Shown here one piece after another: positions 1 through 60,854 of a stretch of 60,854 nt of DNA (positions are counted from its first letter, which is position 1; each line of letters starts with the position of its first letter). The notes under the pieces are model-generated. The model was given only the letters and a program-made list of their open reading frames with translations, searched no databases and was not told where the DNA came from. The DNA comes from Orenia metallireducens (lineage in GTDB: Bacteria > Bacillota > Halanaerobiia > Halobacteroidales > Halobacteroidaceae): positions 157,970 to 218,823 of the forward strand of contig NZ_LWDV01000009.1 of assembly GCF_001693735.1 (NCBI RefSeq), in the 5' to 3' direction. The position numbers were made by a program, and so were the translations under genes.

Positions 1-49
1 TTGTTACAAATTCATATTGTTGTTGTTTTTTCTCTTGAGATACAAACAT
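1..49 (-). CDS. 5' end of a leftward gene, possibly an IS transposase (partial)
   Basis: An ATG at 49 on the minus strand follows an AAAAGGAG ribosome binding site and opens a frame of 16 codons that runs off the window edge (begins MFVSQEKKQQQYEFVT). The short N-terminus resembles the start of IS1182-type transposases, which often read M-F-x-x-Q-x(n)-E-x-V-T, but 16 residues cannot establish a family. The hairpins at 106-164 behind it would fit an insertion-sequence end. It could equally be an ordinary gene. Confidence 0.35.
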   Translation of the reverse strand, partial: MFVSQEKKQQQYEFVT

Positions 50-105
50 AATTCTATTTCTCCTTTTAGATATATTGTCAATTATATTATACCATAAATA
101 GAAAA

Positions 106-134
106 GGCTGTTGACAAAGTTATTGTCAACAGCC
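106..134. repeat. 12-bp inverted repeat behind the partial left-edge gene
   Basis: GGCTGTTGACAA at 106-117 is matched perfectly by TTGTCAACAGCC at 123-134 around a 5-nt loop. It lies between the leftward partial gene and a terminator-like hairpin. It may be an IS terminal structure or an operator over the leftward promoter (a TATAAT-like box for that strand lies near 84-94). Confidence 0.5.
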
Positions 135-136
135 TG

Positions 137-164
137 AGCTACCGACTTAGTCGGTAGCTTTTTT
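137..164 (+). terminator. Rho-independent terminator-like hairpin
   Basis: AGCTACCGAC and GTCGGTAGCT form a 10-bp stem around a 3-nt loop, followed by a T run on the plus strand. No plus-strand gene precedes it in the window. It would insulate the HD-GYP gene at 308 from rightward readthrough, or protect an IS from outside transcription. Confidence 0.6.
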
Positions 165-307
165 CTTATTGAACTAATAGCAGTCTGTATAATCCTTTTG
201 ATTAGTTGATTTTTATGAATTAATCTCTATTAGAAAGGATTTTTTACTTTTTTGATTAATTATTTTATAGAGTTCATTAATTAATAGAGAGTCAGGGGGA
301 TTAACTG

Positions 308-2596
308 ATGGGAGAACGACCACTTAAGGATATAATCAATCTAAAATCTTTCTCATGTTTATTAATCGTAGCAATTATTATCTTATTAGCAGTTATATTT
401 CCAATTAATTATCTATTAAGTAAGGAAATATATAGTTTATCCCAAAGAATTAATATGCAGATTGTACTTTCACATATTAAACAGTTCGATAATTCGTTGA
501 AAGTCATTGAAGATGGGTATAATCCTTTTATTAAAGATATTATACTAGATTTTAAAGATAAGATTGAGTCTAATAATTTTAATAATCTATCAGTAGCTAA
601 ATTGGAAGAGTATCTTCAAGAGGTGAAAGAAGAGTTTAAACCAGTCAATATCTTATCAAATAAGGAGATAAACTTCTATCTAATCGACTCTAGTGGAAAG
701 ATTATTAAAACAAATTACCATTCTGATTTAGGATTGGACTTCAGTAATTATCCTAAATTATGGAGGAAGATTAAAGGGTTAAATAAGGGAGAGATTCTCT
801 TACATAGATTAACTTATAACATGGGCAGAAGTGTCCCACGTAAGTATGGTTATATAAAATTAAAGAATGGCTATATATTAGAGTTAGGTGTTCCTATGAA
901 ATTTGATTTATTTAAAGAATTAATCAATACAATCAAAGGATTAAAGGGTCAACTTTTTCTGGTAAAAGATTTAGAATTGTATAATGGTGGATTTTTTCCT
1001 ATAAGTTCTGCTTCTATGGATATAGAGCTAGGTGAACAGGATTCTTTATCAATTAGTACAGGTAACATTAATGGTGCAGATATTTTAAAAAGAGATTTAT
1101 TTAATCCCAAAGATGAGATTTATATTCCTTTGACCTTTGAAGCAGAGGAGGAGTTAGGGCTTAAACAGAGTTATATTTTGAAAGTTAATCTAGATTATTC
1201 TGAGGTTAAGCTCTATAAGTTTTTGATATTGTTGGGATTATTTCTGATATTGATGATGATTGCAATTATTATAATTATTTTAAATAAGAAGATCTATCAA
1301 AAACTATCTATTCCCTTTGCTCAGCTTGCAGAGAATATGGGAGAGTTTAAACTCGATAATAATAATGATCTTTGTAATAAGATTGATAGAACAGATATTG
1401 AAGAGGTAAATACATTATTAGCAACCTATCAGAATATGACTAGTGAGTTATTAATCAGTTTTGAAGAGCAGGATTCTATAAATAAGCAACTCAAAGAATC
1501 TAATAAAAAATTAGATTCTTTGACAGAGAAGTTACAAGATATTATCTTACTTACTTCTAGTTTAACCAAGGATATCTTTAATGAAGATAGTAAGTTTTTA
1601 TCTAGATTATTAAAGATTGCGCAACAGCTACTCCCAGAAGCTGATTATGGTAGCATCTATCTGATTGATGAAGGAGAATGGAAGTTTATTGATGCTATAG
1701 GCCATGATATAGATACCTTGAAATTATTGATCCTAGAAGATGGATATTTTCCAGAAGAGGATGTAATTATAGTAGATAATATTATGAAGAAAGAAAGGGC
1801 CTTTGTTGCTGCAAGCCAACAAGAGGATTTTGATATAGCAACTATCCCTATAAAGTCTACTTTATTAATTAAATTAAAGGTTGGTGAGGAGGTCTTAGGT
1901 GGTATCTCTTTAGATATTGCTAAGGATAGTAAGGAAGAATCTTTTAGTAGTGAATCTATTAAGACTATGAAATCCTTTGGTAATATAGCTTCAGCCTTCT
2001 TAACAATGCAACGCTATATTAATATAAGAGAGAGATTCCAAGAAGAGATTATCTTCTCGATCATAAATATCTTAGAGATACATGATAGATATACTAGAGG
2101 ACATTCTGAAAATGTTGCATCTATTTCAGTAGAGATTGCTAAGAGGTTAGATTTTAGTTCAGAGGATATTAAGATGGTTTATTTTACTGGATTAGTTCAT
2201 GATATAGGTAAAATTCTTGTAGATAAGAATATATTAAATAAGACTACTAGACTTACTGATGAGGAGTTTGCAGAGATTAAGAAACACAGTACTTGGGGAT
2301 ATCAGCTCTTAAGCCATTCAAAAGATTTAGAAGAGATTGCAATATATACCTACTGTCATCATGAAAGATGGGATGGTTTAGGATATCCCCAAAGGCTTAA
2401 AGGTGATAAGATTCCTTTGGTATCTCAAATTATATGTGTAGCAGATGCTTGGGATAGTATGGTTAATGATAGAGTTTATCGTCAGAAGTTATCAAGAAAG
2501 GTTGCAATTAAGGAGTTAAAAGATAATAAAGGAAAACAGTTTGCTCCACAGATAGTAGATATTGCTTTAGAGTTAATAGCTGAAGGTGAATTTTAG
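308..2596 (+). CDS. Membrane-bound HD-GYP c-di-GMP phosphodiesterase with GAF domain
   Basis: A 762-aa sensor that probably hydrolyses cyclic di-GMP. A transmembrane helix at residues 15-37 is followed by an extracytoplasmic sensor region to about 300, a second helix at about 303-327, a HAMP-like and coiled-coil linker to about 420, a GAF-like domain to about 565, and a C-terminal HD-GYP domain. The HD-GYP core is intact: the HD pair in GLVHDIGKI, the diagnostic HHERWDGLGYP, and the trailing DAWDSMVNDRVYR. GGGGGA precedes the ATG. It stands alone upstream of acyP. With the GGDEF protein at 7408 and the c-di-GMP riboswitch at 33815, it implies active c-di-GMP signalling. The signal it senses is not evident. 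Confidence 0.93.
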   Translation: MGERPLKDIINLKSFSCLLIVAIIILLAVIFPINYLLSKEIYSLSQRINMQIVLSHIKQFDNSLKVIEDGYNPFIKDIILDFKDKIESNNFNNLSVAKLEEYLQEVKEEFKPVNILSNKEINFYLIDSSGKIIKTNYHSDLGLDFSNYPKLWRKIKGLNKGEILLHRLTYNMGRSVPRKYGYIKLKNGYILELGVPMKFDLFKELINTIKGLKGQLFLVKDLELYNGGFFPISSASMDIELGEQDSLSISTGNINGADILKRDLFNPKDEIYIPLTFEAEEELGLKQSYILKVNLDYSEVKLYKFLILLGLFLILMMIAIIIIILNKKIYQKLSIPFAQLAENMGEFKLDNNNDLCNKIDRTDIEEVNTLLATYQNMTSELLISFEEQDSINKQLKESNKKLDSLTEKLQDIILLTSSLTKDIFNEDSKFLSRLLKIAQQLLPEADYGSIYLIDEGEWKFIDAIGHDIDTLKLLILEDGYFPEEDVIIVDNIMKKERAFVAASQQEDFDIATIPIKSTLLIKLKVGEEVLGGISLDIAKDSKEESFSSESIKTMKSFGNIASAFLTMQRYINIRERFQEEIIFSIINILEIHDRYTRGHSENVASISVEIAKRLDFSSEDIKMVYFTGLVHDIGKILVDKNILNKTTRLTDEEFAEIKKHSTWGYQLLSHSKDLEEIAIYTYCHHERWDGLGYPQRLKGDKIPLVSQIICVADAWDSMVNDRVYRQKLSRKVAIKELKDNKGKQFAPQIVDIALELIAEGEF

Positions 2597-2638
2597 GGCT
2601 TAGAGTATTAACTAAAAAATAAATTGAGGTGATAATCG

Positions 2639-2920
2639 ATGGAAGCTAAAGTAAGAAAGCATATTTATATTAGTGGTCATGTACAGGGGGTAGGTTTTCG
2701 TTGGTACACCAATCAACAGGCTTCTAGCTTAGGGGTAAAAGGATGGGTTAAGAACCTTGCTGATGGTAGAGTAGAGGCTGTGATTGTAGGTGACAAGCCT
2801 AAGATAGACAAGATGCTAGATTTACTTAAGCAGGGCTCTCCTTTATCTCAAGTAGATGATATTGAGGTAATCGATGAAGAGTATCGAGGTGAGTTTAAGA
2901 ATTTTAAAATGAAATATTAA
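2639..2920 (+). CDS. acyP: Acylphosphatase
   Basis: A 93-aa protein of the usual acylphosphatase length (EC 3.6.1.7), hydrolysing carboxyl-phosphate bonds of small acyl phosphates. The signature GHVQGVGFRWYT near residues 13-24 holds the catalytic Arg, and GWVKNLADGRVEAV carries the catalytic Asn. Translation starts at an ATG after TTGAGGTGATAATCG, 42 nt past the HD-GYP gene, so the two may be co-transcribed. A small palindrome (2946-2961) followed by TTTCT may end the transcript. Confidence 0.95.
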   Translation: MEAKVRKHIYISGHVQGVGFRWYTNQQASSLGVKGWVKNLADGRVEAVIVGDKPKIDKMLDLLKQGSPLSQVDDIEVIDEEYRGEFKNFKMKY

Positions 2921-3130
2921 TTCAGCTATCAATTATAGTAGAGGTAGGTTTAATTAAACCTTTCTCAGATCTAGTTGGTATCAGCTAAGAACATTTAATT
3001 TAAAAAGAAGAAATTTTTACCTTTTATAGAAGTGATATAAATTAAAGTTTAATCATAAATATTATAGTATCTGCTTAAAAGAGCATAAGGTTATTAGAAG
3101 GTAGGCTAAACTATAAAAGAGGCTAAAAAA

Positions 3131-3620
3131 TTGGGTAGTCAGAATATGTATAAAGAGAGTATAAGTGAGTCTATTCCTCTTCCATCAAGCAGATATAATG
3201 TTAATAGTTATAAGAAAGATGTAGAATTAATTCATGAGAATATAGCAGAGATTCTGGGAAATTTAGAGTTAGATGTAGATTGTGGAAAAGGTTCTTTGTT
3301 AGAGGCTATTTCCAAGACTTATAAAGATGTACCAATCTCTGGGGTAGATTCATCCTCTGATAAGCTAAAAGCTGCTAAAAGAAGGTTGGGGCTAATAGTG
3401 ACTTAATTCTCTGTAATTCTGAAATATTACCTTGGGATGAACCTTCTTTTGATTTAGTATTATGTATCGACTCTTTTCAACATTTTTATTTAAGAAGAAG
3501 CTGAAGATATACTCTAAAGGTATGATAGAGAGTATTTTAGAAGAGTATGGTTTTAAATTAGTTGATTGGAAGTTATTAATTAAAGATGAGTATATCTTAG
3601 TCGCTCAAGTAGAAGGATAA
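3131..3620 (+). pseudogene. Decayed SAM-dependent methyltransferase
   Basis: The first frame (TTG 3131, or ATG 3146) encodes a class I methyltransferase start with motif I as DVDCGKGS and the following acidic loop GVDSSS, then stops at 3406 after a frameshift near 3390. Coding resumes in another frame with a motif like LPWDEPSFDLVLCIDSFQH (motifs II and III), breaks again near 3497, and a third frame carries a plausible C-terminus (EEYGFKLVDWKLL) to TAA at 3620. The middle is shortened compared with normal members. Motif I has D for the usual first Gly region. It is almost certainly inactive; the substrate is unknown. Confidence 0.75.
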
Positions 3621-3651
3621 TTATATATAAGAGCTAGGAAGGATGTTAATA

Positions 3652-4197
3652 ATGTCAAGAATTTATGGTCAAAAGATTATGTTAAGGGAATATAAAACCT
3701 CTGATTTTGAAGATATCAGAAGATGGGTTATTAACCCTGAAATTACTCAGTATTTATCTGATATCTTTCTTTATCCAAATTCTGAAAAAGATACAAAGAA
3801 CTTTCTAGACAAGGCTATGAGTAGTAGTTGGACAGGTTTTGTTATTGCAGATATAGATGATGAAGGATATATTGGACAGATTGATTTTGTTAACTTGGAT
3901 TTAAAGAATGGCTATGGTGAGTTAGGAGTAGTGATTGGAGATAATAAGAATTTAGGAAAGGGTTTAGGTTCTGAAGCTCTAAATTTAATCGTAGATTTTG
4001 GATTTAAAGAGTTGAGGTTAAATAGAGTTGAACTTGTCTGTTGGGAGTATAATAAAAGGGCCCAAAGGGCTTATGAGAAGCTTGGTTTCACTAAAGAAGG
4101 TATTAGAAGGCAGAAAAGATATAGAAATGGCAGATATTATGATGAGATCTGTTATGGGATTTTAAAAGATGAATGGAAGAGAAGGGAAGATAATTAG
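3652..4197 (+). CDS. GNAT-family N-acetyltransferase (RimJ/RimL type)
   Basis: About 181 aa of the acetyltransferase_3 type: an N-terminal LREYKTSDFEDIRRW, the acetyl-CoA loop region NLGKGLGSEALN (RxxGxG/A-like) near residue 105, and the C-terminal RAQRAYEKLGFTKEG typical of RimJ/RimL and ribosomal or small-molecule acetyltransferases. An in-frame ATG at 3643 directly abuts the AGGAAGG ribosome binding site, so the ATG at 3652, 9 nt downstream, is the better start. Eleven nucleotides separate it from corA. The acetyl acceptor cannot be told from sequence. Confidence 0.9.
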   Translation: MSRIYGQKIMLREYKTSDFEDIRRWVINPEITQYLSDIFLYPNSEKDTKNFLDKAMSSSWTGFVIADIDDEGYIGQIDFVNLDLKNGYGELGVVIGDNKNLGKGLGSEALNLIVDFGFKELRLNRVELVCWEYNKRAQRAYEKLGFTKEGIRRQKRYRNGRYYDEICYGILKDEWKRREDN

Positions 4198-4208
4198 GAG
4201 GATTAATA

Positions 4209-5276
4209 ATGGCTTACAGATTTAAAAAGAGTTCTATCAATAAGAGTGGATTACCTCCTGGAACCTTGGTTTATAGAGGAAAAGAGAGGCAAGAAGAGGT
4301 CAAGATAACAGTCTTTAATTATAGTAATGATGATTATTTAGAAGAGCAGGATATTAGCTTAGAGGAGTCTTTAACTTATAAAGAAAAAGCGGGGATAAAG
4401 TGGATTAATATTGATGGGTTACATAATATAGAGGTTGTTAAGAGCTTAGGAGAAGCTTTTAATATACATTCTTTAGTCTTAGAGGATATACTTGATACAG
4501 ATCATCGCCCTAAAGTTGATTGTTATGATGAGTTTGTCTACTTTATAATTAAATTATTCTCCTATGATGCTACAGAAGAGGAGATAGATATAGAGCAGTT
4601 GAGTATTATCTTAGGAGATGATTTTGTTCTTACCTTTCAAGAAAAAGAAGGTGATGTCTTTGATAATATTAGAGAGAGGATTAGAAATCAAAGTTCACGT
4701 TTAAGAAGTTCTGGTTCTGATTATTTAGCATATGTTTTATTGGATGTTATAGTTGATAATTATTTTGTAGTATTAGATGAGATTGGAGAAGGGCTTTTTT
4801 TGATGGAAGAAGATTTATTACTTGAGCCTTCTCAGGACATACTACCTGATATACAGCAGGTGAAAAGAAAGATGATTTTTTTGGAGAAATCAGTCTGGCC
4901 TTTAAAGGGTATTCTCAATAACCTGCTTAAAGGTGATAATAAACTCTTTAAAGAGAGTACAACTCTTTATCTAAAGGATGTCAATGACCATATTGAGAAG
5001 GCAATAGATACAATCCAGACCTTTAGAGATATTATTAATGGGATGATGGATACCTATTTGTCAAATATAAATAATAAGATGAATGAGATAATGAAAGTTT
5101 TAACGATTATCTCTACAATATTTATCCCCTTAACTTTTATAGCAGGAATTTATGGGATGAACTTTAGATATATGCCAGAGCTTGAAAGTAAATTAGGATA
5201 TCCAATCACTTTAATAGTGATGTCGGCTATTGTAATAGGAATGTTAGTTTACTTTAAAAAGAAGAAATGGTTATAG
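4209..5276 (+). CDS. corA: CorA-family magnesium/cobalt transporter
   Basis: A 355-aa channel of normal CorA length for uptake of Mg2+ (and Co2+/Ni2+) across the membrane. The long acidic cytoplasmic domain (DHRPKVDCYDEFVYFIIKLF) leads to two C-terminal helices (about 292-318 and 328-350) separated by the invariant YGMN selectivity motif in IAGIYGMNFRYMPE. A basic tail (KKKKWL) ends it. The ATG follows TTAGGAGGATTAAT. Neighbours on both sides run in the same direction with short gaps, suggesting one transcript from 3652 to the terminator at 5844. Confidence 0.96.
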   Translation: MAYRFKKSSINKSGLPPGTLVYRGKERQEEVKITVFNYSNDDYLEEQDISLEESLTYKEKAGIKWINIDGLHNIEVVKSLGEAFNIHSLVLEDILDTDHRPKVDCYDEFVYFIIKLFSYDATEEEIDIEQLSIILGDDFVLTFQEKEGDVFDNIRERIRNQSSRLRSSGSDYLAYVLLDVIVDNYFVVLDEIGEGLFLMEEDLLLEPSQDILPDIQQVKRKMIFLEKSVWPLKGILNNLLKGDNKLFKESTTLYLKDVNDHIEKAIDTIQTFRDIINGMMDTYLSNINNKMNEIMKVLTIISTIFIPLTFIAGIYGMNFRYMPELESKLGYPITLIVMSAIVIGMLVYFKKKKWL

Positions 5277-5313
5277 AAGAGTATTAGCTGATAGGCACTA
5301 AAGGGAGATTCTT

Positions 5314-5505
5314 ATGAGTGCTAAGGTACTTAAATATAAATGTGAAGTCTGTGGTTATGAGTATGATGAAAATTTAGGTGATAGTCAATCTAATATTAGT
5401 GAAGGAATTTCTTTTAAGGACCTGCCCCATGGTTGGAGATGCCCAGTTTGTGGTGCTGATAAAGATAGGTTTTTTGAAGTTAAAGTTCCTAGCTTATATA
5501 GCTGA
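5314..5505 (+). CDS. Rubredoxin
   Basis: A 63-aa one-iron electron carrier. The iron ligands are two Cys-x-x-Cys pairs, CEVCGY near residue 10 and CPVCGA near residue 46, with the conserved aromatic and acidic residues between them ([18 protein letters not shown]). It is slightly longer than the usual 52-54 aa at both ends. In anaerobes rubredoxin commonly feeds electrons to superoxide reductase, rubrerythrin or diiron flavoproteins; no such partner is adjacent. A GGGAG site lies 9 nt upstream of the ATG. Confidence 0.95.
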
Positions 5506-5551
5506 AATATTTATTATGGAAATTGTTTAGACTAAATAATGGGGTGAAAAT

Positions 5552-5848
5552 ATGGCAAAAAAATTAAACACTCTTAAAATGGTTATTAAAAATATAAAAT
5601 TAGCTAGCAATTATATTAGTGATCCACAAGTACCTCTAATGAAGAAGGTATTATTGCTCTTTCCTTTAATCTATATTATATCTCCATTAGATTTAGTTCC
5701 GGAGATATTACTTCCCTTTCTAGGATGGTTAGATGATACAGCTATTGCCTTGGCTGTTTGGAACTATATGTTTAATTTGATTAATAAATATGAGCAGAAT
5801 AAGGATAATGATTATACTTTAGATGATGATGAATATAAGATTGAGTGA
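5552..5848 (+). CDS. DUF1232 (YkvA-like) small membrane protein
   Basis: 98 aa containing the DUF1232 signature: PLMKKVLLLFPLIYIISPLD followed by LVPEILLPFLGWLDDTAIALAVWNYM. The hydrophobic stretches around residues 35-52 and 57-80 suggest membrane association. The role of the family is not established. GGGGTG lies before the ATG, and the stop codon sits inside the stem of the terminator at 5844. Confidence 0.88.
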   Translation: MAKKLNTLKMVIKNIKLASNYISDPQVPLMKKVLLLFPLIYIISPLDLVPEILLPFLGWLDDTAIALAVWNYMFNLINKYEQNKDNDYTLDDDEYKIE

Positions 5849-5885
5849 GCTTAAGGTTACATCAATCTTAAGCTCACTTTAAATA
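5844..5885 (+). terminator. Rho-independent terminator after the DUF1232 gene
   Basis: A perfect 12-bp stem (AGTGAGCTTAAG paired with CTTAAGCTCACT) around an 11-nt loop, followed by TTTAAATATTTTT. It overlaps the stop codon of the upstream gene. Confidence 0.85.
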
Positions 5886-6182
5886 TTTTTATAATTATTA
5901 TCTAATCCTATATATTGAATAAGTGGATTTGTAGAAATAGGTTACATTTTAGAGGTTTTTATCCAAAATTTGACTAATATAGATTTATAGTAGGTTAATA
6001 TAGTTGGAGCAAGTATTTTTTATTTAAAATAACTTCGCTTTTCTGCACTCTTTTTTCTTCTTCGTAGATTCTTTCTAAACAATTCTTGATTAATTTCCGA
6101 GTTTAAATTAGGTTAGTTAGTATTATCTTTTATAAAGCAAATTCTATTATATATTCTAGAATATAATAAATCCCAGTGTTTG
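5886..6182. other. AT-rich intergenic stretch, no gene supported
   Basis: About 300 bp with no frame that has both a ribosome binding site and a start. A short minus-strand frame around 6010-6105 would encode a Lys/Arg-rich tail (RKNLRRRKKSAEKRS) but has no visible start signals. It may be eroded coding sequence. Confidence 0.4.
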
Positions 6183-6222
6183 GATAAACTAAGTTTATTT
6201 TATAAAATAAACTTAGTTTATC
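6183..6222. repeat. 40-bp perfect palindrome upstream of the Nudix gene
   Basis: Two 20-bp arms (first arm GATAAACTAAGTTTATTTTA) match without mismatch and with no loop. It lies 35 bp before the start of the Nudix gene, between it and the preceding gap. It may be a dimeric repressor operator or a terminator-like cruciform; there is no T-run after it on the plus strand. Confidence 0.7.
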
Positions 6223-6257
6223 TGTTATAGTGTTTAAAAGTAAGGTAGGTGATTATT

Positions 6258-6812
6258 GTGAAGAAACTTTGGGAAAAGAAGAGTAGTAAAGTAATATATC
6301 AACGGGGAATTGTTTCTTTTAAAGAGGAATTGTGTTATCATAGTAAGAAAAAGATTTCTTATCCCTTTTTTAAGATGGAATTTCTTGATTGGGTTAATAT
6401 AGTTCCTATTACCCCTGAGAAAGAGGTTGTATTTGTTAAGCAATATCGCTTTGGAATTAATGATATTACTTTAGAGGTTCCTGCTGGAACTTTGGATTTT
6501 GGAGAGCATAGTCCAGAAAGTGCTGCTAAACGAGAATTATTAGAGGAGACAGGTTATTCCAGTCAAGAGTTAATTCATTTAGGAAAGGTAGCTGTTAATC
6601 CTGCTATTCAAAATAATTATTGTCACTTTTATCTAGCAGAGGATGTTACCTTAGTAGGAGAGCAAGATTTAGATTTAACAGAGGATATTAAGGTTGAATT
6701 AGTAAAGCTAGCAGATATAGATGATTTAATTTTTAATGGTTCAATTAATCATTCTCTAGTAGTATTAGCCTTGTTATATACTAAAGAATATTTAAAGAAT
6801 AAAGATGAATAA
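6258..6812 (+). CDS. Nudix hydrolase, ADP-ribose pyrophosphatase type
   Basis: About 184 aa that probably cleaves ADP-ribose or related nucleoside diphosphate sugars. The fold features are present: VVFVKQYRFGINDITLEVPAGT before the Nudix box, and the box itself from G in AGTLDFGE to RELLEETGY. The box has eight rather than the usual seven residues between the first Glu and REL. An in-frame GTG at 6249 lies inside the AAGGTAGGTG ribosome binding site, so GTG 6258 is the better start. A 40-bp palindrome precedes the gene. Confidence 0.9.
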   Translation: MKKLWEKKSSKVIYQRGIVSFKEELCYHSKKKISYPFFKMEFLDWVNIVPITPEKEVVFVKQYRFGINDITLEVPAGTLDFGEHSPESAAKRELLEETGYSSQELIHLGKVAVNPAIQNNYCHFYLAEDVTLVGEQDLDLTEDIKVELVKLADIDDLIFNGSINHSLVVLALLYTKEYLKNKDE

Positions 6813-6905
6813 TACATAAACCTTCTTAAATTTTGAAATGCTATAAATAAGTTAGTTAGATTATAATATTTATAATTTAAAGTAAATTTGAGGGGGAGTT
6901 TTAAA

Positions 6906-7037
6906 ATGGAGTCAGAGGTTAAACGCGCCAAATTAGACGGTCATGAAAAGAGAAAATTAGAGGATATGGAGATTGCTTTAAATCTTGATAGAGATGATAA
7001 TAATCAAATTAAGATTTTAGCCGTGGAAGAAGAATAA
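6906..7037 (+). CDS. Small hypothetical protein (43 aa)
   Basis: ATG 6906 follows a strong GAGGGGGAG site at an ordinary distance and opens 43 codons encoding a very charged peptide (begins MESEVKRAKLDGHEKRKL, ends ILAVEEE). Its stop codon lies within a perfect terminator stem. The full set of expression signals (Shine-Dalgarno, ORF, terminator) supports a real gene. No family recognised. The absence of any hydrophobic stretch suggests a cytosolic peptide. Confidence 0.65.
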   Translation: MESEVKRAKLDGHEKRKLEDMEIALNLDRDDNNQIKILAVEEE

Positions 7038-7065
7038 ATTGGGCTTATAAGCCCAATTTATTCTT
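7030..7065 (+). terminator. Terminator of the 43-aa gene
   Basis: A palindrome of at least 15 bp per arm centred at 7047/7048 (arms contain AATAAATTGGGC and GCCCAATTTATT), with TTCTTC following. It overlaps the stop codon at 7035-7037. Confidence 0.75.
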
Positions 7066-7407
7066 CAATTAAGACTTTGAAATTGATTTGTTTTGGCTTA
7101 AGAATAGATGAACGAAAAGAATAGGATGTTTTTTAGGGCTAATGATTTCTAAAAGTAAAAATTAATCTATTATTAAGCTTTATTTTAAATCTAAGATTGA
7201 TAATATAGAAATAATATGTGTTGAAATATTTCGGAAGATTAGTAATTGTGCAGGGGAAATTAGACCTTATCTAGAAATAATATATAAAATATATTATTAT
7301 TGATATTAATTTTTTAGTAAAATCAATAAATGACTTTTGTGAGTTTAATTTTATAGATATTGTATTATTAACCTTTAAATAATTAAGAGATACGGGGGCA
7401 ACTAATT
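7066..7407. other. AT-rich leader region of the GGDEF gene, nothing recognised
   Basis: About 340 bp before the diguanylate cyclase gene. I see no open frame with start signals and no riboswitch core. It may hold the promoter and a long untranslated leader. Confidence 0.4.
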
Positions 7408-9507
7408 ATGGGAGAGATAAATTTATTTGTTCAGGCTATTATACAACTTGCTATCTTTATATCTATCACATATATTGTAGTGAATTTAAAACCTCTTTTT
7501 AAGGGAATGATTACAAATGTAAGTAATAAAGATAAGTTATTCTTTAATCTGATTATAATAATAATCATGGTTTTGGGAACTTATTTATTTAAAGGATATA
7601 ATTTAGGTTTACATTATTTAATTATCTTATTAGTTGGAAGACTTTTTGGTTTTCCTTATGGTCTTATAAATGGGGTCGTAATGGCTATATTTAGTTATTA
7701 TTTAAAGACTAATCTATATCCTTTGGGTTTAGAGAGTTTATTGTTAGGAATAGTTATAGATAATTACAATATAATAAAGTTAAATAATATTAATTTTAAA
7801 TTAAAAAGATTAATAATTAGCTTACTTTTAGCAGTAACTTTAGTACTTCAAGATAAACTTATCCTATCTTTATTCTTTAATATTATAATATTCTGGTCTG
7901 TACTATCAGTCATTGATATTCAGCAAAGAAGATTGAAATGGATATATAATAAAGAAAGAGAATTAAATGATATCAATTTAACTTGTAGCAGTTTAACTGG
8001 TTTACATGATATCAATAAAAAGTTGAGTTCTAAATTTACATTAAAGGATACTTATGAAACTTTGATTGAAATTGGTTGTGAAAAGTTAGGTGTAAAGGTA
8101 GGAGGTCTGTTAGCTCAGTCTGAAGAGGAAGATGCTTATTTAGATATTAAATCATTAAAGGGGTTAGACAAGGGGTTACATAGAGAGTATTGGAAGAAGG
8201 TTAAGGTGAAGAAAGGTGATAAATACTTTGGTTATAATTTAAATGAAGGAGAGATAGTGATAATTAACTCTCTAAAGAAAGATAATCACTCTGATACAGC
8301 ATTATTTGTTGAGGGTGGTTTTAATTCAATGTTATTATCACCAATCTTTGTTGATGATAACTTTGCAGGTATTATCTTCTTTTTACATCAAGAAGAGTCT
8401 TTTTTTAATAATTTTCATATGGTTGCTATTAAAACAGTGGTAGAACAGTCGCCTTTAGCCATTGAAAAAGCTGAGTTTTTTGAAAAGATGGAAAGGAATA
8501 TGGCTGGTTTATCTACCTTACAACGAACAAGTAATACCATTAATTCTACTTTAAATTTAGATGAGGTAATCGATTTAACTGTTGATGTGATTTTAGGAAC
8601 TATGGGGGTATCAATGGCTGGTCTCTTTTTATTAGATCAGCAAGATAACAAGTTAAAGTTGGTCTCTTCTATAGGAGTTCCAGATAATAAAGAGACTAAG
8701 AAACTAATTGAATTAGCAGAAAGAACTGCTGATAATTTAATCCAAAATAATAGTGTCTTAATTACTGATAAAGTAAGTGAAGATATTAAGAATAAATTTG
8801 AAACATTAAATTTAATATCAGCTGTCTGTATTCCACTAAAGGTAAGGGACAATATGCTTGGAGCAATTACTGCTGCACAGTTAGATTTTCCAAGAAATTT
8901 TAAAGAGGCAGATAAGAGTTTTTTAACCACTTTAGCCAATCAGATTGCTATTGCTATTGAGAATGCTACTATGTATAAACAGATGGAAGATTTAGCTACT
9001 AGAGATGGCTTAACTAAATTATATAATCATAGTTACTTCCAAGATGCTTTAAGAGAAGAGATATTTAAAGCTAAAGAATCTAAAACTGAATTATCTTTGA
9101 TGATGATGGATATCGATAACTTTAAAGAGTTTAATGATACTTATGGTCATCAAGTTGGTGATAAAGTATTAAAGTCTTTAGCACGACTTTTGAAAGAGGA
9201 AGCAAGAGATTTAGATATAGTTGCTAGATATGGTGGGGAGGAATTTGCAATCATTCTACCTAAGACCGATAGTGCTACTGTATTGGCGATAGGAGAAAGG
9301 TTAAATGATTTGGTTAGAAATATGGTAGTTGAATATGATAACCTAAGATTAAAGGTGACTATCAGTATTGGGGCTGCTTATTATAAAGCAGGATTATCTC
9401 AAAAAGAGTTGATTAATGCTGCTGATACTGCATTATATCAAGCTAAGAGAAGAGGGAAGGATCAGACTTGTCTTACTGAATATAAAGAGATAGCTTTTTT
9501 AAGATAA
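7408..9507 (+). CDS. Membrane diguanylate cyclase: 5-6 TM helices, two GAF domains, GGDEF
   Basis: A 699-aa protein expected to make cyclic di-GMP. The first 175 residues are a multi-helix membrane sensor resembling 5TMR-LYT-like domains. Two GAF-like domains follow (about 200-350 and 365-525), then a GGDEF domain (about 535-695). The active site is RYGGEEF, and an inhibitory I-site RDLD lies exactly five residues before it, so product feedback is likely. MMMDIDNFKEFNDTYGHQVGD gives the metal-binding Asp and substrate contacts. ACGGGGGCAACTA precedes the ATG. The next gene follows after a short gap. Confidence 0.94.
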   Translation: MGEINLFVQAIIQLAIFISITYIVVNLKPLFKGMITNVSNKDKLFFNLIIIIIMVLGTYLFKGYNLGLHYLIILLVGRLFGFPYGLINGVVMAIFSYYLKTNLYPLGLESLLLGIVIDNYNIIKLNNINFKLKRLIISLLLAVTLVLQDKLILSLFFNIIIFWSVLSVIDIQQRRLKWIYNKERELNDINLTCSSLTGLHDINKKLSSKFTLKDTYETLIEIGCEKLGVKVGGLLAQSEEEDAYLDIKSLKGLDKGLHREYWKKVKVKKGDKYFGYNLNEGEIVIINSLKKDNHSDTALFVEGGFNSMLLSPIFVDDNFAGIIFFLHQEESFFNNFHMVAIKTVVEQSPLAIEKAEFFEKMERNMAGLSTLQRTSNTINSTLNLDEVIDLTVDVILGTMGVSMAGLFLLDQQDNKLKLVSSIGVPDNKETKKLIELAERTADNLIQNNSVLITDKVSEDIKNKFETLNLISAVCIPLKVRDNMLGAITAAQLDFPRNFKEADKSFLTTLANQIAIAIENATMYKQMEDLATRDGLTKLYNHSYFQDALREEIFKAKESKTELSLMMMDIDNFKEFNDTYGHQVGDKVLKSLARLLKEEARDLDIVARYGGEEFAIILPKTDSATVLAIGERLNDLVRNMVVEYDNLRLKVTISIGAAYYKAGLSQKELINAADTALYQAKRRGKDQTCLTEYKEIAFLR

Positions 9508-9531
9508 AAAGATAGATTAGGAGTGATAATA

Positions 9532-10092
9532 TTGAAAATTGGTGTAATTAGTGATATTCATGGTAGTTTGACTGCTTTTAAAAAGGCAACTAAGTATTTG
9601 GAAGATGTTGATATGATTTTAGTAGCTGGTGACATTTTATATCATGGGGCTAGAAACCCTTTGCCAGAAGGTTATGATACTAAAGCCTTGGTCGAGGAAA
9701 TTAATGGATTTAAAGGAGATCTATTGGCTGTTAAAGGGAATGTGGATGCTGTAGTAGATGATTGGGTTTTACCTTATCCTTTACCTGAATATGCGGTAGT
9801 TGATGATAATGGTCTTAGAATTGTTATCTATCATGGTTATCAACATGAAAAGGAAGAGGATAGGGTTAGTTTTGCCAAGAGATTTGGTGCTGATATCTTA
9901 ATCTTTGGTCATACTCATCAACCAGTAGCTAAAGAAGTAGATGGGGTAATCTTATTAAATCCTGGGAGTGTATCTTTACCTAAGCAAGAACCCCAAATAG
10001 CCACATTTGCAGTAATTGATAATAAAATTGATATCATCTCTTTGGAGGATGGGAAGAGATTGATTGATTATATTGATTTAGAAGAGAGGTAA
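9532..10092 (+). CDS. YfcE/MJ0936-type metallophosphodiesterase
   Basis: About 186 aa of the calcineurin-like phosphoesterase superfamily, with all metal-binding motifs: SDIHGS (D-x-H), GDILYHG (GD), KGNVD (GN-D), YHGYQ (H) and FGHTHQP (GHTH). Family members hydrolyse phosphodiester bonds such as bis-pNPP; the natural substrate is unclear. A GTG at 9523 overlaps the AGGAG site, so the TTG at 9532, 8 nt downstream, is the likely start. It probably shares the GGDEF transcript. Confidence 0.9.
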   Translation: MKIGVISDIHGSLTAFKKATKYLEDVDMILVAGDILYHGARNPLPEGYDTKALVEEINGFKGDLLAVKGNVDAVVDDWVLPYPLPEYAVVDDNGLRIVIYHGYQHEKEEDRVSFAKRFGADILIFGHTHQPVAKEVDGVILLNPGSVSLPKQEPQIATFAVIDNKIDIISLEDGKRLIDYIDLEER

Positions 10093-10120
10093 AAGGCCAA
10101 CATTAGTTGGTCTTTTATCT
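10091..10120. terminator. Convergent terminator between phosphodiesterase and flavodoxin genes
   Basis: AAAAGGCCAAC pairs with GTTGGTCTTTT (one G-T) around a 4-nt loop, with T runs on both strands. It can serve both converging genes. Confidence 0.75.
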
Positions 10121-10122
10121 TT

Positions 10123-10581
10123 TTATTCTATTAAACTTTGAGCAAAGGTTATAGCATTGGTTAAATCTTCATCATTAGGTCTTTCTTTTTGTATACCACC
10201 AATTAATTTTAATAGTCCATAGGTATCAAAGCCTCGACAGGAGAAACTTCCAATTAACTGATAATTCTTCTCCAATAATCTCTTCTTTAATTCCTTATTA
10301 AAATTATGAATAATAGGTAGTTCTCTTAAACCACTAGTAGAGAAGATGAAGGCTTGTTTTTCCTTTACAGTTGGCAAGTCCTCTACTAAGTTCAATAATT
10401 TATGATGGTGTTTACCAAAATATATTCCTGAACCAAAGCCAATTAAGTCATATCTGCCAATTATTTGGGGTGTAGCATCTCTAGTAGATAATATATCAGC
10501 ATTAATAACATCTGCCATGGTTCTGGCAATCCTTTCGGTATTACCATGATGAATTGATTTATAGACTATTAAGATTTTCAT
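10123..10581 (-). CDS. Flavodoxin-domain protein
   Basis: 152 aa. The N-terminal FMN phosphate loop is KSIHHGNTERIARTMAD (SxxHxNT type), followed by YDLIGFGSGIYFGKHHH, the flavodoxin ribityl and aromatic loop, and a C-terminal region with CRGFDTYG. The family carries electrons or acts as a menaquinone-dependent protoporphyrinogen-oxidase-like flavodoxin; which one cannot be decided. Translated from ATG 10581 after AGGGGGACT. It converges on the YfcE-like gene. Confidence 0.88.
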   Translation of the reverse strand: MKILIVYKSIHHGNTERIARTMADVINADILSTRDATPQIIGRYDLIGFGSGIYFGKHHHKLLNLVEDLPTVKEKQAFIFSTSGLRELPIIHNFNKELKKRLLEKNYQLIGSFSCRGFDTYGLLKLIGGIQKERPNDEDLTNAITFAQSLIE

Positions 10582-10867
10582 TAATTTTAGTCCCCCTGAT
10601 ACTTATATTATTAATCCCGTTGAAATTAAGCCAATTAATTATATTATATAAACTTTTGCTTTTAACAGCAAGGTATATTATAGGTTAATTTTTTATATCG
10701 ATTATTTGGATTTTTTAATTTGAGATACTGATTTAGTGGAATAAGTCAAACTCTAAATAAATATTATATGAGTAGATAGTTATAGATGGAAAATTATATT
10801 AGAAAAGCTATTTTTAAGATGATGAGTAATTCTGTAATTGCTTATCGATATAGGAACGGGGGAGAAT

Positions 10868-12895
10868 ATGATAAGAAAGAGAGGATTCTTTTTAATATTA
10901 ATTTGTTCTTTTCTATTATCATTTCCGATTAATGCTAAGGCTAAAGAGAATCAAAGAAATCATAATCCAGTAATTAATGCTATTTATGCAAGTAAAGAGG
11001 TTGTTAGTATAGGAGAGTCAGTTGAAATTATAGTTAAAGCAGATGACTTAGATAAGGATAAATTGAACTATCAGTGGTTAGTAGAAGGTGGTCAAATTAT
11101 TGAAAAAGGAGAGCGGATTACTTACTTTCCACCAAATGTGGGGGGGAGTTATAAGATAACTGCTATTGTTACTGATAATCAAGGAGGTAGTGCCTTAGCT
11201 AGTACAAAAATAGATGTAATTAATTTAGATCTCTCTTTAGAATTAGAGAGGACTTCAATTCGTCCAGGAGAGACAATTGAAGTAACTGCTCATACTAGAA
11301 ACTTTGAAGGAAAGTTAAACTATAGATGGTTAACTGGATATGGAAGTATTAGTGGACAGGGAAATAAGGTCACTTATACTGCTCCTGATAAGGAAGGATT
11401 ATATAATATTAGGGTTAGTATAAGAGATAGCCGGGATATAGAAGTAAGAAATAGTATTACTGTTGAAGTTAGAAATTACTTACCTAAAGTTATTAATAGC
11501 CTTGTAGCTAAGCCTAAGTTTATTACTATTGATGACAAGGATAAAGAGGGGAAAGCTACTCTTAGTCTTAGTGCTGTTGATTTTAATGGAGATGAGTTGA
11601 CTTATTTATGGTCTGCAAAGGAGGGGAAGATTATTGGGCAAGGTGAAAGGGTGACCTACATCTCCCCGACCTATAGTGTAACTGATACTGTTGAGGTTAG
11701 AATCTGTGACAGTTATGGTGGAGAGATTGTTGAAAGAATTGATATTAATGTGATTAAGGTTTGGCAGAGAAGTTATGGTGGAATTGGGTATGATGCCTTT
11801 GAAGCAATAACTAATAGGGATGATGGTTATCTTGCAGTAGGTTATACTACCTCCTTTAATAAAGATTGGGTCTATCCTTCAGGTTATTTAGTAGGAATAG
11901 ATGAGAATGGGAAAGAACTATTCTATAACTATGATTTCTTTGCTGGTAAAGAGGATTTATTCTTCACTATATCTCCAAGTGATGATGGAAATTATTTATT
12001 AGGTGGATATAAAGGCAATAGTAAAAATCTTAGTAATGATGGTTATATTGTTAAAGTTGATAAGAAGGATGGTAAGAAGTTAGCTGAATATAGGGTAAAT
12101 GATACGAATAGTAACCAACAGATATATAAGTTATATCTAGCTAATAATGGAGGTTATCTAGCTATTGGTCATAGTAATAAAATAGGCAATGATGGCTATT
12201 TAGCAAAGTTAAAAAATAATGATAAATTATCAGAGTATACCTATAACTATGATAATAATATTGGTAGTAATGATTATTTTAATGATATTATAGCTAGTGC
12301 TGATGGAAGATACTTATTGGCTGGTCATACTAGCCTTTTTGATAATAGAGATGGTGATGGCTTGCTAGTAAAGCTAGATATTAAGGGGAAGGAGGTTTTT
12401 GAACATACCTATGGTAGAGAAGGTTTAGATGAGAGGTTTGAAAGGATAATTGGAACTGAAGATGGAGGATATTTATTGGTAGGCGTCAGTGGCTCTACTA
12501 AAAGCTGGCTTTATGATGGGTATATAGTTAAGATAGATAGTCAAGGTGAGATAATTTTCTCTTATACTTATGGGGCTGAGAATAGTGATGAGGGCTTTAG
12601 AGCAGTAGCACCAGTTGATGACGGAGGTTATCTTTTAGCTGGTTATAGCAATTCTGCTAATAATGGTGATTATGATGGTTATCTAGTTAAGATAGATAAC
12701 CATGGTCAGCAGGAATGGTCTAAAGTTTATGGAGGCATAGAGAATGATGAATTTATGGATATTACTGTCAGCAATGATGGTGGATATCTCTTAGTTGGTT
12801 ATACAAATTCCTTTGCAAAAGGTGAGAGGGATGCTTATATTGTGAAGATTGATAAAGAGGGTAGGACAGGACCAGACCCAGATAACTATAATTAA
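10868..12895 (+). CDS. Secreted protein: Ig/PKD-like domains followed by seven ~52-aa repeats
   Basis: About 675 aa. A signal peptide (MIRKRGFFLILICSFLLSF, cleavage after AKA) precedes about three PKD/Ig-like beta domains (residues 30-295; repeated pattern DGDELTYLWSAKEGKI, GERVTY, PDKEGLYNI). Seven repeats follow at roughly 157-nt spacing from about 11820 to 12890, each carrying a DGGYLLxGY core followed by DGYLVKID-x-x-G. Seven such units suggest a seven-bladed beta-propeller (inference). An upstream in-frame ATG at 10838 lacks a site; ATG 10868 follows GGGGGAG. No anchor motif is seen at the C-terminus, so it is probably released or cell-surface associated. Function unknown. Confidence 0.85.
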   Translation: MIRKRGFFLILICSFLLSFPINAKAKENQRNHNPVINAIYASKEVVSIGESVEIIVKADDLDKDKLNYQWLVEGGQIIEKGERITYFPPNVGGSYKITAIVTDNQGGSALASTKIDVINLDLSLELERTSIRPGETIEVTAHTRNFEGKLNYRWLTGYGSISGQGNKVTYTAPDKEGLYNIRVSIRDSRDIEVRNSITVEVRNYLPKVINSLVAKPKFITIDDKDKEGKATLSLSAVDFNGDELTYLWSAKEGKIIGQGERVTYISPTYSVTDTVEVRICDSYGGEIVERIDINVIKVWQRSYGGIGYDAFEAITNRDDGYLAVGYTTSFNKDWVYPSGYLVGIDENGKELFYNYDFFAGKEDLFFTISPSDDGNYLLGGYKGNSKNLSNDGYIVKVDKKDGKKLAEYRVNDTNSNQQIYKLYLANNGGYLAIGHSNKIGNDGYLAKLKNNDKLSEYTYNYDNNIGSNDYFNDIIASADGRYLLAGHTSLFDNRDGDGLLVKLDIKGKEVFEHTYGREGLDERFERIIGTEDGGYLLVGVSGSTKSWLYDGYIVKIDSQGEIIFSYTYGAENSDEGFRAVAPVDDGGYLLAGYSNSANNGDYDGYLVKIDNHGQQEWSKVYGGIENDEFMDITVSNDGGYLLVGYTNSFAKGERDAYIVKIDKEGRTGPDPDNYN

Positions 12896-12902
12896 CCTTT
12901 AT

Positions 12903-12930
12903 AAAAACGGGTGATTTTTGCCCGTTTTTT
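12903..12930 (+). terminator. Terminator of the propeller-repeat gene
   Basis: AAAAACGGG pairs with CCCGTTTTT around a 9-nt loop, followed by a run of six Ts. Confidence 0.9.
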
Positions 12931-13129
12931 CTGATTAATACTACTCTTAGAAATGTCATTGATAGTTTAGCTTATGCTTAAGTTTTGTTGAAACATAGTA
13001 ATTAAGGATTAGAGATAGTTAACTGCATAATAGTAATTATAATCTAGTCTTTTATGACTGCTAGTTATAAGTAAAAAATATATCTTATGTTAACATCTTG
13101 TAACGGTAGAAAAAGTGATACAATATAGA
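12931..13129. other. AT-rich intergenic stretch with a diverged repeat end
   Basis: No gene is supported. The last part (about 13111-13128, AAAAAGTGATACAATATA) resembles the outer sequence of the terminal-repeat family that starts at 13130, and matches the flank of the element ending at 41946. Confidence 0.4.
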
Positions 13130-13385
13130 GATAATGCGACACTTTGACTTTTAAAAAGTAAACAAAACTTTAATTAATTTAATTAAAGTTTTAAAAACAA
13201 AAACTCTTCGTGGCAGAGCCCACTTACTACGTAATCTAGATTTATTTAAGTTAATAAATCTTAGGGTTCTAATTCAAAAATTAAATTGTTATTATTATTT
13301 ATTTAGAATACTTGCTTTATTCAAACAATAATTCTTTTCCCTTTTAAAAAACTCAATTATTAATTATAAAGTATCACGTTATATC
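13130..13385. mobile_element. Terminal-inverted-repeat element with 'CTTCGTGGC' core
   Basis: Left end GATAATGCGACACTTT (13130-13145) and right end AAAGTATCACGTTATATC (13368-13385) are imperfect inverted repeats of the family seen at 18823, 38813, 41479, 48405 and 55754. The interior (about 13193-13350, beginning AACTCTTCGTGGCAGAGC) matches, in inverse orientation, the core at 51690-51830. No transposase is encoded, so any movement would be non-autonomous. Confidence 0.7.
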
Positions 13386-13464
13386 CATTAAGTACTAAAA
13401 TTGAACCAGCATAAAATCTTATAATTGAAGAATATTGATAAAATTTAAAGTTAATTAAAAATTC

Positions 13465-13493
13465 TTGACATTTACTAGGGGGTATGTTATTAT
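13465..13493 (+). promoter_or_regulatory. Sigma-A type promoter of the antiporter gene
   Basis: TTGACA (13465-13470), a 17-bp spacer, and TATTAT (13488-13493), about 67 bp before the antiporter start codon. Confidence 0.75.
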
Positions 13494-13559
13494 TGCTTTA
13501 GCAAATTAAAGTAATGATATGATAAAAAGTTAAATAAAATAAGAGAGGTGTTTTTTTAG

Positions 13560-14876
13560 ATGAATCCAGTACTTATATCAGTCATAGTGATGATTGGACT
13601 AAGTTTAGCCAATCTAAACGTAATTTTAGCTTTATTAGTAGCAGCAATTGTTGGTGGTTTAACTGGTGGATTGGGCTTAAAAGAGACCATGTCTACTTTG
13701 ATTGGAGGTATGGGCGGAAATGCTGAAACCGCCTTAAGTTATATCTTACTTGGAGCTTTAGCAGTAGCAGTACAGCAGACAGGAATTGTAGCTTTAATCA
13801 GTAATAGTAAAGCTTTAAAGAGGATAATTGGTAATAAGAAGGGAGTATTTATCTTCTTGTTGGCCATGTTTTCTGGTCTATCTCAAAATTTAATTCCAGT
13901 ACATATTGCCTTTATTCCTATCTTAATCCCACCACTATTGGGATTATTCAATAAGTTAAAGGTTGATCGTAGAGCGGTAGCTTCAGCTTTAACCTTTGGT
14001 TTACAGGCACCTTATATGGCCATTCCAGCAGGTTTTGGTCTGATATTTCATGGTATTATCCGTGATGAGATGGCGGCTAATGGAATGGATGTTAGTTTAG
14101 GTCAGATTGCTAGTGTCTTATGGATACCGACATTAGGGATGTTAGTTGGTTTAATAGTGGCAATCTGCTTTACGTATCGTAGTAAACGGAATTATGAGGT
14201 TGATGCAGTTCAACAGGCTCAATTAGAGGTAGCTGCTAGTGCAGAAAATAAGATATCTTTTAACAGAACCCATGCTTTTGCTTTAGTAGCAATGTTTACA
14301 GCTTTAGCTATTCAATTGGCTTATGGTTCTCTACCCTTAGGAGCTTTAGTTGGATTGACCATTATGACAGTAACAGGAAGTATTAAATGGAATGATCTAC
14401 ATGATTTAATGAATGAAGGAATTAAGATGATGGGTTTTATTGCTTTTGTAATGCTAATTGCAGCAGGTTATGGAGATGTAATTAGAGCAACTGGTGGAGT
14501 AGATAGTATAGTCCAATCTGTTGTAGGTGAAATTGGAGGAAGCCAATTTATAGGTGGATTATTGATGTTAATCGTTGGTTTGGTAGTTACTATGGGTATT
14601 GGAACTTCTTTTGGGACTATCCCAATTATTGCAGCAATCTATGTACCATTAGCTCAAAGTTTGGGCTTCAGTCCTCTGGCAACGATTATCTTAGTCGGTA
14701 CAGCAGGTGCGTTAGGTGATGCAGGCTCTCCAGCTTCTGATAGTACTTTAGGACCATCTGCTGGATTAGATGCTGATGGTCAGCATGATCATATCTGGGA
14801 TACTTGTGTGCCCACATTCTTGCACTTTAATATTCCATTGATTTTATTTGCTTGGATTGCGGCATTAGTAATATAA
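13560..14876 (+). CDS. Na+/H+ antiporter-family transporter (YuiF-like)
   Basis: A 438-aa integral membrane protein with about 11-12 hydrophobic helices. The N-terminus (NPVLISVIVMIGLSLANLNV) and the conserved GALGDAGSPASDSTLGPSAG near residue 385-400 are typical of the Na_H_antiporter (PF03553/PF13726) group, annotated either as Na+/H+ exchangers or as amino-acid carriers. Sodium export is the usual guess; the substrate is not proven. It has its own promoter (13465) and terminator (14894), so it is monocistronic. AGAGGTG precedes the ATG. Confidence 0.88.
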   Translation: MNPVLISVIVMIGLSLANLNVILALLVAAIVGGLTGGLGLKETMSTLIGGMGGNAETALSYILLGALAVAVQQTGIVALISNSKALKRIIGNKKGVFIFLLAMFSGLSQNLIPVHIAFIPILIPPLLGLFNKLKVDRRAVASALTFGLQAPYMAIPAGFGLIFHGIIRDEMAANGMDVSLGQIASVLWIPTLGMLVGLIVAICFTYRSKRNYEVDAVQQAQLEVAASAENKISFNRTHAFALVAMFTALAIQLAYGSLPLGALVGLTIMTVTGSIKWNDLHDLMNEGIKMMGFIAFVMLIAAGYGDVIRATGGVDSIVQSVVGEIGGSQFIGGLLMLIVGLVVTMGIGTSFGTIPIIAAIYVPLAQSLGFSPLATIILVGTAGALGDAGSPASDSTLGPSAGLDADGQHDHIWDTCVPTFLHFNIPLILFAWIAALVI

Positions 14877-14893
14877 CTGATTTTAATTTAGAA

Positions 14894-14926
14894 AGAGTAG
14901 CAGGAAGTATCCTGCTACTCTTTTTT
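14894..14926. terminator. Bidirectional terminator
   Basis: A perfect 12-bp stem (AGAGTAGCAGGA / TCCTGCTACTCT) with a 4-nt loop and a T run. It lies between the antiporter gene and the converging membrane-protein gene, and the T run overlaps the latter's 3' end. Confidence 0.9.
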
Positions 14927-15496
14927 GTTATCTATTAAGGAAAAATTATTAAGAAACAAATGTAAAGCTGCTATTATAGCACCAAATGAATCTGCAATAA
15001 GGTCTAAATTGGTATCTATTAATCCATTTTGATGCTTTGTACTTGAATTTATCAATATATCGAATAAAAATTCAATTATTTCAAAGATTGTTCCCAAACT
15101 GATTCCCAATGTAATTACAAAGATAAATATATAGTGGTTTGATCTATGATAATTAGGAAATATCTGCGATATTAATGAATAAGCAAATAGAGAAAAGGAG
15201 TATGTCCCAAAGGTATGTAGTAAGATATCAAAAGAAGGTCTTGTATTATAAAAATTGAAATACCTTCCTAAAATTGAATGAGCCAGTATCGTTATAATTG
15301 AAATAATTCTGATATAATTATTTAATTGTAAATTATATTTTAGTTCTAGAAGAGTATATATTATAAAGAGAGAAGTAGCAGCGATTATACCTTCATATTT
15401 ATCTCTTCCGATTTTGATTAACAGAAAAATAGTTAGAACTTGTATAACAACAAAGAAAAAGGTGATTATTAATATCATCTTTCTATTCTGTTTCAA
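14915..15496 (-). CDS. DUF2238/YjdF-like integral membrane protein
   Basis: 193 aa with about six hydrophobic helices. Conserved polar motifs sit within helices: DILLHTFGTYSFSLFAYSL, GTIFEIIEFLFD, and DTNLDLIADSFGA, the D-x-x-x-H ... E-x-x-E ... D-x-x-x-D pattern I associate with the DUF2238 (YjdF) family. Function is unknown. The start is TTG 15496 after GTGAGG. Confidence 0.7.
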   Translation of the reverse strand: MKQNRKMILIITFFFVVIQVLTIFLLIKIGRDKYEGIIAATSLFIIYTLLELKYNLQLNNYIRIISIITILAHSILGRYFNFYNTRPSFDILLHTFGTYSFSLFAYSLISQIFPNYHRSNHYIFIFVITLGISLGTIFEIIEFLFDILINSSTKHQNGLIDTNLDLIADSFGAIIAALHLFLNNFSLIDNKKE

Positions 15497-15725
15497 TTTA
15501 AAACCTCACTTTAATTATCTAGTTTAATTACATATCATAATAATTGTGTATAAAAATCAATCTAAATAACAATTGATAAAAGTAAAAACTTTATTTCTTA
15601 TATTGTTAATAATATTACCTTAAATTTAATCTATCATTCAAAAATTAAAGAAGAGATTACGAGCAAGCTTGGATAAAAAACTTTACTGAGGAGATTATAA
15701 AATTAATAAAGCTTTAATTAGTAGT
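15497..15725. other. Divergent intergenic region, nothing else recognised
   Basis: AT-rich DNA between the divergent DUF2238-like and peroxiredoxin genes. Apart from the promoter at 15726 I see no structured element. Confidence 0.4.
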
Positions 15726-15754
15726 TTGACATAATTGGTATAAGTTGCTATAAT
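15726..15754 (+). promoter_or_regulatory. Promoter of the peroxiredoxin gene
   Basis: TTGACA (15726-15731), 17-bp spacer, TATAAT (15749-15754), about 61 bp before the start codon: a full consensus sigma-A promoter, suggesting strong expression. Confidence 0.85.
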
Positions 15755-15815
15755 AAAATAAAACACTATTAATAACTATTAGCATTAAGGTGTTTATTTA
15801 TAAGGGGGAATCAAA

Positions 15816-16280
15816 ATGGGTGAAGTAATTAAAGTTGGAACAAAGGTTGAAGACTATACTTTTAAGACTCAATATGATAAAGAGATTAAATTAAGTGATT
15901 TTAAAGGAAAGAAAGTACTTTTATCCTTTCATCCTTTAGCATGGACTGGGATTTGTGCCAATCAGATGAGTGTTTTAGAGAATAATTATGATAAGTTAAA
16001 AGAGCTGAACACAGTGCCTTTGGGGTTGAGCATTGATTCAATTTATACTAAGAAGGCTTGGGGAGAGCATTTAGGAATAGAGAAGCTCTTGATGCCTGCT
16101 GATTTCTGGCCTCATGGAGATTTTGCTCAGAAGATGGGTATTTTTAGAGAAGAGGATGGATTCTCAGAGCGAGCTAATATCATCTTGGATGAAGAAGGTA
16201 AGGTTATCTTTGCTAAGGTTTATGAGATCAGTGATTTACCTGATTTGAATGAGATTCTGGATTTTCTTAAAGATAATTAG
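15816..16280 (+). CDS. 1-Cys peroxiredoxin (AhpC/TSA family)
   Basis: 154 aa that reduces peroxides. The peroxidatic site HPLAWTGICANQMS fits P-x-x-x-T-x-x-C, with the Cys near residue 47. It is the only Cys in the protein, so a resolving thiol must come from elsewhere. The conserved distal Arg lies in FSERANIILDEEGKV. It has a consensus promoter and its own terminator, consistent with a highly expressed stand-alone defence gene in an anaerobe. Confidence 0.93.
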   Translation: MGEVIKVGTKVEDYTFKTQYDKEIKLSDFKGKKVLLSFHPLAWTGICANQMSVLENNYDKLKELNTVPLGLSIDSIYTKKAWGEHLGIEKLLMPADFWPHGDFAQKMGIFREEDGFSERANIILDEEGKVIFAKVYEISDLPDLNEILDFLKDN

Positions 16281-16290
16281 ATATTTATCT

Positions 16291-16326
16291 AAAAAGAGAA
16301 CTGTTAACTATAACAGTTCTCTTTTT
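16291..16326. terminator. Terminator of the peroxiredoxin gene
   Basis: A stem of 15-16 bp (ending AACTGTTA / TAACAGTT) with loop ACTA, flanked by A and T runs, so it can act in both directions. Confidence 0.9.
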
Positions 16327-16386
16327 TATGTTTGCTTTATGGAGACATTAATTAAGATATAATGGATTAATAAAATTATTAACTAA

Positions 16387-16908
16387 TTACTTCATACCAT
16401 CAATTGGAAGTTTAAAATAGGTTGATATTACAATTATAGCTATAAAGACAAATCCCCAGGCTACTAAAGGTCTTTCATGATGAAGTTTTAAAATAGAGAA
16501 GGTAATGATATTAAAGATAATAGAGTACCCTAGATTCCACCCGTTATGATAAGAGATTGCTTGGCAAGGGATAGATATCAGCTCGATTAATGTGTAAAAT
16601 AAGACCCATATTAACATATAGATTAATTCTTTCTTTCCTTTTGGTAGATGGCTTAGATAGAGCAAGGTAGTACAGGGAAAGATAGTAAAGCTAACAGCTA
16701 TAGAGATTAATGTATTATTAGGAAGAAGCTTTTCGATAATCGGTAACGGTTCAAATTTCCATAAGGGATAATTATAATATATAAGATTATAAAGTAAGCT
16801 ACAAATGATAAAAAAGAGGATAGAAGGGTAATATAACTTCCAATTTCTCCAATCACTCCATTTATAAGCACTATAGATAAAGATGGTAAATAGAATAATT
16901 CTAAACAA
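16387..16908 (-). CDS. CBO0543-family membrane protein
   Basis: 173 aa with about five hydrophobic helices. The motif WKLYYPSILFFIICSLLYNL followed by YNYPLWKFEP, then a Pro-rich entry to the next helix, is the pattern of the CBO0543 family, which is widespread in spore-forming Firmicutes and of unknown function. It starts at TTG 16908, 7 nt after AGGAGG. Confidence 0.85.
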   Translation of the reverse strand: MFRIILFTIFIYSAYKWSDWRNWKLYYPSILFFIICSLLYNLIYYNYPLWKFEPLPIIEKLLPNNTLISIAVSFTIFPCTTLLYLSHLPKGKKELIYMLIWVLFYTLIELISIPCQAISYHNGWNLGYSIIFNIITFSILKLHHERPLVAWGFVFIAIIVISTYFKLPIDGMK

Positions 16909-17116
16909 GTAATTTCCTCCTAATCTAGATTAATTATAATAATACTAAGACTAACTCATTAATAAGGTTTGTCAAATTCAAAGTATTTATTGCGTAATTC
17001 AAAAAATTAAATTAGAAAAAAGAAGGAGTTTTTTATACTAGACAAGAATTACATAGGAGAGTCGTCTGACGTCTAATGATACTACATATGAATATTTATT
17101 AAAAAGTAAGTTTAAA

Positions 17117-17141
17117 AATAGCTTAAATGAATTAAGCTATT
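17117..17141. promoter_or_regulatory. Inverted repeat in the deoD leader
   Basis: AATAGCTTAA and TTAAGCTATT form a 10-bp hairpin about 57 bp before deoD. It may be an operator or mRNA structure; no named riboswitch fits. Confidence 0.4.
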
Positions 17142-17197
17142 AGTAGTAATTTCAACAATCTTTACTAGTATAAAATTAATTGAGGGGGAATTAAATT

Positions 17198-17917
17198 ATG
17201 CCAATTCATGTAGAGGCTGAGAAGGGTCAAGTAGCAGATATTGTATTATTGCCAGGGAATCCAGAGCGTGCTAAATATATGGCAGAGAAGTTCTTGGATG
17301 ATCCAAAACTATATACAGACTATCGTCAAATGTATGGGTATACAGGAACTTTCAATGGGATTGAAGTATCTATTCAAACTACAGGTATGGGTGTGCCATC
17401 TATCTCTATTATTTTAGAGGAACTTAAGATGTTAGGGGTTAAGACCTTGATTCGTGTGGGTACATGTGGAGCCTTATCCGATGATTTAGAGGAGGCAGAT
17501 GTAATAATTGCTCAATCTTCAGCTACTATTGGAACTACTATCAATCAGATAACTCCAGATATTACTTTAGCACCGCCAGCAGATTTTGAATTGATTAAAA
17601 ATTTGTATGAGAGTGCTGTTGAATTAGGAATGCCAGCTCATGTAGGTCAGATTGCTACATCTGATTATTTCTATGGTAAGTCTTTAGATTATGCAGATGA
17701 TTTGAAGAGATTAGCAGGATTGGGGGTTTTGGCTGTAGAGATGGAGACAGCAGCTTTATATAATATTGCTGCTAAATATGGGTTAAGAGCAGCTACTGTA
17801 CTTACTGTATCAGATCATGTCTTTAAAAAGACTAGAGCAGATAAGTCTAGGATTAAAGAAGGTGTAGATAGGATGACAGAGATGGTCTTAGATACTGTGA
17901 CTAAAATTTATGGATAA
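17198..17917 (+). CDS. deoD: Purine-nucleoside phosphorylase, DeoD type
   Basis: 239 aa, the standard length of hexameric DeoD (EC 2.4.2.1), splitting purine (deoxy)nucleosides with phosphate for salvage. Visible motifs: phosphate-binding GNPERAKYMAE near residue 20, GVPSISIILEEL, the RVGTCGAL strand, the substrate motif AVEMETAALYNIA with the Met/Glu that binds ribose, and the catalytic Asp in TVSDHVF. Start is ATG after TGAGGGGG. It is followed by a terminator and stands alone. Confidence 0.97.
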   Translation: MPIHVEAEKGQVADIVLLPGNPERAKYMAEKFLDDPKLYTDYRQMYGYTGTFNGIEVSIQTTGMGVPSISIILEELKMLGVKTLIRVGTCGALSDDLEEADVIIAQSSATIGTTINQITPDITLAPPADFELIKNLYESAVELGMPAHVGQIATSDYFYGKSLDYADDLKRLAGLGVLAVEMETAALYNIAAKYGLRAATVLTVSDHVFKKTRADKSRIKEGVDRMTEMVLDTVTKIYG

Positions 17918-17926
17918 TTTCAGAGT

Positions 17927-17957
17927 AAAACTCCTCTGCTTTGCAGGGGAGTTTTTT
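17927..17957. terminator. Terminator of deoD
   Basis: AAAACTCCTCTGC pairs with GCAGGGGAGTTTT (one G-T), then a run of Ts. It converges on the SIMPL gene. Confidence 0.85.
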
Positions 17958-17968
17958 TAGGTATTAAA

Positions 17969-18700
17969 TTAGTTGACTTGATAGAGTACCCTTAGCTCAG
18001 TTTGGAAGCTCTTCTCTGTAGCTTGCCTTATATTATTAATATCAATCTCCTCTTGATAGATAGAGATATTACTTGGGGTAATCTCTTTTAATTGATAAAT
18101 TCCAATTAGTTTAAGAGAAGAGAGATCTAAGAGAGAAGTTACTTTAGTTTTACTGTTATTAAAAGCATCTTTAAGTAACTTTTGTTGATGTTGTAGAGGA
18201 TTTTTAAAGGTATAATAGGCTCTATCAATCTTATAAGAGATATCATTGGATTGATTATAGGTAACGTTTTTATTGGCTGGATTGAGTTCTTTAATAGTAT
18301 CTATTAGCTTAGTTATATTTTCTATTGGACTATTATCTACTTTAAATTTCAAGTAACTAGTAACTTTATAGAGCTCGTTAGGGAAATGATTATTTTCCTC
18401 TAAATAGCTAACTATCTCAATATCACCTTCAATAATATCTAGTTTATTAGAAAAGGTATTATTTAGTACCCTGATTGCCCTCTTAATCTCTTCTCTAAAT
18501 TGATAGTTAAGCCTTGATTGATTACTACCTTCGCCACTTATTTTTAATCTAATTATGGCTTGGTCAGGTCTTAAAGAAGTTTTAGCTGAACCTATAGTTG
18601 AGATATTCTTAAAGTGTGTTTCTGCATCAAGAGATGGTGTTATGACTAGATTTAATAACACTATTAAGATTAAAATTATAGATCTCTTAATCTTTCTCAC
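17969..18700 (-). CDS. SIMPL (DUF541) domain secreted protein
   Basis: 243 aa. An N-terminal signal peptide (KRSIILILIVLLNLVITP) is followed by the DUF541/SIMPL fold: STIGSAKTSLRPDQAIIRLKI at the first strand and LRVLYQV at the end. Such proteins are periplasmic or extracytoplasmic and linked loosely to oxidative stress or membrane integrity; the mechanism is unknown. The start is GTG 18700, preceded by AGTGAGG. It converges on deoD. Confidence 0.85.
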   Translation of the reverse strand: MRKIKRSIILILIVLLNLVITPSLDAETHFKNISTIGSAKTSLRPDQAIIRLKISGEGSNQSRLNYQFREEIKRAIRVLNNTFSNKLDIIEGDIEIVSYLEENNHFPNELYKVTSYLKFKVDNSPIENITKLIDTIKELNPANKNVTYNQSNDISYKIDRAYYTFKNPLQHQQKLLKDAFNNSKTKVTSLLDLSSLKLIGIYQLKEITPSNISIYQEEIDINNIRQATEKSFQTELRVLYQVN

Positions 18701-18822
18701 CTCACTTTCTATAATTATACTCCTTGCTTAAATATATTATAATATATTTACTCTATAAAAGCTATTAGCTACTTTGAATTATGGTTATAGCTTAGTTTCT
18801 TAGAGAGGTTATAGAATAGATA

Positions 18823-19007
18823 GATATTACGACACTTTCGTATCATTTGATAGTTGATAGTATATAAATAGTTAAGTTCAAAAACACCTACCTCATCCCT
18901 TAATCCCTTCTCCTATCGTAGGAGAAGGGAGACCAAATTTTTAATTCCCCCTCTCCTAAGGTAGGAGAGGGGGCTGGGGGGTGAGGTCTGAAAAGTATCG
19001 CAATATA
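18823..19007. mobile_element. Terminal-inverted-repeat element with 'CTCTCC' palindrome core
   Basis: Ends GATATTACGACACTTT (18823-18838) and AAAGTATCGCAATATAC (18992-19008) are inverted copies of the family termini. The core (about 18888-18986) is a long GC-richer imperfect palindrome built from CCCTTCTCCTAnnGTAGGAG and CCCCTCTCCTAAGGTAGGAG units, ending GGGGGGTGAGGTCT. The same core type lies at 38833 and 48430. Confidence 0.75.
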
Positions 19008-19128
19008 CCCAGTAATAGATACTGATATATACAAATCTAGCTATTGTAATCTCAAAATTAACTCTAATTAATACATTAAAGAGATTAAGTGAGGGATATT
19101 AATATTAAAAAGAGGAGGATGATAAGTT

Positions 19129-20811
19129 ATGACAACTAAAATAGTGGTAATTGGTGCAGTAGCGGCTGGAGCAAGTGCAGCAACTAAGGCTAGAAGAGAG
19201 GATGAACATGCTGAGATTATTCTTTTTGAAAAGGGACCTTATGCCTCCTTTGCTAACTGTGGGCTTCCATATTATATAGGTGGAACTATTAGAGAGCGAA
19301 AGAATCTATTTCAGGTAAGCAATGAATACTTCCATAAACGCTTTAATATAGATTTAAGGGTCAACCACGAGGTGATTAAGATTAATAGGAAAGAGAAGAA
19401 TGTAGAGGTAGTCAACCATCAGACAGGAGAGAGCTTTAATGAAGAGTATGATAAGCTGATCGTAGCTGTTGGTGGAGAGGTTATCAAGCCACCGATAGAG
19501 GGGGTTGATAGTCAAAAGATATTTACTTTGCTGACTGTTCCAGATGCAGATGAAATTAGGGAGGAATTACAAAATGAGCCGGAAAGTGTTGTAATAGTAG
19601 GTGGTGGTTATATAGGTGTTGAGACCGCTGAAGAGTTGCACCATAGAGGGTTGAAGGTTATTCTAGTAGAGATGATGGATCAGATTATAGCTCCTTTAGA
19701 TAAGGAGATGACTATGCCTTTAGTTCAACACTTAAAAGAATTAGGGATAGAGATTATCCTAAGTGATGGGGTAAGAAAATTTCAAGAAGAAGGAGATATG
19801 ATAAAGGTCACTTTACAGAGTGAAAGGGAGTTTGACGCAGATTTTGTAATTTTGGCTACTGGAGTAAGACCAAGATTAAAACTTGTCAAAGATGCAGGTC
19901 TAAAGGTCAGTGAAATAGGTGTTGTTGTTAATGAATTTATGCAGACAAGTGATCCAAATATTTATGCAGCAGGGGATATAGTTGAGAGTACTCATCTGGT
20001 TACTGGGGAGAAGGTCAGATTTGCTTTAGCAGGTCCTGCCAATAAGCAAGGTAGAATTGCAGGAGCACATGCTGCTGGAAAGACTAAGAAGAAGTTTAAA
20101 GGTGTCTTAGGGACTAGTATTGTTAAGGTAGGTGACTTTACTGCTGCTAGTACTGGATTGAATGAGAAGGAGTGTCAGAAGCGTAATATTAGTTATTATT
20201 CTGTCTATTTAGATAAAGGAGATCATGCTGGATATTACCCAGGGTCTGAAGATTTGACAATTAAGTTACTTGTTGAAGAGGAGACTGGTAAGCTATTAGG
20301 AGCTCAATGTATAGGCAGAAAAAGTGTTGATAAGCAGATTGATGTCTTTGCAACTGCTTTACAGGCAAAGATGACTGTAGAGGATTTAGAAGACTTAGAT
20401 TTAGCCTATGCACCACCATACTCTTCAGCAAAAGGGCCAGTAATTATGAGCGGGATGATTGCTTCTAACCATTTACGTTATGAAACTGATTTAATCAGTC
20501 CACAGGATTTAAAGTCAGCTTTAGAAGCTGAAAAAGATATTCAGCTAGTAGATGTTAGAACAGATAGAGAGTATGAAGAAGGATATATAGGTGGTGCTAA
20601 GCATATTCCTCTTAATAGTCTACGGGAGAGAATAGGAGAGTTAAATCCAGAGAAATATACTGTTGTCTACTGTAGAAAGGGATATCGTGGATATTTAGCC
20701 TATAAGATTTTGATAGCAAATGGTTTTGATACTGTAGAGAACTTAACTGGTGGTATCTTAGCTTGGAATCGTTTTAGTAAAGATAAGGAGTTATTAATTC
20801 AAGATTTATAG
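19129..20811 (+). CDS. CoA-disulfide/persulfide reductase fused to a rhodanese domain
   Basis: A 560-aa flavoprotein of the pyridine nucleotide-disulfide oxidoreductase family. The FAD Rossmann motif GAVAAGASAA is at residues 9-18, the single active-site Cys is in SFANCGLPYY (Cys44), NAD(P)H binding is GGGYIGVETAEEL, and the second FAD motif is IYAAGDIVES. A C-terminal rhodanese domain (from about 465) carries the active loop YCRKGYRGYLA. This CoADR-RHD architecture reduces CoA disulfide, CoA persulfide or polysulfide with NAD(P)H. With the rhodanese at 21851 it points to sulfane-sulfur handling. Start ATG after AGAGGAGGATGATAAGTT. Confidence 0.94.
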   Translation: MTTKIVVIGAVAAGASAATKARREDEHAEIILFEKGPYASFANCGLPYYIGGTIRERKNLFQVSNEYFHKRFNIDLRVNHEVIKINRKEKNVEVVNHQTGESFNEEYDKLIVAVGGEVIKPPIEGVDSQKIFTLLTVPDADEIREELQNEPESVVIVGGGYIGVETAEELHHRGLKVILVEMMDQIIAPLDKEMTMPLVQHLKELGIEIILSDGVRKFQEEGDMIKVTLQSEREFDADFVILATGVRPRLKLVKDAGLKVSEIGVVVNEFMQTSDPNIYAAGDIVESTHLVTGEKVRFALAGPANKQGRIAGAHAAGKTKKKFKGVLGTSIVKVGDFTAASTGLNEKECQKRNISYYSVYLDKGDHAGYYPGSEDLTIKLLVEEETGKLLGAQCIGRKSVDKQIDVFATALQAKMTVEDLEDLDLAYAPPYSSAKGPVIMSGMIASNHLRYETDLISPQDLKSALEAEKDIQLVDVRTDREYEEGYIGGAKHIPLNSLRERIGELNPEKYTVVYCRKGYRGYLAYKILIANGFDTVENLTGGILAWNRFSKDKELLIQDL

Positions 20812-20839
20812 CCCATTAGTTACTACTTGTGCTGTGCTC

Positions 20840-20868
20840 TTGACAAATGACCCTTTATAAGTTATATT
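20840..20868 (+). promoter_or_regulatory. Probable promoter upstream of the Fe-S membrane protein
   Basis: TTGACA (20840-20845), 17-bp spacer, TATATT (20863-20868). A CCCCC/GGGGG hairpin with loop AGTTA lies just downstream (about 20880-20895), in the initial transcribed region, and may be an operator or attenuator-like element. Confidence 0.6.
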
Positions 20869-21009
20869 ATAACCATAGCCCCCAGTTAGGGGGTTAATAA
20901 AAAACTAATACATCGTATTATCCAAATATAACAATTTATAAATATAACACTATGTTAGCATAGGAAAATTAAAGTTATAATATTATTATCTTATAAGGGA
21001 GTGAATAAT

Positions 21010-21675
21010 ATGAGAGAGAAAGGTTTTTTGGGATTTGTAGGGAAAGTAAGTTGGACTGTGATTGCAGCTTTTTTAATATTTGGTTGGTATTATCCGATTA
21101 TAGGTAATGTAGCTTTAATCTGTATGGTAGCACCACCATTTTTTGCAGCATTAAAGGGTGGTCGGGTCTGGTGTGGAACAGCCTGTCCACGGGGCAGCTT
21201 TAATGATAATATCTTAGCCAAAATCAGCCGGAGTGTCAATATTCCAAAAGTCTTTAGGACGGTATTTTTTAGAATAGCTTTCTTTGTATTTCTGATTTAT
21301 ACTTTTGTATCAGGTTTGATTGAGGCTAATGGAGATTTAGTTAAGGTTGGTTATGTATTTTATAAGATTATCTTTGCCACAACTGCAATCACTATATTTT
21401 TGGGAGTTATATTTAACGAAAGAACTTGGTGTTCCTTCTGTCCTATGGGATCTTTATCAGCATTGATCACTAAGCTTAAACGCAAATTAAGAGCAAGATC
21501 AAAGAGGATAGTTGTAGATAAAGGTGAGTGTATAGACTGTAAAATCTGTGAAAGAAAATGCCCAATGGGTTTAAAACCCTATGAATTTACTGGTGATAAT
21601 GATAAGGATTTAGATTGTATCCAGTGTAAAGAGTGTGTTTATAAATGTCCAGTAAATGCCTTAAAATATAAGTAG
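21010..21675 (+). CDS. NapH/YccM-like polyferredoxin membrane protein
   Basis: About 221 aa. Membrane helices lie near residues 10-45 and 75-130, with Cys motifs of the NapH/RnfG-like type: GTACPRGSF and WCSFCPMGS at cytoplasmic loops. A C-terminal ferredoxin domain follows with CIDCKICERKCP and CIQCKECVYKCP, giving two [4Fe-4S] clusters. Such proteins move electrons between the membrane and soluble carriers. Its position between two rhodanese-containing genes suggests electron supply to sulfur-compound reduction (inference). A GTG at 21001 is inside the AAGGGAG site; ATG 21010 is the better start. Confidence 0.88.
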   Translation: MREKGFLGFVGKVSWTVIAAFLIFGWYYPIIGNVALICMVAPPFFAALKGGRVWCGTACPRGSFNDNILAKISRSVNIPKVFRTVFFRIAFFVFLIYTFVSGLIEANGDLVKVGYVFYKIIFATTAITIFLGVIFNERTWCSFCPMGSLSALITKLKRKLRARSKRIVVDKGECIDCKICERKCPMGLKPYEFTGDNDKDLDCIQCKECVYKCPVNALKYK

Positions 21676-21739
21676 GTAATCAAATAAATCACACTATATC
21701 AGGTTCAGACATATAAATTATTAAATATGAGATAAAGTT

Positions 21740-21769
21740 TTGACAGAGAATGTAGTTTTTTGTTACAAT
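21740..21769 (+). promoter_or_regulatory. Promoter of the rhodanese gene
   Basis: TTGACA (21740-21745), 18-bp spacer, TACAAT (21764-21769), about 80 bp before the start codon. Confidence 0.7.
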
Positions 21770-21850
21770 AGCTAGTGATTGAGGTTATTTTATAATATCC
21801 TTGATCCTGGACATATTAATTAATAACTTGAAATCAAGGAGTTGATATAA

Positions 21851-22180
21851 TTGCCTTTTGACATTTTATTTGGTAGTGAGCTAAAGAAGATATCTCCCAA
21901 AGAGGTAGAAAAGAAGGTAACAAAAGGTGATATACAGATTTTAGATGTGAGATCAGAAGAAGAATATAAACAAGGTCATATTCCTAATTCTACTAACATT
22001 CCTTTAAGTGAATTAGAGAATAGATTAAATGAACTAGATAGGAACAAAGAGATAATTACTGTATGTGCTTCAGGTGTAAGAAGTGATAAGGCTGCTAGAA
22101 AATTAATGGAGATGCGATTTAATAATGTTAAGAATATGTCTGGTGGTATAAGGGCTTGGAAAGGAAATATTGAAAAATAG
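21851..22180 (+). CDS. Rhodanese-like domain protein
   Basis: A single rhodanese domain of 109 aa (sulfurtransferase, carrying persulfide on Cys). Motifs: DVRSEEEYKQGHIPNSTNIP, the active loop VCASGVRSDKAA with the catalytic Cys at about residue 75, and the closing NMSGGIRAWKG. It starts at TTG 21851 after AAGGAG. It has its own promoter and terminator but is grouped with the CoADR-rhodanese fusion and the Fe-S protein. Confidence 0.92.
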   Translation: MPFDILFGSELKKISPKEVEKKVTKGDIQILDVRSEEEYKQGHIPNSTNIPLSELENRLNELDRNKEIITVCASGVRSDKAARKLMEMRFNNVKNMSGGIRAWKGNIEK

Positions 22181-22184
22181 TTAC

Positions 22185-22225
22185 AAAGAAAAGGAAAGGG
22201 AATCCCCTTCCTTTTCTTTATTTTA
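22185..22225. terminator. Convergent terminator
   Basis: AAAGAAAAGGAA pairs with TTCCTTTTCTTT across a G/C-rich centre (GGG ... CCCC), with A and T tracts on both sides. It serves the rhodanese gene and the leftward L,D-transpeptidase gene. Confidence 0.85.
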
Positions 22226-23153
22226 AATTTAGAATGTAGAGTGTATTCTCATCAGCAATTAAATCATCTTTTAATCCATAGATATATTTTAATTCCTTCA
22301 TAGCTTCTTTGGTATCTTTCCCAAATCTTGCATCTGTATAACCTACATTGAATCCATTCTTTCTTAAGGTCTCTTGCAGAAGTAGTACCTCTTTTCCTTT
22401 ATCTCCATATCGAAGAGAATCCTCAATCTCAATAGGATCTCTTTGTCCAACTACCTTTACCCTAGTACCTATTTTGACCCAAGAGTATAAGATTTTTACA
22501 TCATTATTATACATTCTAATACAGCCATGGCTAGCATTGTACCCGATAGAGCTTGGTTTATTAGTCCCATGAATTCCATAATTACCCCAAGGTACATTTA
22601 ATTTCATCCACTTATCCCCAAAGGGAGTGCCATCCCACATATCTAGTTTCTGGATGATTCTCCATTCACCTATAGGAGATTTGCTAGACCACTTTCCTAC
22701 AGCTACCTTAAAGGTATGATATTTGGCACCATCTGAATAGACTGTTAAAGTCTTATTATTAGTATCAACTAATATAGATATCTCTCCAGGAGGTGGCATA
22801 ATTTTATCTTCTGTTGTAGATGGTTGATTATTAAAATATCTATTTAAACTTATCCAAAAATTTTTGTCAACTATACCATCACCTTTTAAGTTATTAACAT
22901 ATTCAAATTGCTTCACTGCTAGATAAGTATCCCAGTCGTATAAAGAATTAATCTCTCCTTGATAAAATCCTAAGCCTTTAAGTTCTACTTGCAAGGCTTT
23001 AATATCATCACCTTGCGTAGGAGGGTAATGTAGTGAGATTTTACGATAGTTATAACAGTTACAGGTACCATCATCTTCTTTGGCATAGGTATTTAGGGAG
23101 AAGGTTAATAATAAAAGGCTTAATAACAGGATAATAAGGATTTTAACCTTCAT
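22218..23153 (-). CDS. L,D-transpeptidase (YkuD) with two peptidoglycan-binding domains
   Basis: A 311-aa exported protein with signal peptide (ILIILLLSLLLLTFSLNTYA). An N-terminal PG-binding domain (about 45-105, DDIKALQVELKGLGFYQGEI), a YkuD catalytic domain (about 125-235) and a C-terminal PG-binding domain (about 245-305) follow. The catalytic motif is complete: His in GIHGTNKPSSIG and SHGCIRM with the nucleophilic Cys. It forms 3-3 cross-links or attaches molecules to the wall. Start ATG 23153 after AGGAGATG. Confidence 0.93.
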   Translation of the reverse strand: MKVKILIILLLSLLLLTFSLNTYAKEDDGTCNCYNYRKISLHYPPTQGDDIKALQVELKGLGFYQGEINSLYDWDTYLAVKQFEYVNNLKGDGIVDKNFWISLNRYFNNQPSTTEDKIMPPPGEISILVDTNNKTLTVYSDGAKYHTFKVAVGKWSSKSPIGEWRIIQKLDMWDGTPFGDKWMKLNVPWGNYGIHGTNKPSSIGYNASHGCIRMYNNDVKILYSWVKIGTRVKVVGQRDPIEIEDSLRYGDKGKEVLLLQETLRKNGFNVGYTDARFGKDTKEAMKELKYIYGLKDDLIADENTLYILNLK

Positions 23154-23387
23154 TTTTTCATCTCCTAAGGTGTATCAATTTTTAGTTGTAGAAGGATTTA
23201 AGTATATAAACCTAATATTATTATATACATTGGAAGGTTTTATTATAAAAATTTAAAGGATTAAAATTTTATAGTTGTGAGAGTAGATAAGGGATAGAGC
23301 GATTACTGATAATTTTAGGAAAGAGTTATATAGGGACTTTTTGGGACAGGTGCTTAGAGATATATCTTTAAGCACCTATTATTGATT

Positions 23388-23747
23388 TTATAGTTTCCCT
23401 TCAATTTTATTCCAGTGAAATAAATAAATAGGGATTACTAATAATAAGAGAAGGATTGATTTTGTTAAGCTTAAGATAATTCTTCTTTTTCTATTATACT
23501 CTTCTCTTATTCTACGTTCTTCATTCTTCTCTTTAATCATCTCTTTTAACTCTTCTTTTGATAGTTCAGGATAGTCCTTTTCATATCTTAATTCCTTCTT
23601 TAGATAGAATTCTGGTTCAATATATTGATGGGGATAGATGATATCTACAATAGTATCACCTAAAGATACTACGGCGAAGATGAATAACACTACACAGATT
23701 AAGCAGACTCCATAAAAGTATCCATTTCTAAAATTAAGTTCAGGCAT
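23388..23747 (-). CDS. Hypothetical two-helix membrane protein
   Basis: 119 aa, no family recognised. A hydrophobic helix at about 12-33 is followed by a highly charged middle (Glu/Lys/Arg, probably coiled coil, about 48-88) and a second hydrophobic helix at about 90-110 ending in a basic tail. A perfect AAGGAGGT site lies 6 nt before the ATG at 23747. It lies between two cell-envelope or peptide-processing genes. A hairpin at 23348-23377 may end its transcript. Confidence 0.75.
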   Translation of the reverse strand: MPELNFRNGYFYGVCLICVVLFIFAVVSLGDTIVDIIYPHQYIEPEFYLKKELRYEKDYPELSKEELKEMIKEKNEERRIREEYNRKRRIILSLTKSILLLLLVIPIYLFHWNKIEGKL

Positions 23748-23959
23748 CGCTGACCTCCTTTCTTCCTTAATACTATTTTATAAGCTTAGGAATTTAGATA
23801 CAATAATAATTATTAGGATTAAGCTCCATTCTAAGACAAGGGTTACACAATTGATAGATAATGCTATATTTTCCACTTAAAAAGTAAATAAACCTTTTAC
23901 TGTTATTATATATTAAAACTTAACTAATATAATTATTACATTAAATTATTGAAAATAAT

Positions 23960-24904
23960 CTACTTCAACACCTCTTTAATCACCCGCTCAGCATTTTTAT
24001 AATATATCTTTTCAATATCATCTTCGTTAAATCCTGCTTTTTTAAGAGCAGAGTATAGTTTATCCATCTCTCCAATATTTCCAAGTTCTAATTCACAATC
24101 AATTCCATCAAAATCAGAGCCTAAAGCAACAGTATCAATCCCACCGACTTTGTGAATATATTTGATATGTTTGATAATATCAGCTATTTCACTAATTTCT
24201 TTATTTGCTAAGAAAGAAGAGGAAAAATTAATTCCCATTATCCCACCCTTATTTGCTAGAGTTCTAATCATAGCATCAGTCAGATTCCTAGAATGATTTC
24301 TGATAATACGGGCATTGGAGTGGGAGGCTATAAAGGGGCTAGTAGACAGCTTGGCTACATCATAGAAGCCTTGATCTGATAGGTGGGAGACATCAATTAG
24401 CATTCCTAATTTATTCATCTCTTTAACGACCTTTTTGCCAAAGAGGCTAAGTCCTTTAGATCTATATTCTTCTTGTGTATTTGGATAACCGATAGTATTT
24501 GGATAGTTCCAAGTTAGGGTAATTAAACGGACTCCAAGTCTGTAAAAATTTCTTAAGTTAGTCAAGGAGCCCTCTAAAGCCTGACCTTCTTCGATGGTCA
24601 GAAAAGCTGAAATTTTTCCATTTTTTTGATTTTCAATAAGTTCTTTATAGCTACATGCAATCTTTATTTTATCTTGGTTCTCTTTAAGCTCTTGATAAAA
24701 TCTATCAAGCATTGCTAAAGTATGTTCAAGGGGACTGCTTTCTATCTCTTCTAGATCTAAAAAGAGGGCGAAAAATTGGGCTATAGAGTTACTCTTCTCT
24801 AATTTATTTATATCAACATGAAAGCTATTGTCTCTCAATCTAGCTTTTTTATTCTCTGTGAAGATACGATAGATTGTATCACAATGTAAATCTATTAAAT
24901 TCAT
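23960..24904 (-). CDS. Membrane dipeptidase family (peptidase M19)
   Basis: 314 aa, a zinc dipeptidase of the renal-dipeptidase family. Metal ligands are visible: H-x-D in LIDLHCDT, Glu in TIEEGQ, His in DVSHLSDQG and His in ASHSNAR, with the substrate-side ALGSDFDGID near the end. No signal peptide is seen, so it acts in the cytoplasm on dipeptides or D-amino-acid dipeptides. Start ATG 24904 after AAGGAG. Confidence 0.93.
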   Translation of the reverse strand: MNLIDLHCDTIYRIFTENKKARLRDNSFHVDINKLEKSNSIAQFFALFLDLEEIESSPLEHTLAMLDRFYQELKENQDKIKIACSYKELIENQKNGKISAFLTIEEGQALEGSLTNLRNFYRLGVRLITLTWNYPNTIGYPNTQEEYRSKGLSLFGKKVVKEMNKLGMLIDVSHLSDQGFYDVAKLSTSPFIASHSNARIIRNHSRNLTDAMIRTLANKGGIMGINFSSSFLANKEISEIADIIKHIKYIHKVGGIDTVALGSDFDGIDCELELGNIGEMDKLYSALKKAGFNEDDIEKIYYKNAERVIKEVLK

Positions 24905-25081
24905 TTTAACACACTCCTTGTTATGATAATTATTTTTAAATTATAACATTAATTTATTCATTTGAGTATATAGTTATTATCTTTTAGTTAATAATAAAGT
25001 AATGAAGTTAATAGACTCTACAAAAAATAATACTGAACTTTAATATACATATCTTATGGATTTGAATCAGGGAGGGATATA

Positions 25082-27325
25082 ATGAGAGTTAGTTTAAGAA
25101 TTCACTACGATAATAACTATAATTTAGAAGAACCTATGTTGTCAATCTGGAAGGCTGGAACTGGAAGAATTAGAAAAGATCTCAAGCCAAGTGGAAGTGA
25201 TGAATACGGGATCTACTATGATGTCACTTTAAATAGATCAAGTTTTAACTTTAAATTTAAGGGAAAGAAGGATGGTCAAATATTTTTAGAGGATGATAAG
25301 GCTAACCGTTTTTATAACGCAGGGTTAGGAGATGAGGTTTGGTGTAAGGCGGGTTGGCATAATATCTATACAGTTAAACCCTTTAGACCTATTGGAGATA
25401 TTAGAGATGTATATGAAAGTATTAAAGATTTAATTCCACAGGAAAACTTCTATCTTCCCCAAACCGATGTTTCTGATATGAGTACACCATCGATGCTAGG
25501 AGCCCATAAGCTATTAGACGGATCGATTATATTTGGCTTCTTTCACCCTAGAGCAGCTAAGGTTTATCTAGCTTCCAATATTAATGGATTTGCTGTTCCT
25601 GAACATTGTCATGGGCAGAAATGTGAAAAGAGGGAGCGCTTTATTCCTATGGGTCTATATCGTGGTTATTATAATGAACCAAATATTTGGTGGGTTAGAA
25701 TACTTGCAGAGGATATCAAGGCTGGAATTGAAGACATAGAGTATAAATTTTATGTACAAGGCGGTATAGGTGGAGATGAAAGATGGGTACATGACCCCTA
25801 CACCAGAGTTTATAGTGATAATTATAAGTTTGATAACTGTGTTATTGTTGACCCCACTCAATTTCAATGGACTGATCAATCATGGAAGACCCCTGATATT
25901 AGTGAGTTGATCATCTATGAATTAAACGTATATGGATTTACTGATGGTGATTCAGATATATCATTAGATGATCAGAGCACCTTCCGTGGGATCATCAAGC
26001 GGATTGAAGACGGCTACTTTGATGAGTTAGGGGTAACAGCTTTAGCTCTGATGCCAACCTCAGAGGCTTGGAGCCATTTTGGATTAGGTTATGATCCTTG
26101 TAGCTTTATGTCAGTAGAGAAGGATTTTGGTGAGCCTGATGATTTTAGAAGATTGGTCAATACAGCCCATAATCATGGTTTGGCTATAATTATTGATCAA
26201 GTCTTTAATCATACTTCTAATCAATTTAATCCTTTATGGCAGTTGATTGATGATCGTAGTGATCCTGGTGGTTTTTATTTTTCAGGTAATACACAATGGG
26301 GTAATAAGTTAGCAACAGGTAAGGATGAAGTTGATAATATGCTAATTGATGCTTGTAAATTATTTATTAAGGAGTACCATGTAGATGGTTTTAGATTTGA
26401 TGCTACTCATACTAATTATTTGGATCATAAGCTCCTTTATGAAATTCAGCATGAGATTAGAGATAAAGGGTTTAAATCTAATGCGATCTTAATAGCTGAG
26501 AATCTACCTAATCAAGATGATTTGAATTTTGATGGATATAATGGTTATGCCCAATGGAGTGATTTCTTCCATGATAAGATCAAGGCTTTATTAAGAGAAG
26601 GAGTCTTTAGAGATTGGTGTAATGATAGTCCTCAAGGTATGGGGGATATATTTTATTTCTGCAAAGGACATTTTGCAGCACATACTAACAATGTAATTAA
26701 TTACAGTGAGAGTCATGATGAAGAGAGTGTCAAATATGAGATAGAGACCAATAATATCTATGACTGTGATATTAAGGATAGAAAAGCTAGATTAGCAATG
26801 ATGAGTACTATAGTTGCATTAGGACAACCCATGATTTATATGGGACAAGAGTTTGGAGTGAATAGAAGTTCTAATAATATAGATATTAATTTAATCAATC
26901 CTGACCCTAATTGTCCAGATTATAACTACAATCCCTTTTATTATTGGACACAGAAGCTAATTAATTTAAGGAAGAAGTATAGTGCTTTAAAGATATCTGG
27001 TTATAATCCAGTAGTGGAAGGTAAATTTGACTGGGTTTTAGGACACTGGTTATCAGAAAGAGAAGGTCAGGGGAGAAGGGTAATTGGTTGGAGAACTAAG
27101 CAAAATCAAGAAGAGATATTGGTTCTACTTAACTTTGAAGGCTATGATGTAGAGGTAGATTTAAATATTGGTTATTCTAGTAAATGGTTAAAGCTAGCTG
27201 ATATAGAAGGTGTTTATGATCAATTTACTGCAATCCATTCCAATAATCTGATAGAGCTAGATTACGGTACTTTTAAATCCTTTATCTTACCCTATTATAG
27301 TGGTTTTATTTATAGGAGAGTTTAG
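25082..27325 (+). CDS. GH13 alpha-amylase-family enzyme (branching-enzyme-like)
   Basis: 747 aa. The first ~110 residues form an extra N-terminal beta region. A CBM48/E-set-like domain follows (about 130-250), then the GH13 barrel. All catalytic regions are intact: region I DQVFNHTS, region II GFRFDATH (nucleophile Asp), region III LIAENLPN (acid/base Glu) and region IV SESHDEES (HD pair). It probably acts on alpha-glucans as a glucanotransferase, branching enzyme or hydrolase; which cannot be decided. No signal peptide, so glycogen-like cytosolic substrate is likely, although no glycogen genes adjoin it. Start ATG after GGGAGGGATATA. Confidence 0.9.
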   Translation: MRVSLRIHYDNNYNLEEPMLSIWKAGTGRIRKDLKPSGSDEYGIYYDVTLNRSSFNFKFKGKKDGQIFLEDDKANRFYNAGLGDEVWCKAGWHNIYTVKPFRPIGDIRDVYESIKDLIPQENFYLPQTDVSDMSTPSMLGAHKLLDGSIIFGFFHPRAAKVYLASNINGFAVPEHCHGQKCEKRERFIPMGLYRGYYNEPNIWWVRILAEDIKAGIEDIEYKFYVQGGIGGDERWVHDPYTRVYSDNYKFDNCVIVDPTQFQWTDQSWKTPDISELIIYELNVYGFTDGDSDISLDDQSTFRGIIKRIEDGYFDELGVTALALMPTSEAWSHFGLGYDPCSFMSVEKDFGEPDDFRRLVNTAHNHGLAIIIDQVFNHTSNQFNPLWQLIDDRSDPGGFYFSGNTQWGNKLATGKDEVDNMLIDACKLFIKEYHVDGFRFDATHTNYLDHKLLYEIQHEIRDKGFKSNAILIAENLPNQDDLNFDGYNGYAQWSDFFHDKIKALLREGVFRDWCNDSPQGMGDIFYFCKGHFAAHTNNVINYSESHDEESVKYEIETNNIYDCDIKDRKARLAMMSTIVALGQPMIYMGQEFGVNRSSNNIDINLINPDPNCPDYNYNPFYYWTQKLINLRKKYSALKISGYNPVVEGKFDWVLGHWLSEREGQGRRVIGWRTKQNQEEILVLLNFEGYDVEVDLNIGYSSKWLKLADIEGVYDQFTAIHSNNLIELDYGTFKSFILPYYSGFIYRRV

Positions 27326-27330
27326 ATTAG

Positions 27331-27353
27331 GGGCTAGTTTTAGCCCTTTTTAT
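27331..27353 (+). terminator. Terminator of the GH13 gene
   Basis: GGGCTA / TAGCCC stem with a 4-nt loop, followed by TTTTTATCTTT. Confidence 0.8.
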
Positions 27354-27653
27354 CTTTATATTATTAAAGGATAGTTTGGTTCAAAGTTGGCTAATTATAT
27401 TATCACTAATCAAATATTATATGGTGATGAATTTCTTATGTATGTAAGTAGACAGATACAATTGTTTATATAAAGAATAAGAAATTTATTAATTAATCAT
27501 TTAAAAAGTGAAAGATTATTTAAATAAAGGAATTAGCTTATCAATGTCAAAAAAGAGATAAAGAGACCTATACTTTAATTATCTTAACTAATCTTATAAA
27601 AAGATTTTAATATTAGTTTCGGTGATTAATTTATAATTGGAAGGAGAGGGAAG
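27354..27653. other. Intergenic leader of the UbiA gene, nothing recognised
   Basis: About 300 bp of AT-rich DNA without an open frame that has start signals and without a recognisable RNA element. Confidence 0.4.
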
Positions 27654-28598
27654 ATGTTTATAGGTAGTTTTCTAAAATTAGTAGAGATTCAGACCAAAGT
27701 TGCTAGTCTGATTCCATTCTTATTAGGGACAATATATACCTTATATCGTTTTAAAAATTTTAATTTAAAGAACTTTATCTTGATGTTGATATCTTTATTA
27801 GCAATTGATATGGCTACAACAGCTATTAATAATTTTGTTGATTATAAAAAGGCTAATAAGACTTATGGGTACAATTATGAAAGCCATAATGCCATTGTTA
27901 AGGATAATTTAAAGGAGAGTAGGGTTAAAGCTATTATATTAACTTTATTAATAATTGCAGTTTTAGTCGGTATTATCCTAGTTTTAAATACAAATTTAGT
28001 AGTATTAATCCTAGGGTCTATCTCATTTGGAGTAGGAGTTCTTTACTCTTTTGGTCCTCTACCCATCTCTCGTACATCCTTAGGAGAGATTTTCTCTGGA
28101 TTCTTTATGGGGTTTATAATAACTTTTGTTTCAATTTATATCCATATTTTTGATCAGAATATCGTTTCTTTATTTTATGAAAGTGGATTTTTGAGTATTC
28201 AATTCAATCTTATCGAGTTAATCTATATCTTTCTAATTTCTATCCCTCTAGTAACTGGAATTGCTAATATCATGTTTGCTAATAATATCTGTGATATTGA
28301 CGATGATTTAGAGAATAATCGTTATACATTACCAATCTATCTTGGGAAGGATAGGTCATTAGATTTATTTAAAATACTCTATTATCTAGTTTATCTAGAT
28401 CTAATTATTCTGTTAGTCTTGAGGGTTATACCACTGCTTTCATTACTGACATTTTTAACTTGGTTTCCGGTAAAGAGAAATATTGATTTATTTATGGATA
28501 AGCAGAGTAAAAAAGAGACCTTTATCTTAGCTGTGAAGAATTTTGTATTGATAAATAGTGTGCAGATATTGGCTTTAGGGATAGCGGTGATTTTTTAA
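27654..28598 (+). CDS. UbiA-family prenyltransferase (MenA-like)
   Basis: A 314-aa membrane enzyme with about eight helices. The first Asp-rich motif is degenerate-looking (NNFVDYKKANKTYGYN, the N-D-x-x-D region of UbiA proteins) and the second is DIDDDLENNRYTLPIYLG, matching the D-x-x-x-D prenyl-diphosphate site. MenA homologues attach a polyprenyl chain to 1,4-dihydroxy-2-naphthoate, but no menaquinone genes lie nearby and this anaerobe may use it for another aromatic acceptor. The stop codon overlaps a repeat end at 28597. Start ATG after AAGGAGAGGGAAG. Confidence 0.85.
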   Translation: MFIGSFLKLVEIQTKVASLIPFLLGTIYTLYRFKNFNLKNFILMLISLLAIDMATTAINNFVDYKKANKTYGYNYESHNAIVKDNLKESRVKAIILTLLIIAVLVGIILVLNTNLVVLILGSISFGVGVLYSFGPLPISRTSLGEIFSGFFMGFIITFVSIYIHIFDQNIVSLFYESGFLSIQFNLIELIYIFLISIPLVTGIANIMFANNICDIDDDLENNRYTLPIYLGKDRSLDLFKILYYLVYLDLIILLVLRVIPLLSLLTFLTWFPVKRNIDLFMDKQSKKETFILAVKNFVLINSVQILALGIAVIF

Positions 28599-28613
28599 AA
28601 GTGTCGCATTATC
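28597..28613. repeat. Solo terminal-repeat end of the modular insertion family
   Basis: AAAAGTGTCGCATTATC matches the right-end consensus of the insertion family (compare 38993, 41930, 55837). No paired left end is seen. It includes the last two bases of the UbiA stop codon, so an insertion or excision may have set the present 3' end of that gene. Confidence 0.6.
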
Positions 28614-28644
28614 TATTTTTTATATTAGTCTTCTTAGTATAATC

Positions 28645-28681
28645 AAAAAAACATCAGTTCAAACTGAACTGATGTTTTTTA
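28645..28681. terminator. Bidirectional terminator between ubiA-like and MTHFR-like genes
   Basis: ACATCAGTTCA pairs perfectly with TGAACTGATGT around a 3-nt loop, flanked by six As and six Ts. Confidence 0.9.
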
Positions 28682-29617
28682 CTATATCTTATTAACCTTC
28701 TTTTTAAAGGTCTCTTTTACAAACTCTGCTAACTCAATTGAAGCTTCAATCTCAGCCTTACGGATAGATAAGCTCTCAATATTACAACCGATTGGAATTC
28801 CTTTTTCCAAGGCATAATCCAATAGTTCTTCAAAGATCTTCTTAGATGAGTTAAGAGACTGCTCTAAAATATCCTCGGAGTTAAGCAAATCATTCTCTAG
28901 CCATTTAGCTATATTTATTCCTAGCCATTTCATAAAATTTAAGGTCTTCTTTGAGCCACAAGGAGTAAAGGTAAAGATTATAGGAACCATCTCTAAATTA
29001 TTCTCCTGACAATAGTGATAATAGTCTGATAAGAAATTTTTAGAGTATTCTAAGTTATAGACTGCTTGTGATACGAAGAACTTGCAGCCACTTTTAATCT
29101 TAGAAAGTACCCGTAGATGTTCGTTTTCAGATTGAGAATGGCGTTCAGGTATAGTTACACCACCTAATAGTAGGTTGGGATTTAATTTTTGTCTTAACTC
29201 ATAAGCCTCTCTTAATTTTAAATTGACATCTTGGTCCTTTGAGGCAGCACCTACAAAAACAGAGAATCTGTCTGTTTTAATATCTGATGTAAGCCACTTT
29301 GAAAATTCATCCTCATTATATTTTCCTACACAACGATACACAATCTTTGGTATCTTTAATTCATCTAAATAGTTTCTGCTATAGATAGCAGGATCAATTG
29401 TTGGTAGGAAGGGGAAAGGTCTCTCTTCCTTAATTCTATCACTCTCATCCTGAATATCATAAAGAACCAACCCATCTATGTCAAGGTTTTTAATTCGACT
29501 TATCTGCTTTTGTGAAATCTCTACTATCCTATCAGTAGTATTTTTCTCTTTTGGTGGTGTTAATCCATATAGTATTATTCCTGTCTCTTTATTTAGTATC
29601 TTATCTTTTAAGCTCAT
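28682..29617 (-). CDS. Methylenetetrahydrofolate reductase-like protein
   Basis: 311 aa with the MTHFR TIM-barrel pattern: ILYGLTPPKEKN at the start, DGLVLYDIQDESDRI, LLLGGVTIPERHS, and KSGCKFFVSQAVYN, where MetF has GADFFITQ. It is a divergent clade compared with classical MetF. Its place as third gene of a SAM-riboswitch operon with methionine synthase supports a role supplying methyl-THF to MetH, or a related methyl-transfer step. Start ATG after GGGAG; 101 bp separate it from metH. Confidence 0.78.
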   Translation of the reverse strand: MSLKDKILNKETGIILYGLTPPKEKNTTDRIVEISQKQISRIKNLDIDGLVLYDIQDESDRIKEERPFPFLPTIDPAIYSRNYLDELKIPKIVYRCVGKYNEDEFSKWLTSDIKTDRFSVFVGAASKDQDVNLKLREAYELRQKLNPNLLLGGVTIPERHSQSENEHLRVLSKIKSGCKFFVSQAVYNLEYSKNFLSDYYHYCQENNLEMVPIIFTFTPCGSKKTLNFMKWLGINIAKWLENDLLNSEDILEQSLNSSKKIFEELLDYALEKGIPIGCNIESLSIRKAEIEASIELAEFVKETFKKKVNKI

Positions 29618-29718
29618 TATTCTCTTCTCCCTTCTCGATATTAGTGTCAGCGTAGAAAAGAGTATAAGTAAAATAATTTATAAAATTAATAACCCCACAC
29701 TGACACCCATATTACTTG

Positions 29719-32133
29719 CTACTTACTACTCACTAATTTCTTGGCTGTCTTAACTGCTTCTACAGCATTATCAGAGTAATATGCACCGATACTATCGGCG
29801 TAATCTCTAGTAACTACAGCTCCACCGACCATTACCTTGATATCAGAATTTTTTGCTTTTAATTCTGTTGTGATCTCTTCCATTCTTGGCATAGTTGTAG
29901 TCATTAAAGCACTTAAACAGATGATATCAGCCTCTGTAGTTAGAGCAGTAGAGATAATAGTTTCATTTGCTATATCCTTACCTAGATCAATAACTTCAAA
30001 GCCATTATTTTGGAGCATTATCTTAACGATATTCTTACCGATATCATGGACATCACCTTTGACTGTAGCCATAACAATTCTACCTAGATTTTCTTCGCTT
30101 CCTTCTTTCTCTAAGATTGGCTTAAGGATAGCAAAGGAGTTCTGCATCGCTTCAGCACCAAGCATCAATTGGGGTAAGAAGTAGATACCTTCATCATACT
30201 TGTCACCAACCTCTTGAATCCCTGGAATTAAAGCTTTATTAATTACCTCTAGGGCAGAGTAATCCTCTAATGCCTTCTCAATACTATCTGTGATATTATC
30301 TTTATCACCAGTGAGCACCTGTTGGTGAATTTTAGTCAAAATATTTAGATTAGCTTGTTTCTCTTCTTTCTTGGTATCCTCTTTAACCTTAGTTTCTTTC
30401 TTCTGACCATAGCTTTCTAAATAGCGTTGGCTAGATACATCACGATTTACTAATATATCACTTGCCATCAAGGTAGCCTTCATCTCTTCGATTGTAGGGT
30501 CAAGGATAGGTGCATTTAATCCAGCTTGGATAGCCATTGCTAAGAAGGCTGTATTAACCTTCTTTCTGTCAGGTAGACCAAAGGAGATATTACTAACTCC
30601 TAATACTGTAGCTACTCCTAATTCTTCTTTGATTAAGCGAATTGCTTTAATTGTCTCTTGAACACCTTCTTGCTGAGCACTAGCAGTCAATGTTAAAGCA
30701 TCTATTAAGATATTCTCACGTTTAATACCTAACTCTAAAGCTTTTCTTACAATCTTACGAGCAACCTTTAAACGACCTTCAGCAGTCTTAGGGATACCAT
30801 CTTCATCTAAGGTCAATCCCAAGACACAGGCACCATACTTTTTAGCTAAAGGTAAGACAGTATTAAGGCTATCTGTCTCACCATTGACTGAATTGATAAG
30901 GGGTTTTCCTACTACAGTTTGTAAAGCAGTTTCTAAAACTTCAGCATCGGTAGTATCTATACAGATTGGTAGGTTAACAAGGTTCTGTACTGTAGTAATA
31001 GCCTTTTTAATAGTAGTTACTTGGTCAATCTTAGGAACTCCCACATTAACATCTAAAATATCAGCCCCTGCTTTGGCTTGACTAGTCGCTTCTTGGGAGA
31101 CTATATTCATCTTACCTTCTTTCAATTCTGCAGATAGCTCTTTACGACCAGTTGGATTGATTCTCTCCCCAATAATTCTAGTAGGTAAGTGGTCAGCAAT
31201 TACTACAGTTTTGTTTCTACTAGCTAGCTTAGTTTCAGCCTGATAAATTCTGGTTTTAGGTTTTAACTTCTTAACCTGCTCAGCTACTAATCTGATGTAG
31301 TCAGGGGTAGATCCACAGCACCCACCGATAATATTTGCTCCAGTCTCTACAAAGCTTTGGAGATAATTCGCCATTTCACTTGCTTTCATGGGGAAGATAG
31401 TATTGTTATTTTCATCTAAGATTGGAAGTCCAGCATTTGGTTCCACTGAGAGATAGGTAGCAGTATTATCTCCTAAAGCTTTAATAATTTTTAGTAGCCC
31501 TTCTGGTCCCATACTGCAGTTAGCACCAATCACTTCAACTCCAAGTCCTTCTAGAACAGTGACAGCAGTTACTGGGTCTGTACCAGTCATAGTTTTTAAA
31601 CTTTCCTCATAGGTTAAATGGCAGATAACAGGTAGTGTAGTAGTCTCCTTAACAGCAATAACAGCAGCTCTAACTTCCTGTAAATCGGTCATAGTTTCGA
31701 TACTGATTACATCTACTCCAGCATCTTCCAGAATTTTTGCTTGCTCAGCAAAGATTTCATAAGCCTTTTGGAAGCTAAGGTCTCCTAAAGGTTCTAAGAG
31801 CTTACCAGTAGGACCCATTGAAGCAGCAATGATGGTATCTTGGTTAGCAGCAGCTTTAGCCAATTCTACAGCCTTACGGTTAATCTTTTCGACCTGCTCA
31901 CCTAAACCATATTCATCTAGTTTGATTCTACTAGCACCAAAAGTATTTGTCTGGATAATATCACTACCAGCCTCAACGTAACTACGATGAATTTCAGTTA
32001 GAATCTCTGGGTGAGTTAAATTTAATTTTTCAGGACATTCCCCTACCTCTAATCCCTTCTTATGTAACTCAGTTCCCATTGCACCATCTAATACTAAGAT
32101 TTCATTCTTCAATCTATTTAATAAACTACTCAT
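29719..32133 (-). CDS. metH: Cobalamin-dependent methionine synthase lacking the reactivation domain
   Basis: 804 aa (EC 2.1.1.13). In order: homocysteine S-methyltransferase domain (1-290) with zinc Cys residues in GANCSMGPEGL and GGCCGSTPDY; pterin-binding domain (about 310-570, RIIGERINPTGRKEL); B12 cap (about 600-680); and B12-binding domain with DVHDIGKN carrying the lower-ligand His (D-x-H-x-x-G). The C-terminal SAM-binding reactivation domain of E. coli-type MetH is absent and is supplied by the upstream gene. Regulated by the SAM-I riboswitch at 32926. It consumes the cofactor made by the cbi genes at 47-60 kb. Confidence 0.95.
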   Translation of the reverse strand: MSSLLNRLKNEILVLDGAMGTELHKKGLEVGECPEKLNLTHPEILTEIHRSYVEAGSDIIQTNTFGASRIKLDEYGLGEQVEKINRKAVELAKAAANQDTIIAASMGPTGKLLEPLGDLSFQKAYEIFAEQAKILEDAGVDVISIETMTDLQEVRAAVIAVKETTTLPVICHLTYEESLKTMTGTDPVTAVTVLEGLGVEVIGANCSMGPEGLLKIIKALGDNTATYLSVEPNAGLPILDENNNTIFPMKASEMANYLQSFVETGANIIGGCCGSTPDYIRLVAEQVKKLKPKTRIYQAETKLASRNKTVVIADHLPTRIIGERINPTGRKELSAELKEGKMNIVSQEATSQAKAGADILDVNVGVPKIDQVTTIKKAITTVQNLVNLPICIDTTDAEVLETALQTVVGKPLINSVNGETDSLNTVLPLAKKYGACVLGLTLDEDGIPKTAEGRLKVARKIVRKALELGIKRENILIDALTLTASAQQEGVQETIKAIRLIKEELGVATVLGVSNISFGLPDRKKVNTAFLAMAIQAGLNAPILDPTIEEMKATLMASDILVNRDVSSQRYLESYGQKKETKVKEDTKKEEKQANLNILTKIHQQVLTGDKDNITDSIEKALEDYSALEVINKALIPGIQEVGDKYDEGIYFLPQLMLGAEAMQNSFAILKPILEKEGSEENLGRIVMATVKGDVHDIGKNIVKIMLQNNGFEVIDLGKDIANETIISTALTTEADIICLSALMTTTMPRMEEITTELKAKNSDIKVMVGGAVVTRDYADSIGAYYSDNAVEAVKTAKKLVSSK

Positions 32134-32155
32134 CTACTAACTACTCCTTTCTATA

Positions 32156-32842
32156 TCAATTATAAACACAATTATCAAATTCGCAAGAGGCACAGTGAAA
32201 ATCACATCTTACCCGATAAGAGTTTTCAACTTTACCAAGACCAATTATTGCTGTAATCGATTTTTCTGGTAATAAGATATTACTTGTAGTAGTTGCAATA
32301 CCTAATTTATCACCATCTAATAGCTCTAGAATTTTAGGCTGAATATCTAACTTCAAATCACCATAACCTGGACTAAAGCGCATGGTTAAGTGGGGGAGAC
32401 CTTTAGCTATAGATTCCTTTGCTATAATTGCATTGAGTTCATTAGCAACCTCTTCAGCAGTGACAGAAGCAATAGCATCTAAGATAGTTGCTTTGGTGAA
32501 CTCTCCTTGATTAAATAATTCTTTAACTTTAGCTTCTAGAGAGTCACCAATAGTTACAGTTAATAAAGCGACCTTATCCTGTTTTTCTAGCAGGTCAATG
32601 ATATCCTTGCTTTGAAATTCTAAAATATTCTTCCCTAAAGTCACTAAATTATCTTCTCTATTTAGCTGAATCTTATCTAATATTAGATAAGAACCCTTAC
32701 AATCTATTAATGAATAAGAATAATCTATCAAAGAGTCTATCATCTCTTCAATCTGTTCATTTGAAGTGCTATTCTCTTTATAACCCAATCGTTCCTTTAC
32801 TTCATCTTTTGGTATCTTTATTGAGATATTATCTATAATAAT
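32156..32842 (-). CDS. Stand-alone MetH reactivation-domain protein, probable ATT start
   Basis: About 228 aa, the Met_synt_B12 (vitamin B12-dependent methionine synthase activation) domain as a separate subunit. It shows the LTMRFSPGYGDLKLDIQ motif (R-x-S-P-G-Y-x-D-x-x) that binds SAM, and a Cys-rich tail (HCASCEFDNC). The only standard start in frame, TTG 32788, has no ribosome binding site and would remove 18 conserved-looking residues (DNISIKIPKDEVKERLGYK type). A perfect AAGGAGGT lies 8 nt before ATT 32842 (4-5 nt before ATC 32845), so a rare ATT or ATC start is likely. It ends 22 bp before metH. Confidence 0.88.
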   Translation of the reverse strand: MIIDNISIKIPKDEVKERLGYKENSTSNEQIEEMIDSLIDYSYSLIDCKGSYLILDKIQLNREDNLVTLGKNILEFQSKDIIDLLEKQDKVALLTVTIGDSLEAKVKELFNQGEFTKATILDAIASVTAEEVANELNAIIAKESIAKGLPHLTMRFSPGYGDLKLDIQPKILELLDGDKLGIATTTSNILLPEKSITAIIGLGKVENSYRVRCDFHCASCEFDNCVYN

Positions 32843-32877
32843 GATTTTTACCTCCTTATTTTGATAATTTAGCTAAT

Positions 32878-32909
32878 AAAAAAACCTCTTCATAAGAGAA
32901 GAGGTTTTT
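32878..32909 (-). terminator. Expression-platform terminator of the SAM-I riboswitch
   Basis: On the minus strand AACCTCTTC and GAAGAGGTT form the stem around loop TCTTAT, followed by a long T run. The segment CTCTTCTCTTAT in this hairpin is perfectly complementary to ATAAGAGAAGAG at the 3' end of the aptamer P1, so the two can form an antiterminator when SAM is absent. Confidence 0.92.
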
Positions 32910-32925
32910 GAGTATATATATCTCT

Positions 32926-33032
32926 TCTCTTATCTGCCAGAAGATATACTTCTGCAGGAATTGGCACCTTTCCCCATTAGGGGTGGTTGCCGGGCTTCAT
33001 TGGGCCAGTCCCTCCACCTCTCTTGATAAGAG
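32926..33032 (-). ncRNA. SAM-I riboswitch (S box)
   Basis: Read on the minus strand, the S-box core is complete: CTTATCAAGAGAGGTGGAGG, then GGACTGGCCCAATGAAGCCC, CGGCAACC, AAAGGTGCCAATTCCTGCAG, and the closing P1 strand AGATAAGAG. It is a transcriptional OFF switch: SAM binding frees the terminator at 32878 and stops expression of the methionine operon (reactivation protein, metH, MTHFR-like). Confidence 0.97.
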
Positions 33033-33104
33033 TTTATATTCTTTTTTAAGAAAAATAATATAATCAATAGCTTTAAATGTATAAAATCAACTGATTTTTG
33101 AATA

Positions 33105-33133
33105 AGTATACCATTAAAATTGGGTTTTGTCAA
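33105..33133 (-). promoter_or_regulatory. Promoter of the methionine operon
   Basis: On the minus strand, TTGACA (33133-33128), 17-bp spacer, TATACT (33110-33105). It is positioned about 70 bp upstream of the SAM-I aptamer. Confidence 0.85.
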
Positions 33134-33210
33134 AATAAAAATTATATTTAATAGCTTTAATAGTTGCTATGTATAGCTATTGACTATTGTATGAATTTTA
33201 TAAAATTCAT

Positions 33211-33390
33211 TTACTTATATTTACTACTTTTTTTTCTTTCTCTTTTGATTTCACTTACCTCATCATGGACACTATAGATTAACCGTTTTAAATCCTTAAT
33301 CTTCTGAGAATATTTTTTATTTATACTATCCATCCAAAATGCTAAAGCTAAAACAGGTAGAACTATGATAAGTATAAGAATATAATTCAC
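33211..33390 (-). CDS. Small membrane protein (59 aa)
   Basis: GTG 33390 follows AAAGGAG at 8 nt. The product begins MNYILILIIVLPVLALAFW, a single hydrophobic helix, followed by a charged helical tail (KKYSQKIKDLKRLIYSVHDE, then Lys/Arg/Glu-rich). This bitopic plan resembles many small Firmicutes envelope peptides. It could be regulatory or a DUF-type small protein; no family recognised. Confidence 0.7.
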   Translation of the reverse strand: MNYILILIIVLPVLALAFWMDSINKKYSQKIKDLKRLIYSVHDEVSEIKRERKKSSKYK

Positions 33391-33744
33391 AATTATATCT
33401 CCTTTCTTTTCTTTAAATTAATAAACTATAGTATAGTCCCATATATTTACAGTTTATTAATCTTCTAGAATAAATAGTACCCTATAGAGATACAATTGTC
33501 TAGAATTAATTATTAAACTTTAAACTGTTTATGTAATATAGACTTGGGTATCTATATTTGCCTTAATAATTAAAGATAATATCTTAATTCTATTTTATAT
33601 AATTTATGAAATAGAATTATTTACAATTAATATGATAAAAGATATAAAATTAAATGCTAGAAAAAAGGTGATTTTATTAAATTTCATAGGTACTTGTTTA
33701 TGGATAAATCAAAAAATGAAAATTAATATAATAAAAAGAAAAAA

Positions 33745-33773
33745 TTGACATTATATCCCTTGGATGGTATAAT
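33745..33773 (+). promoter_or_regulatory. Promoter of the c-di-GMP riboswitch transcript
   Basis: TTGACA (33745-33750), 17-bp spacer, TATAAT (33768-33773), about 42 bp before the aptamer: a full consensus. Confidence 0.88.
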
Positions 33774-33814
33774 AGTAGAAGATTATTCTAAGATTAATCT
33801 ATATAATCAAGAAG

Positions 33815-33899
33815 TTAAAGGGCAAACTTATTGAAAAATAAGGACGCAAAGCTATGGGTCTAAAGTTAAAGATATTGATAACTATGATTGCCAGGTTAC
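33815..33899 (+). ncRNA. Cyclic di-GMP-I riboswitch (GEMM-I)
   Basis: The GEMM-I core is present in order: AAAGGGCAAAC, AAGGACGCAAAGC (with the tetraloop receptor and GAAA-type loop TTGAAAAA), GGGTCTAAAG, and the 3' GATTGCCAGGTTAC. A terminator follows at 33904. c-di-GMP binding should decide readthrough into the downstream DNA. No intact gene follows directly: only a 31-codon frame and then a repeat insertion. Confidence 0.93.
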
Positions 33900-33903
33900 A
33901 AAT

Positions 33904-33944
33904 AAAAAAGTCTATTACCCTTAATTATGTAAGAGACTTTTTTA
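33904..33944 (+). terminator. Terminator of the c-di-GMP riboswitch
   Basis: AAAAAAGTCTATTAC and GTAAGAGACTTTTTT form a long stem (one mismatch) with a 10-nt loop; the 3' arm doubles as the T run. Confidence 0.88.
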
Positions 33945-33972
33945 TAATTATGAAGAGGGGGGATTATACAAT

Positions 33973-34068
33973 TTGTGGTATGGCCCATTACTCCGTAATA
34001 GGATTATTCAAAGGATAGAGATTAAAAGTAGACTAATATTACGCGTTGTACTAGTTAAATTTAAATAG
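33973..34068 (+). pseudogene. Truncated gene start behind the c-di-GMP riboswitch
   Basis: TTG 33973 lies about 11 nt after GAGGGGGGA and opens 31 codons (MWYGPLLRNR ... IEIKSRLILRVVLVKFK). The C-terminal part looks like the basic-then-hydrophobic N-terminus of a membrane sensor (chemoreceptor, kinase or GGDEF protein), but it stops just where the repeat element at 34074 begins. I infer a riboswitch-controlled gene cut by insertion and deletion. This is weakly supported. Confidence 0.4.
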
Positions 34069-34073
34069 TAAAA

Positions 34074-34211
34074 TTGATACAACAGATAGAAAGTGAGACG
34101 TTTTTTTAATGGAGAATTGAGGATTGAGAATGAAGAATCAAGTTCTTAAAATCTTAAATTCTCAATTCTCCATTTTCCATTCTCAATTTGACACGAAGTG
34201 TCGCAATATAC
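34074..34211. mobile_element. Terminal-repeat element with 'GAATTGAG' palindrome core
   Basis: The right end GAAGTGTCGCAATATAC (34195-34211) is a close family match. The left end (TTGATACAACAGATAGAAAG, from 34075) is diverged but resembles the outer flank GATACAATTTAGAGATAA seen at the 41946 element. The core is an imperfect palindrome of GGAGAATTGAGGATTGAGAA and TTCTCAATTCTCC units (about 34111-34190). A piece of the same core (CCATTCTCAATTTT) ends the element at 41946. Confidence 0.6.
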
Positions 34212-34253
34212 CCATTAAATGATACTATTTATATAAGAGTTTAACTAGCACAA

Positions 34254-34430
34254 TAGGTAAGTAATTTCATTAATTTAAAAGACAATTAGGTGCTTTAGGG
34301 TTAAGAGTATTATTTATTGATATATGACCACAAGTATCAGTGAGATAAGTAGTTGATAGGTATGGTATAAAGAATGAATTGAAAGCGCTTTTAATCATAA
34401 ATTCTAATTTATGTTATATTGATGTTTAGT
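34254..34430 (+). pseudogene. Possible relic of a ParA/Soj-like ATPase
   Basis: One frame from 34283 reads LGALGLRVLFIDI-stop-PQVSVR-stop-VVDRYGIKNELK. This parallels the ParA/Soj stretch G-L-R-V-L-L-I-D-x-D-P-Q ... Y-G-I-x-K-N-E-L-K. Just upstream, in shifted frames, GK and SNFINL echo the P-loop end GKTTTAINL. With two stops and a frameshift it would be dead. The match is by eye and short. Confidence 0.3.
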
Positions 34431-34577
34431 TTGATTACTGATATTTGTCGGTTTAAGTATAGACACTATATCATAGTATCACTTCCTAAGCTGTTTTTTA
34501 TTCTATTAGATAATAGCAACTTTAGGAGATGATAAATCCTTAAAATTATTGCTTTATATGGAGGTTGTTTAGTAAGC

Positions 34578-36566
34578 ATGATTGAGAGTAGAGAGAAATT
34601 GATTGGGGATAAAGATATAATAGTGGGAATGTTAGAATCAAGCCATGATGGTATTGTAGTTGTAGATAAAAAAAAGATTATCTATAAAAATGAGCGTTTT
34701 GTAGAGATGGTTAATTTCCCTGAAGAGCTTTGGGAAGAGAATAATGCTTTAAAGTTAGTTAATTATATAAAAAAAGAACTTGTAAATCCAGATAAGTTTA
34801 TCGCTGTATTTCGAAGAGTAAATAAATCTTTTACTAAAGATATAACTTATCTCAATTTTAAGGATGATAGGGTCTGGGAGATGATTTCTTATCCATTGAT
34901 TATAGATGAAGAATTACAAGGAGAGGTTTGGAATTTTAGAGATATTAGTAAATTTGAGAGGTTAAAATCCGATTTAAAGATTAAAGAGCAAGCTATAGAA
35001 AGCTCCCTTACTGGTCAGGTTTTTATAAATATGGAGGGGAAGGTTGTGTATTCTAATCAGCAGGCCTTAAATTGGTGGGGTTATAGTTTAGATGAGGTAT
35101 TAGGTAAAGATGGAGAAGGTTTTTGGAAAGACCCCGAAATTTTTAAGGAAAAGATAAATAAAATAATTAAATATGGAAATTGGTTTGGGGAGGGAGTAGC
35201 TAAAAGAAAGGATGGTTCTACCTTTGAAATAGAGTCTTTTAGTAATGTGATCAAAGATGACGATGGTAATCCTATGCTTATATCCTCTTCTATTATAGAT
35301 ATATCTCAAAAAAAAGAAGCAGAGAGGGAGTTAAAAAGAAGTAAAGAGTTATATCAAAACTTTATAAAATTATTACCAAATGCAGTCTTTTTACATAGAG
35401 ATGGTAAATGTTTATATGCTAATGAAGAGGCTTTGAAGTTGATATCCTGTACTGATTTAAATGAAATTATTGGAAGAAAACTTGAAGATTTTTTTGATAT
35501 TTATCCTGCTAATCGAAGGAAGTCTGCAGAGAGGTTAAAAAGATTAGAGCAAGAAGATATCTCATTAGAATCTACAGATTATAAGATTATTCTAAAAGAT
35601 GGTACTGTAAGGGATATTGAAGCCTCTTCGTCATCGATTATATATGAAGGAGAGAAATACTTAACTACTATAGTTCAAGATATAAGTGAGCGTAAGGAGA
35701 ATGAAAGATTACAGAGGAAGATTATAGAGGAGCATATAAAGCTAGAAGAGGCAAAAGAGTATGATCGGTTAAAGACTGAATTTTTTTCTAATATATCCCA
35801 TGATTTTAAGACACCTTTAAATATAATTTTAGGAACAGTAGAGTTATTTATGAAGACACATCAAAAGGATACTAAATGTAATTATTATAATAAGTTTGTT
35901 GACTATACTAATATAATGAAGCAAAATTGTTACAGGTTATTAAGATTATTAAATAACCTATTAGATATTACCAAATTTGATACTGGAGCTATTAATTTAA
36001 ATTTAAGAAACAATAATATTATCTATCTGATTGAAGATATAGTTATGTCAGTAGTACCTTATGCAGAGGCTCAAGATATAGATTTATTTTTTGATACTAA
36101 TACTGAAGAGAGGATAATGGCTTGTGATCCTAGCAAGATTGAAAGGGTGATTCTTAATCTCTTATCGAATTCATTCAAATCTACAGATGCTGGTGGTAAG
36201 ATAACTGTGAAGATAATTGATCAAGAAGAGCATATTATAATATCGGTGAAGGATACAGGGGTAGGAATACCAGAGAAGAAGCTTAAAACTCTATTTAATA
36301 GGTTTGAGCAGGGTAATTCTTATTTAAGTAATAAAGCTGAAGGTAGTGGAGTAGGCTTAGCTTTGGTTAAATCTATTGTTAAGGCCCACAATGGTAAGAT
36401 ATCAGTAGATAGTCAATATGGAGAATGGACAGAATTTAGAATAGAGTTACCTATAGAAACCATCTCTAAAGAAGATAACTATTATAGTAGTACTTATACT
36501 AAAGAAGGTATTATAGAAAGAGTTAATATTGAATTCTCTGATGTATATCAAAGGGAGATTTGTTAA
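34578..36566 (+). CDS. Soluble PAS-domain sensor histidine kinase
   Basis: 662 aa without membrane segments. Three PAS domains (about 12-120, 128-245, 250-370; seen in DGIVVVDKKKIIYKNERF, QVFINMEGKVVYSNQQALNW, AVFLHRDGKCLYANEEALKL) precede HisKA with H-box FFSNISHDFKTPL near residue 400. HATPase_c follows: N-box NLLSNSFKST, G1 DTGVGIP, F box LFNRFEQ, G2 GSGVGLALV. It is an orphan kinase, with no response regulator adjacent. Orphan PAS kinases in spore formers often feed the sporulation phosphorelay (possibility only). ATG follows TGGAGG at a long distance. Confidence 0.93.
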   Translation: MIESREKLIGDKDIIVGMLESSHDGIVVVDKKKIIYKNERFVEMVNFPEELWEENNALKLVNYIKKELVNPDKFIAVFRRVNKSFTKDITYLNFKDDRVWEMISYPLIIDEELQGEVWNFRDISKFERLKSDLKIKEQAIESSLTGQVFINMEGKVVYSNQQALNWWGYSLDEVLGKDGEGFWKDPEIFKEKINKIIKYGNWFGEGVAKRKDGSTFEIESFSNVIKDDDGNPMLISSSIIDISQKKEAERELKRSKELYQNFIKLLPNAVFLHRDGKCLYANEEALKLISCTDLNEIIGRKLEDFFDIYPANRRKSAERLKRLEQEDISLESTDYKIILKDGTVRDIEASSSSIIYEGEKYLTTIVQDISERKENERLQRKIIEEHIKLEEAKEYDRLKTEFFSNISHDFKTPLNIILGTVELFMKTHQKDTKCNYYNKFVDYTNIMKQNCYRLLRLLNNLLDITKFDTGAINLNLRNNNIIYLIEDIVMSVVPYAEAQDIDLFFDTNTEERIMACDPSKIERVILNLLSNSFKSTDAGGKITVKIIDQEEHIIISVKDTGVGIPEKKLKTLFNRFEQGNSYLSNKAEGSGVGLALVKSIVKAHNGKISVDSQYGEWTEFRIELPIETISKEDNYYSSTYTKEGIIERVNIEFSDVYQREIC

Positions 36567-36584
36567 GGTTACATAATAACCTAC

Positions 36585-36620
36585 CAAAACGGTCATCTTA
36601 TAAGATGGTCGTTTTTATTT
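36585..36620 (+). terminator. Terminator of the histidine kinase gene
   Basis: ACGGTCATCTTA pairs with TAAGATGGTCGT (two wobbles), followed by TTTTTATTT. Confidence 0.8.
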
Positions 36621-36684
36621 AAAATTAAGTACAAATTAGGACTTAATATATTACTGTAATTTATTCAACAAGGAGTTATAATAA

Positions 36685-37467
36685 GTGGATAAAGAAGAGA
36701 TTAAAGATAAAATTGAAGAGAACTATAGATTTAATTTTGCAGTTAATGTTGGAGATGGTGCTTTCTTTTCTTTAGGAATGGGTTTTATTGCAGTTGGTAC
36801 AATTCTACCATTATTCATCAGACATTTAACGAATTTAAAGTTTTATATCAGTATGATTTCTGCTATTTTAATGTTTGGAGCTAATATTCCACAATTATTA
36901 TCTGCTAAATATACTCGAAATTTTGATAGAAAGAAAAAGCCTGTATTAATATTAGGGTTACTACAACGAATACCATGGTTACTATTAACAATATTGACCT
37001 TCTTTATGAATAAAAAGGATCTATTAATATCCTTTTTTATTATTTTGGGTTTTTATAAGAGAACCCAGTTATTGAGTGAAAAAAAGAGGAAAGTTTTAGC
37101 AAATGCTTTCAGAATCTACTTAATATTATAAAAGATCAAGTAAACTATCGAAATTACTTAATTAGTATCTTCTTTATTAATTTTATTGGAATGGCAAATG
37201 GATTGTTTACAGTGGCAGGAATTGAGAGATTAGGATTAAAGGCTGGAGAGTCCAATAAATTGGTAGGGACTTTTACAATATTATTAATTGTCAGTAAAAC
37301 TTTAACCAATATTTTTTGAGTTTATTTTGGTGATAAACATGGACATAAAGTTAGCTGATATTTCTAATTATAAGGTTGTCTTTGGAATTTCTCTTATTAT
37401 GATTACCATTGGTTCCTTACTTTTATTCTTTAAGGTCAAAGATCCAAAACTTATAAAGGATAGTTGA
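36685..37467 (+). pseudogene. MFS transporter pseudogene
   Basis: GTG 36685 after AAGGAG opens an MFS-like N-terminus (FNFAVNVGDGAFFSLGMGFI ... LTNLKFYISMISAILMFGAN, then FDRKKKPVLILGLLQRIPW, the loop 2-3 region). Coding is disrupted near 37060-37130, and the frame stops at 37131. Later parts survive in other frames (YLISIFFINFIGMANGLF; stop at 37317; VVFGISLIMITIGSLLLFF) to TGA 37467. At under 780 bp it is far shorter than a full 1.2-kb gene, so internal deletions also occurred. Confidence 0.85.
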
Positions 37468-37605
37468 GTATGTATAGTACAAGAAGAATCTAAGTATATT
37501 TAGACATGTTTAGTAAAAGAATTAATTTGTCTATAAGCAAGGATAAAATTTAATTAGCAAGAAATAATTTAAGGAAGAAATCTATTTATAAAGGAGAGAG
37601 GTATT

Positions 37606-38721
37606 ATGCTAGATCCAAGAATAAAGGAATTGGCCAATAATTTAATCAATTATTCTGTTGAATTAAAGGAAGGGGAGAAGATATTAATTGAGGTATTTGG
37701 AGCAGAAAATCCCCTTGCTCGTCAGCTAGTAAAAGAGGCTTATGCAGTAGGAGCTCTTCCTTTTATAGAGGTTAATGATGAATTATTAAATAGAGAGTTA
37801 TTAATGAAAGCTAGTGTTGAACAGTTGGAAGCCCAAGCTAGATACCATAAGTTAAGAATGGAAGAGATGGATGCCTATATTGCTATTCGCTCTGCTGAGA
37901 ATATCACTCAAAACTCTGATGTACCAAGTGAGAATATGCAACTTTACATGGAGAAGTTTATTAAGCCAGTCCATGGTGAGATTAGAGTACCAAATACTAA
38001 ATGGTGTGTCTTAAGATATCCAAACCATTCCATGGCACAATCTGCAAGTATGAGTACTGAAGCTTTTGAAGATTTTTATTTTGATGTATGTACTTTGGAC
38101 TATGCTAAAATGTCTGAAGCGATGGATAATCTAGTAGAGTTGATGGAGCAGACTGACAAGGTGAGAATAGTAGGAGAAGGAACAGATTTGACCTTCTCAA
38201 TTAAAGATATTCCAGTTATTAAATGTGATGGTAAGTTAAATATTCCTGATGGTGAGGTCTTTACAGCGCCGGTCAGGGATTCAGTTAATGGGGTTTTGAC
38301 CTATAATGCACCTGCAGTATATCAAGGCTTTACATATGAGAATATTAGATTAGAGTTTAAGGATGGTAAAATAGTCAAGGCAACTGCTAATAATACAGAG
38401 AAGATAAATAAGGTCTTAGATACCGATGAAGGTGCTCGTTATATTGGTGAATTCGCTATTGGTGTCAATCCTTATATAGAGACTCCGATGAAGGATACTT
38501 TATTTGATGAGAAGATTAGAGGAAGTTTTCACTTTACTCCAGGTAAATGCTATGATGAAGCTAGTAATGGTAATAGTTCTTCTATCCATTGGGATTTGGT
38601 CTGTATTCAAAGAGCTGAGTATGGAGGGGGAGAAATCTACTTTGATGATAGATTAATCAGAAAGGATGGATTATTTGTTATTCCAGAATTGAAGTGTTTA
38701 AATCCTGATAATTTAAAGTAA
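37606..38721 (+). CDS. Aminopeptidase, M29 (AmpS/thermophilic) family
   Basis: 371 aa metallo-aminopeptidase with the family's N-terminal LANNLINYSVELKEGEKILIE and the C-terminal metal-site residues: Glu in PDGEVFTAPV, Glu in GEFAIGVNP, His in GSFHFTPG and His/Asp in SIHWDLV, plus the conserved Tyr region. It trims N-terminal residues from cytosolic peptides. It has its own GGAGAG site and terminator, and no operon partner. Confidence 0.95.
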   Translation: MLDPRIKELANNLINYSVELKEGEKILIEVFGAENPLARQLVKEAYAVGALPFIEVNDELLNRELLMKASVEQLEAQARYHKLRMEEMDAYIAIRSAENITQNSDVPSENMQLYMEKFIKPVHGEIRVPNTKWCVLRYPNHSMAQSASMSTEAFEDFYFDVCTLDYAKMSEAMDNLVELMEQTDKVRIVGEGTDLTFSIKDIPVIKCDGKLNIPDGEVFTAPVRDSVNGVLTYNAPAVYQGFTYENIRLEFKDGKIVKATANNTEKINKVLDTDEGARYIGEFAIGVNPYIETPMKDTLFDEKIRGSFHFTPGKCYDEASNGNSSSIHWDLVCIQRAEYGGGEIYFDDRLIRKDGLFVIPELKCLNPDNLK

Positions 38722-38723
38722 AT

Positions 38724-38760
38724 AATAAGAAGTAGCCGTTAACGGCTACTTCTTATTATT
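38724..38760. terminator. Terminator of the aminopeptidase gene
   Basis: A perfect 17-bp palindrome arm (AATAAGAAGTAGCCGTT) with no loop, ending in TTCTTATTATTT. Confidence 0.85.
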
Positions 38761-38812
38761 TATAGTAGATTGTTAGGGTTATCAATTGAGTTTATTATAA
38801 TGTCTTTTTATG

Positions 38813-39008
38813 GATATATTGCGACACTTTCAGACCTCATCCCCCAGCCCCTTCTCCTATTCTTAGGAGAAGGGGAGCAAATCAAAAATAAATAACTGGT
38901 TCCCTCTCCTCAGAGGAGGAGAGGGTTAGGGTGAGGTGTGAGGTTTTGAACTTAACTTTTTACTATAAACTGTCCACTGTAAACTAAAAAAGAAAGTGTC
39001 CTAATATC
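38813..39008. mobile_element. Terminal-inverted-repeat element with 'CTCTCC' core
   Basis: Left end GATATATTGCGACACTTT (38813-38830) and right end AAAGTGTCCTAATATC (38993-39008). The core (38833-38942) is the CCTCACCC/CTCTCC palindrome type, and a short ACTATAAACTGTCCACTGTA segment follows it near 38961-38982. The element sits between the aminopeptidase terminator and the leftward hypothetical gene. Confidence 0.8.
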
Positions 39009-39059
39009 TATATATTGTGTTAGTTCCCATACTACTATAAAATCTCAGATTAGAGATAT

Positions 39060-39341
39060 TTATAATGTAGTCTCTTGTTTCTCTTTAAAATTCTTATAAG
39101 CTATAATACTTTTCTCGATTATACTTTCACTCTCTGCTGATTTAATGAATTCTGCATGAATCTCTGCAAATTTCTCTCTAAATTCTTTGCTCTCTTTTAA
39201 AAAGTGGATGGCTACCTCAGTCATCAATAATATCATCTCTAAGGTCTTATCATACTCTTTAGTATCGGCATCTTTCATCTCCTCTAAGTGTTGGCTGACC
39301 ATTTCAATGGACATCTCTTTTAATTTATCACCAAATATCAT
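39060..39341 (-). CDS. Hypothetical helical protein (93 aa)
   Basis: ATG 39341 lies 8 nt after AGGGGTG; an in-frame GTG at 39350 is part of that site. The product is all-helical by eye (DKLKEMSIEMVSQHLEEMKD, then FLKESKEFREKFAEIHAEFI), acidic, with no membrane segment and no Cys. No family recognised. It diverges from cwlD. Confidence 0.7.
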   Translation of the reverse strand: MIFGDKLKEMSIEMVSQHLEEMKDADTKEYDKTLEMILLMTEVAIHFLKESKEFREKFAEIHAEFIKSAESESIIEKSIIAYKNFKEKQETTL

Positions 39342-39504
39342 CTTTATCACCCCTAATTTTTCTTTACATATATTCTGCTAAAAGTAAGGAAAATCTATAC
39401 TGCAATAATTTGATTAGGTTATGAGTAATTATAAATAAAGGGGTTTAAGAGAGTGCTATAACTGTAAATATAAATCATAAACTGATATCTTTTGGGGGGA
39501 TTAG

Positions 39505-40224
39505 GTGGTTCTTTTGTGTAATCAGAAATTTCTAAAGTTTATTTTTATTATTGTATTTTTTGCTTCATTGTTAGGAAGTGTGACAGGCTATATGAATCGG
39601 GCTATCCCTGTAAGTAATAAAGTAGATAAGGTATCAGGTAAGGTAATTGTTATAGATCCAGGTCATGGTGGTGTTGATATTGGAGCTTCTTATAATGATT
39701 TGGTAGAGAAGGAGATTAATCTAGATATAGCAAGAAGGTTGAGAAGCTTACTTAGTAGTAAAGGTGCTAAGGTAATTATGACCCGTTATCATGATACTGC
39801 TTTAGATCATAAGAATAAGGCTTATAAGAGTAGGCATATGAGAGATTTAAAGGCTAGAGTCGATATTATAAATAATAATAGAGCTGATTTATTTATTAGT
39901 ATACATGTTAATTCCTTTGCAGGTAAGTTTAGGATTAGAGGTCCAATTGTCTTCTATCAAAATAGTAAGAAGAGAAATCAAAGCTTAGCTAAGAAGATTC
40001 AATATAGATTAAATCAGATTAGTTATAAAGGTATACATCTCCCAGATAATTCAGTTAGGATTGGTAACTATTATATTTTAAAAAATAGTAGAGTAGCAGG
40101 GATATTAATAGAGGTAGGATTTATTAATAAGAAGGTAGATAATTGGCTTTTAACTGAAGATAAGTTTAAGGATAAGTTGGTTTATGGTATTTATCAAGGG
40201 GTTTTAGATTATTATCAGTATTAG
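39505..40224 (+). CDS. cwlD: N-acetylmuramoyl-L-alanine amidase, CwlD type
   Basis: 239 aa with an N-terminal membrane anchor or signal (FLKFIFIIVFFASLLGSVTG) and an Amidase_3 domain. Zinc ligands and catalytic residues are visible: VIDPGHGGVDIGA (His), LVEKEINLDIA (Glu), SIHVNSF (His) and LIEVGFINNK-like IEVGFINK (Glu). In spore formers CwlD helps make muramic-delta-lactam in the cortex, so this supports sporulation ability. Length and topology fit CwlD better than a vegetative autolysin. The start is GTG 39505 or TTG 39514, both downstream of GGGGGGA. Confidence 0.9.
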   Translation: MVLLCNQKFLKFIFIIVFFASLLGSVTGYMNRAIPVSNKVDKVSGKVIVIDPGHGGVDIGASYNDLVEKEINLDIARRLRSLLSSKGAKVIMTRYHDTALDHKNKAYKSRHMRDLKARVDIINNNRADLFISIHVNSFAGKFRIRGPIVFYQNSKKRNQSLAKKIQYRLNQISYKGIHLPDNSVRIGNYYILKNSRVAGILIEVGFINKKVDNWLLTEDKFKDKLVYGIYQGVLDYYQY

Positions 40225-40305
40225 GAGAGGGACGAATAAACAGAATAAATTAAAATTCTGGTGATAAACTAAAGTATAGTAAACTATAAAATTAGGAGGG
40301 GAATA

Positions 40306-40767
40306 ATGGATATTATCTATCATGATGTTGGAGGTACCCATTCAGTGGCAGTAGCATCAGCATTGCATTTGAATAAATTACCAATGGATAGAACCCCAAA
40401 TAAGGATGAAATACTTAGTTTGCCTACCTTTGACAAACTTAAAACTAAAGATTTAGGACATTTAATTTATCAAGGTGAAGATGAATTTGGTAATCAAGTA
40501 TATACTTTGGGCTGTAAATACGCTGAAAAATTCGTTATTCCTGCGATAAAAGATACTTATAACCTTTTAGGAGATGAAGAAGAGTTGATGTTGGTTAAAA
40601 CTAAATCGACTATCAACTTTACAATGAAGGTCGGTGGCTATACCTCTCGTGCTTTAGGATTAATGACTATTGGTAGACCAATCGTTACTCAAGGTGTTTT
40701 AAAGGCTTATCCTAAGATAGTCGAATTGGTCTCTGAGGTTAAGAGAGAATTAAAAGTTAACAATTAA
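40306..40767 (+). CDS. DUF3189 family protein
   Basis: 153 aa. The start MDIIYHDVGGTHSVAVASALHL matches the DUF3189 signature (x-I-I-Y-H-x-x-G-x-x-H-S), with later KTKSTINFTMKVGGYTSR. Members occur mostly in sporulating Firmicutes; the function is unknown. AGGAGGGGA precedes the ATG. It follows cwlD by 81 bp and may be co-transcribed. Confidence 0.88.
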   Translation: MDIIYHDVGGTHSVAVASALHLNKLPMDRTPNKDEILSLPTFDKLKTKDLGHLIYQGEDEFGNQVYTLGCKYAEKFVIPAIKDTYNLLGDEEELMLVKTKSTINFTMKVGGYTSRALGLMTIGRPIVTQGVLKAYPKIVELVSEVKRELKVNN

Positions 40768-40780
40768 CAATTAAATTACA

Positions 40781-40834
40781 AATAAGTAAGAGGTAGTAAA
40801 TGCAGTTAACTGCATTTACTACCTCTTACTTATT
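40781..40834. terminator. 54-bp perfect palindrome, convergent terminator
   Basis: Two 27-bp arms centred at 40807/40808 match without mismatch (first arm starts AATAAGTAAGAGGTAGTAAA). It lies between DUF3189 and the leftward fxsA and overlaps the latter's stop codon. Unusually long for a terminator. Confidence 0.75.
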
Positions 40835-41276
40835 AATTGCTAGTCTTTTCATTATCAACAATATCAACAGTTTTCTCTTCTTGCTGATTAAAAGAGAAGA
40901 ATTGTACTCTACCAGTTGTAATTAGTTTTCTGAGTTTTCCTTTCATTAGAAATTTTACTCTCTTTCTAGTGAAGGGAATGATACAAGAAAATCCAGCAAA
41001 ATCTGTTAATAATCCAGGTGTAACTAACATAGCACTACCAATTAAGATTAATAATCCATCGATTAAACTATCAGCAGGCATCTCTCCTTGGGATAGAGAT
41101 TGGTTTATCTTCTTGACAACTGAGGTTCCTTGCTTTTTGGCTAATATAGCCCCGATAATTCCAGTGGTAGCTATTAAAGAGATTGTATATAAAGTTCCAA
41201 CATGATAACTCAGTCTGATTAATAGCGTCAATTCTATCAAAGGAATTACGGTAAAGATTAAGATTAATTTAAACAT
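40833..41276 (-). CDS. fxsA: FxsA-family membrane protein
   Basis: 147 aa. Three to four hydrophobic helices, with the FxsA pattern FTVIPLIELTLLIRLS at the start and GLLILIGSAMLVTPGLLTDFAG in the middle, followed by a basic tail. E. coli FxsA eases F-exclusion of phage T7; the usual cellular role is not known. Start ATG 41276 after ATAGGAGGGATACTT. Confidence 0.9.
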   Translation of the reverse strand: MFKLILIFTVIPLIELTLLIRLSYHVGTLYTISLIATTGIIGAILAKKQGTSVVKKINQSLSQGEMPADSLIDGLLILIGSAMLVTPGLLTDFAGFSCIIPFTRKRVKFLMKGKLRKLITTGRVQFFSFNQQEEKTVDIVDNEKTSN

Positions 41277-41478
41277 AAGTATCCCTCCTATATCTAATCC
41301 CTATTAACAGTATATTCTTTAGATACTGGAAGGGTTTGTGGTAATATAATCCAATTTGTTAACGATAATAAATTGAGAGCAATAGAGGAGAATATAGCAG
41401 TTTGAAGAATAATAGATTCAAGAAAGGAAATTTAAAAGTTAGGTTTATATAAACTTTTATTAAAATAGAAGATTGTAG

Positions 41479-41946
41479 GTATATTGCGACACTTTTACTT
41501 TTTAAAAGTGAGTAAAATCTTGGGTTCTACCCTAAGAGTACTTGCTTGGAAAAATCATCTTCGGGTAAAAAAACAACCCTCCGTGGGATCTTAATTTTAG
41601 AGGGCCCCCTAAGGGCAGTTTATTTTTGTACCCAAGGGTATCATTCAGAAAGAAATATCACTTCCTTTAAAGTTCATTACCACAAAAGTAAACAAACCTA
41701 TGAGTTTTACCTTCGGGGTTATAAAGCAACCCCTTCGTGGCAAGGGCAGCCCAGAACAAAAACTCTTCGTGGCTTTACAGAGAATAAAATGATATTCCCT
41801 TTCGTACAAAAGCAGTTAAAGCAGCCCAGTCTAGAAAAAATTTAACTTAATACGCAATCAATATCTATTGAGTTTGAGAAATATAGTACTCCTAATTTAA
41901 AGAATATACTTATTTCCATTCTCAATTTTGAAAGTGTCGTATTATC
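41479..41946. mobile_element. Largest terminal-repeat element, composite core
   Basis: Left end GTATATTGCGACACTTTT (41478-41495) and right end GAAAGTGTCGTATTATC (41930-41946). The 430-bp core carries the 'CTTCGGGGTTATAAAGCAAC / CTTCGTGGC' repeat (about 41530-41860) shared with 51690-52040 (inverted) and 13193, then near the right end CCATTCTCAATTTT, a piece of the 34111 core. A 99-codon open frame inside (41546-41845) has no ribosome binding site and is read as a by-product. Confidence 0.75.
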
Positions 41947-42024
41947 TCTAAATTGTATCAGTTTTTATTTAGCATTTATATTAGCACAATACTTTAAAAT
42001 AGACTTATAATATTGGAGGTAATT

Positions 42025-43794
42025 ATGTTAAAATTTAAGAATAGAGAATGGCTACTATCAGGGTCTATCACTGGTATTATAGTTGTGATTATCTTCTTAT
42101 CTCCAATGCTAGATAATTTAGAATTGCTCAGTTATGATTATAGGTTATATATTAGGAGTTTAATTGAATCTGGGTCTCAAGATAATATAGTGATTGTTGA
42201 GATAGATGAAGAATCTTTGGAAGGGATAGGGAAATGGCCTTGGTCTCGGACCTATCATGCTAAGTTGATAAGAGAGCTTAACCAAGCTGGGGCAAAGATA
42301 ATAGGATTTGATATTTTATTTGATTTTCCCAAAGGAAGTGATGAGGACAGGGAGTTATCAAAGCAATTATTAGAATCTAATAAGGTGGTTTTACCTTATG
42401 TTTTAGAGGATAAAGAAATCAGAGAATTAAGCTTTTGGGGATTAATCAGAAGTAGGAAGCTTTGGAGTGGTGAGATTAAATATCCTATTGAAGATTTTAA
42501 GTATAATGCAAGGGAATTAGGGTATTTAAATCTGATTCAAGACTCTGATGGAAAGGTTAGGAGGATAAAGTTTATAGATCATGATTTAACTCCCTTTGCC
42601 ATTAAGCTGGCTGAAGAATATAGTCAAGAGGATAAAGATTTTTTAGCTGAAGAGCTATTGATAAATTTTCACCATAATGAGAATTACTTTAAAAACATCT
42701 CTTTTACTAAAGTCTTACAAGGTGATTATCCTCAAGGCTTCTTTCAAGGTAAATTGGTATTGGTAGGGGCTACTGAAAGGACATTGCGTGATTATTTAAT
42801 AACTCCTTTTTCTTTTGTCAAGGGTTATCTGGCAGGAGTATTGATTCATGCTGAAATCATAGATAATTATCTAAAGGACTCCTTTATCTATAACATAAAT
42901 GACTTACAGGTAATATTTTATCTGATACTATTTAGTTTACTTACTGCTATAATTTATAGTAGATTATCACCTATACAAGGTATAATTATTTTAATATTAT
43001 CCTTTGTTTTAATAGTATTTACAGGTATTTTATCTTTGCTTAACTTCAATATCTTTGTCCCAATAATCCCCTTTATCTTAATAAGTATCTTAAATTTAGT
43101 TATTAGTAACCTCATGGCTTATTGGGAGGTTAAAGATAGGAAAGAGCATTTACAGCGTACATTCTCACGCTATCTGTCTAATGAGGTGATTGAGAAGGTA
43201 ATCAATCTTCCAGAGAAGGATTATTTGAAGGGGGAGAGAAGGGAGATTACAGTTCTATTTATCGACCTAAACGATTTTACCAGCTTTAGTGAGAGAAAGA
43301 GTTCTGTTGAGGTAGTAGGAATATTGAATAAATATCTATCAGTTATTATTGATGAGGTTCTTAGGTTTGGTGGTACTTTAGATAAATTTCTTGGTGATGG
43401 TGTTATGGTCTTTTTTGGTGCTCCAATTGATCAGGTAGACCATGGATTACGTGCTATTGAGTTGGCTTTAAGTTTGCAAAATAAGGTCGATAATGATGAA
43501 GAATTACCCCTGTCAATTTCAATTGGTATCAATACTGGAAGAGCTGTTGTAGGGAATATCGGCTCTACAAAGCGAAGTGATTATACTGCTATTGGTGATG
43601 TAGTCAATACTGCTGCTAGAATTGAAGGTTTGGCTGGAGGAGGGGAGATTTTAATTGGAGAAGGGACTTATCAACAAATTAAAGATAGTTTTAGGATAGA
43701 AGTAAAGTCACCAGTTACTTTACGAGGAAAGTTAAAGGAAGAGAATATTTATAAGGTAATTAGAGAGGAGAGCTGTAATGAAGAAGACTTATAA
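42025..43794 (+). CDS. Adenylate cyclase with extracellular CHASE2 sensor
   Basis: About 589 aa. An N-terminal helix, a CHASE2 domain (about 30-280; IVIVEIDEESLEGIGKWPWS-like segment followed by KIIGFDILFDFP), three C-terminal membrane helices (about 285-360) and a class III cyclase domain (about 405-580). The active site is intact: metal Asp in VLFIDLNDF and LGDGVM, Lys in LDKFLGDG, and YTAIGDVVNTAAR with Asn/Arg transition-state residues; the K/T pattern favours ATP over GTP. TTG 42013 overlaps the site; ATG 42025 follows TTGGAGGTAATT. It overlaps the FecR gene by 17 nt, and a Crp-type gene follows. Confidence 0.93.
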   Translation: MLKFKNREWLLSGSITGIIVVIIFLSPMLDNLELLSYDYRLYIRSLIESGSQDNIVIVEIDEESLEGIGKWPWSRTYHAKLIRELNQAGAKIIGFDILFDFPKGSDEDRELSKQLLESNKVVLPYVLEDKEIRELSFWGLIRSRKLWSGEIKYPIEDFKYNARELGYLNLIQDSDGKVRRIKFIDHDLTPFAIKLAEEYSQEDKDFLAEELLINFHHNENYFKNISFTKVLQGDYPQGFFQGKLVLVGATERTLRDYLITPFSFVKGYLAGVLIHAEIIDNYLKDSFIYNINDLQVIFYLILFSLLTAIIYSRLSPIQGIIILILSFVLIVFTGILSLLNFNIFVPIIPFILISILNLVISNLMAYWEVKDRKEHLQRTFSRYLSNEVIEKVINLPEKDYLKGERREITVLFIDLNDFTSFSERKSSVEVVGILNKYLSVIIDEVLRFGGTLDKFLGDGVMVFFGAPIDQVDHGLRAIELALSLQNKVDNDEELPLSISIGINTGRAVVGNIGSTKRSDYTAIGDVVNTAARIEGLAGGGEILIGEGTYQQIKDSFRIEVKSPVTLRGKLKEENIYKVIREESCNEEDL

Positions 43795-44641
43795 ATTTAT
43801 TAGCTATATTTTAATCTTTACTACCTTAGTAACTACTCTATTTTCATTAGAGAGTTCTGCTGGTGGTAATTTGAGATTAAGAAGAATCAAGGGGGAAGTC
43901 TATTATAAGAATACCTTTTTAATCTTTTCTTCTGACTGGAAGAAGGTTGAAGGTGTGACCAATATACAGGTTGGGGATTTGATTAAAACAACAGGAGATA
44001 GTAAAGCAGAGCTTATTTTTAGTGAAAATGCAAGGGTTTTGCTTAAAAGCAGCTCTAAATTGAAGATTATCAAGAATAAGAGTGGAGAAGTTACCTATAA
44101 GAAGGTAAAGCTTAGCGTAGGAGAGATAATAGTTAAGTTTATTAATGAAGGTATTAAGAAGAAGGAGTTTGAAGTGGAGACACCTTCAGCAGTAGCTGGA
44201 GTGCGGGGTACATTATTTAGTGTTAAGGTTGGAGAAGATAAACAGATAAAGGTAGCTGTTAGGGAAGGTCGAGTAGAGGTAGCAAATTCTGCTGGAAAGG
44301 TGATGGTAGGTGCAGGAGAGTTAGCCCAGGTAAAGAATAAGAAAGTGAAAGCAAAGGTAGACAAACTTAATTTAAAAGAACAGAGTAAGTGGAATGAAGA
44401 AAAGGAATGGTTGAAAGATATAGATAAGTGGAGTAAAGAGATTAAAGCTAAACATCAGAAAGAGATTAAAGAAAAGGCTAAAGATAGAGTAAAAGACAAC
44501 AGAAATTATGAAAAGAATTCTAAAAATCAAAGTAATAATAAAGAAAAAGACAAGAGTAATAAAGATAAAGGTAAAGAAAAAGATAGGAACAGAGGTAGAA
44601 GTAGGAACAAGAGCAAAAATAAAGGTAAAAAGAATAAATAA
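43778..44641 (+). CDS. FecR-domain secreted protein with Lys-rich tail
   Basis: 287 aa. A signal peptide (ISYILIFTTLVTTLFSLESSAG) is followed by a FecR domain (about 30-190): VQVGDLIKTTGDSKAELIFSE-like strand, then VETPSAVAGVRGTLFSVKV, its most conserved stretch. The last ~75 residues are almost wholly Lys/Asn/Glu/Arg (KDKSNKDKGKEKDRNRGRS), likely extended and wall- or polyanion-binding. Translational overlap with the CHASE2 cyclase suggests it contributes to the extracellular sensing side. No FecI sigma factor is nearby. Confidence 0.88.
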   Translation: MKKTYKFISYILIFTTLVTTLFSLESSAGGNLRLRRIKGEVYYKNTFLIFSSDWKKVEGVTNIQVGDLIKTTGDSKAELIFSENARVLLKSSSKLKIIKNKSGEVTYKKVKLSVGEIIVKFINEGIKKKEFEVETPSAVAGVRGTLFSVKVGEDKQIKVAVREGRVEVANSAGKVMVGAGELAQVKNKKVKAKVDKLNLKEQSKWNEEKEWLKDIDKWSKEIKAKHQKEIKEKAKDRVKDNRNYEKNSKNQSNNKEKDKSNKDKGKEKDRNRGRSRNKSKNKGKKNK

Positions 44642-44653
44642 GGGTGATAATAG

Positions 44654-45307
44654 GTGTCAAAATTATTTTTAAGGAATTTTATCCTCTTCCAAGATATGGA
44701 TGATAAAGAGTTAGAAGAATTAAGTAAGATAACCTATCAAAAATTTTATGATAAGAATGAGATTATATTTTTAGAGGGTGAAGTTGGTGATGCCATCTAT
44801 CTGATCTTAGATGGATTGATTAAAGTCTTTAGAACTGTTGAGAGTGGTAGAGAGAAGACCTTGGCTTTATTGGGGCAGTGGGACTTTTTTGGTGAGATGG
44901 CCTTACTTGATAAGAGTGTTCGGTCGGCATCAATTCAAGCAATTAAAACTTCGCAGTTATTAGTGATAGATAGAGAAAAGTTCAATAACTTATTACTTAA
45001 GTTCCCTCAGATTTCTTTAAAAATTATAGTAACCTTATCAAATAGATTAAGGGAAGCCAATAATCAGATTAAGGCACTTACCTTTAAGAGTGTTAAAGAA
45101 CGCCTTCATCTGGTCTTATTAGATTTGGCTGATAGGTATGGAGAGGAAAGTAAGGATGGTATAGTTATAACTAAGAAGATTACCCATCAAGAGTTGGCAA
45201 ATTTAGTAGGAACAACTAGGGAGACGATTACTAAATTATTAAATGAATTGATAGAAGGAGGGCTAATTATTGTTAAGAAGAGATATTTGATTTTAATAGA
45301 TGAATAA
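44654..45307 (+). CDS. Crp/Fnr-family cAMP-responsive regulator
   Basis: 217 aa. A cyclic-nucleotide-binding domain (about 10-125) has the phosphate-binding cassette FFGEMALLDKSVRSAS, whose Glu and Arg-Ser match the cAMP contacts of E. coli CRP. A long dimer helix and a winged HTH (THQELANLVGTTRETITKLL) follow. No Cys cluster of the Fnr type is present. Coming right after an adenylate cyclase, it very likely senses cAMP. Start is GTG 44654 after AGGGTGATAATAG. Its targets are unknown. Confidence 0.92.
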   Translation: MSKLFLRNFILFQDMDDKELEELSKITYQKFYDKNEIIFLEGEVGDAIYLILDGLIKVFRTVESGREKTLALLGQWDFFGEMALLDKSVRSASIQAIKTSQLLVIDREKFNNLLLKFPQISLKIIVTLSNRLREANNQIKALTFKSVKERLHLVLLDLADRYGEESKDGIVITKKITHQELANLVGTTRETITKLLNELIEGGLIIVKKRYLILIDE

Positions 45308-45360
45308 CTAATAATTATAGAACCATAAAAAATAATTAATGTTATAAGGAGGAGATGATT

Positions 45361-45627
45361 TTGAAGATTAAAGTAGAAAAGCCATCAAAAGATAGATTAT
45401 TAAAACTAGAAGTAGAGTCATGGCCGATTTGGGAGAAGGAGGAGTCAGTTTTTGATTGGTATTATGATGCTGAAGAAATCTGTTATCTGTTAGAGGGGGA
45501 GGTTGTTGTTAAGATTGAAGATCAAGTGGTGGAGTTTAAAGCAGGGGACTTAGTTACTTTCTCAGCAGGGCTAGATTGTGTTTGGGAGATTAAAAAGACT
45601 GTCAGAAAACATTATACATTTAAATAG
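45361..45627 (+). CDS. Small cupin (EutQ/DUF861-like)
   Basis: About 88 aa, a single cupin barrel: EEICYLLEGEVVVKIEDQVV, then FKAGDLVTFSAGLDCVWEI. The metal-binding His of the first cupin motif are not obvious (E-E-I-C-Y instead of G-x-x-H-x-H), as in the DUF861 group. ATG 45355 abuts AAGGAGGAG, so TTG 45361 is the better start. The ligand is unknown; it may belong to the cAMP operon. Confidence 0.85.
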   Translation: MKIKVEKPSKDRLLKLEVESWPIWEKEESVFDWYYDAEEICYLLEGEVVVKIEDQVVEFKAGDLVTFSAGLDCVWEIKKTVRKHYTFK

Positions 45628-45705
45628 CTAAAGGAATGAGAAAGACTTTTTAGCAACTGTTCGATTATTTTTATAGAAATAAAATGATTGTTATTAGAAT
45701 TGAAT

Positions 45706-45734
45706 TTGACAATAGCTACTCTAATGAGTATAAT
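45706..45734 (+). promoter_or_regulatory. Promoter of the cobalamin locus
   Basis: TTGACA (45706-45711), 17-bp spacer, TATAAT (45729-45734), about 70 bp before the cobalamin riboswitch: full consensus. Confidence 0.88.
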
Positions 45735-45804
45735 TGAAGGATAAAATAGAAAGTTATACATACTGTACTAAAAGTTTCTGATAATAGATAAAATTAAATA
45801 TAAA

Positions 45805-46000
45805 AGTTAGGTGCCTTTAGAGATATCTAAAGGAGAATAGGGAATCAGGTGTAAATCCTGAACGGACCCGCCACTGTAACTAGTAACTTACTTAATAGTC
45901 GATAAAGACTATTTTACTTAGATTCTTGTACCACTGGATTAATAATCTGGGAAGGTAGAGTTTAATTGCTAGAAGTCAGGAGACCTGCCTAATTTTTAAG
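45805..46000 (+). ncRNA. Cobalamin (AdoCbl) riboswitch
   Basis: Conserved blocks in order: AGTTAGGTGCCTTTAG, AGAATAGGGAATCAGGTGTA, GGACCCGCCACTGTAA, and the B12 box AAGTCAGGAGACCTGCCT (about 45972-45990). A terminator follows at 46107. It shuts down the downstream cobalt-uptake remnant and, if transcription still runs through, the cbi genes when adenosylcobalamin is plentiful. Confidence 0.96.
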
Positions 46001-46106
46001 CTTACTTAATCTTCGGGAGTAAAGAGAAGTAAGGGGACTATTTTATAGGGATAAGTATATCTAGACTGATATTTATATGTAGGATATATTTCAACTTGTA
46101 TTTATT

Positions 46107-46147
46107 AACCCCTCAATCTTTTTAATGAAGGTTGAGGGGTTTTTTAT
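46107..46147 (+). terminator. Terminator of the cobalamin riboswitch
   Basis: AACCCCTCAATCTT pairs with AAGGTTGAGGGGTT (one G-T), followed by TTTTTTATTT. Confidence 0.9.
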
Positions 46148-46207
46148 TTAGACTGAATGAAAAGGCTTATTGAATAAATTATTTATCTCAAAAGAGATTA
46201 ATTAAGG

Positions 46208-46535
46208 ATGATATCGATATTTAGACTAAAAGAAAAAATAACTTTAATAGTGTATTTTACAATAGCAATATTATTATCATATTGCTGAAGGTTTTCTACC
46301 TATCAAATGGACAGGAATTTGGTGGGCGGTTGCGCTACCTTTTTTAGCTTTAGGAATTAGGAAGATTAAAGAGTTAGTTAAGGAGCAAGGAGCAGGCGTT
46401 AAGATATTATTAGCAGTGACAGGTGCTTTTGTCTTTGTCTTGTCATCACTTAAGTTGCCTTCGTTAACAGGAGCTGTTCCCATCCAACGGGAATTGGATT
46501 AGGAGCTATCTTATTTGGCCCTTACTTCTTCAATT
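46208..46535 (+). pseudogene. cbiM: cbiM relic (cobalt ECF transporter substrate component)
   Basis: ATG 46208 opens a leader-like stretch (KEKITLIVYFTIAILLS), then the frame shifts and the CbiM N-terminus follows from 46278: HIAEGFLPIKWTGIWWAVAL, then VKILLAVTGAFVFVLSSLKLPS. A one-base deletion near 46470 breaks the next motif, which continues in another frame as CSHPTGIGLGAILFGP. Only about the first third of CbiM remains before the sequence passes directly into cbiO. CbiN and CbiQ are gone. Dead by several lesions. Confidence 0.88.
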
Positions 46536-47229
46536 CCTAAAGGTAAGAAGCTAGCGCTATTAGGGCCCAATAAAGCAGGAAAGTCTACTCTCTTTTTTCA
46601 CTTTAACGGGATTTTGCAGCCCCAAGTTGGAGAACTTAGCTTTGCTGGAAAGAGAATTAGCTATAAGAGAAGAGAGTTAAAGAAGCTAAGAAAGAGTGTG
46701 GGTATTGTCTTTCAAGATCCTGATAAGCAATTATTTTCGGCAAGTGTCTTAGAAGAGATCTCCTTTGGACCCTTTAACTTGGTTTATCCGAAAGTGAGGT
46801 AAAAAAAGGGTAGATGAGGCCATGAATACTCTTGGAATTAGTGATTTAAAGGATAGACCTACCTATTTATTGAGCTATGGTCAGAAGAAGAGGGTTTCCA
46901 TTGCTAGTATTTTGGCAATGAAGCCTAGTGTGATTATCTTTGATGAACCGACGATCTGGTTGGATTCTCAACAAGCAGAAGTATTGATTGATTTTTTTAA
47001 TCAGCTACAGCAGGAGGGGATAACAGTTGTTATTTCAACACATAATATTGATTTGGCTTATTCTTGGGATGATTATATTTATATTATGAAGGGTGGAAGG
47101 TTAATTGGAGAAGGAATAGCAGAGGAGGCCTTCGAAGACAAATTACTTATGTCAGAAGCTAGTTTGGTTCAACCTTTGTTAGTTGAGCTCTATCAGGACT
47201 TTAAAGGAGAAAGGTTTAGTAAAAGATGA
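46536..47229 (+). pseudogene. cbiO: cbiO relic (cobalt ECF transporter ATPase)
   Basis: The ATPase lacks its first ~25 residues and begins at SIPKGKKLALLGP. Walker A reads GPNKAGKST (Lys for Gly), the Q-loop VFQDPDKQLF is intact, then a frameshift near 46785 gives a stop at 46802. The remainder (from 46822) has the signature changed to LSYGQKKR from LSGGQ, and Walker B followed by DEPTIWLD instead of DEPTAGLD. Truncation, frameshift and substitutions in three ATPase motifs all indicate a pseudogene. The order riboswitch-cbiM-cbiO fits the ancestral cbiMNQO operon. Confidence 0.9.
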
Positions 47230-47338
47230 AGGGGGTATTTCCAGAACTAAAAAAGAGCTTTTAAAATTAATAGATATAAATTGTGAACATCAAGTGAAAT
47301 AAAAATGAATTGAAAACAATAATTTAAAAGATAGTTAG

Positions 47339-47360
47339 CCACGGATTAACACAGATAAAT
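47339..47360. repeat. 'CCACGGATTNACACAGAT' repeat, single arm
   Basis: CCACGGATTAACACAGATAA at 47339-47358, between the cbiO relic and cbiX. Longer two-armed versions lie at 55443, 56534 and 60741. Confidence 0.7.
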
Positions 47361-47407
47361 AGCAAAAGATTCATTTATAAATTTTTCTATATAGGAGGAG
47401 ATTAAAA

Positions 47408-47773
47408 ATGAAGACAGGTGTGATTATCTTAGGTCATGGGAGTAGAACAGTAGAGGCAAATCAAGTATTTGATAGTATAGTAGAGATGGTTAAAGAAGAG
47501 ATAGATTATGAGATTGTAGAAAAAGCATCAATGGAGTTAGCTAAGCCAAGTTTAGCTCAGAGTATAGAGAAGATTGTTAAGGCAGGGGTTAAGAAGGTAA
47601 TAGTAGTTCCTTTATTCTTATTTCCTGGTATACATATTCAAGAGGATATTCCTAAATTACTTAAGCTAGAGCAAGAGAAGTACCCAGAGGTTGAATTTAT
47701 CTTTGGTAGGAATATCGGTGCTGATAAGAAGATAGCAGAACTAATGGTAGAACGAGTAAAGGAAGTAGGGTAA
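47408..47773 (+). CDS. cbiX: Sirohydrochlorin cobaltochelatase, short CbiX
   Basis: 121 aa, the size of the small homodimeric CbiX. It inserts Co2+ into sirohydrochlorin, the entry step of the anaerobic (early-cobalt) route. Metal-binding His lie in ILGHGSRT and LFLFPGIHIQED. AGGAGG precedes the ATG. It is the first intact gene after the riboswitch and relic transporter, and cbiC follows after 4 bp. Confidence 0.92.
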   Translation: MKTGVIILGHGSRTVEANQVFDSIVEMVKEEIDYEIVEKASMELAKPSLAQSIEKIVKAGVKKVIVVPLFLFPGIHIQEDIPKLLKLEQEKYPEVEFIFGRNIGADKKIAELMVERVKEVG

Positions 47774-47777
47774 GTTT

Positions 47778-48395
47778 ATGGAATTTAATAAAAACCCTAA
47801 AGGAATCGAAGCAAGAAGTATGGAGATTATAACTGAAGAGGTAGGAAATCTAGGTCAAAGTCCTCAAGAGGACAAGGTAATTAAACGGGTGATTCATGCT
47901 ACAGCCGATTTAGAGTTTGCTAAATTAGTGGTTATCTCTAAAGGAGCTGTCGAAGCTGGCTTATCAGCTTTAAAGGCTGGGATTAATATTGTAACAGATG
48001 TAAATATGTTAAAGGCTGGAATAACTAAAGGTAAGAGAAGAGAACTAAATATCAAAGTAAATTGTTTTATTAGCAACGAAGAGATTGCTACAGAAGCTAA
48101 GAAGCTAGGAATAACAAGGTCAATGATGTCTATGAGAAGGGCAGCTCAAGACAAAGATAATAAGATTTTCGCCATTGGCAATGCTCCTACAGCCTTATTT
48201 GAATTGATTAGATTGGTCAAGGAAGGAAAGGCAGCACCAGAGTTAATTATTGGAACTCCCGTTGGTTTTGTAGGAGCTAAAGAATCTAAAGAAGAGTTAG
48301 AGAAGTTGGATATTCCTTATATTACCGTTAGAGGAAGAAAAGGTGGAAGTCCAGTCGCGGCTTCTATTGTTAATGCGTTGTTGTATATGTGTTAG
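47778..48395 (+). CDS. cbiC: Cobalt-precorrin-8 methylmutase
   Basis: 205 aa; moves the C11 methyl to C12 to give cobyrinate. The catalytic His is in RVIHATADLEFAKL, with the conserved IVTDVNMLKAGI and the substrate-lining GTPVGFVGAKESKE near the C-terminus (EC 5.4.99.60). Four bp after cbiX, so certainly the same transcript. A repeat element follows immediately at 48405, before cbiD. Confidence 0.96.
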   Translation: MEFNKNPKGIEARSMEIITEEVGNLGQSPQEDKVIKRVIHATADLEFAKLVVISKGAVEAGLSALKAGINIVTDVNMLKAGITKGKRRELNIKVNCFISNEEIATEAKKLGITRSMMSMRRAAQDKDNKIFAIGNAPTALFELIRLVKEGKAAPELIIGTPVGFVGAKESKEELEKLDIPYITVRGRKGGSPVAASIVNALLYMC

Positions 48396-48404
48396 GTTTG
48401 GGAG

Positions 48405-48578
48405 GTATATTGGGATTGCAACACTTTTAGACCTCACACCTCACCCTAACCCTCTCCTCCTCTGAGGAGAGGGAACAAAAGAAAAAATAGTTGTTCCCCC
48501 TCTCATTAGTTAAGGAGAGGGGTTAGGGGGTGAGGTTTTCTAACTATACACTATCAACTCAAAAAGTGTTGCAATATC
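48405..48578. mobile_element. Terminal-inverted-repeat element with 'CTCTCC' core inside the cbi operon
   Basis: Left end TATATTGGGATTGCAACACTTT (reads as a family end with a short insertion, 48405-48426, key part GCAACACTTTT) and right end AAAAGTGTTGCAATATC (48561-48577). The core (48430-48538) is the CCTCACCC/CTCTCC palindrome. It is only 9 bp past the cbiC stop. It may stall or end transcription, or fold harmlessly in the mRNA. Confidence 0.78.
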
Positions 48579-48654
48579 TATCTGTTATCCAAATTTAATC
48601 ATAAATTTAAATATATGATTTAACATAAGGTTATGGTTTTGGGAAGGTGTTACT

Positions 48655-49743
48655 ATGGTATTTGATTCCTACGTAGTCAAAAATGGAAAAAAATTAAGAA
48701 GGGGATATACAACAGGAAGTACAGCTACAGCAGCAGCCAAAGCAGCTACTTACGTTCTTTTTACTGGTAAGAAGATTGATAGGATTAAGATAGGTACACC
48801 AGCAGGGATTGAATTAGATTTAGAGGTGAATATCTTGGAGATAAAAGATAGATATGTAGCTGTTTCAGTCCTTAAAGATGGCGGTGATGACCCCGATGCT
48901 ACTGATGGGATTGAGATAATTGCTAAGGTGGAAGAGATTGAAGCGGGGATTGAATTAATTGGAGGAGAAGGTGTTGGTCAAGTTACTAAGCCTGGCTTAC
49001 CAGTAAATGTAGGGGAGCCTGCTATCAATCCTGTACCTAGAAAGATGTTAAAAACTGAGATTAACAAAGTTTTACCTGCTGATAAAGGGGTAAGGGTTAC
49101 TATTGAAGTTCCAGAAGGTGAAGAAGTAGCCAAGAAGACCTTCAATCCTAAGTTGGGAATAGTAGGTGGAATCTCGATTTTAGGAACGACAGGTATTGTA
49201 GAGCCGATGTCAGAGAAGGCTTATCAGGACTCTTTAGCCTTAAATATCAGTCAAGCGGTAGCTTTAGGAGAAGAAGAACTGATTCTAGTCTTTGGAAACT
49301 ATGGGAAGAGAATGGCTTTAGAATTGGGCTTTAGAGAAGAACAGATTATTAGAATGAGTAACTTTGTAGGTTTTATGCTAAAGGAGTGTGTAGCTAAAGG
49401 AGTTAAAAAAGTAGTACTGTTAGGTCATATTGGTAAACTGGTCAAGGTAGGAGCTGGAATCTTCAATACCCATAGCCACCTTGCTGATGCTAGATTAGAG
49501 ACTATTGCTGCTTATACTGCTTCTTTAGGTGGAAGCCAAAAGTTAATTAACGGGATTTTAAATGCTAATACTGCTGAAGAAACAATAAATATAATTAAGG
49601 AAGCTGGTTATGAGGAAATCTTTAATATATTAGCTAGACGGGTAAGTATTAGAGCTAAGGAGCATGTTAATGGTGAGTTAGAGGTTAGATCTCTCTTGTT
49701 CTCGATGAAGAGAGAAGTATTGGGGAGATATGGAGGTTGGTGA
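48655..49743 (+). CDS. cbiD: Cobalt-precorrin-5B C1-methyltransferase
   Basis: 362 aa, typical CbiD length (EC 2.1.1.195). Recognised by LRRGYTTGSTATAAAKAA near residue 15, VLKDGGDDPDATDG, GGEGVGQVTKPGLPV, GEPAINPVPRKM and GISILGTTGIVEPMS. It methylates C1 using SAM. ATG follows GGGAAGGTG. cbiE begins 4 bp after it. Confidence 0.96.
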   Translation: MVFDSYVVKNGKKLRRGYTTGSTATAAAKAATYVLFTGKKIDRIKIGTPAGIELDLEVNILEIKDRYVAVSVLKDGGDDPDATDGIEIIAKVEEIEAGIELIGGEGVGQVTKPGLPVNVGEPAINPVPRKMLKTEINKVLPADKGVRVTIEVPEGEEVAKKTFNPKLGIVGGISILGTTGIVEPMSEKAYQDSLALNISQAVALGEEELILVFGNYGKRMALELGFREEQIIRMSNFVGFMLKECVAKGVKKVVLLGHIGKLVKVGAGIFNTHSHLADARLETIAAYTASLGGSQKLINGILNANTAEETINIIKEAGYEEIFNILARRVSIRAKEHVNGELEVRSLLFSMKREVLGRYGGW

Positions 49744-49747
49744 TTGA

Positions 49748-50374
49748 ATGAACAAGATACATATATTGGGGATAGGTCCTGGGAGTAGAGATTACCTATT
49801 GCCGATTACAGAAAGGATTGTCAGTGAAGCTGATACTATCATCGGTGGAAGTAGGGCTTTGGAGCTATTTAAAGATTATACTCAGGAAAAGATATTGATT
49901 ACTGCAGACTTAGCAAAAATTAAAGATTATGTTAAAGAAAATTACCTAACTAAGAAGATAGCGGTGTTGGTGTCAGGTGATCCAGGTTTATATAGTATGT
50001 TAAATTATCTCAAAAGATTCTTCTCTAAGGATGAGTTAGAGGTTATCCCAGGAATCAGTGCGATACAACTAGCCTTTGCTAAGGCAAAGTTGATTTGGCA
50101 GGATGCTTATATTACTAGCTTCCATGGGAAAAAGGATAAGAAAGCTTTATTAGAGATGGTTTCGACTAAGGATAAAGTAGCCTTTTTTACAGATAGTAAA
50201 TTTCCTCCTAATGAGATTGCCAAGTTTTTAGTAGAGAATGGGATAACTAATAAAATAGGGGTTGTAGCTGAGAATCTATCCTATGACTCTGAAAGGATAG
50301 TTGAGGCTTCTTTAGAGGATTTAAGTAAGCAGAAATTTGCTAAATTAACGGTGATGGTGATTTGTAATGAATAA
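49748..50374 (+). CDS. cbiE: Cobalt-precorrin-7 C5-methyltransferase
   Basis: 208 aa of the tetrapyrrole methylase fold: HILGIGPGSRDYLLPI (SAM-binding G-x-G-P-G), then VLVSGDPGLYSML and EVIPGISAIQLAFA. A separate CbiE rather than a CbiET (CobL) fusion. The stop overlaps the cbiT start by 8 nt. Confidence 0.95.
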   Translation: MNKIHILGIGPGSRDYLLPITERIVSEADTIIGGSRALELFKDYTQEKILITADLAKIKDYVKENYLTKKIAVLVSGDPGLYSMLNYLKRFFSKDELEVIPGISAIQLAFAKAKLIWQDAYITSFHGKKDKKALLEMVSTKDKVAFFTDSKFPPNEIAKFLVENGITNKIGVVAENLSYDSERIVEASLEDLSKQKFAKLTVMVICNE

Positions 50375-50954
50375 TTGGAACTTTAGAACTGCTGGTATTC
50401 CTGATAGTGAATTTATTCGTGGAGAGATTCCCATGACTAAGGAAGAAGTTAGGGCTGTTAGCTTAGCTAAGCTCCGCTTAAAAGAGGATAGTATTGTCTA
50501 TGATATTGGTGCTGGTACAGGTTCCTTGACAATAGAGACTGCTTTATTAAGCTCAAAAGGAAGAGTTTATTCAATTGAACGTCAAGCAGAAGGAATTCAA
50601 CTAATTAAGAGTAATACTGATAAATTCAAAGTAAGCAATGTAGAAATAATAAAGGGTTCTGCTCCTGAAGCTTTGTTAGATTTACCTGAGGTGGATCGGG
50701 TCTTTATTGGCGGAAGTGGAGGAAAATTAATAGACATTTTAGACGAGATAGATAAGAAGCTTAAGACTAAAGGAAGGGTAGTAATCAATGCAATTACCTT
50801 AAATACTTTGAATGCTTCTATCAATAAGTTAAAAAAGCTAAACTATGAATTTGAAATCTGTAATATTGCAGTAACTAGAACACGAAAAGTAGGGGATTAT
50901 CAGATGCTACAGGGCTTGAATCCAGTATATATTATTAGTGGTGAGAAAGGATGA
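50367..50954 (+). CDS. cbiT: Cobalt-precorrin-6B C15-methyltransferase (decarboxylating)
   Basis: 195 aa, class I methyltransferase fold: TAGIPDSEFIRGEIPMTKEE at the N-terminus, motif I YDIGAGTGSLTIE, then IERQAEGIQLI and DRVFIGGSGGKL. It methylates C15 and decarboxylates the C12 acetate (EC 2.1.1.196). Overlaps both neighbours, so translation is coupled in cbiE-T-L. Confidence 0.96.
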   Translation: MNNWNFRTAGIPDSEFIRGEIPMTKEEVRAVSLAKLRLKEDSIVYDIGAGTGSLTIETALLSSKGRVYSIERQAEGIQLIKSNTDKFKVSNVEIIKGSAPEALLDLPEVDRVFIGGSGGKLIDILDEIDKKLKTKGRVVINAITLNTLNASINKLKKLNYEFEICNIAVTRTRKVGDYQMLQGLNPVYIISGEKG

Positions 50955-50958
50955 TTTG

Positions 50959-51672
50959 ATGGCTGGAAGATTATATGGATTAGGGATTGGACCAGGAGAC
51001 CCAGAATTATTGACTTTAAAGGCAAAAAGAATCTTAGAAGAGGTTGATTTAATCTGTACTCCTCAATCGAGTAAAGATAAGAGGAGTGTAGCACTAGACA
51101 TAGTAGAAGAGGTAGTAGATTGCCAAGGGCGAGTGAAGTACTTCTTCTTTCCAATGACAAAGGATAAGTTGAAATTAAATCAGGCTTGGGATAAGGCAGC
51201 GGAAGAGATTATAGAGTTATTAAAATTAGATCAGGATGTAGCCTTTATTACTTTAGGTGATCCTTTGTTATATAGTACCTATATCTATATTTTAGAGAGG
51301 GTTAGAGGAAAAGAGTTTGAAGTTGAAACAGTACCTGGTATTACCTCAATAAATGCTTGCTCTGCTAGATTGAATCTCCCTTTGGCTGAAGGAAGAGAGA
51401 AGGTCCTGATTATCCCTGCTGCTTATGACTGTGATGACTTAGAAGAAATATTGACTAGCTATGAGAATGTAGTTTTAATGAAGGTCTCTAAAAATTATGA
51501 GGAGATAGTCAACTTATTGGAGAAGTTAGATTTAGTAGAGAATGGGGTCTTTATCAGTCGCTGTGGTCAAGAGAAAGAGTTTATTAGTAGAAATTTAAGG
51601 TCATTGATTGGTGAGAAGATAGATTATTTATCAATGATAATCGTTAAAAGACATTTTAAATTTGATAGTTGA
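50959..51672 (+). CDS. cbiL: Cobalt-factor II C20-methyltransferase
   Basis: About 237 aa of the tetrapyrrole methylase family: GLGIGPGDPELLTLKAKRIL, LGDPLLYSTYIYIL, ETVPGITSINACSARL. A frame extension to GTG 50938 overlaps cbiT, but ATG 50959 after AAAGGATGA is the more likely start. A repeat-bearing gap of about 460 bp separates it from cbiF. Confidence 0.93.
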   Translation: MAGRLYGLGIGPGDPELLTLKAKRILEEVDLICTPQSSKDKRSVALDIVEEVVDCQGRVKYFFFPMTKDKLKLNQAWDKAAEEIIELLKLDQDVAFITLGDPLLYSTYIYILERVRGKEFEVETVPGITSINACSARLNLPLAEGREKVLIIPAAYDCDDLEEILTSYENVVLMKVSKNYEEIVNLLEKLDLVENGVFISRCGQEKEFISRNLRSLIGEKIDYLSMIIVKRHFKFDS

Positions 51673-52047
51673 CACTTAAGGTTTTAAAAGTGAAAAAATT
51701 ACTGTTTGAACGAAGCAAGTATTCTAAACAAATAATAATAACAATATAATCTTTGAATTAGAACTCTAAGGCTTATTAACTTAAATGAAGGTTGATTGCG
51801 TAGTGAGTGGGCTTTGCCACGAAGGAGTTGCTTTATAACCCCGAAGGTAAAACTCGTAAGGTTGGTTACTTTTGTGGCAATGGGTTTTGAAGGAAGAATT
51901 ATTTCTTTCTGAATGATGCCCTCGGGTAAAAAAGTAATACGAGACGCCCTGAAAGAAGTGCCCTTGGGGAGAAAGCTGATAAGCTTTCTCGTAATAGCTT
52001 TTTAATTAAATGTTTGTTTGACTTTTTAAAACGTAAAAATGTTGAAA
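51670..52047. mobile_element. Inverted 'CTTCGTGGC' repeat copy inside the cbi operon
   Basis: The reverse complement of about 51690-51830 matches 13193-13350 closely (shared TTCAAAnATTAnATTGTTATT and TTTAGAATACTTGCTT). The reverse complement of about 51825-51930 matches 41650-41750 (GAGTTTTACCTTCGGGGTTA). Ends are diverged: GTTGACACTTAA at 51670 and AAAATGTTGAAATATT near 52034-52049 resemble the terminal-repeat consensus. The stretch holds no gene. Confidence 0.65.
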
Positions 52048-52129
52048 TATTTTTTAAGTAAAATGACTCTAATCAGTATGGAAAATAGTAATAAAAGTCA
52101 ACTAAAAATAAAAAAGGAGGGAAGCTAAT

Positions 52130-52882
52130 ATGAAGGTTTATTTTATTGGAGCAGGGGCAGGAGACCCAGAATTATTGACAATCAAAGGGATGAAGGCTCT
52201 AGAAAAGGCTGATGTAGTTATCTATGCTGGTTCTTTGGTCAATCCTGCAATCTTACATTATGCTTTTCAGGCAGAGATTTATAATAGTGCAACTATGAAT
52301 CTAGAAGAGGTCTTAACTACGATAGAAGAAGCAATTAAAGCTGAAAAGATAGTAGCTAGAGTCCATACAGGAGACCCTAGCCTCTATGGGGCTATACAGG
52401 AGCAGATAGATTATTTGAAGAAGCAGGGTATAGATTATGAGATTATCCCAGGGGTTAGCTCCTTTTTAGCAGCAGCAGCAGCTATAGAGAGGGAGTTTAC
52501 CTTGCCTAGTATTTCACAATCATTGATTATTACTAGGTTAGAAGGGAGAACACCAGTTCCTGCCAGAGAGAGCTTAGAGAAGTTAGCCCAACATCGAACC
52601 TCGATGGCTATCTTCTTAAGTGTACATATGATTGGAGATGTAGTAGAAAGACTAAGTAAAGAATATCCAATTAGTACCCCAATTGCTGTGATTCAAAAGG
52701 CTTCTTGGCCTGACCAAAGAATAGTAAAGGGTACTTTAGAGAATATAGCTACTAAGGTTAAAGATGCAGATATTAAGAAGACTGCTATGATTTTAGTAGG
52801 GGATTTTTTAGAGAGTGATTATGATAAATCAAAGCTATATGATAAGGATTTTAGCCATGAATTTAGAAAGGCAGAGAACTGA
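52130..52882 (+). CDS. cbiF: Cobalt-precorrin-4 C11-methyltransferase
   Basis: 250 aa: YFIGAGAGDPELLTIKGMKA (SAM site), HTGDPSLYGAIQEQID, EIIPGVSSFLAAAAAI and the family's TRLEGRTPVPARESL loop. EC 2.1.1.271. It starts after AAAAAGGAGGGAAGC. Its TGA shares a base with the cbiG ATG at 52882. Confidence 0.96.
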   Translation: MKVYFIGAGAGDPELLTIKGMKALEKADVVIYAGSLVNPAILHYAFQAEIYNSATMNLEEVLTTIEEAIKAEKIVARVHTGDPSLYGAIQEQIDYLKKQGIDYEIIPGVSSFLAAAAAIEREFTLPSISQSLIITRLEGRTPVPARESLEKLAQHRTSMAIFLSVHMIGDVVERLSKEYPISTPIAVIQKASWPDQRIVKGTLENIATKVKDADIKKTAMILVGDFLESDYDKSKLYDKDFSHEFRKAEN

Positions 52883-53913
52883 TGAAACTAGCAATTGTTG
52901 CTTTGACTGAATCGGGCAGTAATTTGGCGAAAAGTTTAGGAAATAAAATAGAAGGAGCGGAAATTTATTTACCAGCTAAATTTAATGAAGGGGGAGGTAT
53001 ATATAGTTTTGATAACTCTTTAAGAGAGTTAGTGGCTCAGTTATTTAAAGAATATGATGGTCTAATCTTTATTATGGCTTTGGGGATTGTAGTTAGGGTA
53101 ATAGCACCTTATTTGGCTGATAAGAGAAGAGACCCTGCTATAGTAACCATCGATGAGACTGGAGAGAATGTAATCAGTACCTTATCAGGCCACCTTGGGG
53201 GAGCTAATACATTGACAGAGAAGGTTGCAGCTTTACTTGGAGCAAACCCTGTGATTACCACAGCAACTGATTGCCATGGTAAGTTGGCGATTGATTTACT
53301 TGCTCAGAGATTAGATTGTGAGATGTTTCCCTTTGAAAATTTAAAATTAGCCAATTCAGCAATAGTCAATGACAAGCCCTTAAATATCTTTACCGATTAT
53401 CAGTTAGAGTTAGAAGAAGATGAGAATATTAATTTATATCCGTTGAAGGAGTTAGAGCAGAGGGAAGGTTTCCCTGTATTTATTACAAATAAAGCTATTG
53501 ATTTAACAGCAGAATATCTACAATTAGTTCCTAAAAATATAATTATAGGTATTGGTTGTAGAAAGGGTATCAGTGTAGCAGAGGTAGAGGAAGCTATTTT
53601 TTATGTTTTAGAGAAGTTGCAGCTAAGAAGAGAGAGTATCAAAGCCTTAGCTACTGTTGACTTAAAGGAGAAGGAAAGAGGGATTATAGAGGCTGCTTAT
53701 AGATTAGAGGTACCATTAAATATTATCAGTAGAACAGAGATTAAAGGGGTAGATTTTGAGTATACAAGTTCTGAATTTGTAAAAGAGAAGATAGGAGTTG
53801 GTGGTGTATGCGAACCAGTGGCAATCTTAAGTGGAGAGAATCCTCAGTTGCTACTACCAAAGACAATCAAGGGAAGGGTAACGGTAGCAGTGGTAGAGGA
53901 AAGCTTTATGTAG
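52882..53913 (+). CDS. cbiG: Cobalt-precorrin-5A hydrolase
   Basis: 343 aa; opens the delta-lactone and releases acetaldehyde. Recognised by LIFIMALGIVVRVIAPYL, LSGHLGGANTLTEKVA, IIIGIGCRKGIS at the start of the C-terminal domain, and the GVGGVCEPVAILS end. The last ~106 nt are overlapped by the cbiH frame. Confidence 0.95.
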   Translation: MKLAIVALTESGSNLAKSLGNKIEGAEIYLPAKFNEGGGIYSFDNSLRELVAQLFKEYDGLIFIMALGIVVRVIAPYLADKRRDPAIVTIDETGENVISTLSGHLGGANTLTEKVAALLGANPVITTATDCHGKLAIDLLAQRLDCEMFPFENLKLANSAIVNDKPLNIFTDYQLELEEDENINLYPLKELEQREGFPVFITNKAIDLTAEYLQLVPKNIIIGIGCRKGISVAEVEEAIFYVLEKLQLRRESIKALATVDLKEKERGIIEAAYRLEVPLNIISRTEIKGVDFEYTSSEFVKEKIGVGGVCEPVAILSGENPQLLLPKTIKGRVTVAVVEESFM

Positions 53914-54626
53914 TAGGAATTGGTCCAGGGGATATCGAGTATATGAGTCTAAAAGCTTATCGAATCTTGCAGCAGGTAGATGTAATAGTTGGCTATAAGA
54001 CCTATATAGAGCTGTTAGAAGAGTTAGTGACTGAAGGACAGAGAGTAGTCAGTAATGGTATGACCAAGGAGGTAGAGCGTTGCCAACAAGCAATTAATCT
54101 GGCTTTAGAGGGTGAAGAGGTGGCAATTGTTAGTAGTGGAGACCCTGGAGTCTATGGTATGGCTGGATTGATTTTGGAGCTGTTACAGGAAGAAGTTAAG
54201 CTAGAAGTGGAGATAATTCCAGGTATCACAGCAGCCAATGCAGCAGCATCATCATTAGGTGCACCACTAATGCATGATTATGCTGTAATCAGCTTAAGTG
54301 ACTTAATGACACCTTGGGAAGTGATAGAGGATAGATTGGAGAAGACAGCTGAGGGGGATTTCATAGTTGCTTTATATAATCCTAAAAGTAAGAAGAGAGT
54401 CAAGCAGATTGAGATAGCTAGGGATATCTTTTTGAGAAATAGAGAGCCTAATACTCCTGTAGGGATTGTGCGTAAGGCTAAACGTGGTGATGAAGAGTTG
54501 ATAATTACTACCTTAGTAGAGATGTTAGAGCATAAAATCGATATGGTGACTACAGTGATTATAGGAAATTCTCAGACCTTTAAGCAAGATAATTTAATGG
54601 TCACACCTAGAGGATATGAAGTATGA
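53808..54626 (+). CDS. cbiH: Cobalt-precorrin-3B C17-methyltransferase
   Basis: Up to 272 aa; the methylase domain starts at KLYVVGIGPGDIEYMSLKAY (about residue 32), followed by SSGDPGVYGMAGL, EIIPGITAANAAASS and DLMTPWEVIEDRL. The only standard start in frame is ATG 53808, inside cbiG, giving a Ser/Gly/Lys-rich 31-residue extension read in a second frame of the cbiG 3' end. TAGGAG lies 11 nt before it. Alternatives are a non-standard start nearer 53900 or ribosomal frameshifting from cbiG. Its stop overlaps cbiJ by 4 nt (ATGA). Confidence 0.93.
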   Translation: MRTSGNLKWRESSVATTKDNQGKGNGSSGRGKLYVVGIGPGDIEYMSLKAYRILQQVDVIVGYKTYIELLEELVTEGQRVVSNGMTKEVERCQQAINLALEGEEVAIVSSGDPGVYGMAGLILELLQEEVKLEVEIIPGITAANAAASSLGAPLMHDYAVISLSDLMTPWEVIEDRLEKTAEGDFIVALYNPKSKKRVKQIEIARDIFLRNREPNTPVGIVRKAKRGDEELIITTLVEMLEHKIDMVTTVIIGNSQTFKQDNLMVTPRGYEV

Positions 54627-55375
54627 TTTTAGTTTTGGCTGGAACCAAAGAGAGTAGAGAGATAATCAAGAGGTTACAAGAAATAAATCAGCCTCTAATA
54701 GCTTCTGTAGTAAGCGATTATGGCTATCAACTCTTAGCAGAGTCAGGGATTGAAGTCATTCAAGAAAAGTTAACTTCAGAGAAGATGGAGAGACTAGTTA
54801 AAGAAAAGGATATTACTAAGATTGTTGATACCACCCATCCCTTTGCTCAAGAGGTCTCACTTACTGCAATTGAAGTTGCTCAGAGCTTAGAAATAGACTA
54901 TTTACGTTTTGAAAGGGAAGGGTTGGAGTTTGCTGATAATGAATCGGTTATTAGGGTTGATAGTTATGAAGAGGCTGCTAAGAAAGCTAAGAATTTTAAT
55001 AGAATCCTCTTGACTATTGGTAGTAGAAGGCTTCATTACTTTGTAGAAGAGCTAGAGAATTGGCAGGAGAGGTTAGTGGCAAGGGTACTACCTAATTGGA
55101 AGTTTATTAAAGAGGCTAATGATTTGGGTTTTACTCCTAAAAACTTAATTGCGATGCAGGGGCCTTTTACTAAAGAATTAAACCAGAGATTATTAAAGGA
55201 TTATCAGATTGATGTGCTAGTAACAAAGGCAAGTGGAAAGGTAGGAGGGTTGAATACTAAGCTAGAGGCTGCTTTAGAATTAGGAGTTAAAGTGATTTTG
55301 ATAGAGAGACCCGCTATCGATTACCCAAAAGTAGTGAGGGATATTGAGAGTTTGATAGTGGAAACTGAGGGGTAG
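54623..55375 (+). CDS. cbiJ: Cobalt-precorrin-6A reductase
   Basis: 250 aa NAD(P)H-dependent reductase: LVLAGTKESREIIKRL at the start, VDTTHPFAQEVSLTAI (conserved D-x-T-H-P-F/Y-A), RLHYFVEELENW-type LTIGSRRL, and VTKASGKVGGLNTKL plus IERP near the end. Translationally coupled to cbiH. EC 1.3.1.106. Last gene of the uninterrupted cbiF-G-H-J block. Confidence 0.95.
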   Translation: MILVLAGTKESREIIKRLQEINQPLIASVVSDYGYQLLAESGIEVIQEKLTSEKMERLVKEKDITKIVDTTHPFAQEVSLTAIEVAQSLEIDYLRFEREGLEFADNESVIRVDSYEEAAKKAKNFNRILLTIGSRRLHYFVEELENWQERLVARVLPNWKFIKEANDLGFTPKNLIAMQGPFTKELNQRLLKDYQIDVLVTKASGKVGGLNTKLEAALELGVKVILIERPAIDYPKVVRDIESLIVETEG

Positions 55376-55442
55376 TTTTAGCATAGGAATTAATTATAGA
55401 CACACAAATTTGAAATTATATAAAAACTTAAAATTATTTTTG

Positions 55443-55522
55443 CCACGGATTTTTACAGATTAGTTCTCAAAAATATATTTTTGTTCTTTACCTGTGTTTC
55501 ATCTGTGTCAATCTGTGGCTAA
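55443..55522. repeat. 'CCACGGATTNACACAGAT' repeat, two-armed
   Basis: CCACGGATTTTTACAGATTA at the left and, inverted, CATCTGTGTCAATCTGTGG at the right around an AT-rich loop, giving an imperfect hairpin of about 80 nt just before the small leftward gene. Confidence 0.7.
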
Positions 55523-55539
55523 TTGTTTATTTTTTATAA

Positions 55540-55683
55540 TTATTTAGCAGACTCTTTTCTGTTATAAGCTAATAAGATAATCTCTTTATCTGGGTTATCT
55601 TGGTTGATTTTATTTTCAATCATCTTTATCTCTGCTAACTCTTCTTGAGTTAGATTAGAAAATTGATAATCTTCTCTAGACAT
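55540..55683 (-). CDS. Small hypothetical protein (47 aa) inside the cobalamin locus
   Basis: ATG 55683 follows a strong AGGAGGTGATAG site on the minus strand. The 47-codon product (begins MSREDYQFSNLTQEELAEIK) is acidic and helical, without membrane segments. It lies opposite to all surrounding cobalamin genes. No family recognised; the ribosome binding site is the main reason to call it. Confidence 0.6.
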   Translation of the reverse strand: MSREDYQFSNLTQEELAEIKMIENKINQDNPDKEIILLAYNRKESAK

Positions 55684-55753
55684 ACTATCACCTCCTATTA
55701 TTATCAGCATGGCTGTTTATTAATAGATTTATACGGGTTAGTTGATGATGCGG

Positions 55754-55852
55754 GATATTTAGACAGTAACGAGTGATGAGTAACAGGTGACAAGTTAAGT
55801 TCTTTACTGGTTACTCGTCACTTGTCACTAGTTACTAAAGTGTCCTAATATC
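55754..55852. mobile_element. Terminal-repeat element with 'GTGACGAGTAAC' core
   Basis: Left end GATATTTAGACAGT (diverged) and right end AAAGTGTCCTAATATC (55837-55852), the latter identical to the right end at 38993. The 65-bp core is a palindrome of CGAGTGATGAGTAAC ... GTTACTCGTCACTTG and GTCACTAGTTACT units. Smallest member seen. Confidence 0.7.
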
Positions 55853-55915
55853 TATCTATTATGCCACCATTCTAATAAGATAAGAAGTTGTATCATCACA
55901 AAGGAGAGATTCTAA

Positions 55916-56515
55916 TTGAGTAGATTAATTTTAGTTTTAGGTGGAGCAAGAAGTGGTAAGAGTAGCTTTGCTGAAGAGATAGTTGCTAAACTAGGCGGTT
56001 TAGATGTTACCTATTTGGCTACTTCAGAAGTCAGGGACCAAGAGATGAAACAGCGGGTACAGCTTCATCGGTGCTCTAGACCAAGGGAATGGACTACTAT
56101 CGAGGAACCTAAGAGTATAGGTGAGGTTTTAGCTAATCTAAAGCAAGGCGCAGTGGTGTTATTAGACTGCTTAACCTTGTTGATTTCAAATCTATTATTG
56201 GAAGAGCAAGAGCTTGGAGAAGATGAATATGATTTTAGTGAAAAAGATAAGGAAGAGGTTATTGTTGAAGAAATCGAAAAGATTATTGCAGAAGTTAGAA
56301 AGAGGAATTTAACTTTAGTAATAGTCTCTAATGAGGTCGGGCAAGGTTTGGTACCACCATATAAATTAGGGAGAGTCTATCGAGATATTGTTGGTAGAGC
56401 CAATCAATTAGTGGCTAGTGAAGCTGATGAAGTCTATATTACTTATGTAGGATTACCAATAGAGATTAAAGAATTAGGAATGAAAGTTAAAGAGCAATTT
56501 ACAATTGAAAATTAA
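55916..56515 (+). CDS. cobU: Adenosylcobinamide kinase / adenosylcobinamide-phosphate guanylyltransferase
   Basis: 199 aa bifunctional enzyme of nucleotide-loop assembly. P-loop LVLGGARSGKSSFAE at residues 6-20, the guanylylated His in QLHRCSRPREWTT, the Walker B-like VVLLDCLTLLISN, and VSNEVGQGLVP. It starts at TTG 55916, 8 nt after AAGGAG. Confidence 0.95.
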   Translation: MSRLILVLGGARSGKSSFAEEIVAKLGGLDVTYLATSEVRDQEMKQRVQLHRCSRPREWTTIEEPKSIGEVLANLKQGAVVLLDCLTLLISNLLLEEQELGEDEYDFSEKDKEEVIVEEIEKIIAEVRKRNLTLVIVSNEVGQGLVPPYKLGRVYRDIVGRANQLVASEADEVYITYVGLPIEIKELGMKVKEQFTIEN

Positions 56516-56533
56516 AATTTAGAAGGTTAATTA

Positions 56534-56644
56534 GGTACAGACTTATACAGATTAACACAGATGGGCACAGATAAAAAATTAAATTAGAGAATTAAAAATA
56601 GGGGTTTAATTAGTGTAAATCCGTGAATATCCGTGGCAAAAAGA
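56534..56644. repeat. 'CCACGGATTNACACAGAT' repeat, two-armed
   Basis: ATTAACACAGATGGGCACAG at the left and, inverted, GTGTAAATCCGTGAATATCC with CCGTGGCAAAA at the right, between cobU and the first cbiP. Confidence 0.7.
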
Positions 56645-56708
56645 TTATTTTTAAATTTTATTTAATATTAATTTCTGTCAATTGTAAATTGAACGTGGAG
56701 GTGAATTA

Positions 56709-58232
56709 ATGGCTAATTCGATTATGTTACAGGGGACCTCATCAAATGTAGGTAAGAGTATTCTAGCTACAGCACTTTGCCGTATCTTCTCCCAAGATGG
56801 TTATCAGGTTGCTCCCTTTAAATCTTGGAATATGGCATTGAACTCTTATGTAACGGCAGATGGTGGTGAGGTTGGGCAGGCTCAGGCGATTCAAGCTGAT
56901 GCAGCAGGTATTGAGATTAGTGTAGATATGCAACCTTTTTTAATTAAGCCTAAGGGAGATGGTCAATCCCAAGTCATAGTCAGAGGAAGACCCTTAGGTG
57001 ATTTTGGAGTTGATCGGAAGAATCCAGAGTATATTGAATGGGCGATGGAGATTATAGATGATTCTTTGCAGAGATTATCTTCTGAATATGAACTAATAGT
57101 TTTGGAAGGTGCCGGAAGCCCTGCTGAGATAAATATCAAAGATAAGGATATCGCCAATATGAAGGTAGCGAAATTGAATCAAACTCCAGTATTATTGGTA
57201 GCTGATATTGACCGAGGAGGAGCACTAGCAGCAGTTGTAGGAACCTTGAAGTTACTTGAGACAGAGGAGAGAGCTTTGGTCAAGGGAGTTATCTTGAATA
57301 AATTCCGAGGTGATTTTGAGCTATTAAAATCTGGTGTTGAGATTCTAGAGGAGAAGATAGGTAAACCTGTCTTAGGTGTAATACCTTATTTAAAGGATAT
57401 CAGAATTCCAGAAGAGGATTCGGTCTCTTTGGCTGACTTTTGTAAGGAAGAAGGAGAGGTTGAGATCGGAGTAATTAATTTACCCCATATCTCTAACTTT
57501 ACTGATTTTGACCCTTTAGGTTATGAAATAGGAGTAGAGCTTAATTATTTAGAAGCAGATGCCAAATTAGATAACTATGATGCTATTATACTCCCTGGGA
57601 CTAAGAATACCATCTTTGATTTAAATTATCTCCATACCAGTGGACTAGCAAGGAAGATAATTGCTCAAGCCAATGCTGGTAAGACTGTAATAGGTATCTG
57701 TGGTGGTTATCAGATGCTAGGGAAGAAGTTAGTTGATCCAGATTTAGTAGAAGGCAGGATTAGTCAGATGATAGGCCTGGGTTTGTTGGATATAGAGACC
57801 ACCTTTAATAGAGAGAAGGTAACCCATCAGGTTATAGGCAGAGTTTCTAGTGATTTGGGCTTCTTTAAAAGTTTGAAGAATCAAATAGTAACAGGTTATG
57901 AGATTCATATGGGCGATACTAAACTTGGTGATAATACTCAACCTCTTTTTAGGATAGAATCTCGTTCTAAAGAGAAAGTTGATATTCTCGATGGTACTTA
58001 TAATCCAAACCTTTCAGTCTGGGGAACTTATCTCCATGGAATCTTCGATAATGATAATTTTAGAAGGTCGTTTGTCAATTCCTTACGGAGGGAGAAGGGG
58101 TTAACAGAGGATTGTTATTCTAGTAGAAGTTCTTTAGAAGAGAGTTACGATAAATTGGCTGAGATTATTAGAGATAATTTAGATATGGATAAAATTTATC
58201 AGATTATAGAAGAGGGTGAGATTAAAGGCTAA
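56709..58232 (+). CDS. cbiP: Cobyric acid synthase, copy 1
   Basis: 507 aa; ATP- and glutamine-dependent amidation of corrin side chains (b, d, e, g). P-loop QGTSSNVGKSILATALCRIF, VADIDRGGALAAV, class I glutaminase Cys in VIGICGGYQMLG and His in GTYLHGIFDN are all present. The normally conserved FKSQNMALNS reads FKSWNMALNS (Trp for Gln), and the residues after GRPLG diverge from the usual pattern. Overlaps copy 2 by one base (TAATG). EC 6.3.5.10. Confidence 0.93.
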   Translation: MANSIMLQGTSSNVGKSILATALCRIFSQDGYQVAPFKSWNMALNSYVTADGGEVGQAQAIQADAAGIEISVDMQPFLIKPKGDGQSQVIVRGRPLGDFGVDRKNPEYIEWAMEIIDDSLQRLSSEYELIVLEGAGSPAEINIKDKDIANMKVAKLNQTPVLLVADIDRGGALAAVVGTLKLLETEERALVKGVILNKFRGDFELLKSGVEILEEKIGKPVLGVIPYLKDIRIPEEDSVSLADFCKEEGEVEIGVINLPHISNFTDFDPLGYEIGVELNYLEADAKLDNYDAIILPGTKNTIFDLNYLHTSGLARKIIAQANAGKTVIGICGGYQMLGKKLVDPDLVEGRISQMIGLGLLDIETTFNREKVTHQVIGRVSSDLGFFKSLKNQIVTGYEIHMGDTKLGDNTQPLFRIESRSKEKVDILDGTYNPNLSVWGTYLHGIFDNDNFRRSFVNSLRREKGLTEDCYSSRSSLEESYDKLAEIIRDNLDMDKIYQIIEEGEIKG

Positions 58233-59746
58233 TGGCTAAGACGATTATGTTTCAAGGTACAGGATCTCATGTGGGTAAGAGTGTTTTAACCTCTGCTTTA
58301 TGTAGAATCCTAGTAGAGGATGGCTATCAGGTTGCCCCTTTCAAATCTCAAAATATGGCTTTAAACTCTTATGTCACCAAAGCTGGTGGGGAGATTGGGC
58401 GGGCTCAAGCAGTACAGGCTGAAGCAGCAAAGGTAGAAGCAACAGTAGATATGAATCCTATTTTATTAAAGCCTACAGAGGATATTACCTCCCAAGTGAT
58501 TATCCATGGTAGAGTAGTTAAGAATATGACTGCACAGGAATATTTTAATGACAATTTATTTGGATTAACAGCAATTAAAGAGTCTTTAAGTAGGCTTAAA
58601 GAAGAGTATCAGATAATTGTGATAGAAGGGGCAGGTAGTCCTGCAGAGGTAAATTTGAGGGACTTTGATTTAGTCAATATGAGAGTGGCTAAACTGGCAA
58701 CTGCCCCTGTTATCTTGGTAGCAGATATTGACCCTGGGGGAGTATTTGCCAGTATTATCGGAACCTTTGAGTTATTAAATGAGGAAGAGAGAAGTAGGAT
58801 TAAAGGGATTATTATCAATAAGTTCCGTGGTGAAGTTAAGAGGCTAAAGAAGGGGATAGATTATCTAGAGAAGGAGACTGGGGTGCCAGTCTTGGGGGTA
58901 ATTCCTTATTTTAAAGGTTTTAAAATTCCAGAAGAGGATGCTATTCCAAACTATATTCAAGGTAGTAAGGATTATCAGCTAGAGATTGGAATAATTAGTT
59001 TGCCCCATATTTCTAACTTTACAGACTTTGATAGCTTAGTCCAAGAGCCTGGGGTTAGAGTTCGCTATCTTAAATCAGATAATAAGCTAGAAGGGTTAGA
59101 TGCAATTATTTTGCCTGGGACTAAGAATACCCTTGAGGATTTGGAGTACCTTTATCAGAGTAAGGTTGCAGAAGAGGTTATTAAAAGAGCTAGAGCAGGA
59201 ACTATGGTGATTGGAATCTGTGGTGGTTATCAGATGTTAGGGAAGAGCATCTATGACCCTTTTCAGGTAGAATCCAAGAAAGAAAATATTGATGGTCTAG
59301 GGCTACTAGATGTGATAACTACCTTAGAGCAGCAGAAGACTACAAGCCAAGTTAAGGCTAAATTGCTTTTTAAGGATATCTTCAGTGAGGAATATGAAGG
59401 GGTATTAGAGGGGTATGAGATACATATGGGTCAGAGTAAATTGGGTGCAGAAAGCAGTCCTTTGTTAGAGATAATTAATCAGTCTGGAAAAGAAAGCTCT
59501 ATCATAGATGGTGCTTACAATCAAAGAGGAAATGTCTGGGGAACCTATCTCCATGGTATCTTTGATAATGACCACTTTAGAAGAAGTTTTATTAATAAAT
59601 TAAGAGCCAATAAAGGCTTAGCCCCTATCAAATCCACGCCTTTTAATGTTAGAGCTGAGAGGGAGCAGGTTTATGATAAATTAGCTCAACTAGTTAGAGA
59701 GAATCTAGATATGCAGAAGCTATATCAGATTATGGGAGTGGAGTAA
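58232..59746 (+). CDS. cbiP: Cobyric acid synthase, copy 2
   Basis: 504 aa, collinear with copy 1 and clearly paralogous. P-loop QGTGSHVGKSVLTSALCRIL, the canonical FKSQNMALNS, glutaminase Cys in VIGICGGYQMLGKS and His in GTYLHGIFDN. It deviates in the other conserved site: VADIDPGGVFAS, with Pro where the family has Arg (DIDRGG). The segment after the P-loop domain (GRVVKNMTAQEYF) is closer to ordinary CbiP than copy 1 is. cbiB follows after 2 bp. Confidence 0.93.
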   Translation: MAKTIMFQGTGSHVGKSVLTSALCRILVEDGYQVAPFKSQNMALNSYVTKAGGEIGRAQAVQAEAAKVEATVDMNPILLKPTEDITSQVIIHGRVVKNMTAQEYFNDNLFGLTAIKESLSRLKEEYQIIVIEGAGSPAEVNLRDFDLVNMRVAKLATAPVILVADIDPGGVFASIIGTFELLNEEERSRIKGIIINKFRGEVKRLKKGIDYLEKETGVPVLGVIPYFKGFKIPEEDAIPNYIQGSKDYQLEIGIISLPHISNFTDFDSLVQEPGVRVRYLKSDNKLEGLDAIILPGTKNTLEDLEYLYQSKVAEEVIKRARAGTMVIGICGGYQMLGKSIYDPFQVESKKENIDGLGLLDVITTLEQQKTTSQVKAKLLFKDIFSEEYEGVLEGYEIHMGQSKLGAESSPLLEIINQSGKESSIIDGAYNQRGNVWGTYLHGIFDNDHFRRSFINKLRANKGLAPIKSTPFNVRAEREQVYDKLAQLVRENLDMQKLYQIMGVE

Positions 59747-59748
59747 CT

Positions 59749-60723
59749 ATGACAGAAGAGTTGATATTACTTATAGCAGTAATAATAGATTTAATAATCG
59801 GTGACCCAGACTTCTATCCGCATCCAGTAATCATTATAGGAAAGGCTATTACCTTCTTAGAAAAAATCTTTAGAAAGTTAGTTAGAAGTAAAAGTGGTGA
59901 GAGAATAGCTGGTCTGATTTTAGCAGTTTTAATAATTATTTTAACTTTTATGATATCTAAAGCAATCATCTATTATTCATATGAAATCAATTATTATTTA
60001 GGATTAGTGATCAACATCTGGTTGTTATCAACTACTATTGCTATTAAAGGCTTGGTGCAAGCTGGACTTAGAGTCTATCATGGATTATTAGCAGGAAATT
60101 TAGACTTGGCACGAAAGCAGTTGGGATGGATTGTAGGCAGAGATACCGATAATTTAGTAGAGGGGGAAATAGTTAGAGGTACTATTGAAACCCTTGCTGA
60201 GAATACCAGTGATGGGGTAATAGCCCCTATCTTTTATGGAATGCTCGGTGGCTTTCCTTTGGCTATGACCTATAAGGCGATTAATACCCTTGACTCGATG
60301 CTAGGCTATAAGAATGAGAAGTATCGTTATTTTGGTTGGGCAGCAGCTAGGATAGATGACTTAGCCAATTGGATTCCAGCTAGGATAACGGCTTGCTTAT
60401 ATATATTAGCTGCTTTAATTAGAGGTAAGGATTGGAGAAGTGCTGTTAGGATTATTGTAAGAGATGCTAAGAAGCACCCTAGTCCCAATGCTGGATATCC
60501 CGAAGCGGCTATAGCAGGGAACTTGAATATCCGTTTAGGTGGGTTGAATTATTATCAAGGAGAAGAGAGTTTTAGAGCTTATTTAGGTGATGCCAAGCAA
60601 GAGTTTGATAAAGAGCAGATTAAAGAGACAATCGGTTTGATGTATTGGAATGTGGGATTGTTTTTATTAATTTATTATTTGATTAATTTTGGTTCTTCCA
60701 CGACTTTTGTGAAAATAATTTAA
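59749..60723 (+). CDS. cbiB: Adenosylcobinamide-phosphate synthase
   Basis: 324 aa integral membrane protein (CbiB/CobD), joining the aminopropanol linker to cobyric acid. Motifs: DLIIGDPDFYPHPVIIIGK at the start, the conserved GRDTDNLVEGEIVRGTIETL followed by AENTSDGVIAPIFYG, YKAINTLDSMLGYKNEKY, and HPSPNAGYPEAAIAG. About four to five membrane helices. Last gene in the window; cobS and cobT are not seen here and may lie beyond the edge. Confidence 0.96.
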   Translation: MTEELILLIAVIIDLIIGDPDFYPHPVIIIGKAITFLEKIFRKLVRSKSGERIAGLILAVLIIILTFMISKAIIYYSYEINYYLGLVINIWLLSTTIAIKGLVQAGLRVYHGLLAGNLDLARKQLGWIVGRDTDNLVEGEIVRGTIETLAENTSDGVIAPIFYGMLGGFPLAMTYKAINTLDSMLGYKNEKYRYFGWAAARIDDLANWIPARITACLYILAALIRGKDWRSAVRIIVRDAKKHPSPNAGYPEAAIAGNLNIRLGGLNYYQGEESFRAYLGDAKQEFDKEQIKETIGLMYWNVGLFLLIYYLINFGSSTTFVKII

Positions 60724-60740
60724 AATCAAAAGAATTATTA

Positions 60741-60836
60741 GACGCAGATTTACGCAGACAAAAGCGGACTAAAAAATAAGAAATGAAATAATAAAAGGTT
60801 TTAAATCAGATCTTAGTCAGATTTTAGTCTGCGTCA
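60741..60836. repeat. 'GACGCAGATTTACGCAGA' two-armed repeat
   Basis: GACGCAGATTTACGCAGACA at the left and, inverted, CAGATTTTAGTCTGCGTC at the right: the same two-armed plan as the CCACGGATT repeats but with a different arm sequence. It follows cbiB directly. Confidence 0.65.
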
Positions 60837-60854
60837 AAAAAGATTTTGATTTAT

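Follow-up and report, generated by a model that had tools for sequence, protein, structure and literature searches.

Orenia metallireducens has two adjacent genes of the cobyric acid synthase (CbiP) family, designated here cbiP1 and cbiP2, that form an old pair, and no recent redundant duplication, and have been kept side by side; the pair is genuine and represents a conserved variant of an enzyme already known. One CbiP normally performs all four amidations (b, d, e, g) of adenosylcobyrinic acid a,c-diamide and, as the explanation that we favour, albeit tentatively, CbiP1 and CbiP2 may be a specialised heteromeric pair that shares these amidations at the stage between CbiA and CbiB. The window, the whole 60,854-nucleotide stretch of DNA that was analysed, has the pair together with cobU and cbiB in a long run of cbi/cob genes, downstream of a riboswitch that probably controls the run.

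45792-46006, + strand: cobalamin riboswitch upstream of the cbi/cob gene run (Rfam RF00174, 109.7 bits)
55916-56515, + strand: cobU, upstream neighbour of the cbiP pair (PF02283, NF004469)
56709-58232, + strand: cbiP1, W-type cobyric acid synthase paralogue with a synthetase and a glutaminase domain, 507 aa (ORF, Pfam, NCBIfam, copy-1 clade, omega 0.116)
58232-59746, + strand: cbiP2, canonical Q-type cobyric acid synthase paralogue, 504 aa (ORF, Pfam, NCBIfam, copy-2 clade, omega 0.132)
59749-60723, + strand: cbiB, downstream neighbour of the cbiP pair (PF03186, TIGR00380)

Base 58232 is common to the TAA stop codon of cbiP1 and the ATG start codon of cbiP2 and, as the first-pass annotation had it, two full-length copies overlap by this one base. 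Their products are 53% identical, and these are the only CbiP genes in the source genome. The adjacent cbiB encodes the pathway step that follows cobyric acid synthase. The earlier statement that there is no cbiA proved to be an effect of the window edge; cbiA (G000:C9:219143-220585) follows cbiB in this gene run, lying 320 bases outside the window, which ends at C9:218823, and has on its 3′ side genes that, as we read their sequences, resemble cobA, cobS and genes for an aminotransferase and heme/siroheme enzymes. A 32-nt inverted repeat, 81% complementary, is present in the gaps that flank cobU (55430-55461 and 56618-56649).

Both proteins have the Pfam domains CbiA and GATase_3, and both exceed the equivalog cut-offs of the CbiP/CobQ models, with 620.7 (CbiP1) and 652.9 bits (CbiP2) for NF001989 (cut-off 273) and 570.2 and 578.2 bits, respectively, for TIGR00313 (cut-off 309.9). 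Cobyrinic acid a,c-diamide synthase (CbiA/CobB) has a domain architecture that matches both copies, but they score only 77.7 and 69.0 bits, far below the cut-off of 261.4, with its model TIGR00379, and a separate cbiA is present next door. The comparison of the two families proposed with the first-pass annotation thus identifies both copies as CbiP and neither as CbiA, and the low CbiA scores and the presence of cbiA rule out that one copy replaces cbiA. Like other CbiP/CobQ enzymes, the copies are full length, with two domains and in a cbi/cob context, but that enzyme is normally encoded by one gene and here by two, and CbiP1 differs further in having a Trp in place of an otherwise invariant Gln, in lacking Tyr104 and in a residue switch at position 173. 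The P-loop and the glutaminase Cys and His were correctly recognised at the outset as retained in both copies. CbiP2 also has the remaining invariant residues, FK-x-QNM and EGAG. As CbiP1 is without the invariant Gln of FK-x-QNM, it is described here as a family paralogue with putative activity.

56826-56828, + strand: codon for Trp40 of CbiP1 (FKSWNM), diagnostic of copy 1 (W in 29/29 copies 1)
58349-58351, + strand: codon for Gln40 of CbiP2 (FKSQNM; ORF translation, residue counts)
58733-58735, + strand: codon for Pro168 of CbiP2 (DIDPGG), a variable position and no conserved loss (residue counts)

The residue at position 40 separates the copies completely, with W in all 29 copies 1, and Q in all 23 copies 2 and in all 113 other CbiPs from many phyla; the pair-bearing families outside the class (f12, f77 and f129) agree with this division. 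The residues at the second site highlighted originally, R169 in CbiP1 and P168 in CbiP2 at the Arg of DIDRGG, were also read correctly, but their interpretation, together with position 40, as reciprocal losses does not hold. R, K and P all occur at this position, also in single-copy enzymes; the 113 other CbiPs have R (89), K (21), P (2) or C (1), copies 2 have K (12), R (9) or P (2), and among copies 2 the Pro is confined to the source organism and one congener. This variability rules out reciprocal active-site losses. Tyr104 is kept in 112 of the 113 other CbiPs but is missing from nearly all copies 1, and Ala149/Val148 also distinguishes the two copies. Two residues before the latter is an Asp, which in four of the five enterobacterial CbiPs compared corresponds to residue 146; the remaining one has an extended N-terminus. 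Mutation of D146 in the Salmonella CbiP is reported to partly randomise the order of amidation. All fixed differences between the copies are in the synthetase domain and none are in the glutaminase domain. A match to the W pattern in G133 lies in no CbiP and was dropped.

Of the 59 genomes searched within the class, 24 carry both copies, 7 carry only copy 1 and a further 8 contain one CbiP; copy 2 never occurs by itself. Two of the 24, G034 and G042, have the synthetase domain only, and six of the eight single CbiPs are in the tree outside both clades described below, with those of the incomplete G055 and G056 left unplaced. Outside the class the pair is present in families f12, f77 and f129 (8 genomes), and an even sample across the phylum shows just one copy in nearly every other genome that encodes a CbiP. 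In all 32 genomes with the pair, which include at least one named organism among the matches listed, Halanaerobacter jeridensis DSM 23230, copy 2 immediately follows copy 1 and shares its strand, with a gap of -44 to 125 nt (median 2), and the genes around the pair differ between genomes. In G059 (L051:6161-9544) and G350 (L220:8089-11420) the pair is outside a cob operon, in G059 between thiamine-like genes and zwf/gnd-like genes in a genome without a CbiA match. Besides its pair (L046, G049:C95), G049 has part of a further CbiP gene beside cbiA (G049:C10:1-471), where a contig ends; this is either a third copy or an assembly effect.

A tree and a check of relatives, as had been suggested, revealed that the pair is common to the 32 genomes and that copies 1 and copies 2 group into separate clades, with SH-aLRT values of 92 and 92 in the wider set and 86 and 99 in the first set. 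The internal branching of the two clades is similar, and a sister relation between them is possible, with 84% in the first tree and a p-AU of 0.256. The copies 1 from family f7 and G016 are nested within the copy-1 clade and copy 2 has therefore been lost there; a cobU-cbiP1-cbiB gene order, lacking cbiP2, agrees with this loss. Based on simple counts (Nei-Gojobori with Jukes-Cantor correction), omega relative to the closest congener is 0.116 for cbiP1, 0.132 for cbiP2 and 0.09-0.19 for the neighbouring genes. Both copies are under purifying selection and neither is drifting. A recent redundant duplication is ruled out by the tree and this constraint. The first-pass annotation had regarded one copy as simply redundant if it were missing in close relatives and unconstrained and the other alone gave full complementation; copy 2 is missing from some relatives, but the constraint on the copies is equal (0.12 and 0.13). 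It is very improbable that redundant copies are kept for gene dosage: although the P-loop and glutaminase residues are present in both copies in most genomes, the class and three families beyond it have retained the two together, and these are equally constrained and carry residues fixed for each paralogue.

57225-57227, + strand: codon for Leu173 of CbiP1, a residue that is Leu in paired copies and Phe in the absence of CbiP2 (residue counts)
58745-58747, + strand: codon for Phe172 of CbiP2, the counterpart of Leu173 in CbiP1 (residue counts)

Residue 173 of CbiP1, two residues after the GG of DIDRGG, is L in all 31 paired copies 1 and F in all seven unpaired copies 1, from three lineages. 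The equivalent residue is F in 29/29 copies 2, and Leu and Phe are about equally frequent in other CbiPs. The position was picked by scanning for differences in copy 1 where copy 2 has been lost, and the match is therefore post hoc. On the full-length tree, residue 173 changes twice, exactly at the losses of copy 2; G043, the third case, sits on a long branch and is perhaps not independent of the others, giving two to three events in total. As a control, 78 lineage pairs were compared and a shared change to the copy-2 state was found only in f7 plus G016. Pair genomes without cbiA or cbiD (G002, G005, G053, G059 and G332) retain Leu173, and the switch therefore goes with the disappearance of copy 2 rather than with that of the pathway.

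In genus g116 (G152 and G332), neither copy has a glutaminase domain, and copy 2 is without the Lys of the P-loop and the Lys of the FK loop, both of which CbiP1 of this genus keeps. Given these losses copy 2 of g116 is presumably inactive, and yet purifying selection persists, with omega values of 0.175 for copy 2 and 0.191 for copy 1. Conservation along this copy 2 is uneven; residues 158-232, which include the Phe, keep 29 and 28 of 36 conserved positions, whereas residues 33-157 keep 22 and 24 of 56. Retention of an inactive copy 2 beside a live copy 1 would be expected if the chains form a complex to which copy 2 lends residues 158-232. The CbiP2 sequences at L111:7609-8418 and L217:1490-2296, which have neither lysine and are under purifying selection, are likely pseudo-enzymes beside a live CbiP1. 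The glutaminase domain is missing from both copies together in two families. CbiP homologues of ~265-325 aa without this domain are encoded at L039:7639-9355, L041:5177-6872, L111:6656-8418, L217:1490-3237 and L042:7745-8602. CbiA is the sole strong GATase_3 match in the genomes of G034, G042 and G152, and their glutaminase-less CbiPs may therefore use free ammonia.

In the class, CbiA is found in all 24 genomes with both copies and in none of the seven with copy 1 alone, of which three are <90% complete, and some pair genomes keep CbiA but are without CbiD. In the copy-1-only loci examined there is a gene for a periplasmic binding protein with a BtuF-type fold (Peripla_BP_2) and there are no genes of de novo synthesis, and these loci therefore look like ones for corrinoid salvage. 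The absence of CbiA from ~10% of the genomes with a single Q-type CbiP in the phylum sample means that to find a CbiP but no CbiA is not in itself unusual. The main rival to a heteromer draws on this pattern and accounts for the CbiA correlation better than the heteromer does: the copies would be two homomers acting in sequence, CbiP2 taking over from CbiA for the early amidations and CbiP1 completing the series, with bacteria that salvage corrinoids already amidated in part keeping only a CbiP1 whose specificity is broadened by the change from Leu173 to Phe. That the correlation persists where CbiD is missing, the gene content of the CbiP1-only loci and the proximity of Ala149/Val148 to the Asp aligned with enterobacterial residue 146 are all in its favour. 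It leaves unexplained, however, a copy 2 that is retained in g116 without its key lysines, two genomes outside the class (G059 and G332) have both copies although no CbiA match was found in them, and the losses number only two to three independent events; we consider this reading possible but rather doubtful.

The same salvage loci, in which CbiP1 alone is retained, are compatible with CbiP1 having taken on a different corrin substrate or a repair role, such as re-amidation of salvaged corrinoids after loss of amides, which would leave CbiP2 alone as the ordinary synthase. CbiP2 does keep all canonical residues where CbiP1 has W40 and no Tyr104, but CbiP2 alone, as expected if it were sufficient, occurs in none of the class genomes searched, and in g116 the key lysines are gone from CbiP2 and kept in CbiP1. 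A new substrate or a repair role for CbiP1 is therefore unlikely. Of the guesses made in the first-pass annotation, divided work and a heterodimer gain support from the universal pairing, the switch at position 173, the inactivated yet conserved copy 2 and the joint absence of glutaminase domains, and another corrin substrate has less support.

How a heteromeric pair might be built is suggested by predicted folds, which have a mean pLDDT of 90 for each of CbiP1 and CbiP2. The CbiP1 model has a dethiobiotin-synthetase-like domain (Z 19-20) joined to a GatD-like glutaminase (Z about 20). A sequence search of the PDB found no full-length CbiP structure; those entries that carry the name 'cobyric acid synthase' are glutaminases of the GatD type. 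The glutaminase domain is related to that of the MurT/GatD lipid II isoglutaminyl synthase, in which, however, the glutaminase is a separate subunit and the synthetase partner is of another kind. Dethiobiotin synthetase (BioD), on which the synthetase domain models, binds its substrate between two subunits (PMC8659263) but, unlike CbiP, is a homodimer with one substrate and no glutaminase domain.

In a CbiP1:CbiP2 heteromer with synthetase sites located between the chains, as in dethiobiotin synthetase, Trp40 of CbiP1 would face the Phe172 segment of CbiP2 in one site, Gln40 of CbiP2 would face the Leu173 segment of CbiP1 in the other, and the two sites would handle separate subsets of the side chains. 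By analogy with BioD and its structure, residues 40 and 173 of opposite chains would be in one pocket. Such composite pockets would account both for Phe173 where CbiP1 pairs with itself, maintaining a Trp plus Phe site in lineages without CbiP2, and for the segment retained in an inactivated CbiP2. The complex, the pockets and the division of side chains are all inferred, and the complete model, a heterodimer with two unlike composite sites that shares the four amidations and in which one of the chains can lose its catalytic function and persist as a partner, is possible but more speculative than a specialised pair as such. The existence of CbiP1 alone in seven genomes demonstrates that CbiP1 is not always dependent on CbiP2, adjacency and short gaps are common in operons, and the Leu/Phe switch comprises two to three independent events; all of these count against a heteromer. 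Nevertheless, the switch at position 173, the conserved degenerate copy 2 and the joint loss of glutaminase domains point to a specialised, perhaps interface-sharing, pair.

In the open-licence papers searched we found no earlier description of such a pair, and one may exist elsewhere. To our knowledge, little is understood of the means by which a single CbiP recognises four different side chains and does so in a fixed order. The pair is of more interest than first described, partly for other reasons, as a split enzyme with W40, a switch at position 173 and a lysine-less variant provides handles on which part of the enzyme picks which side chain.
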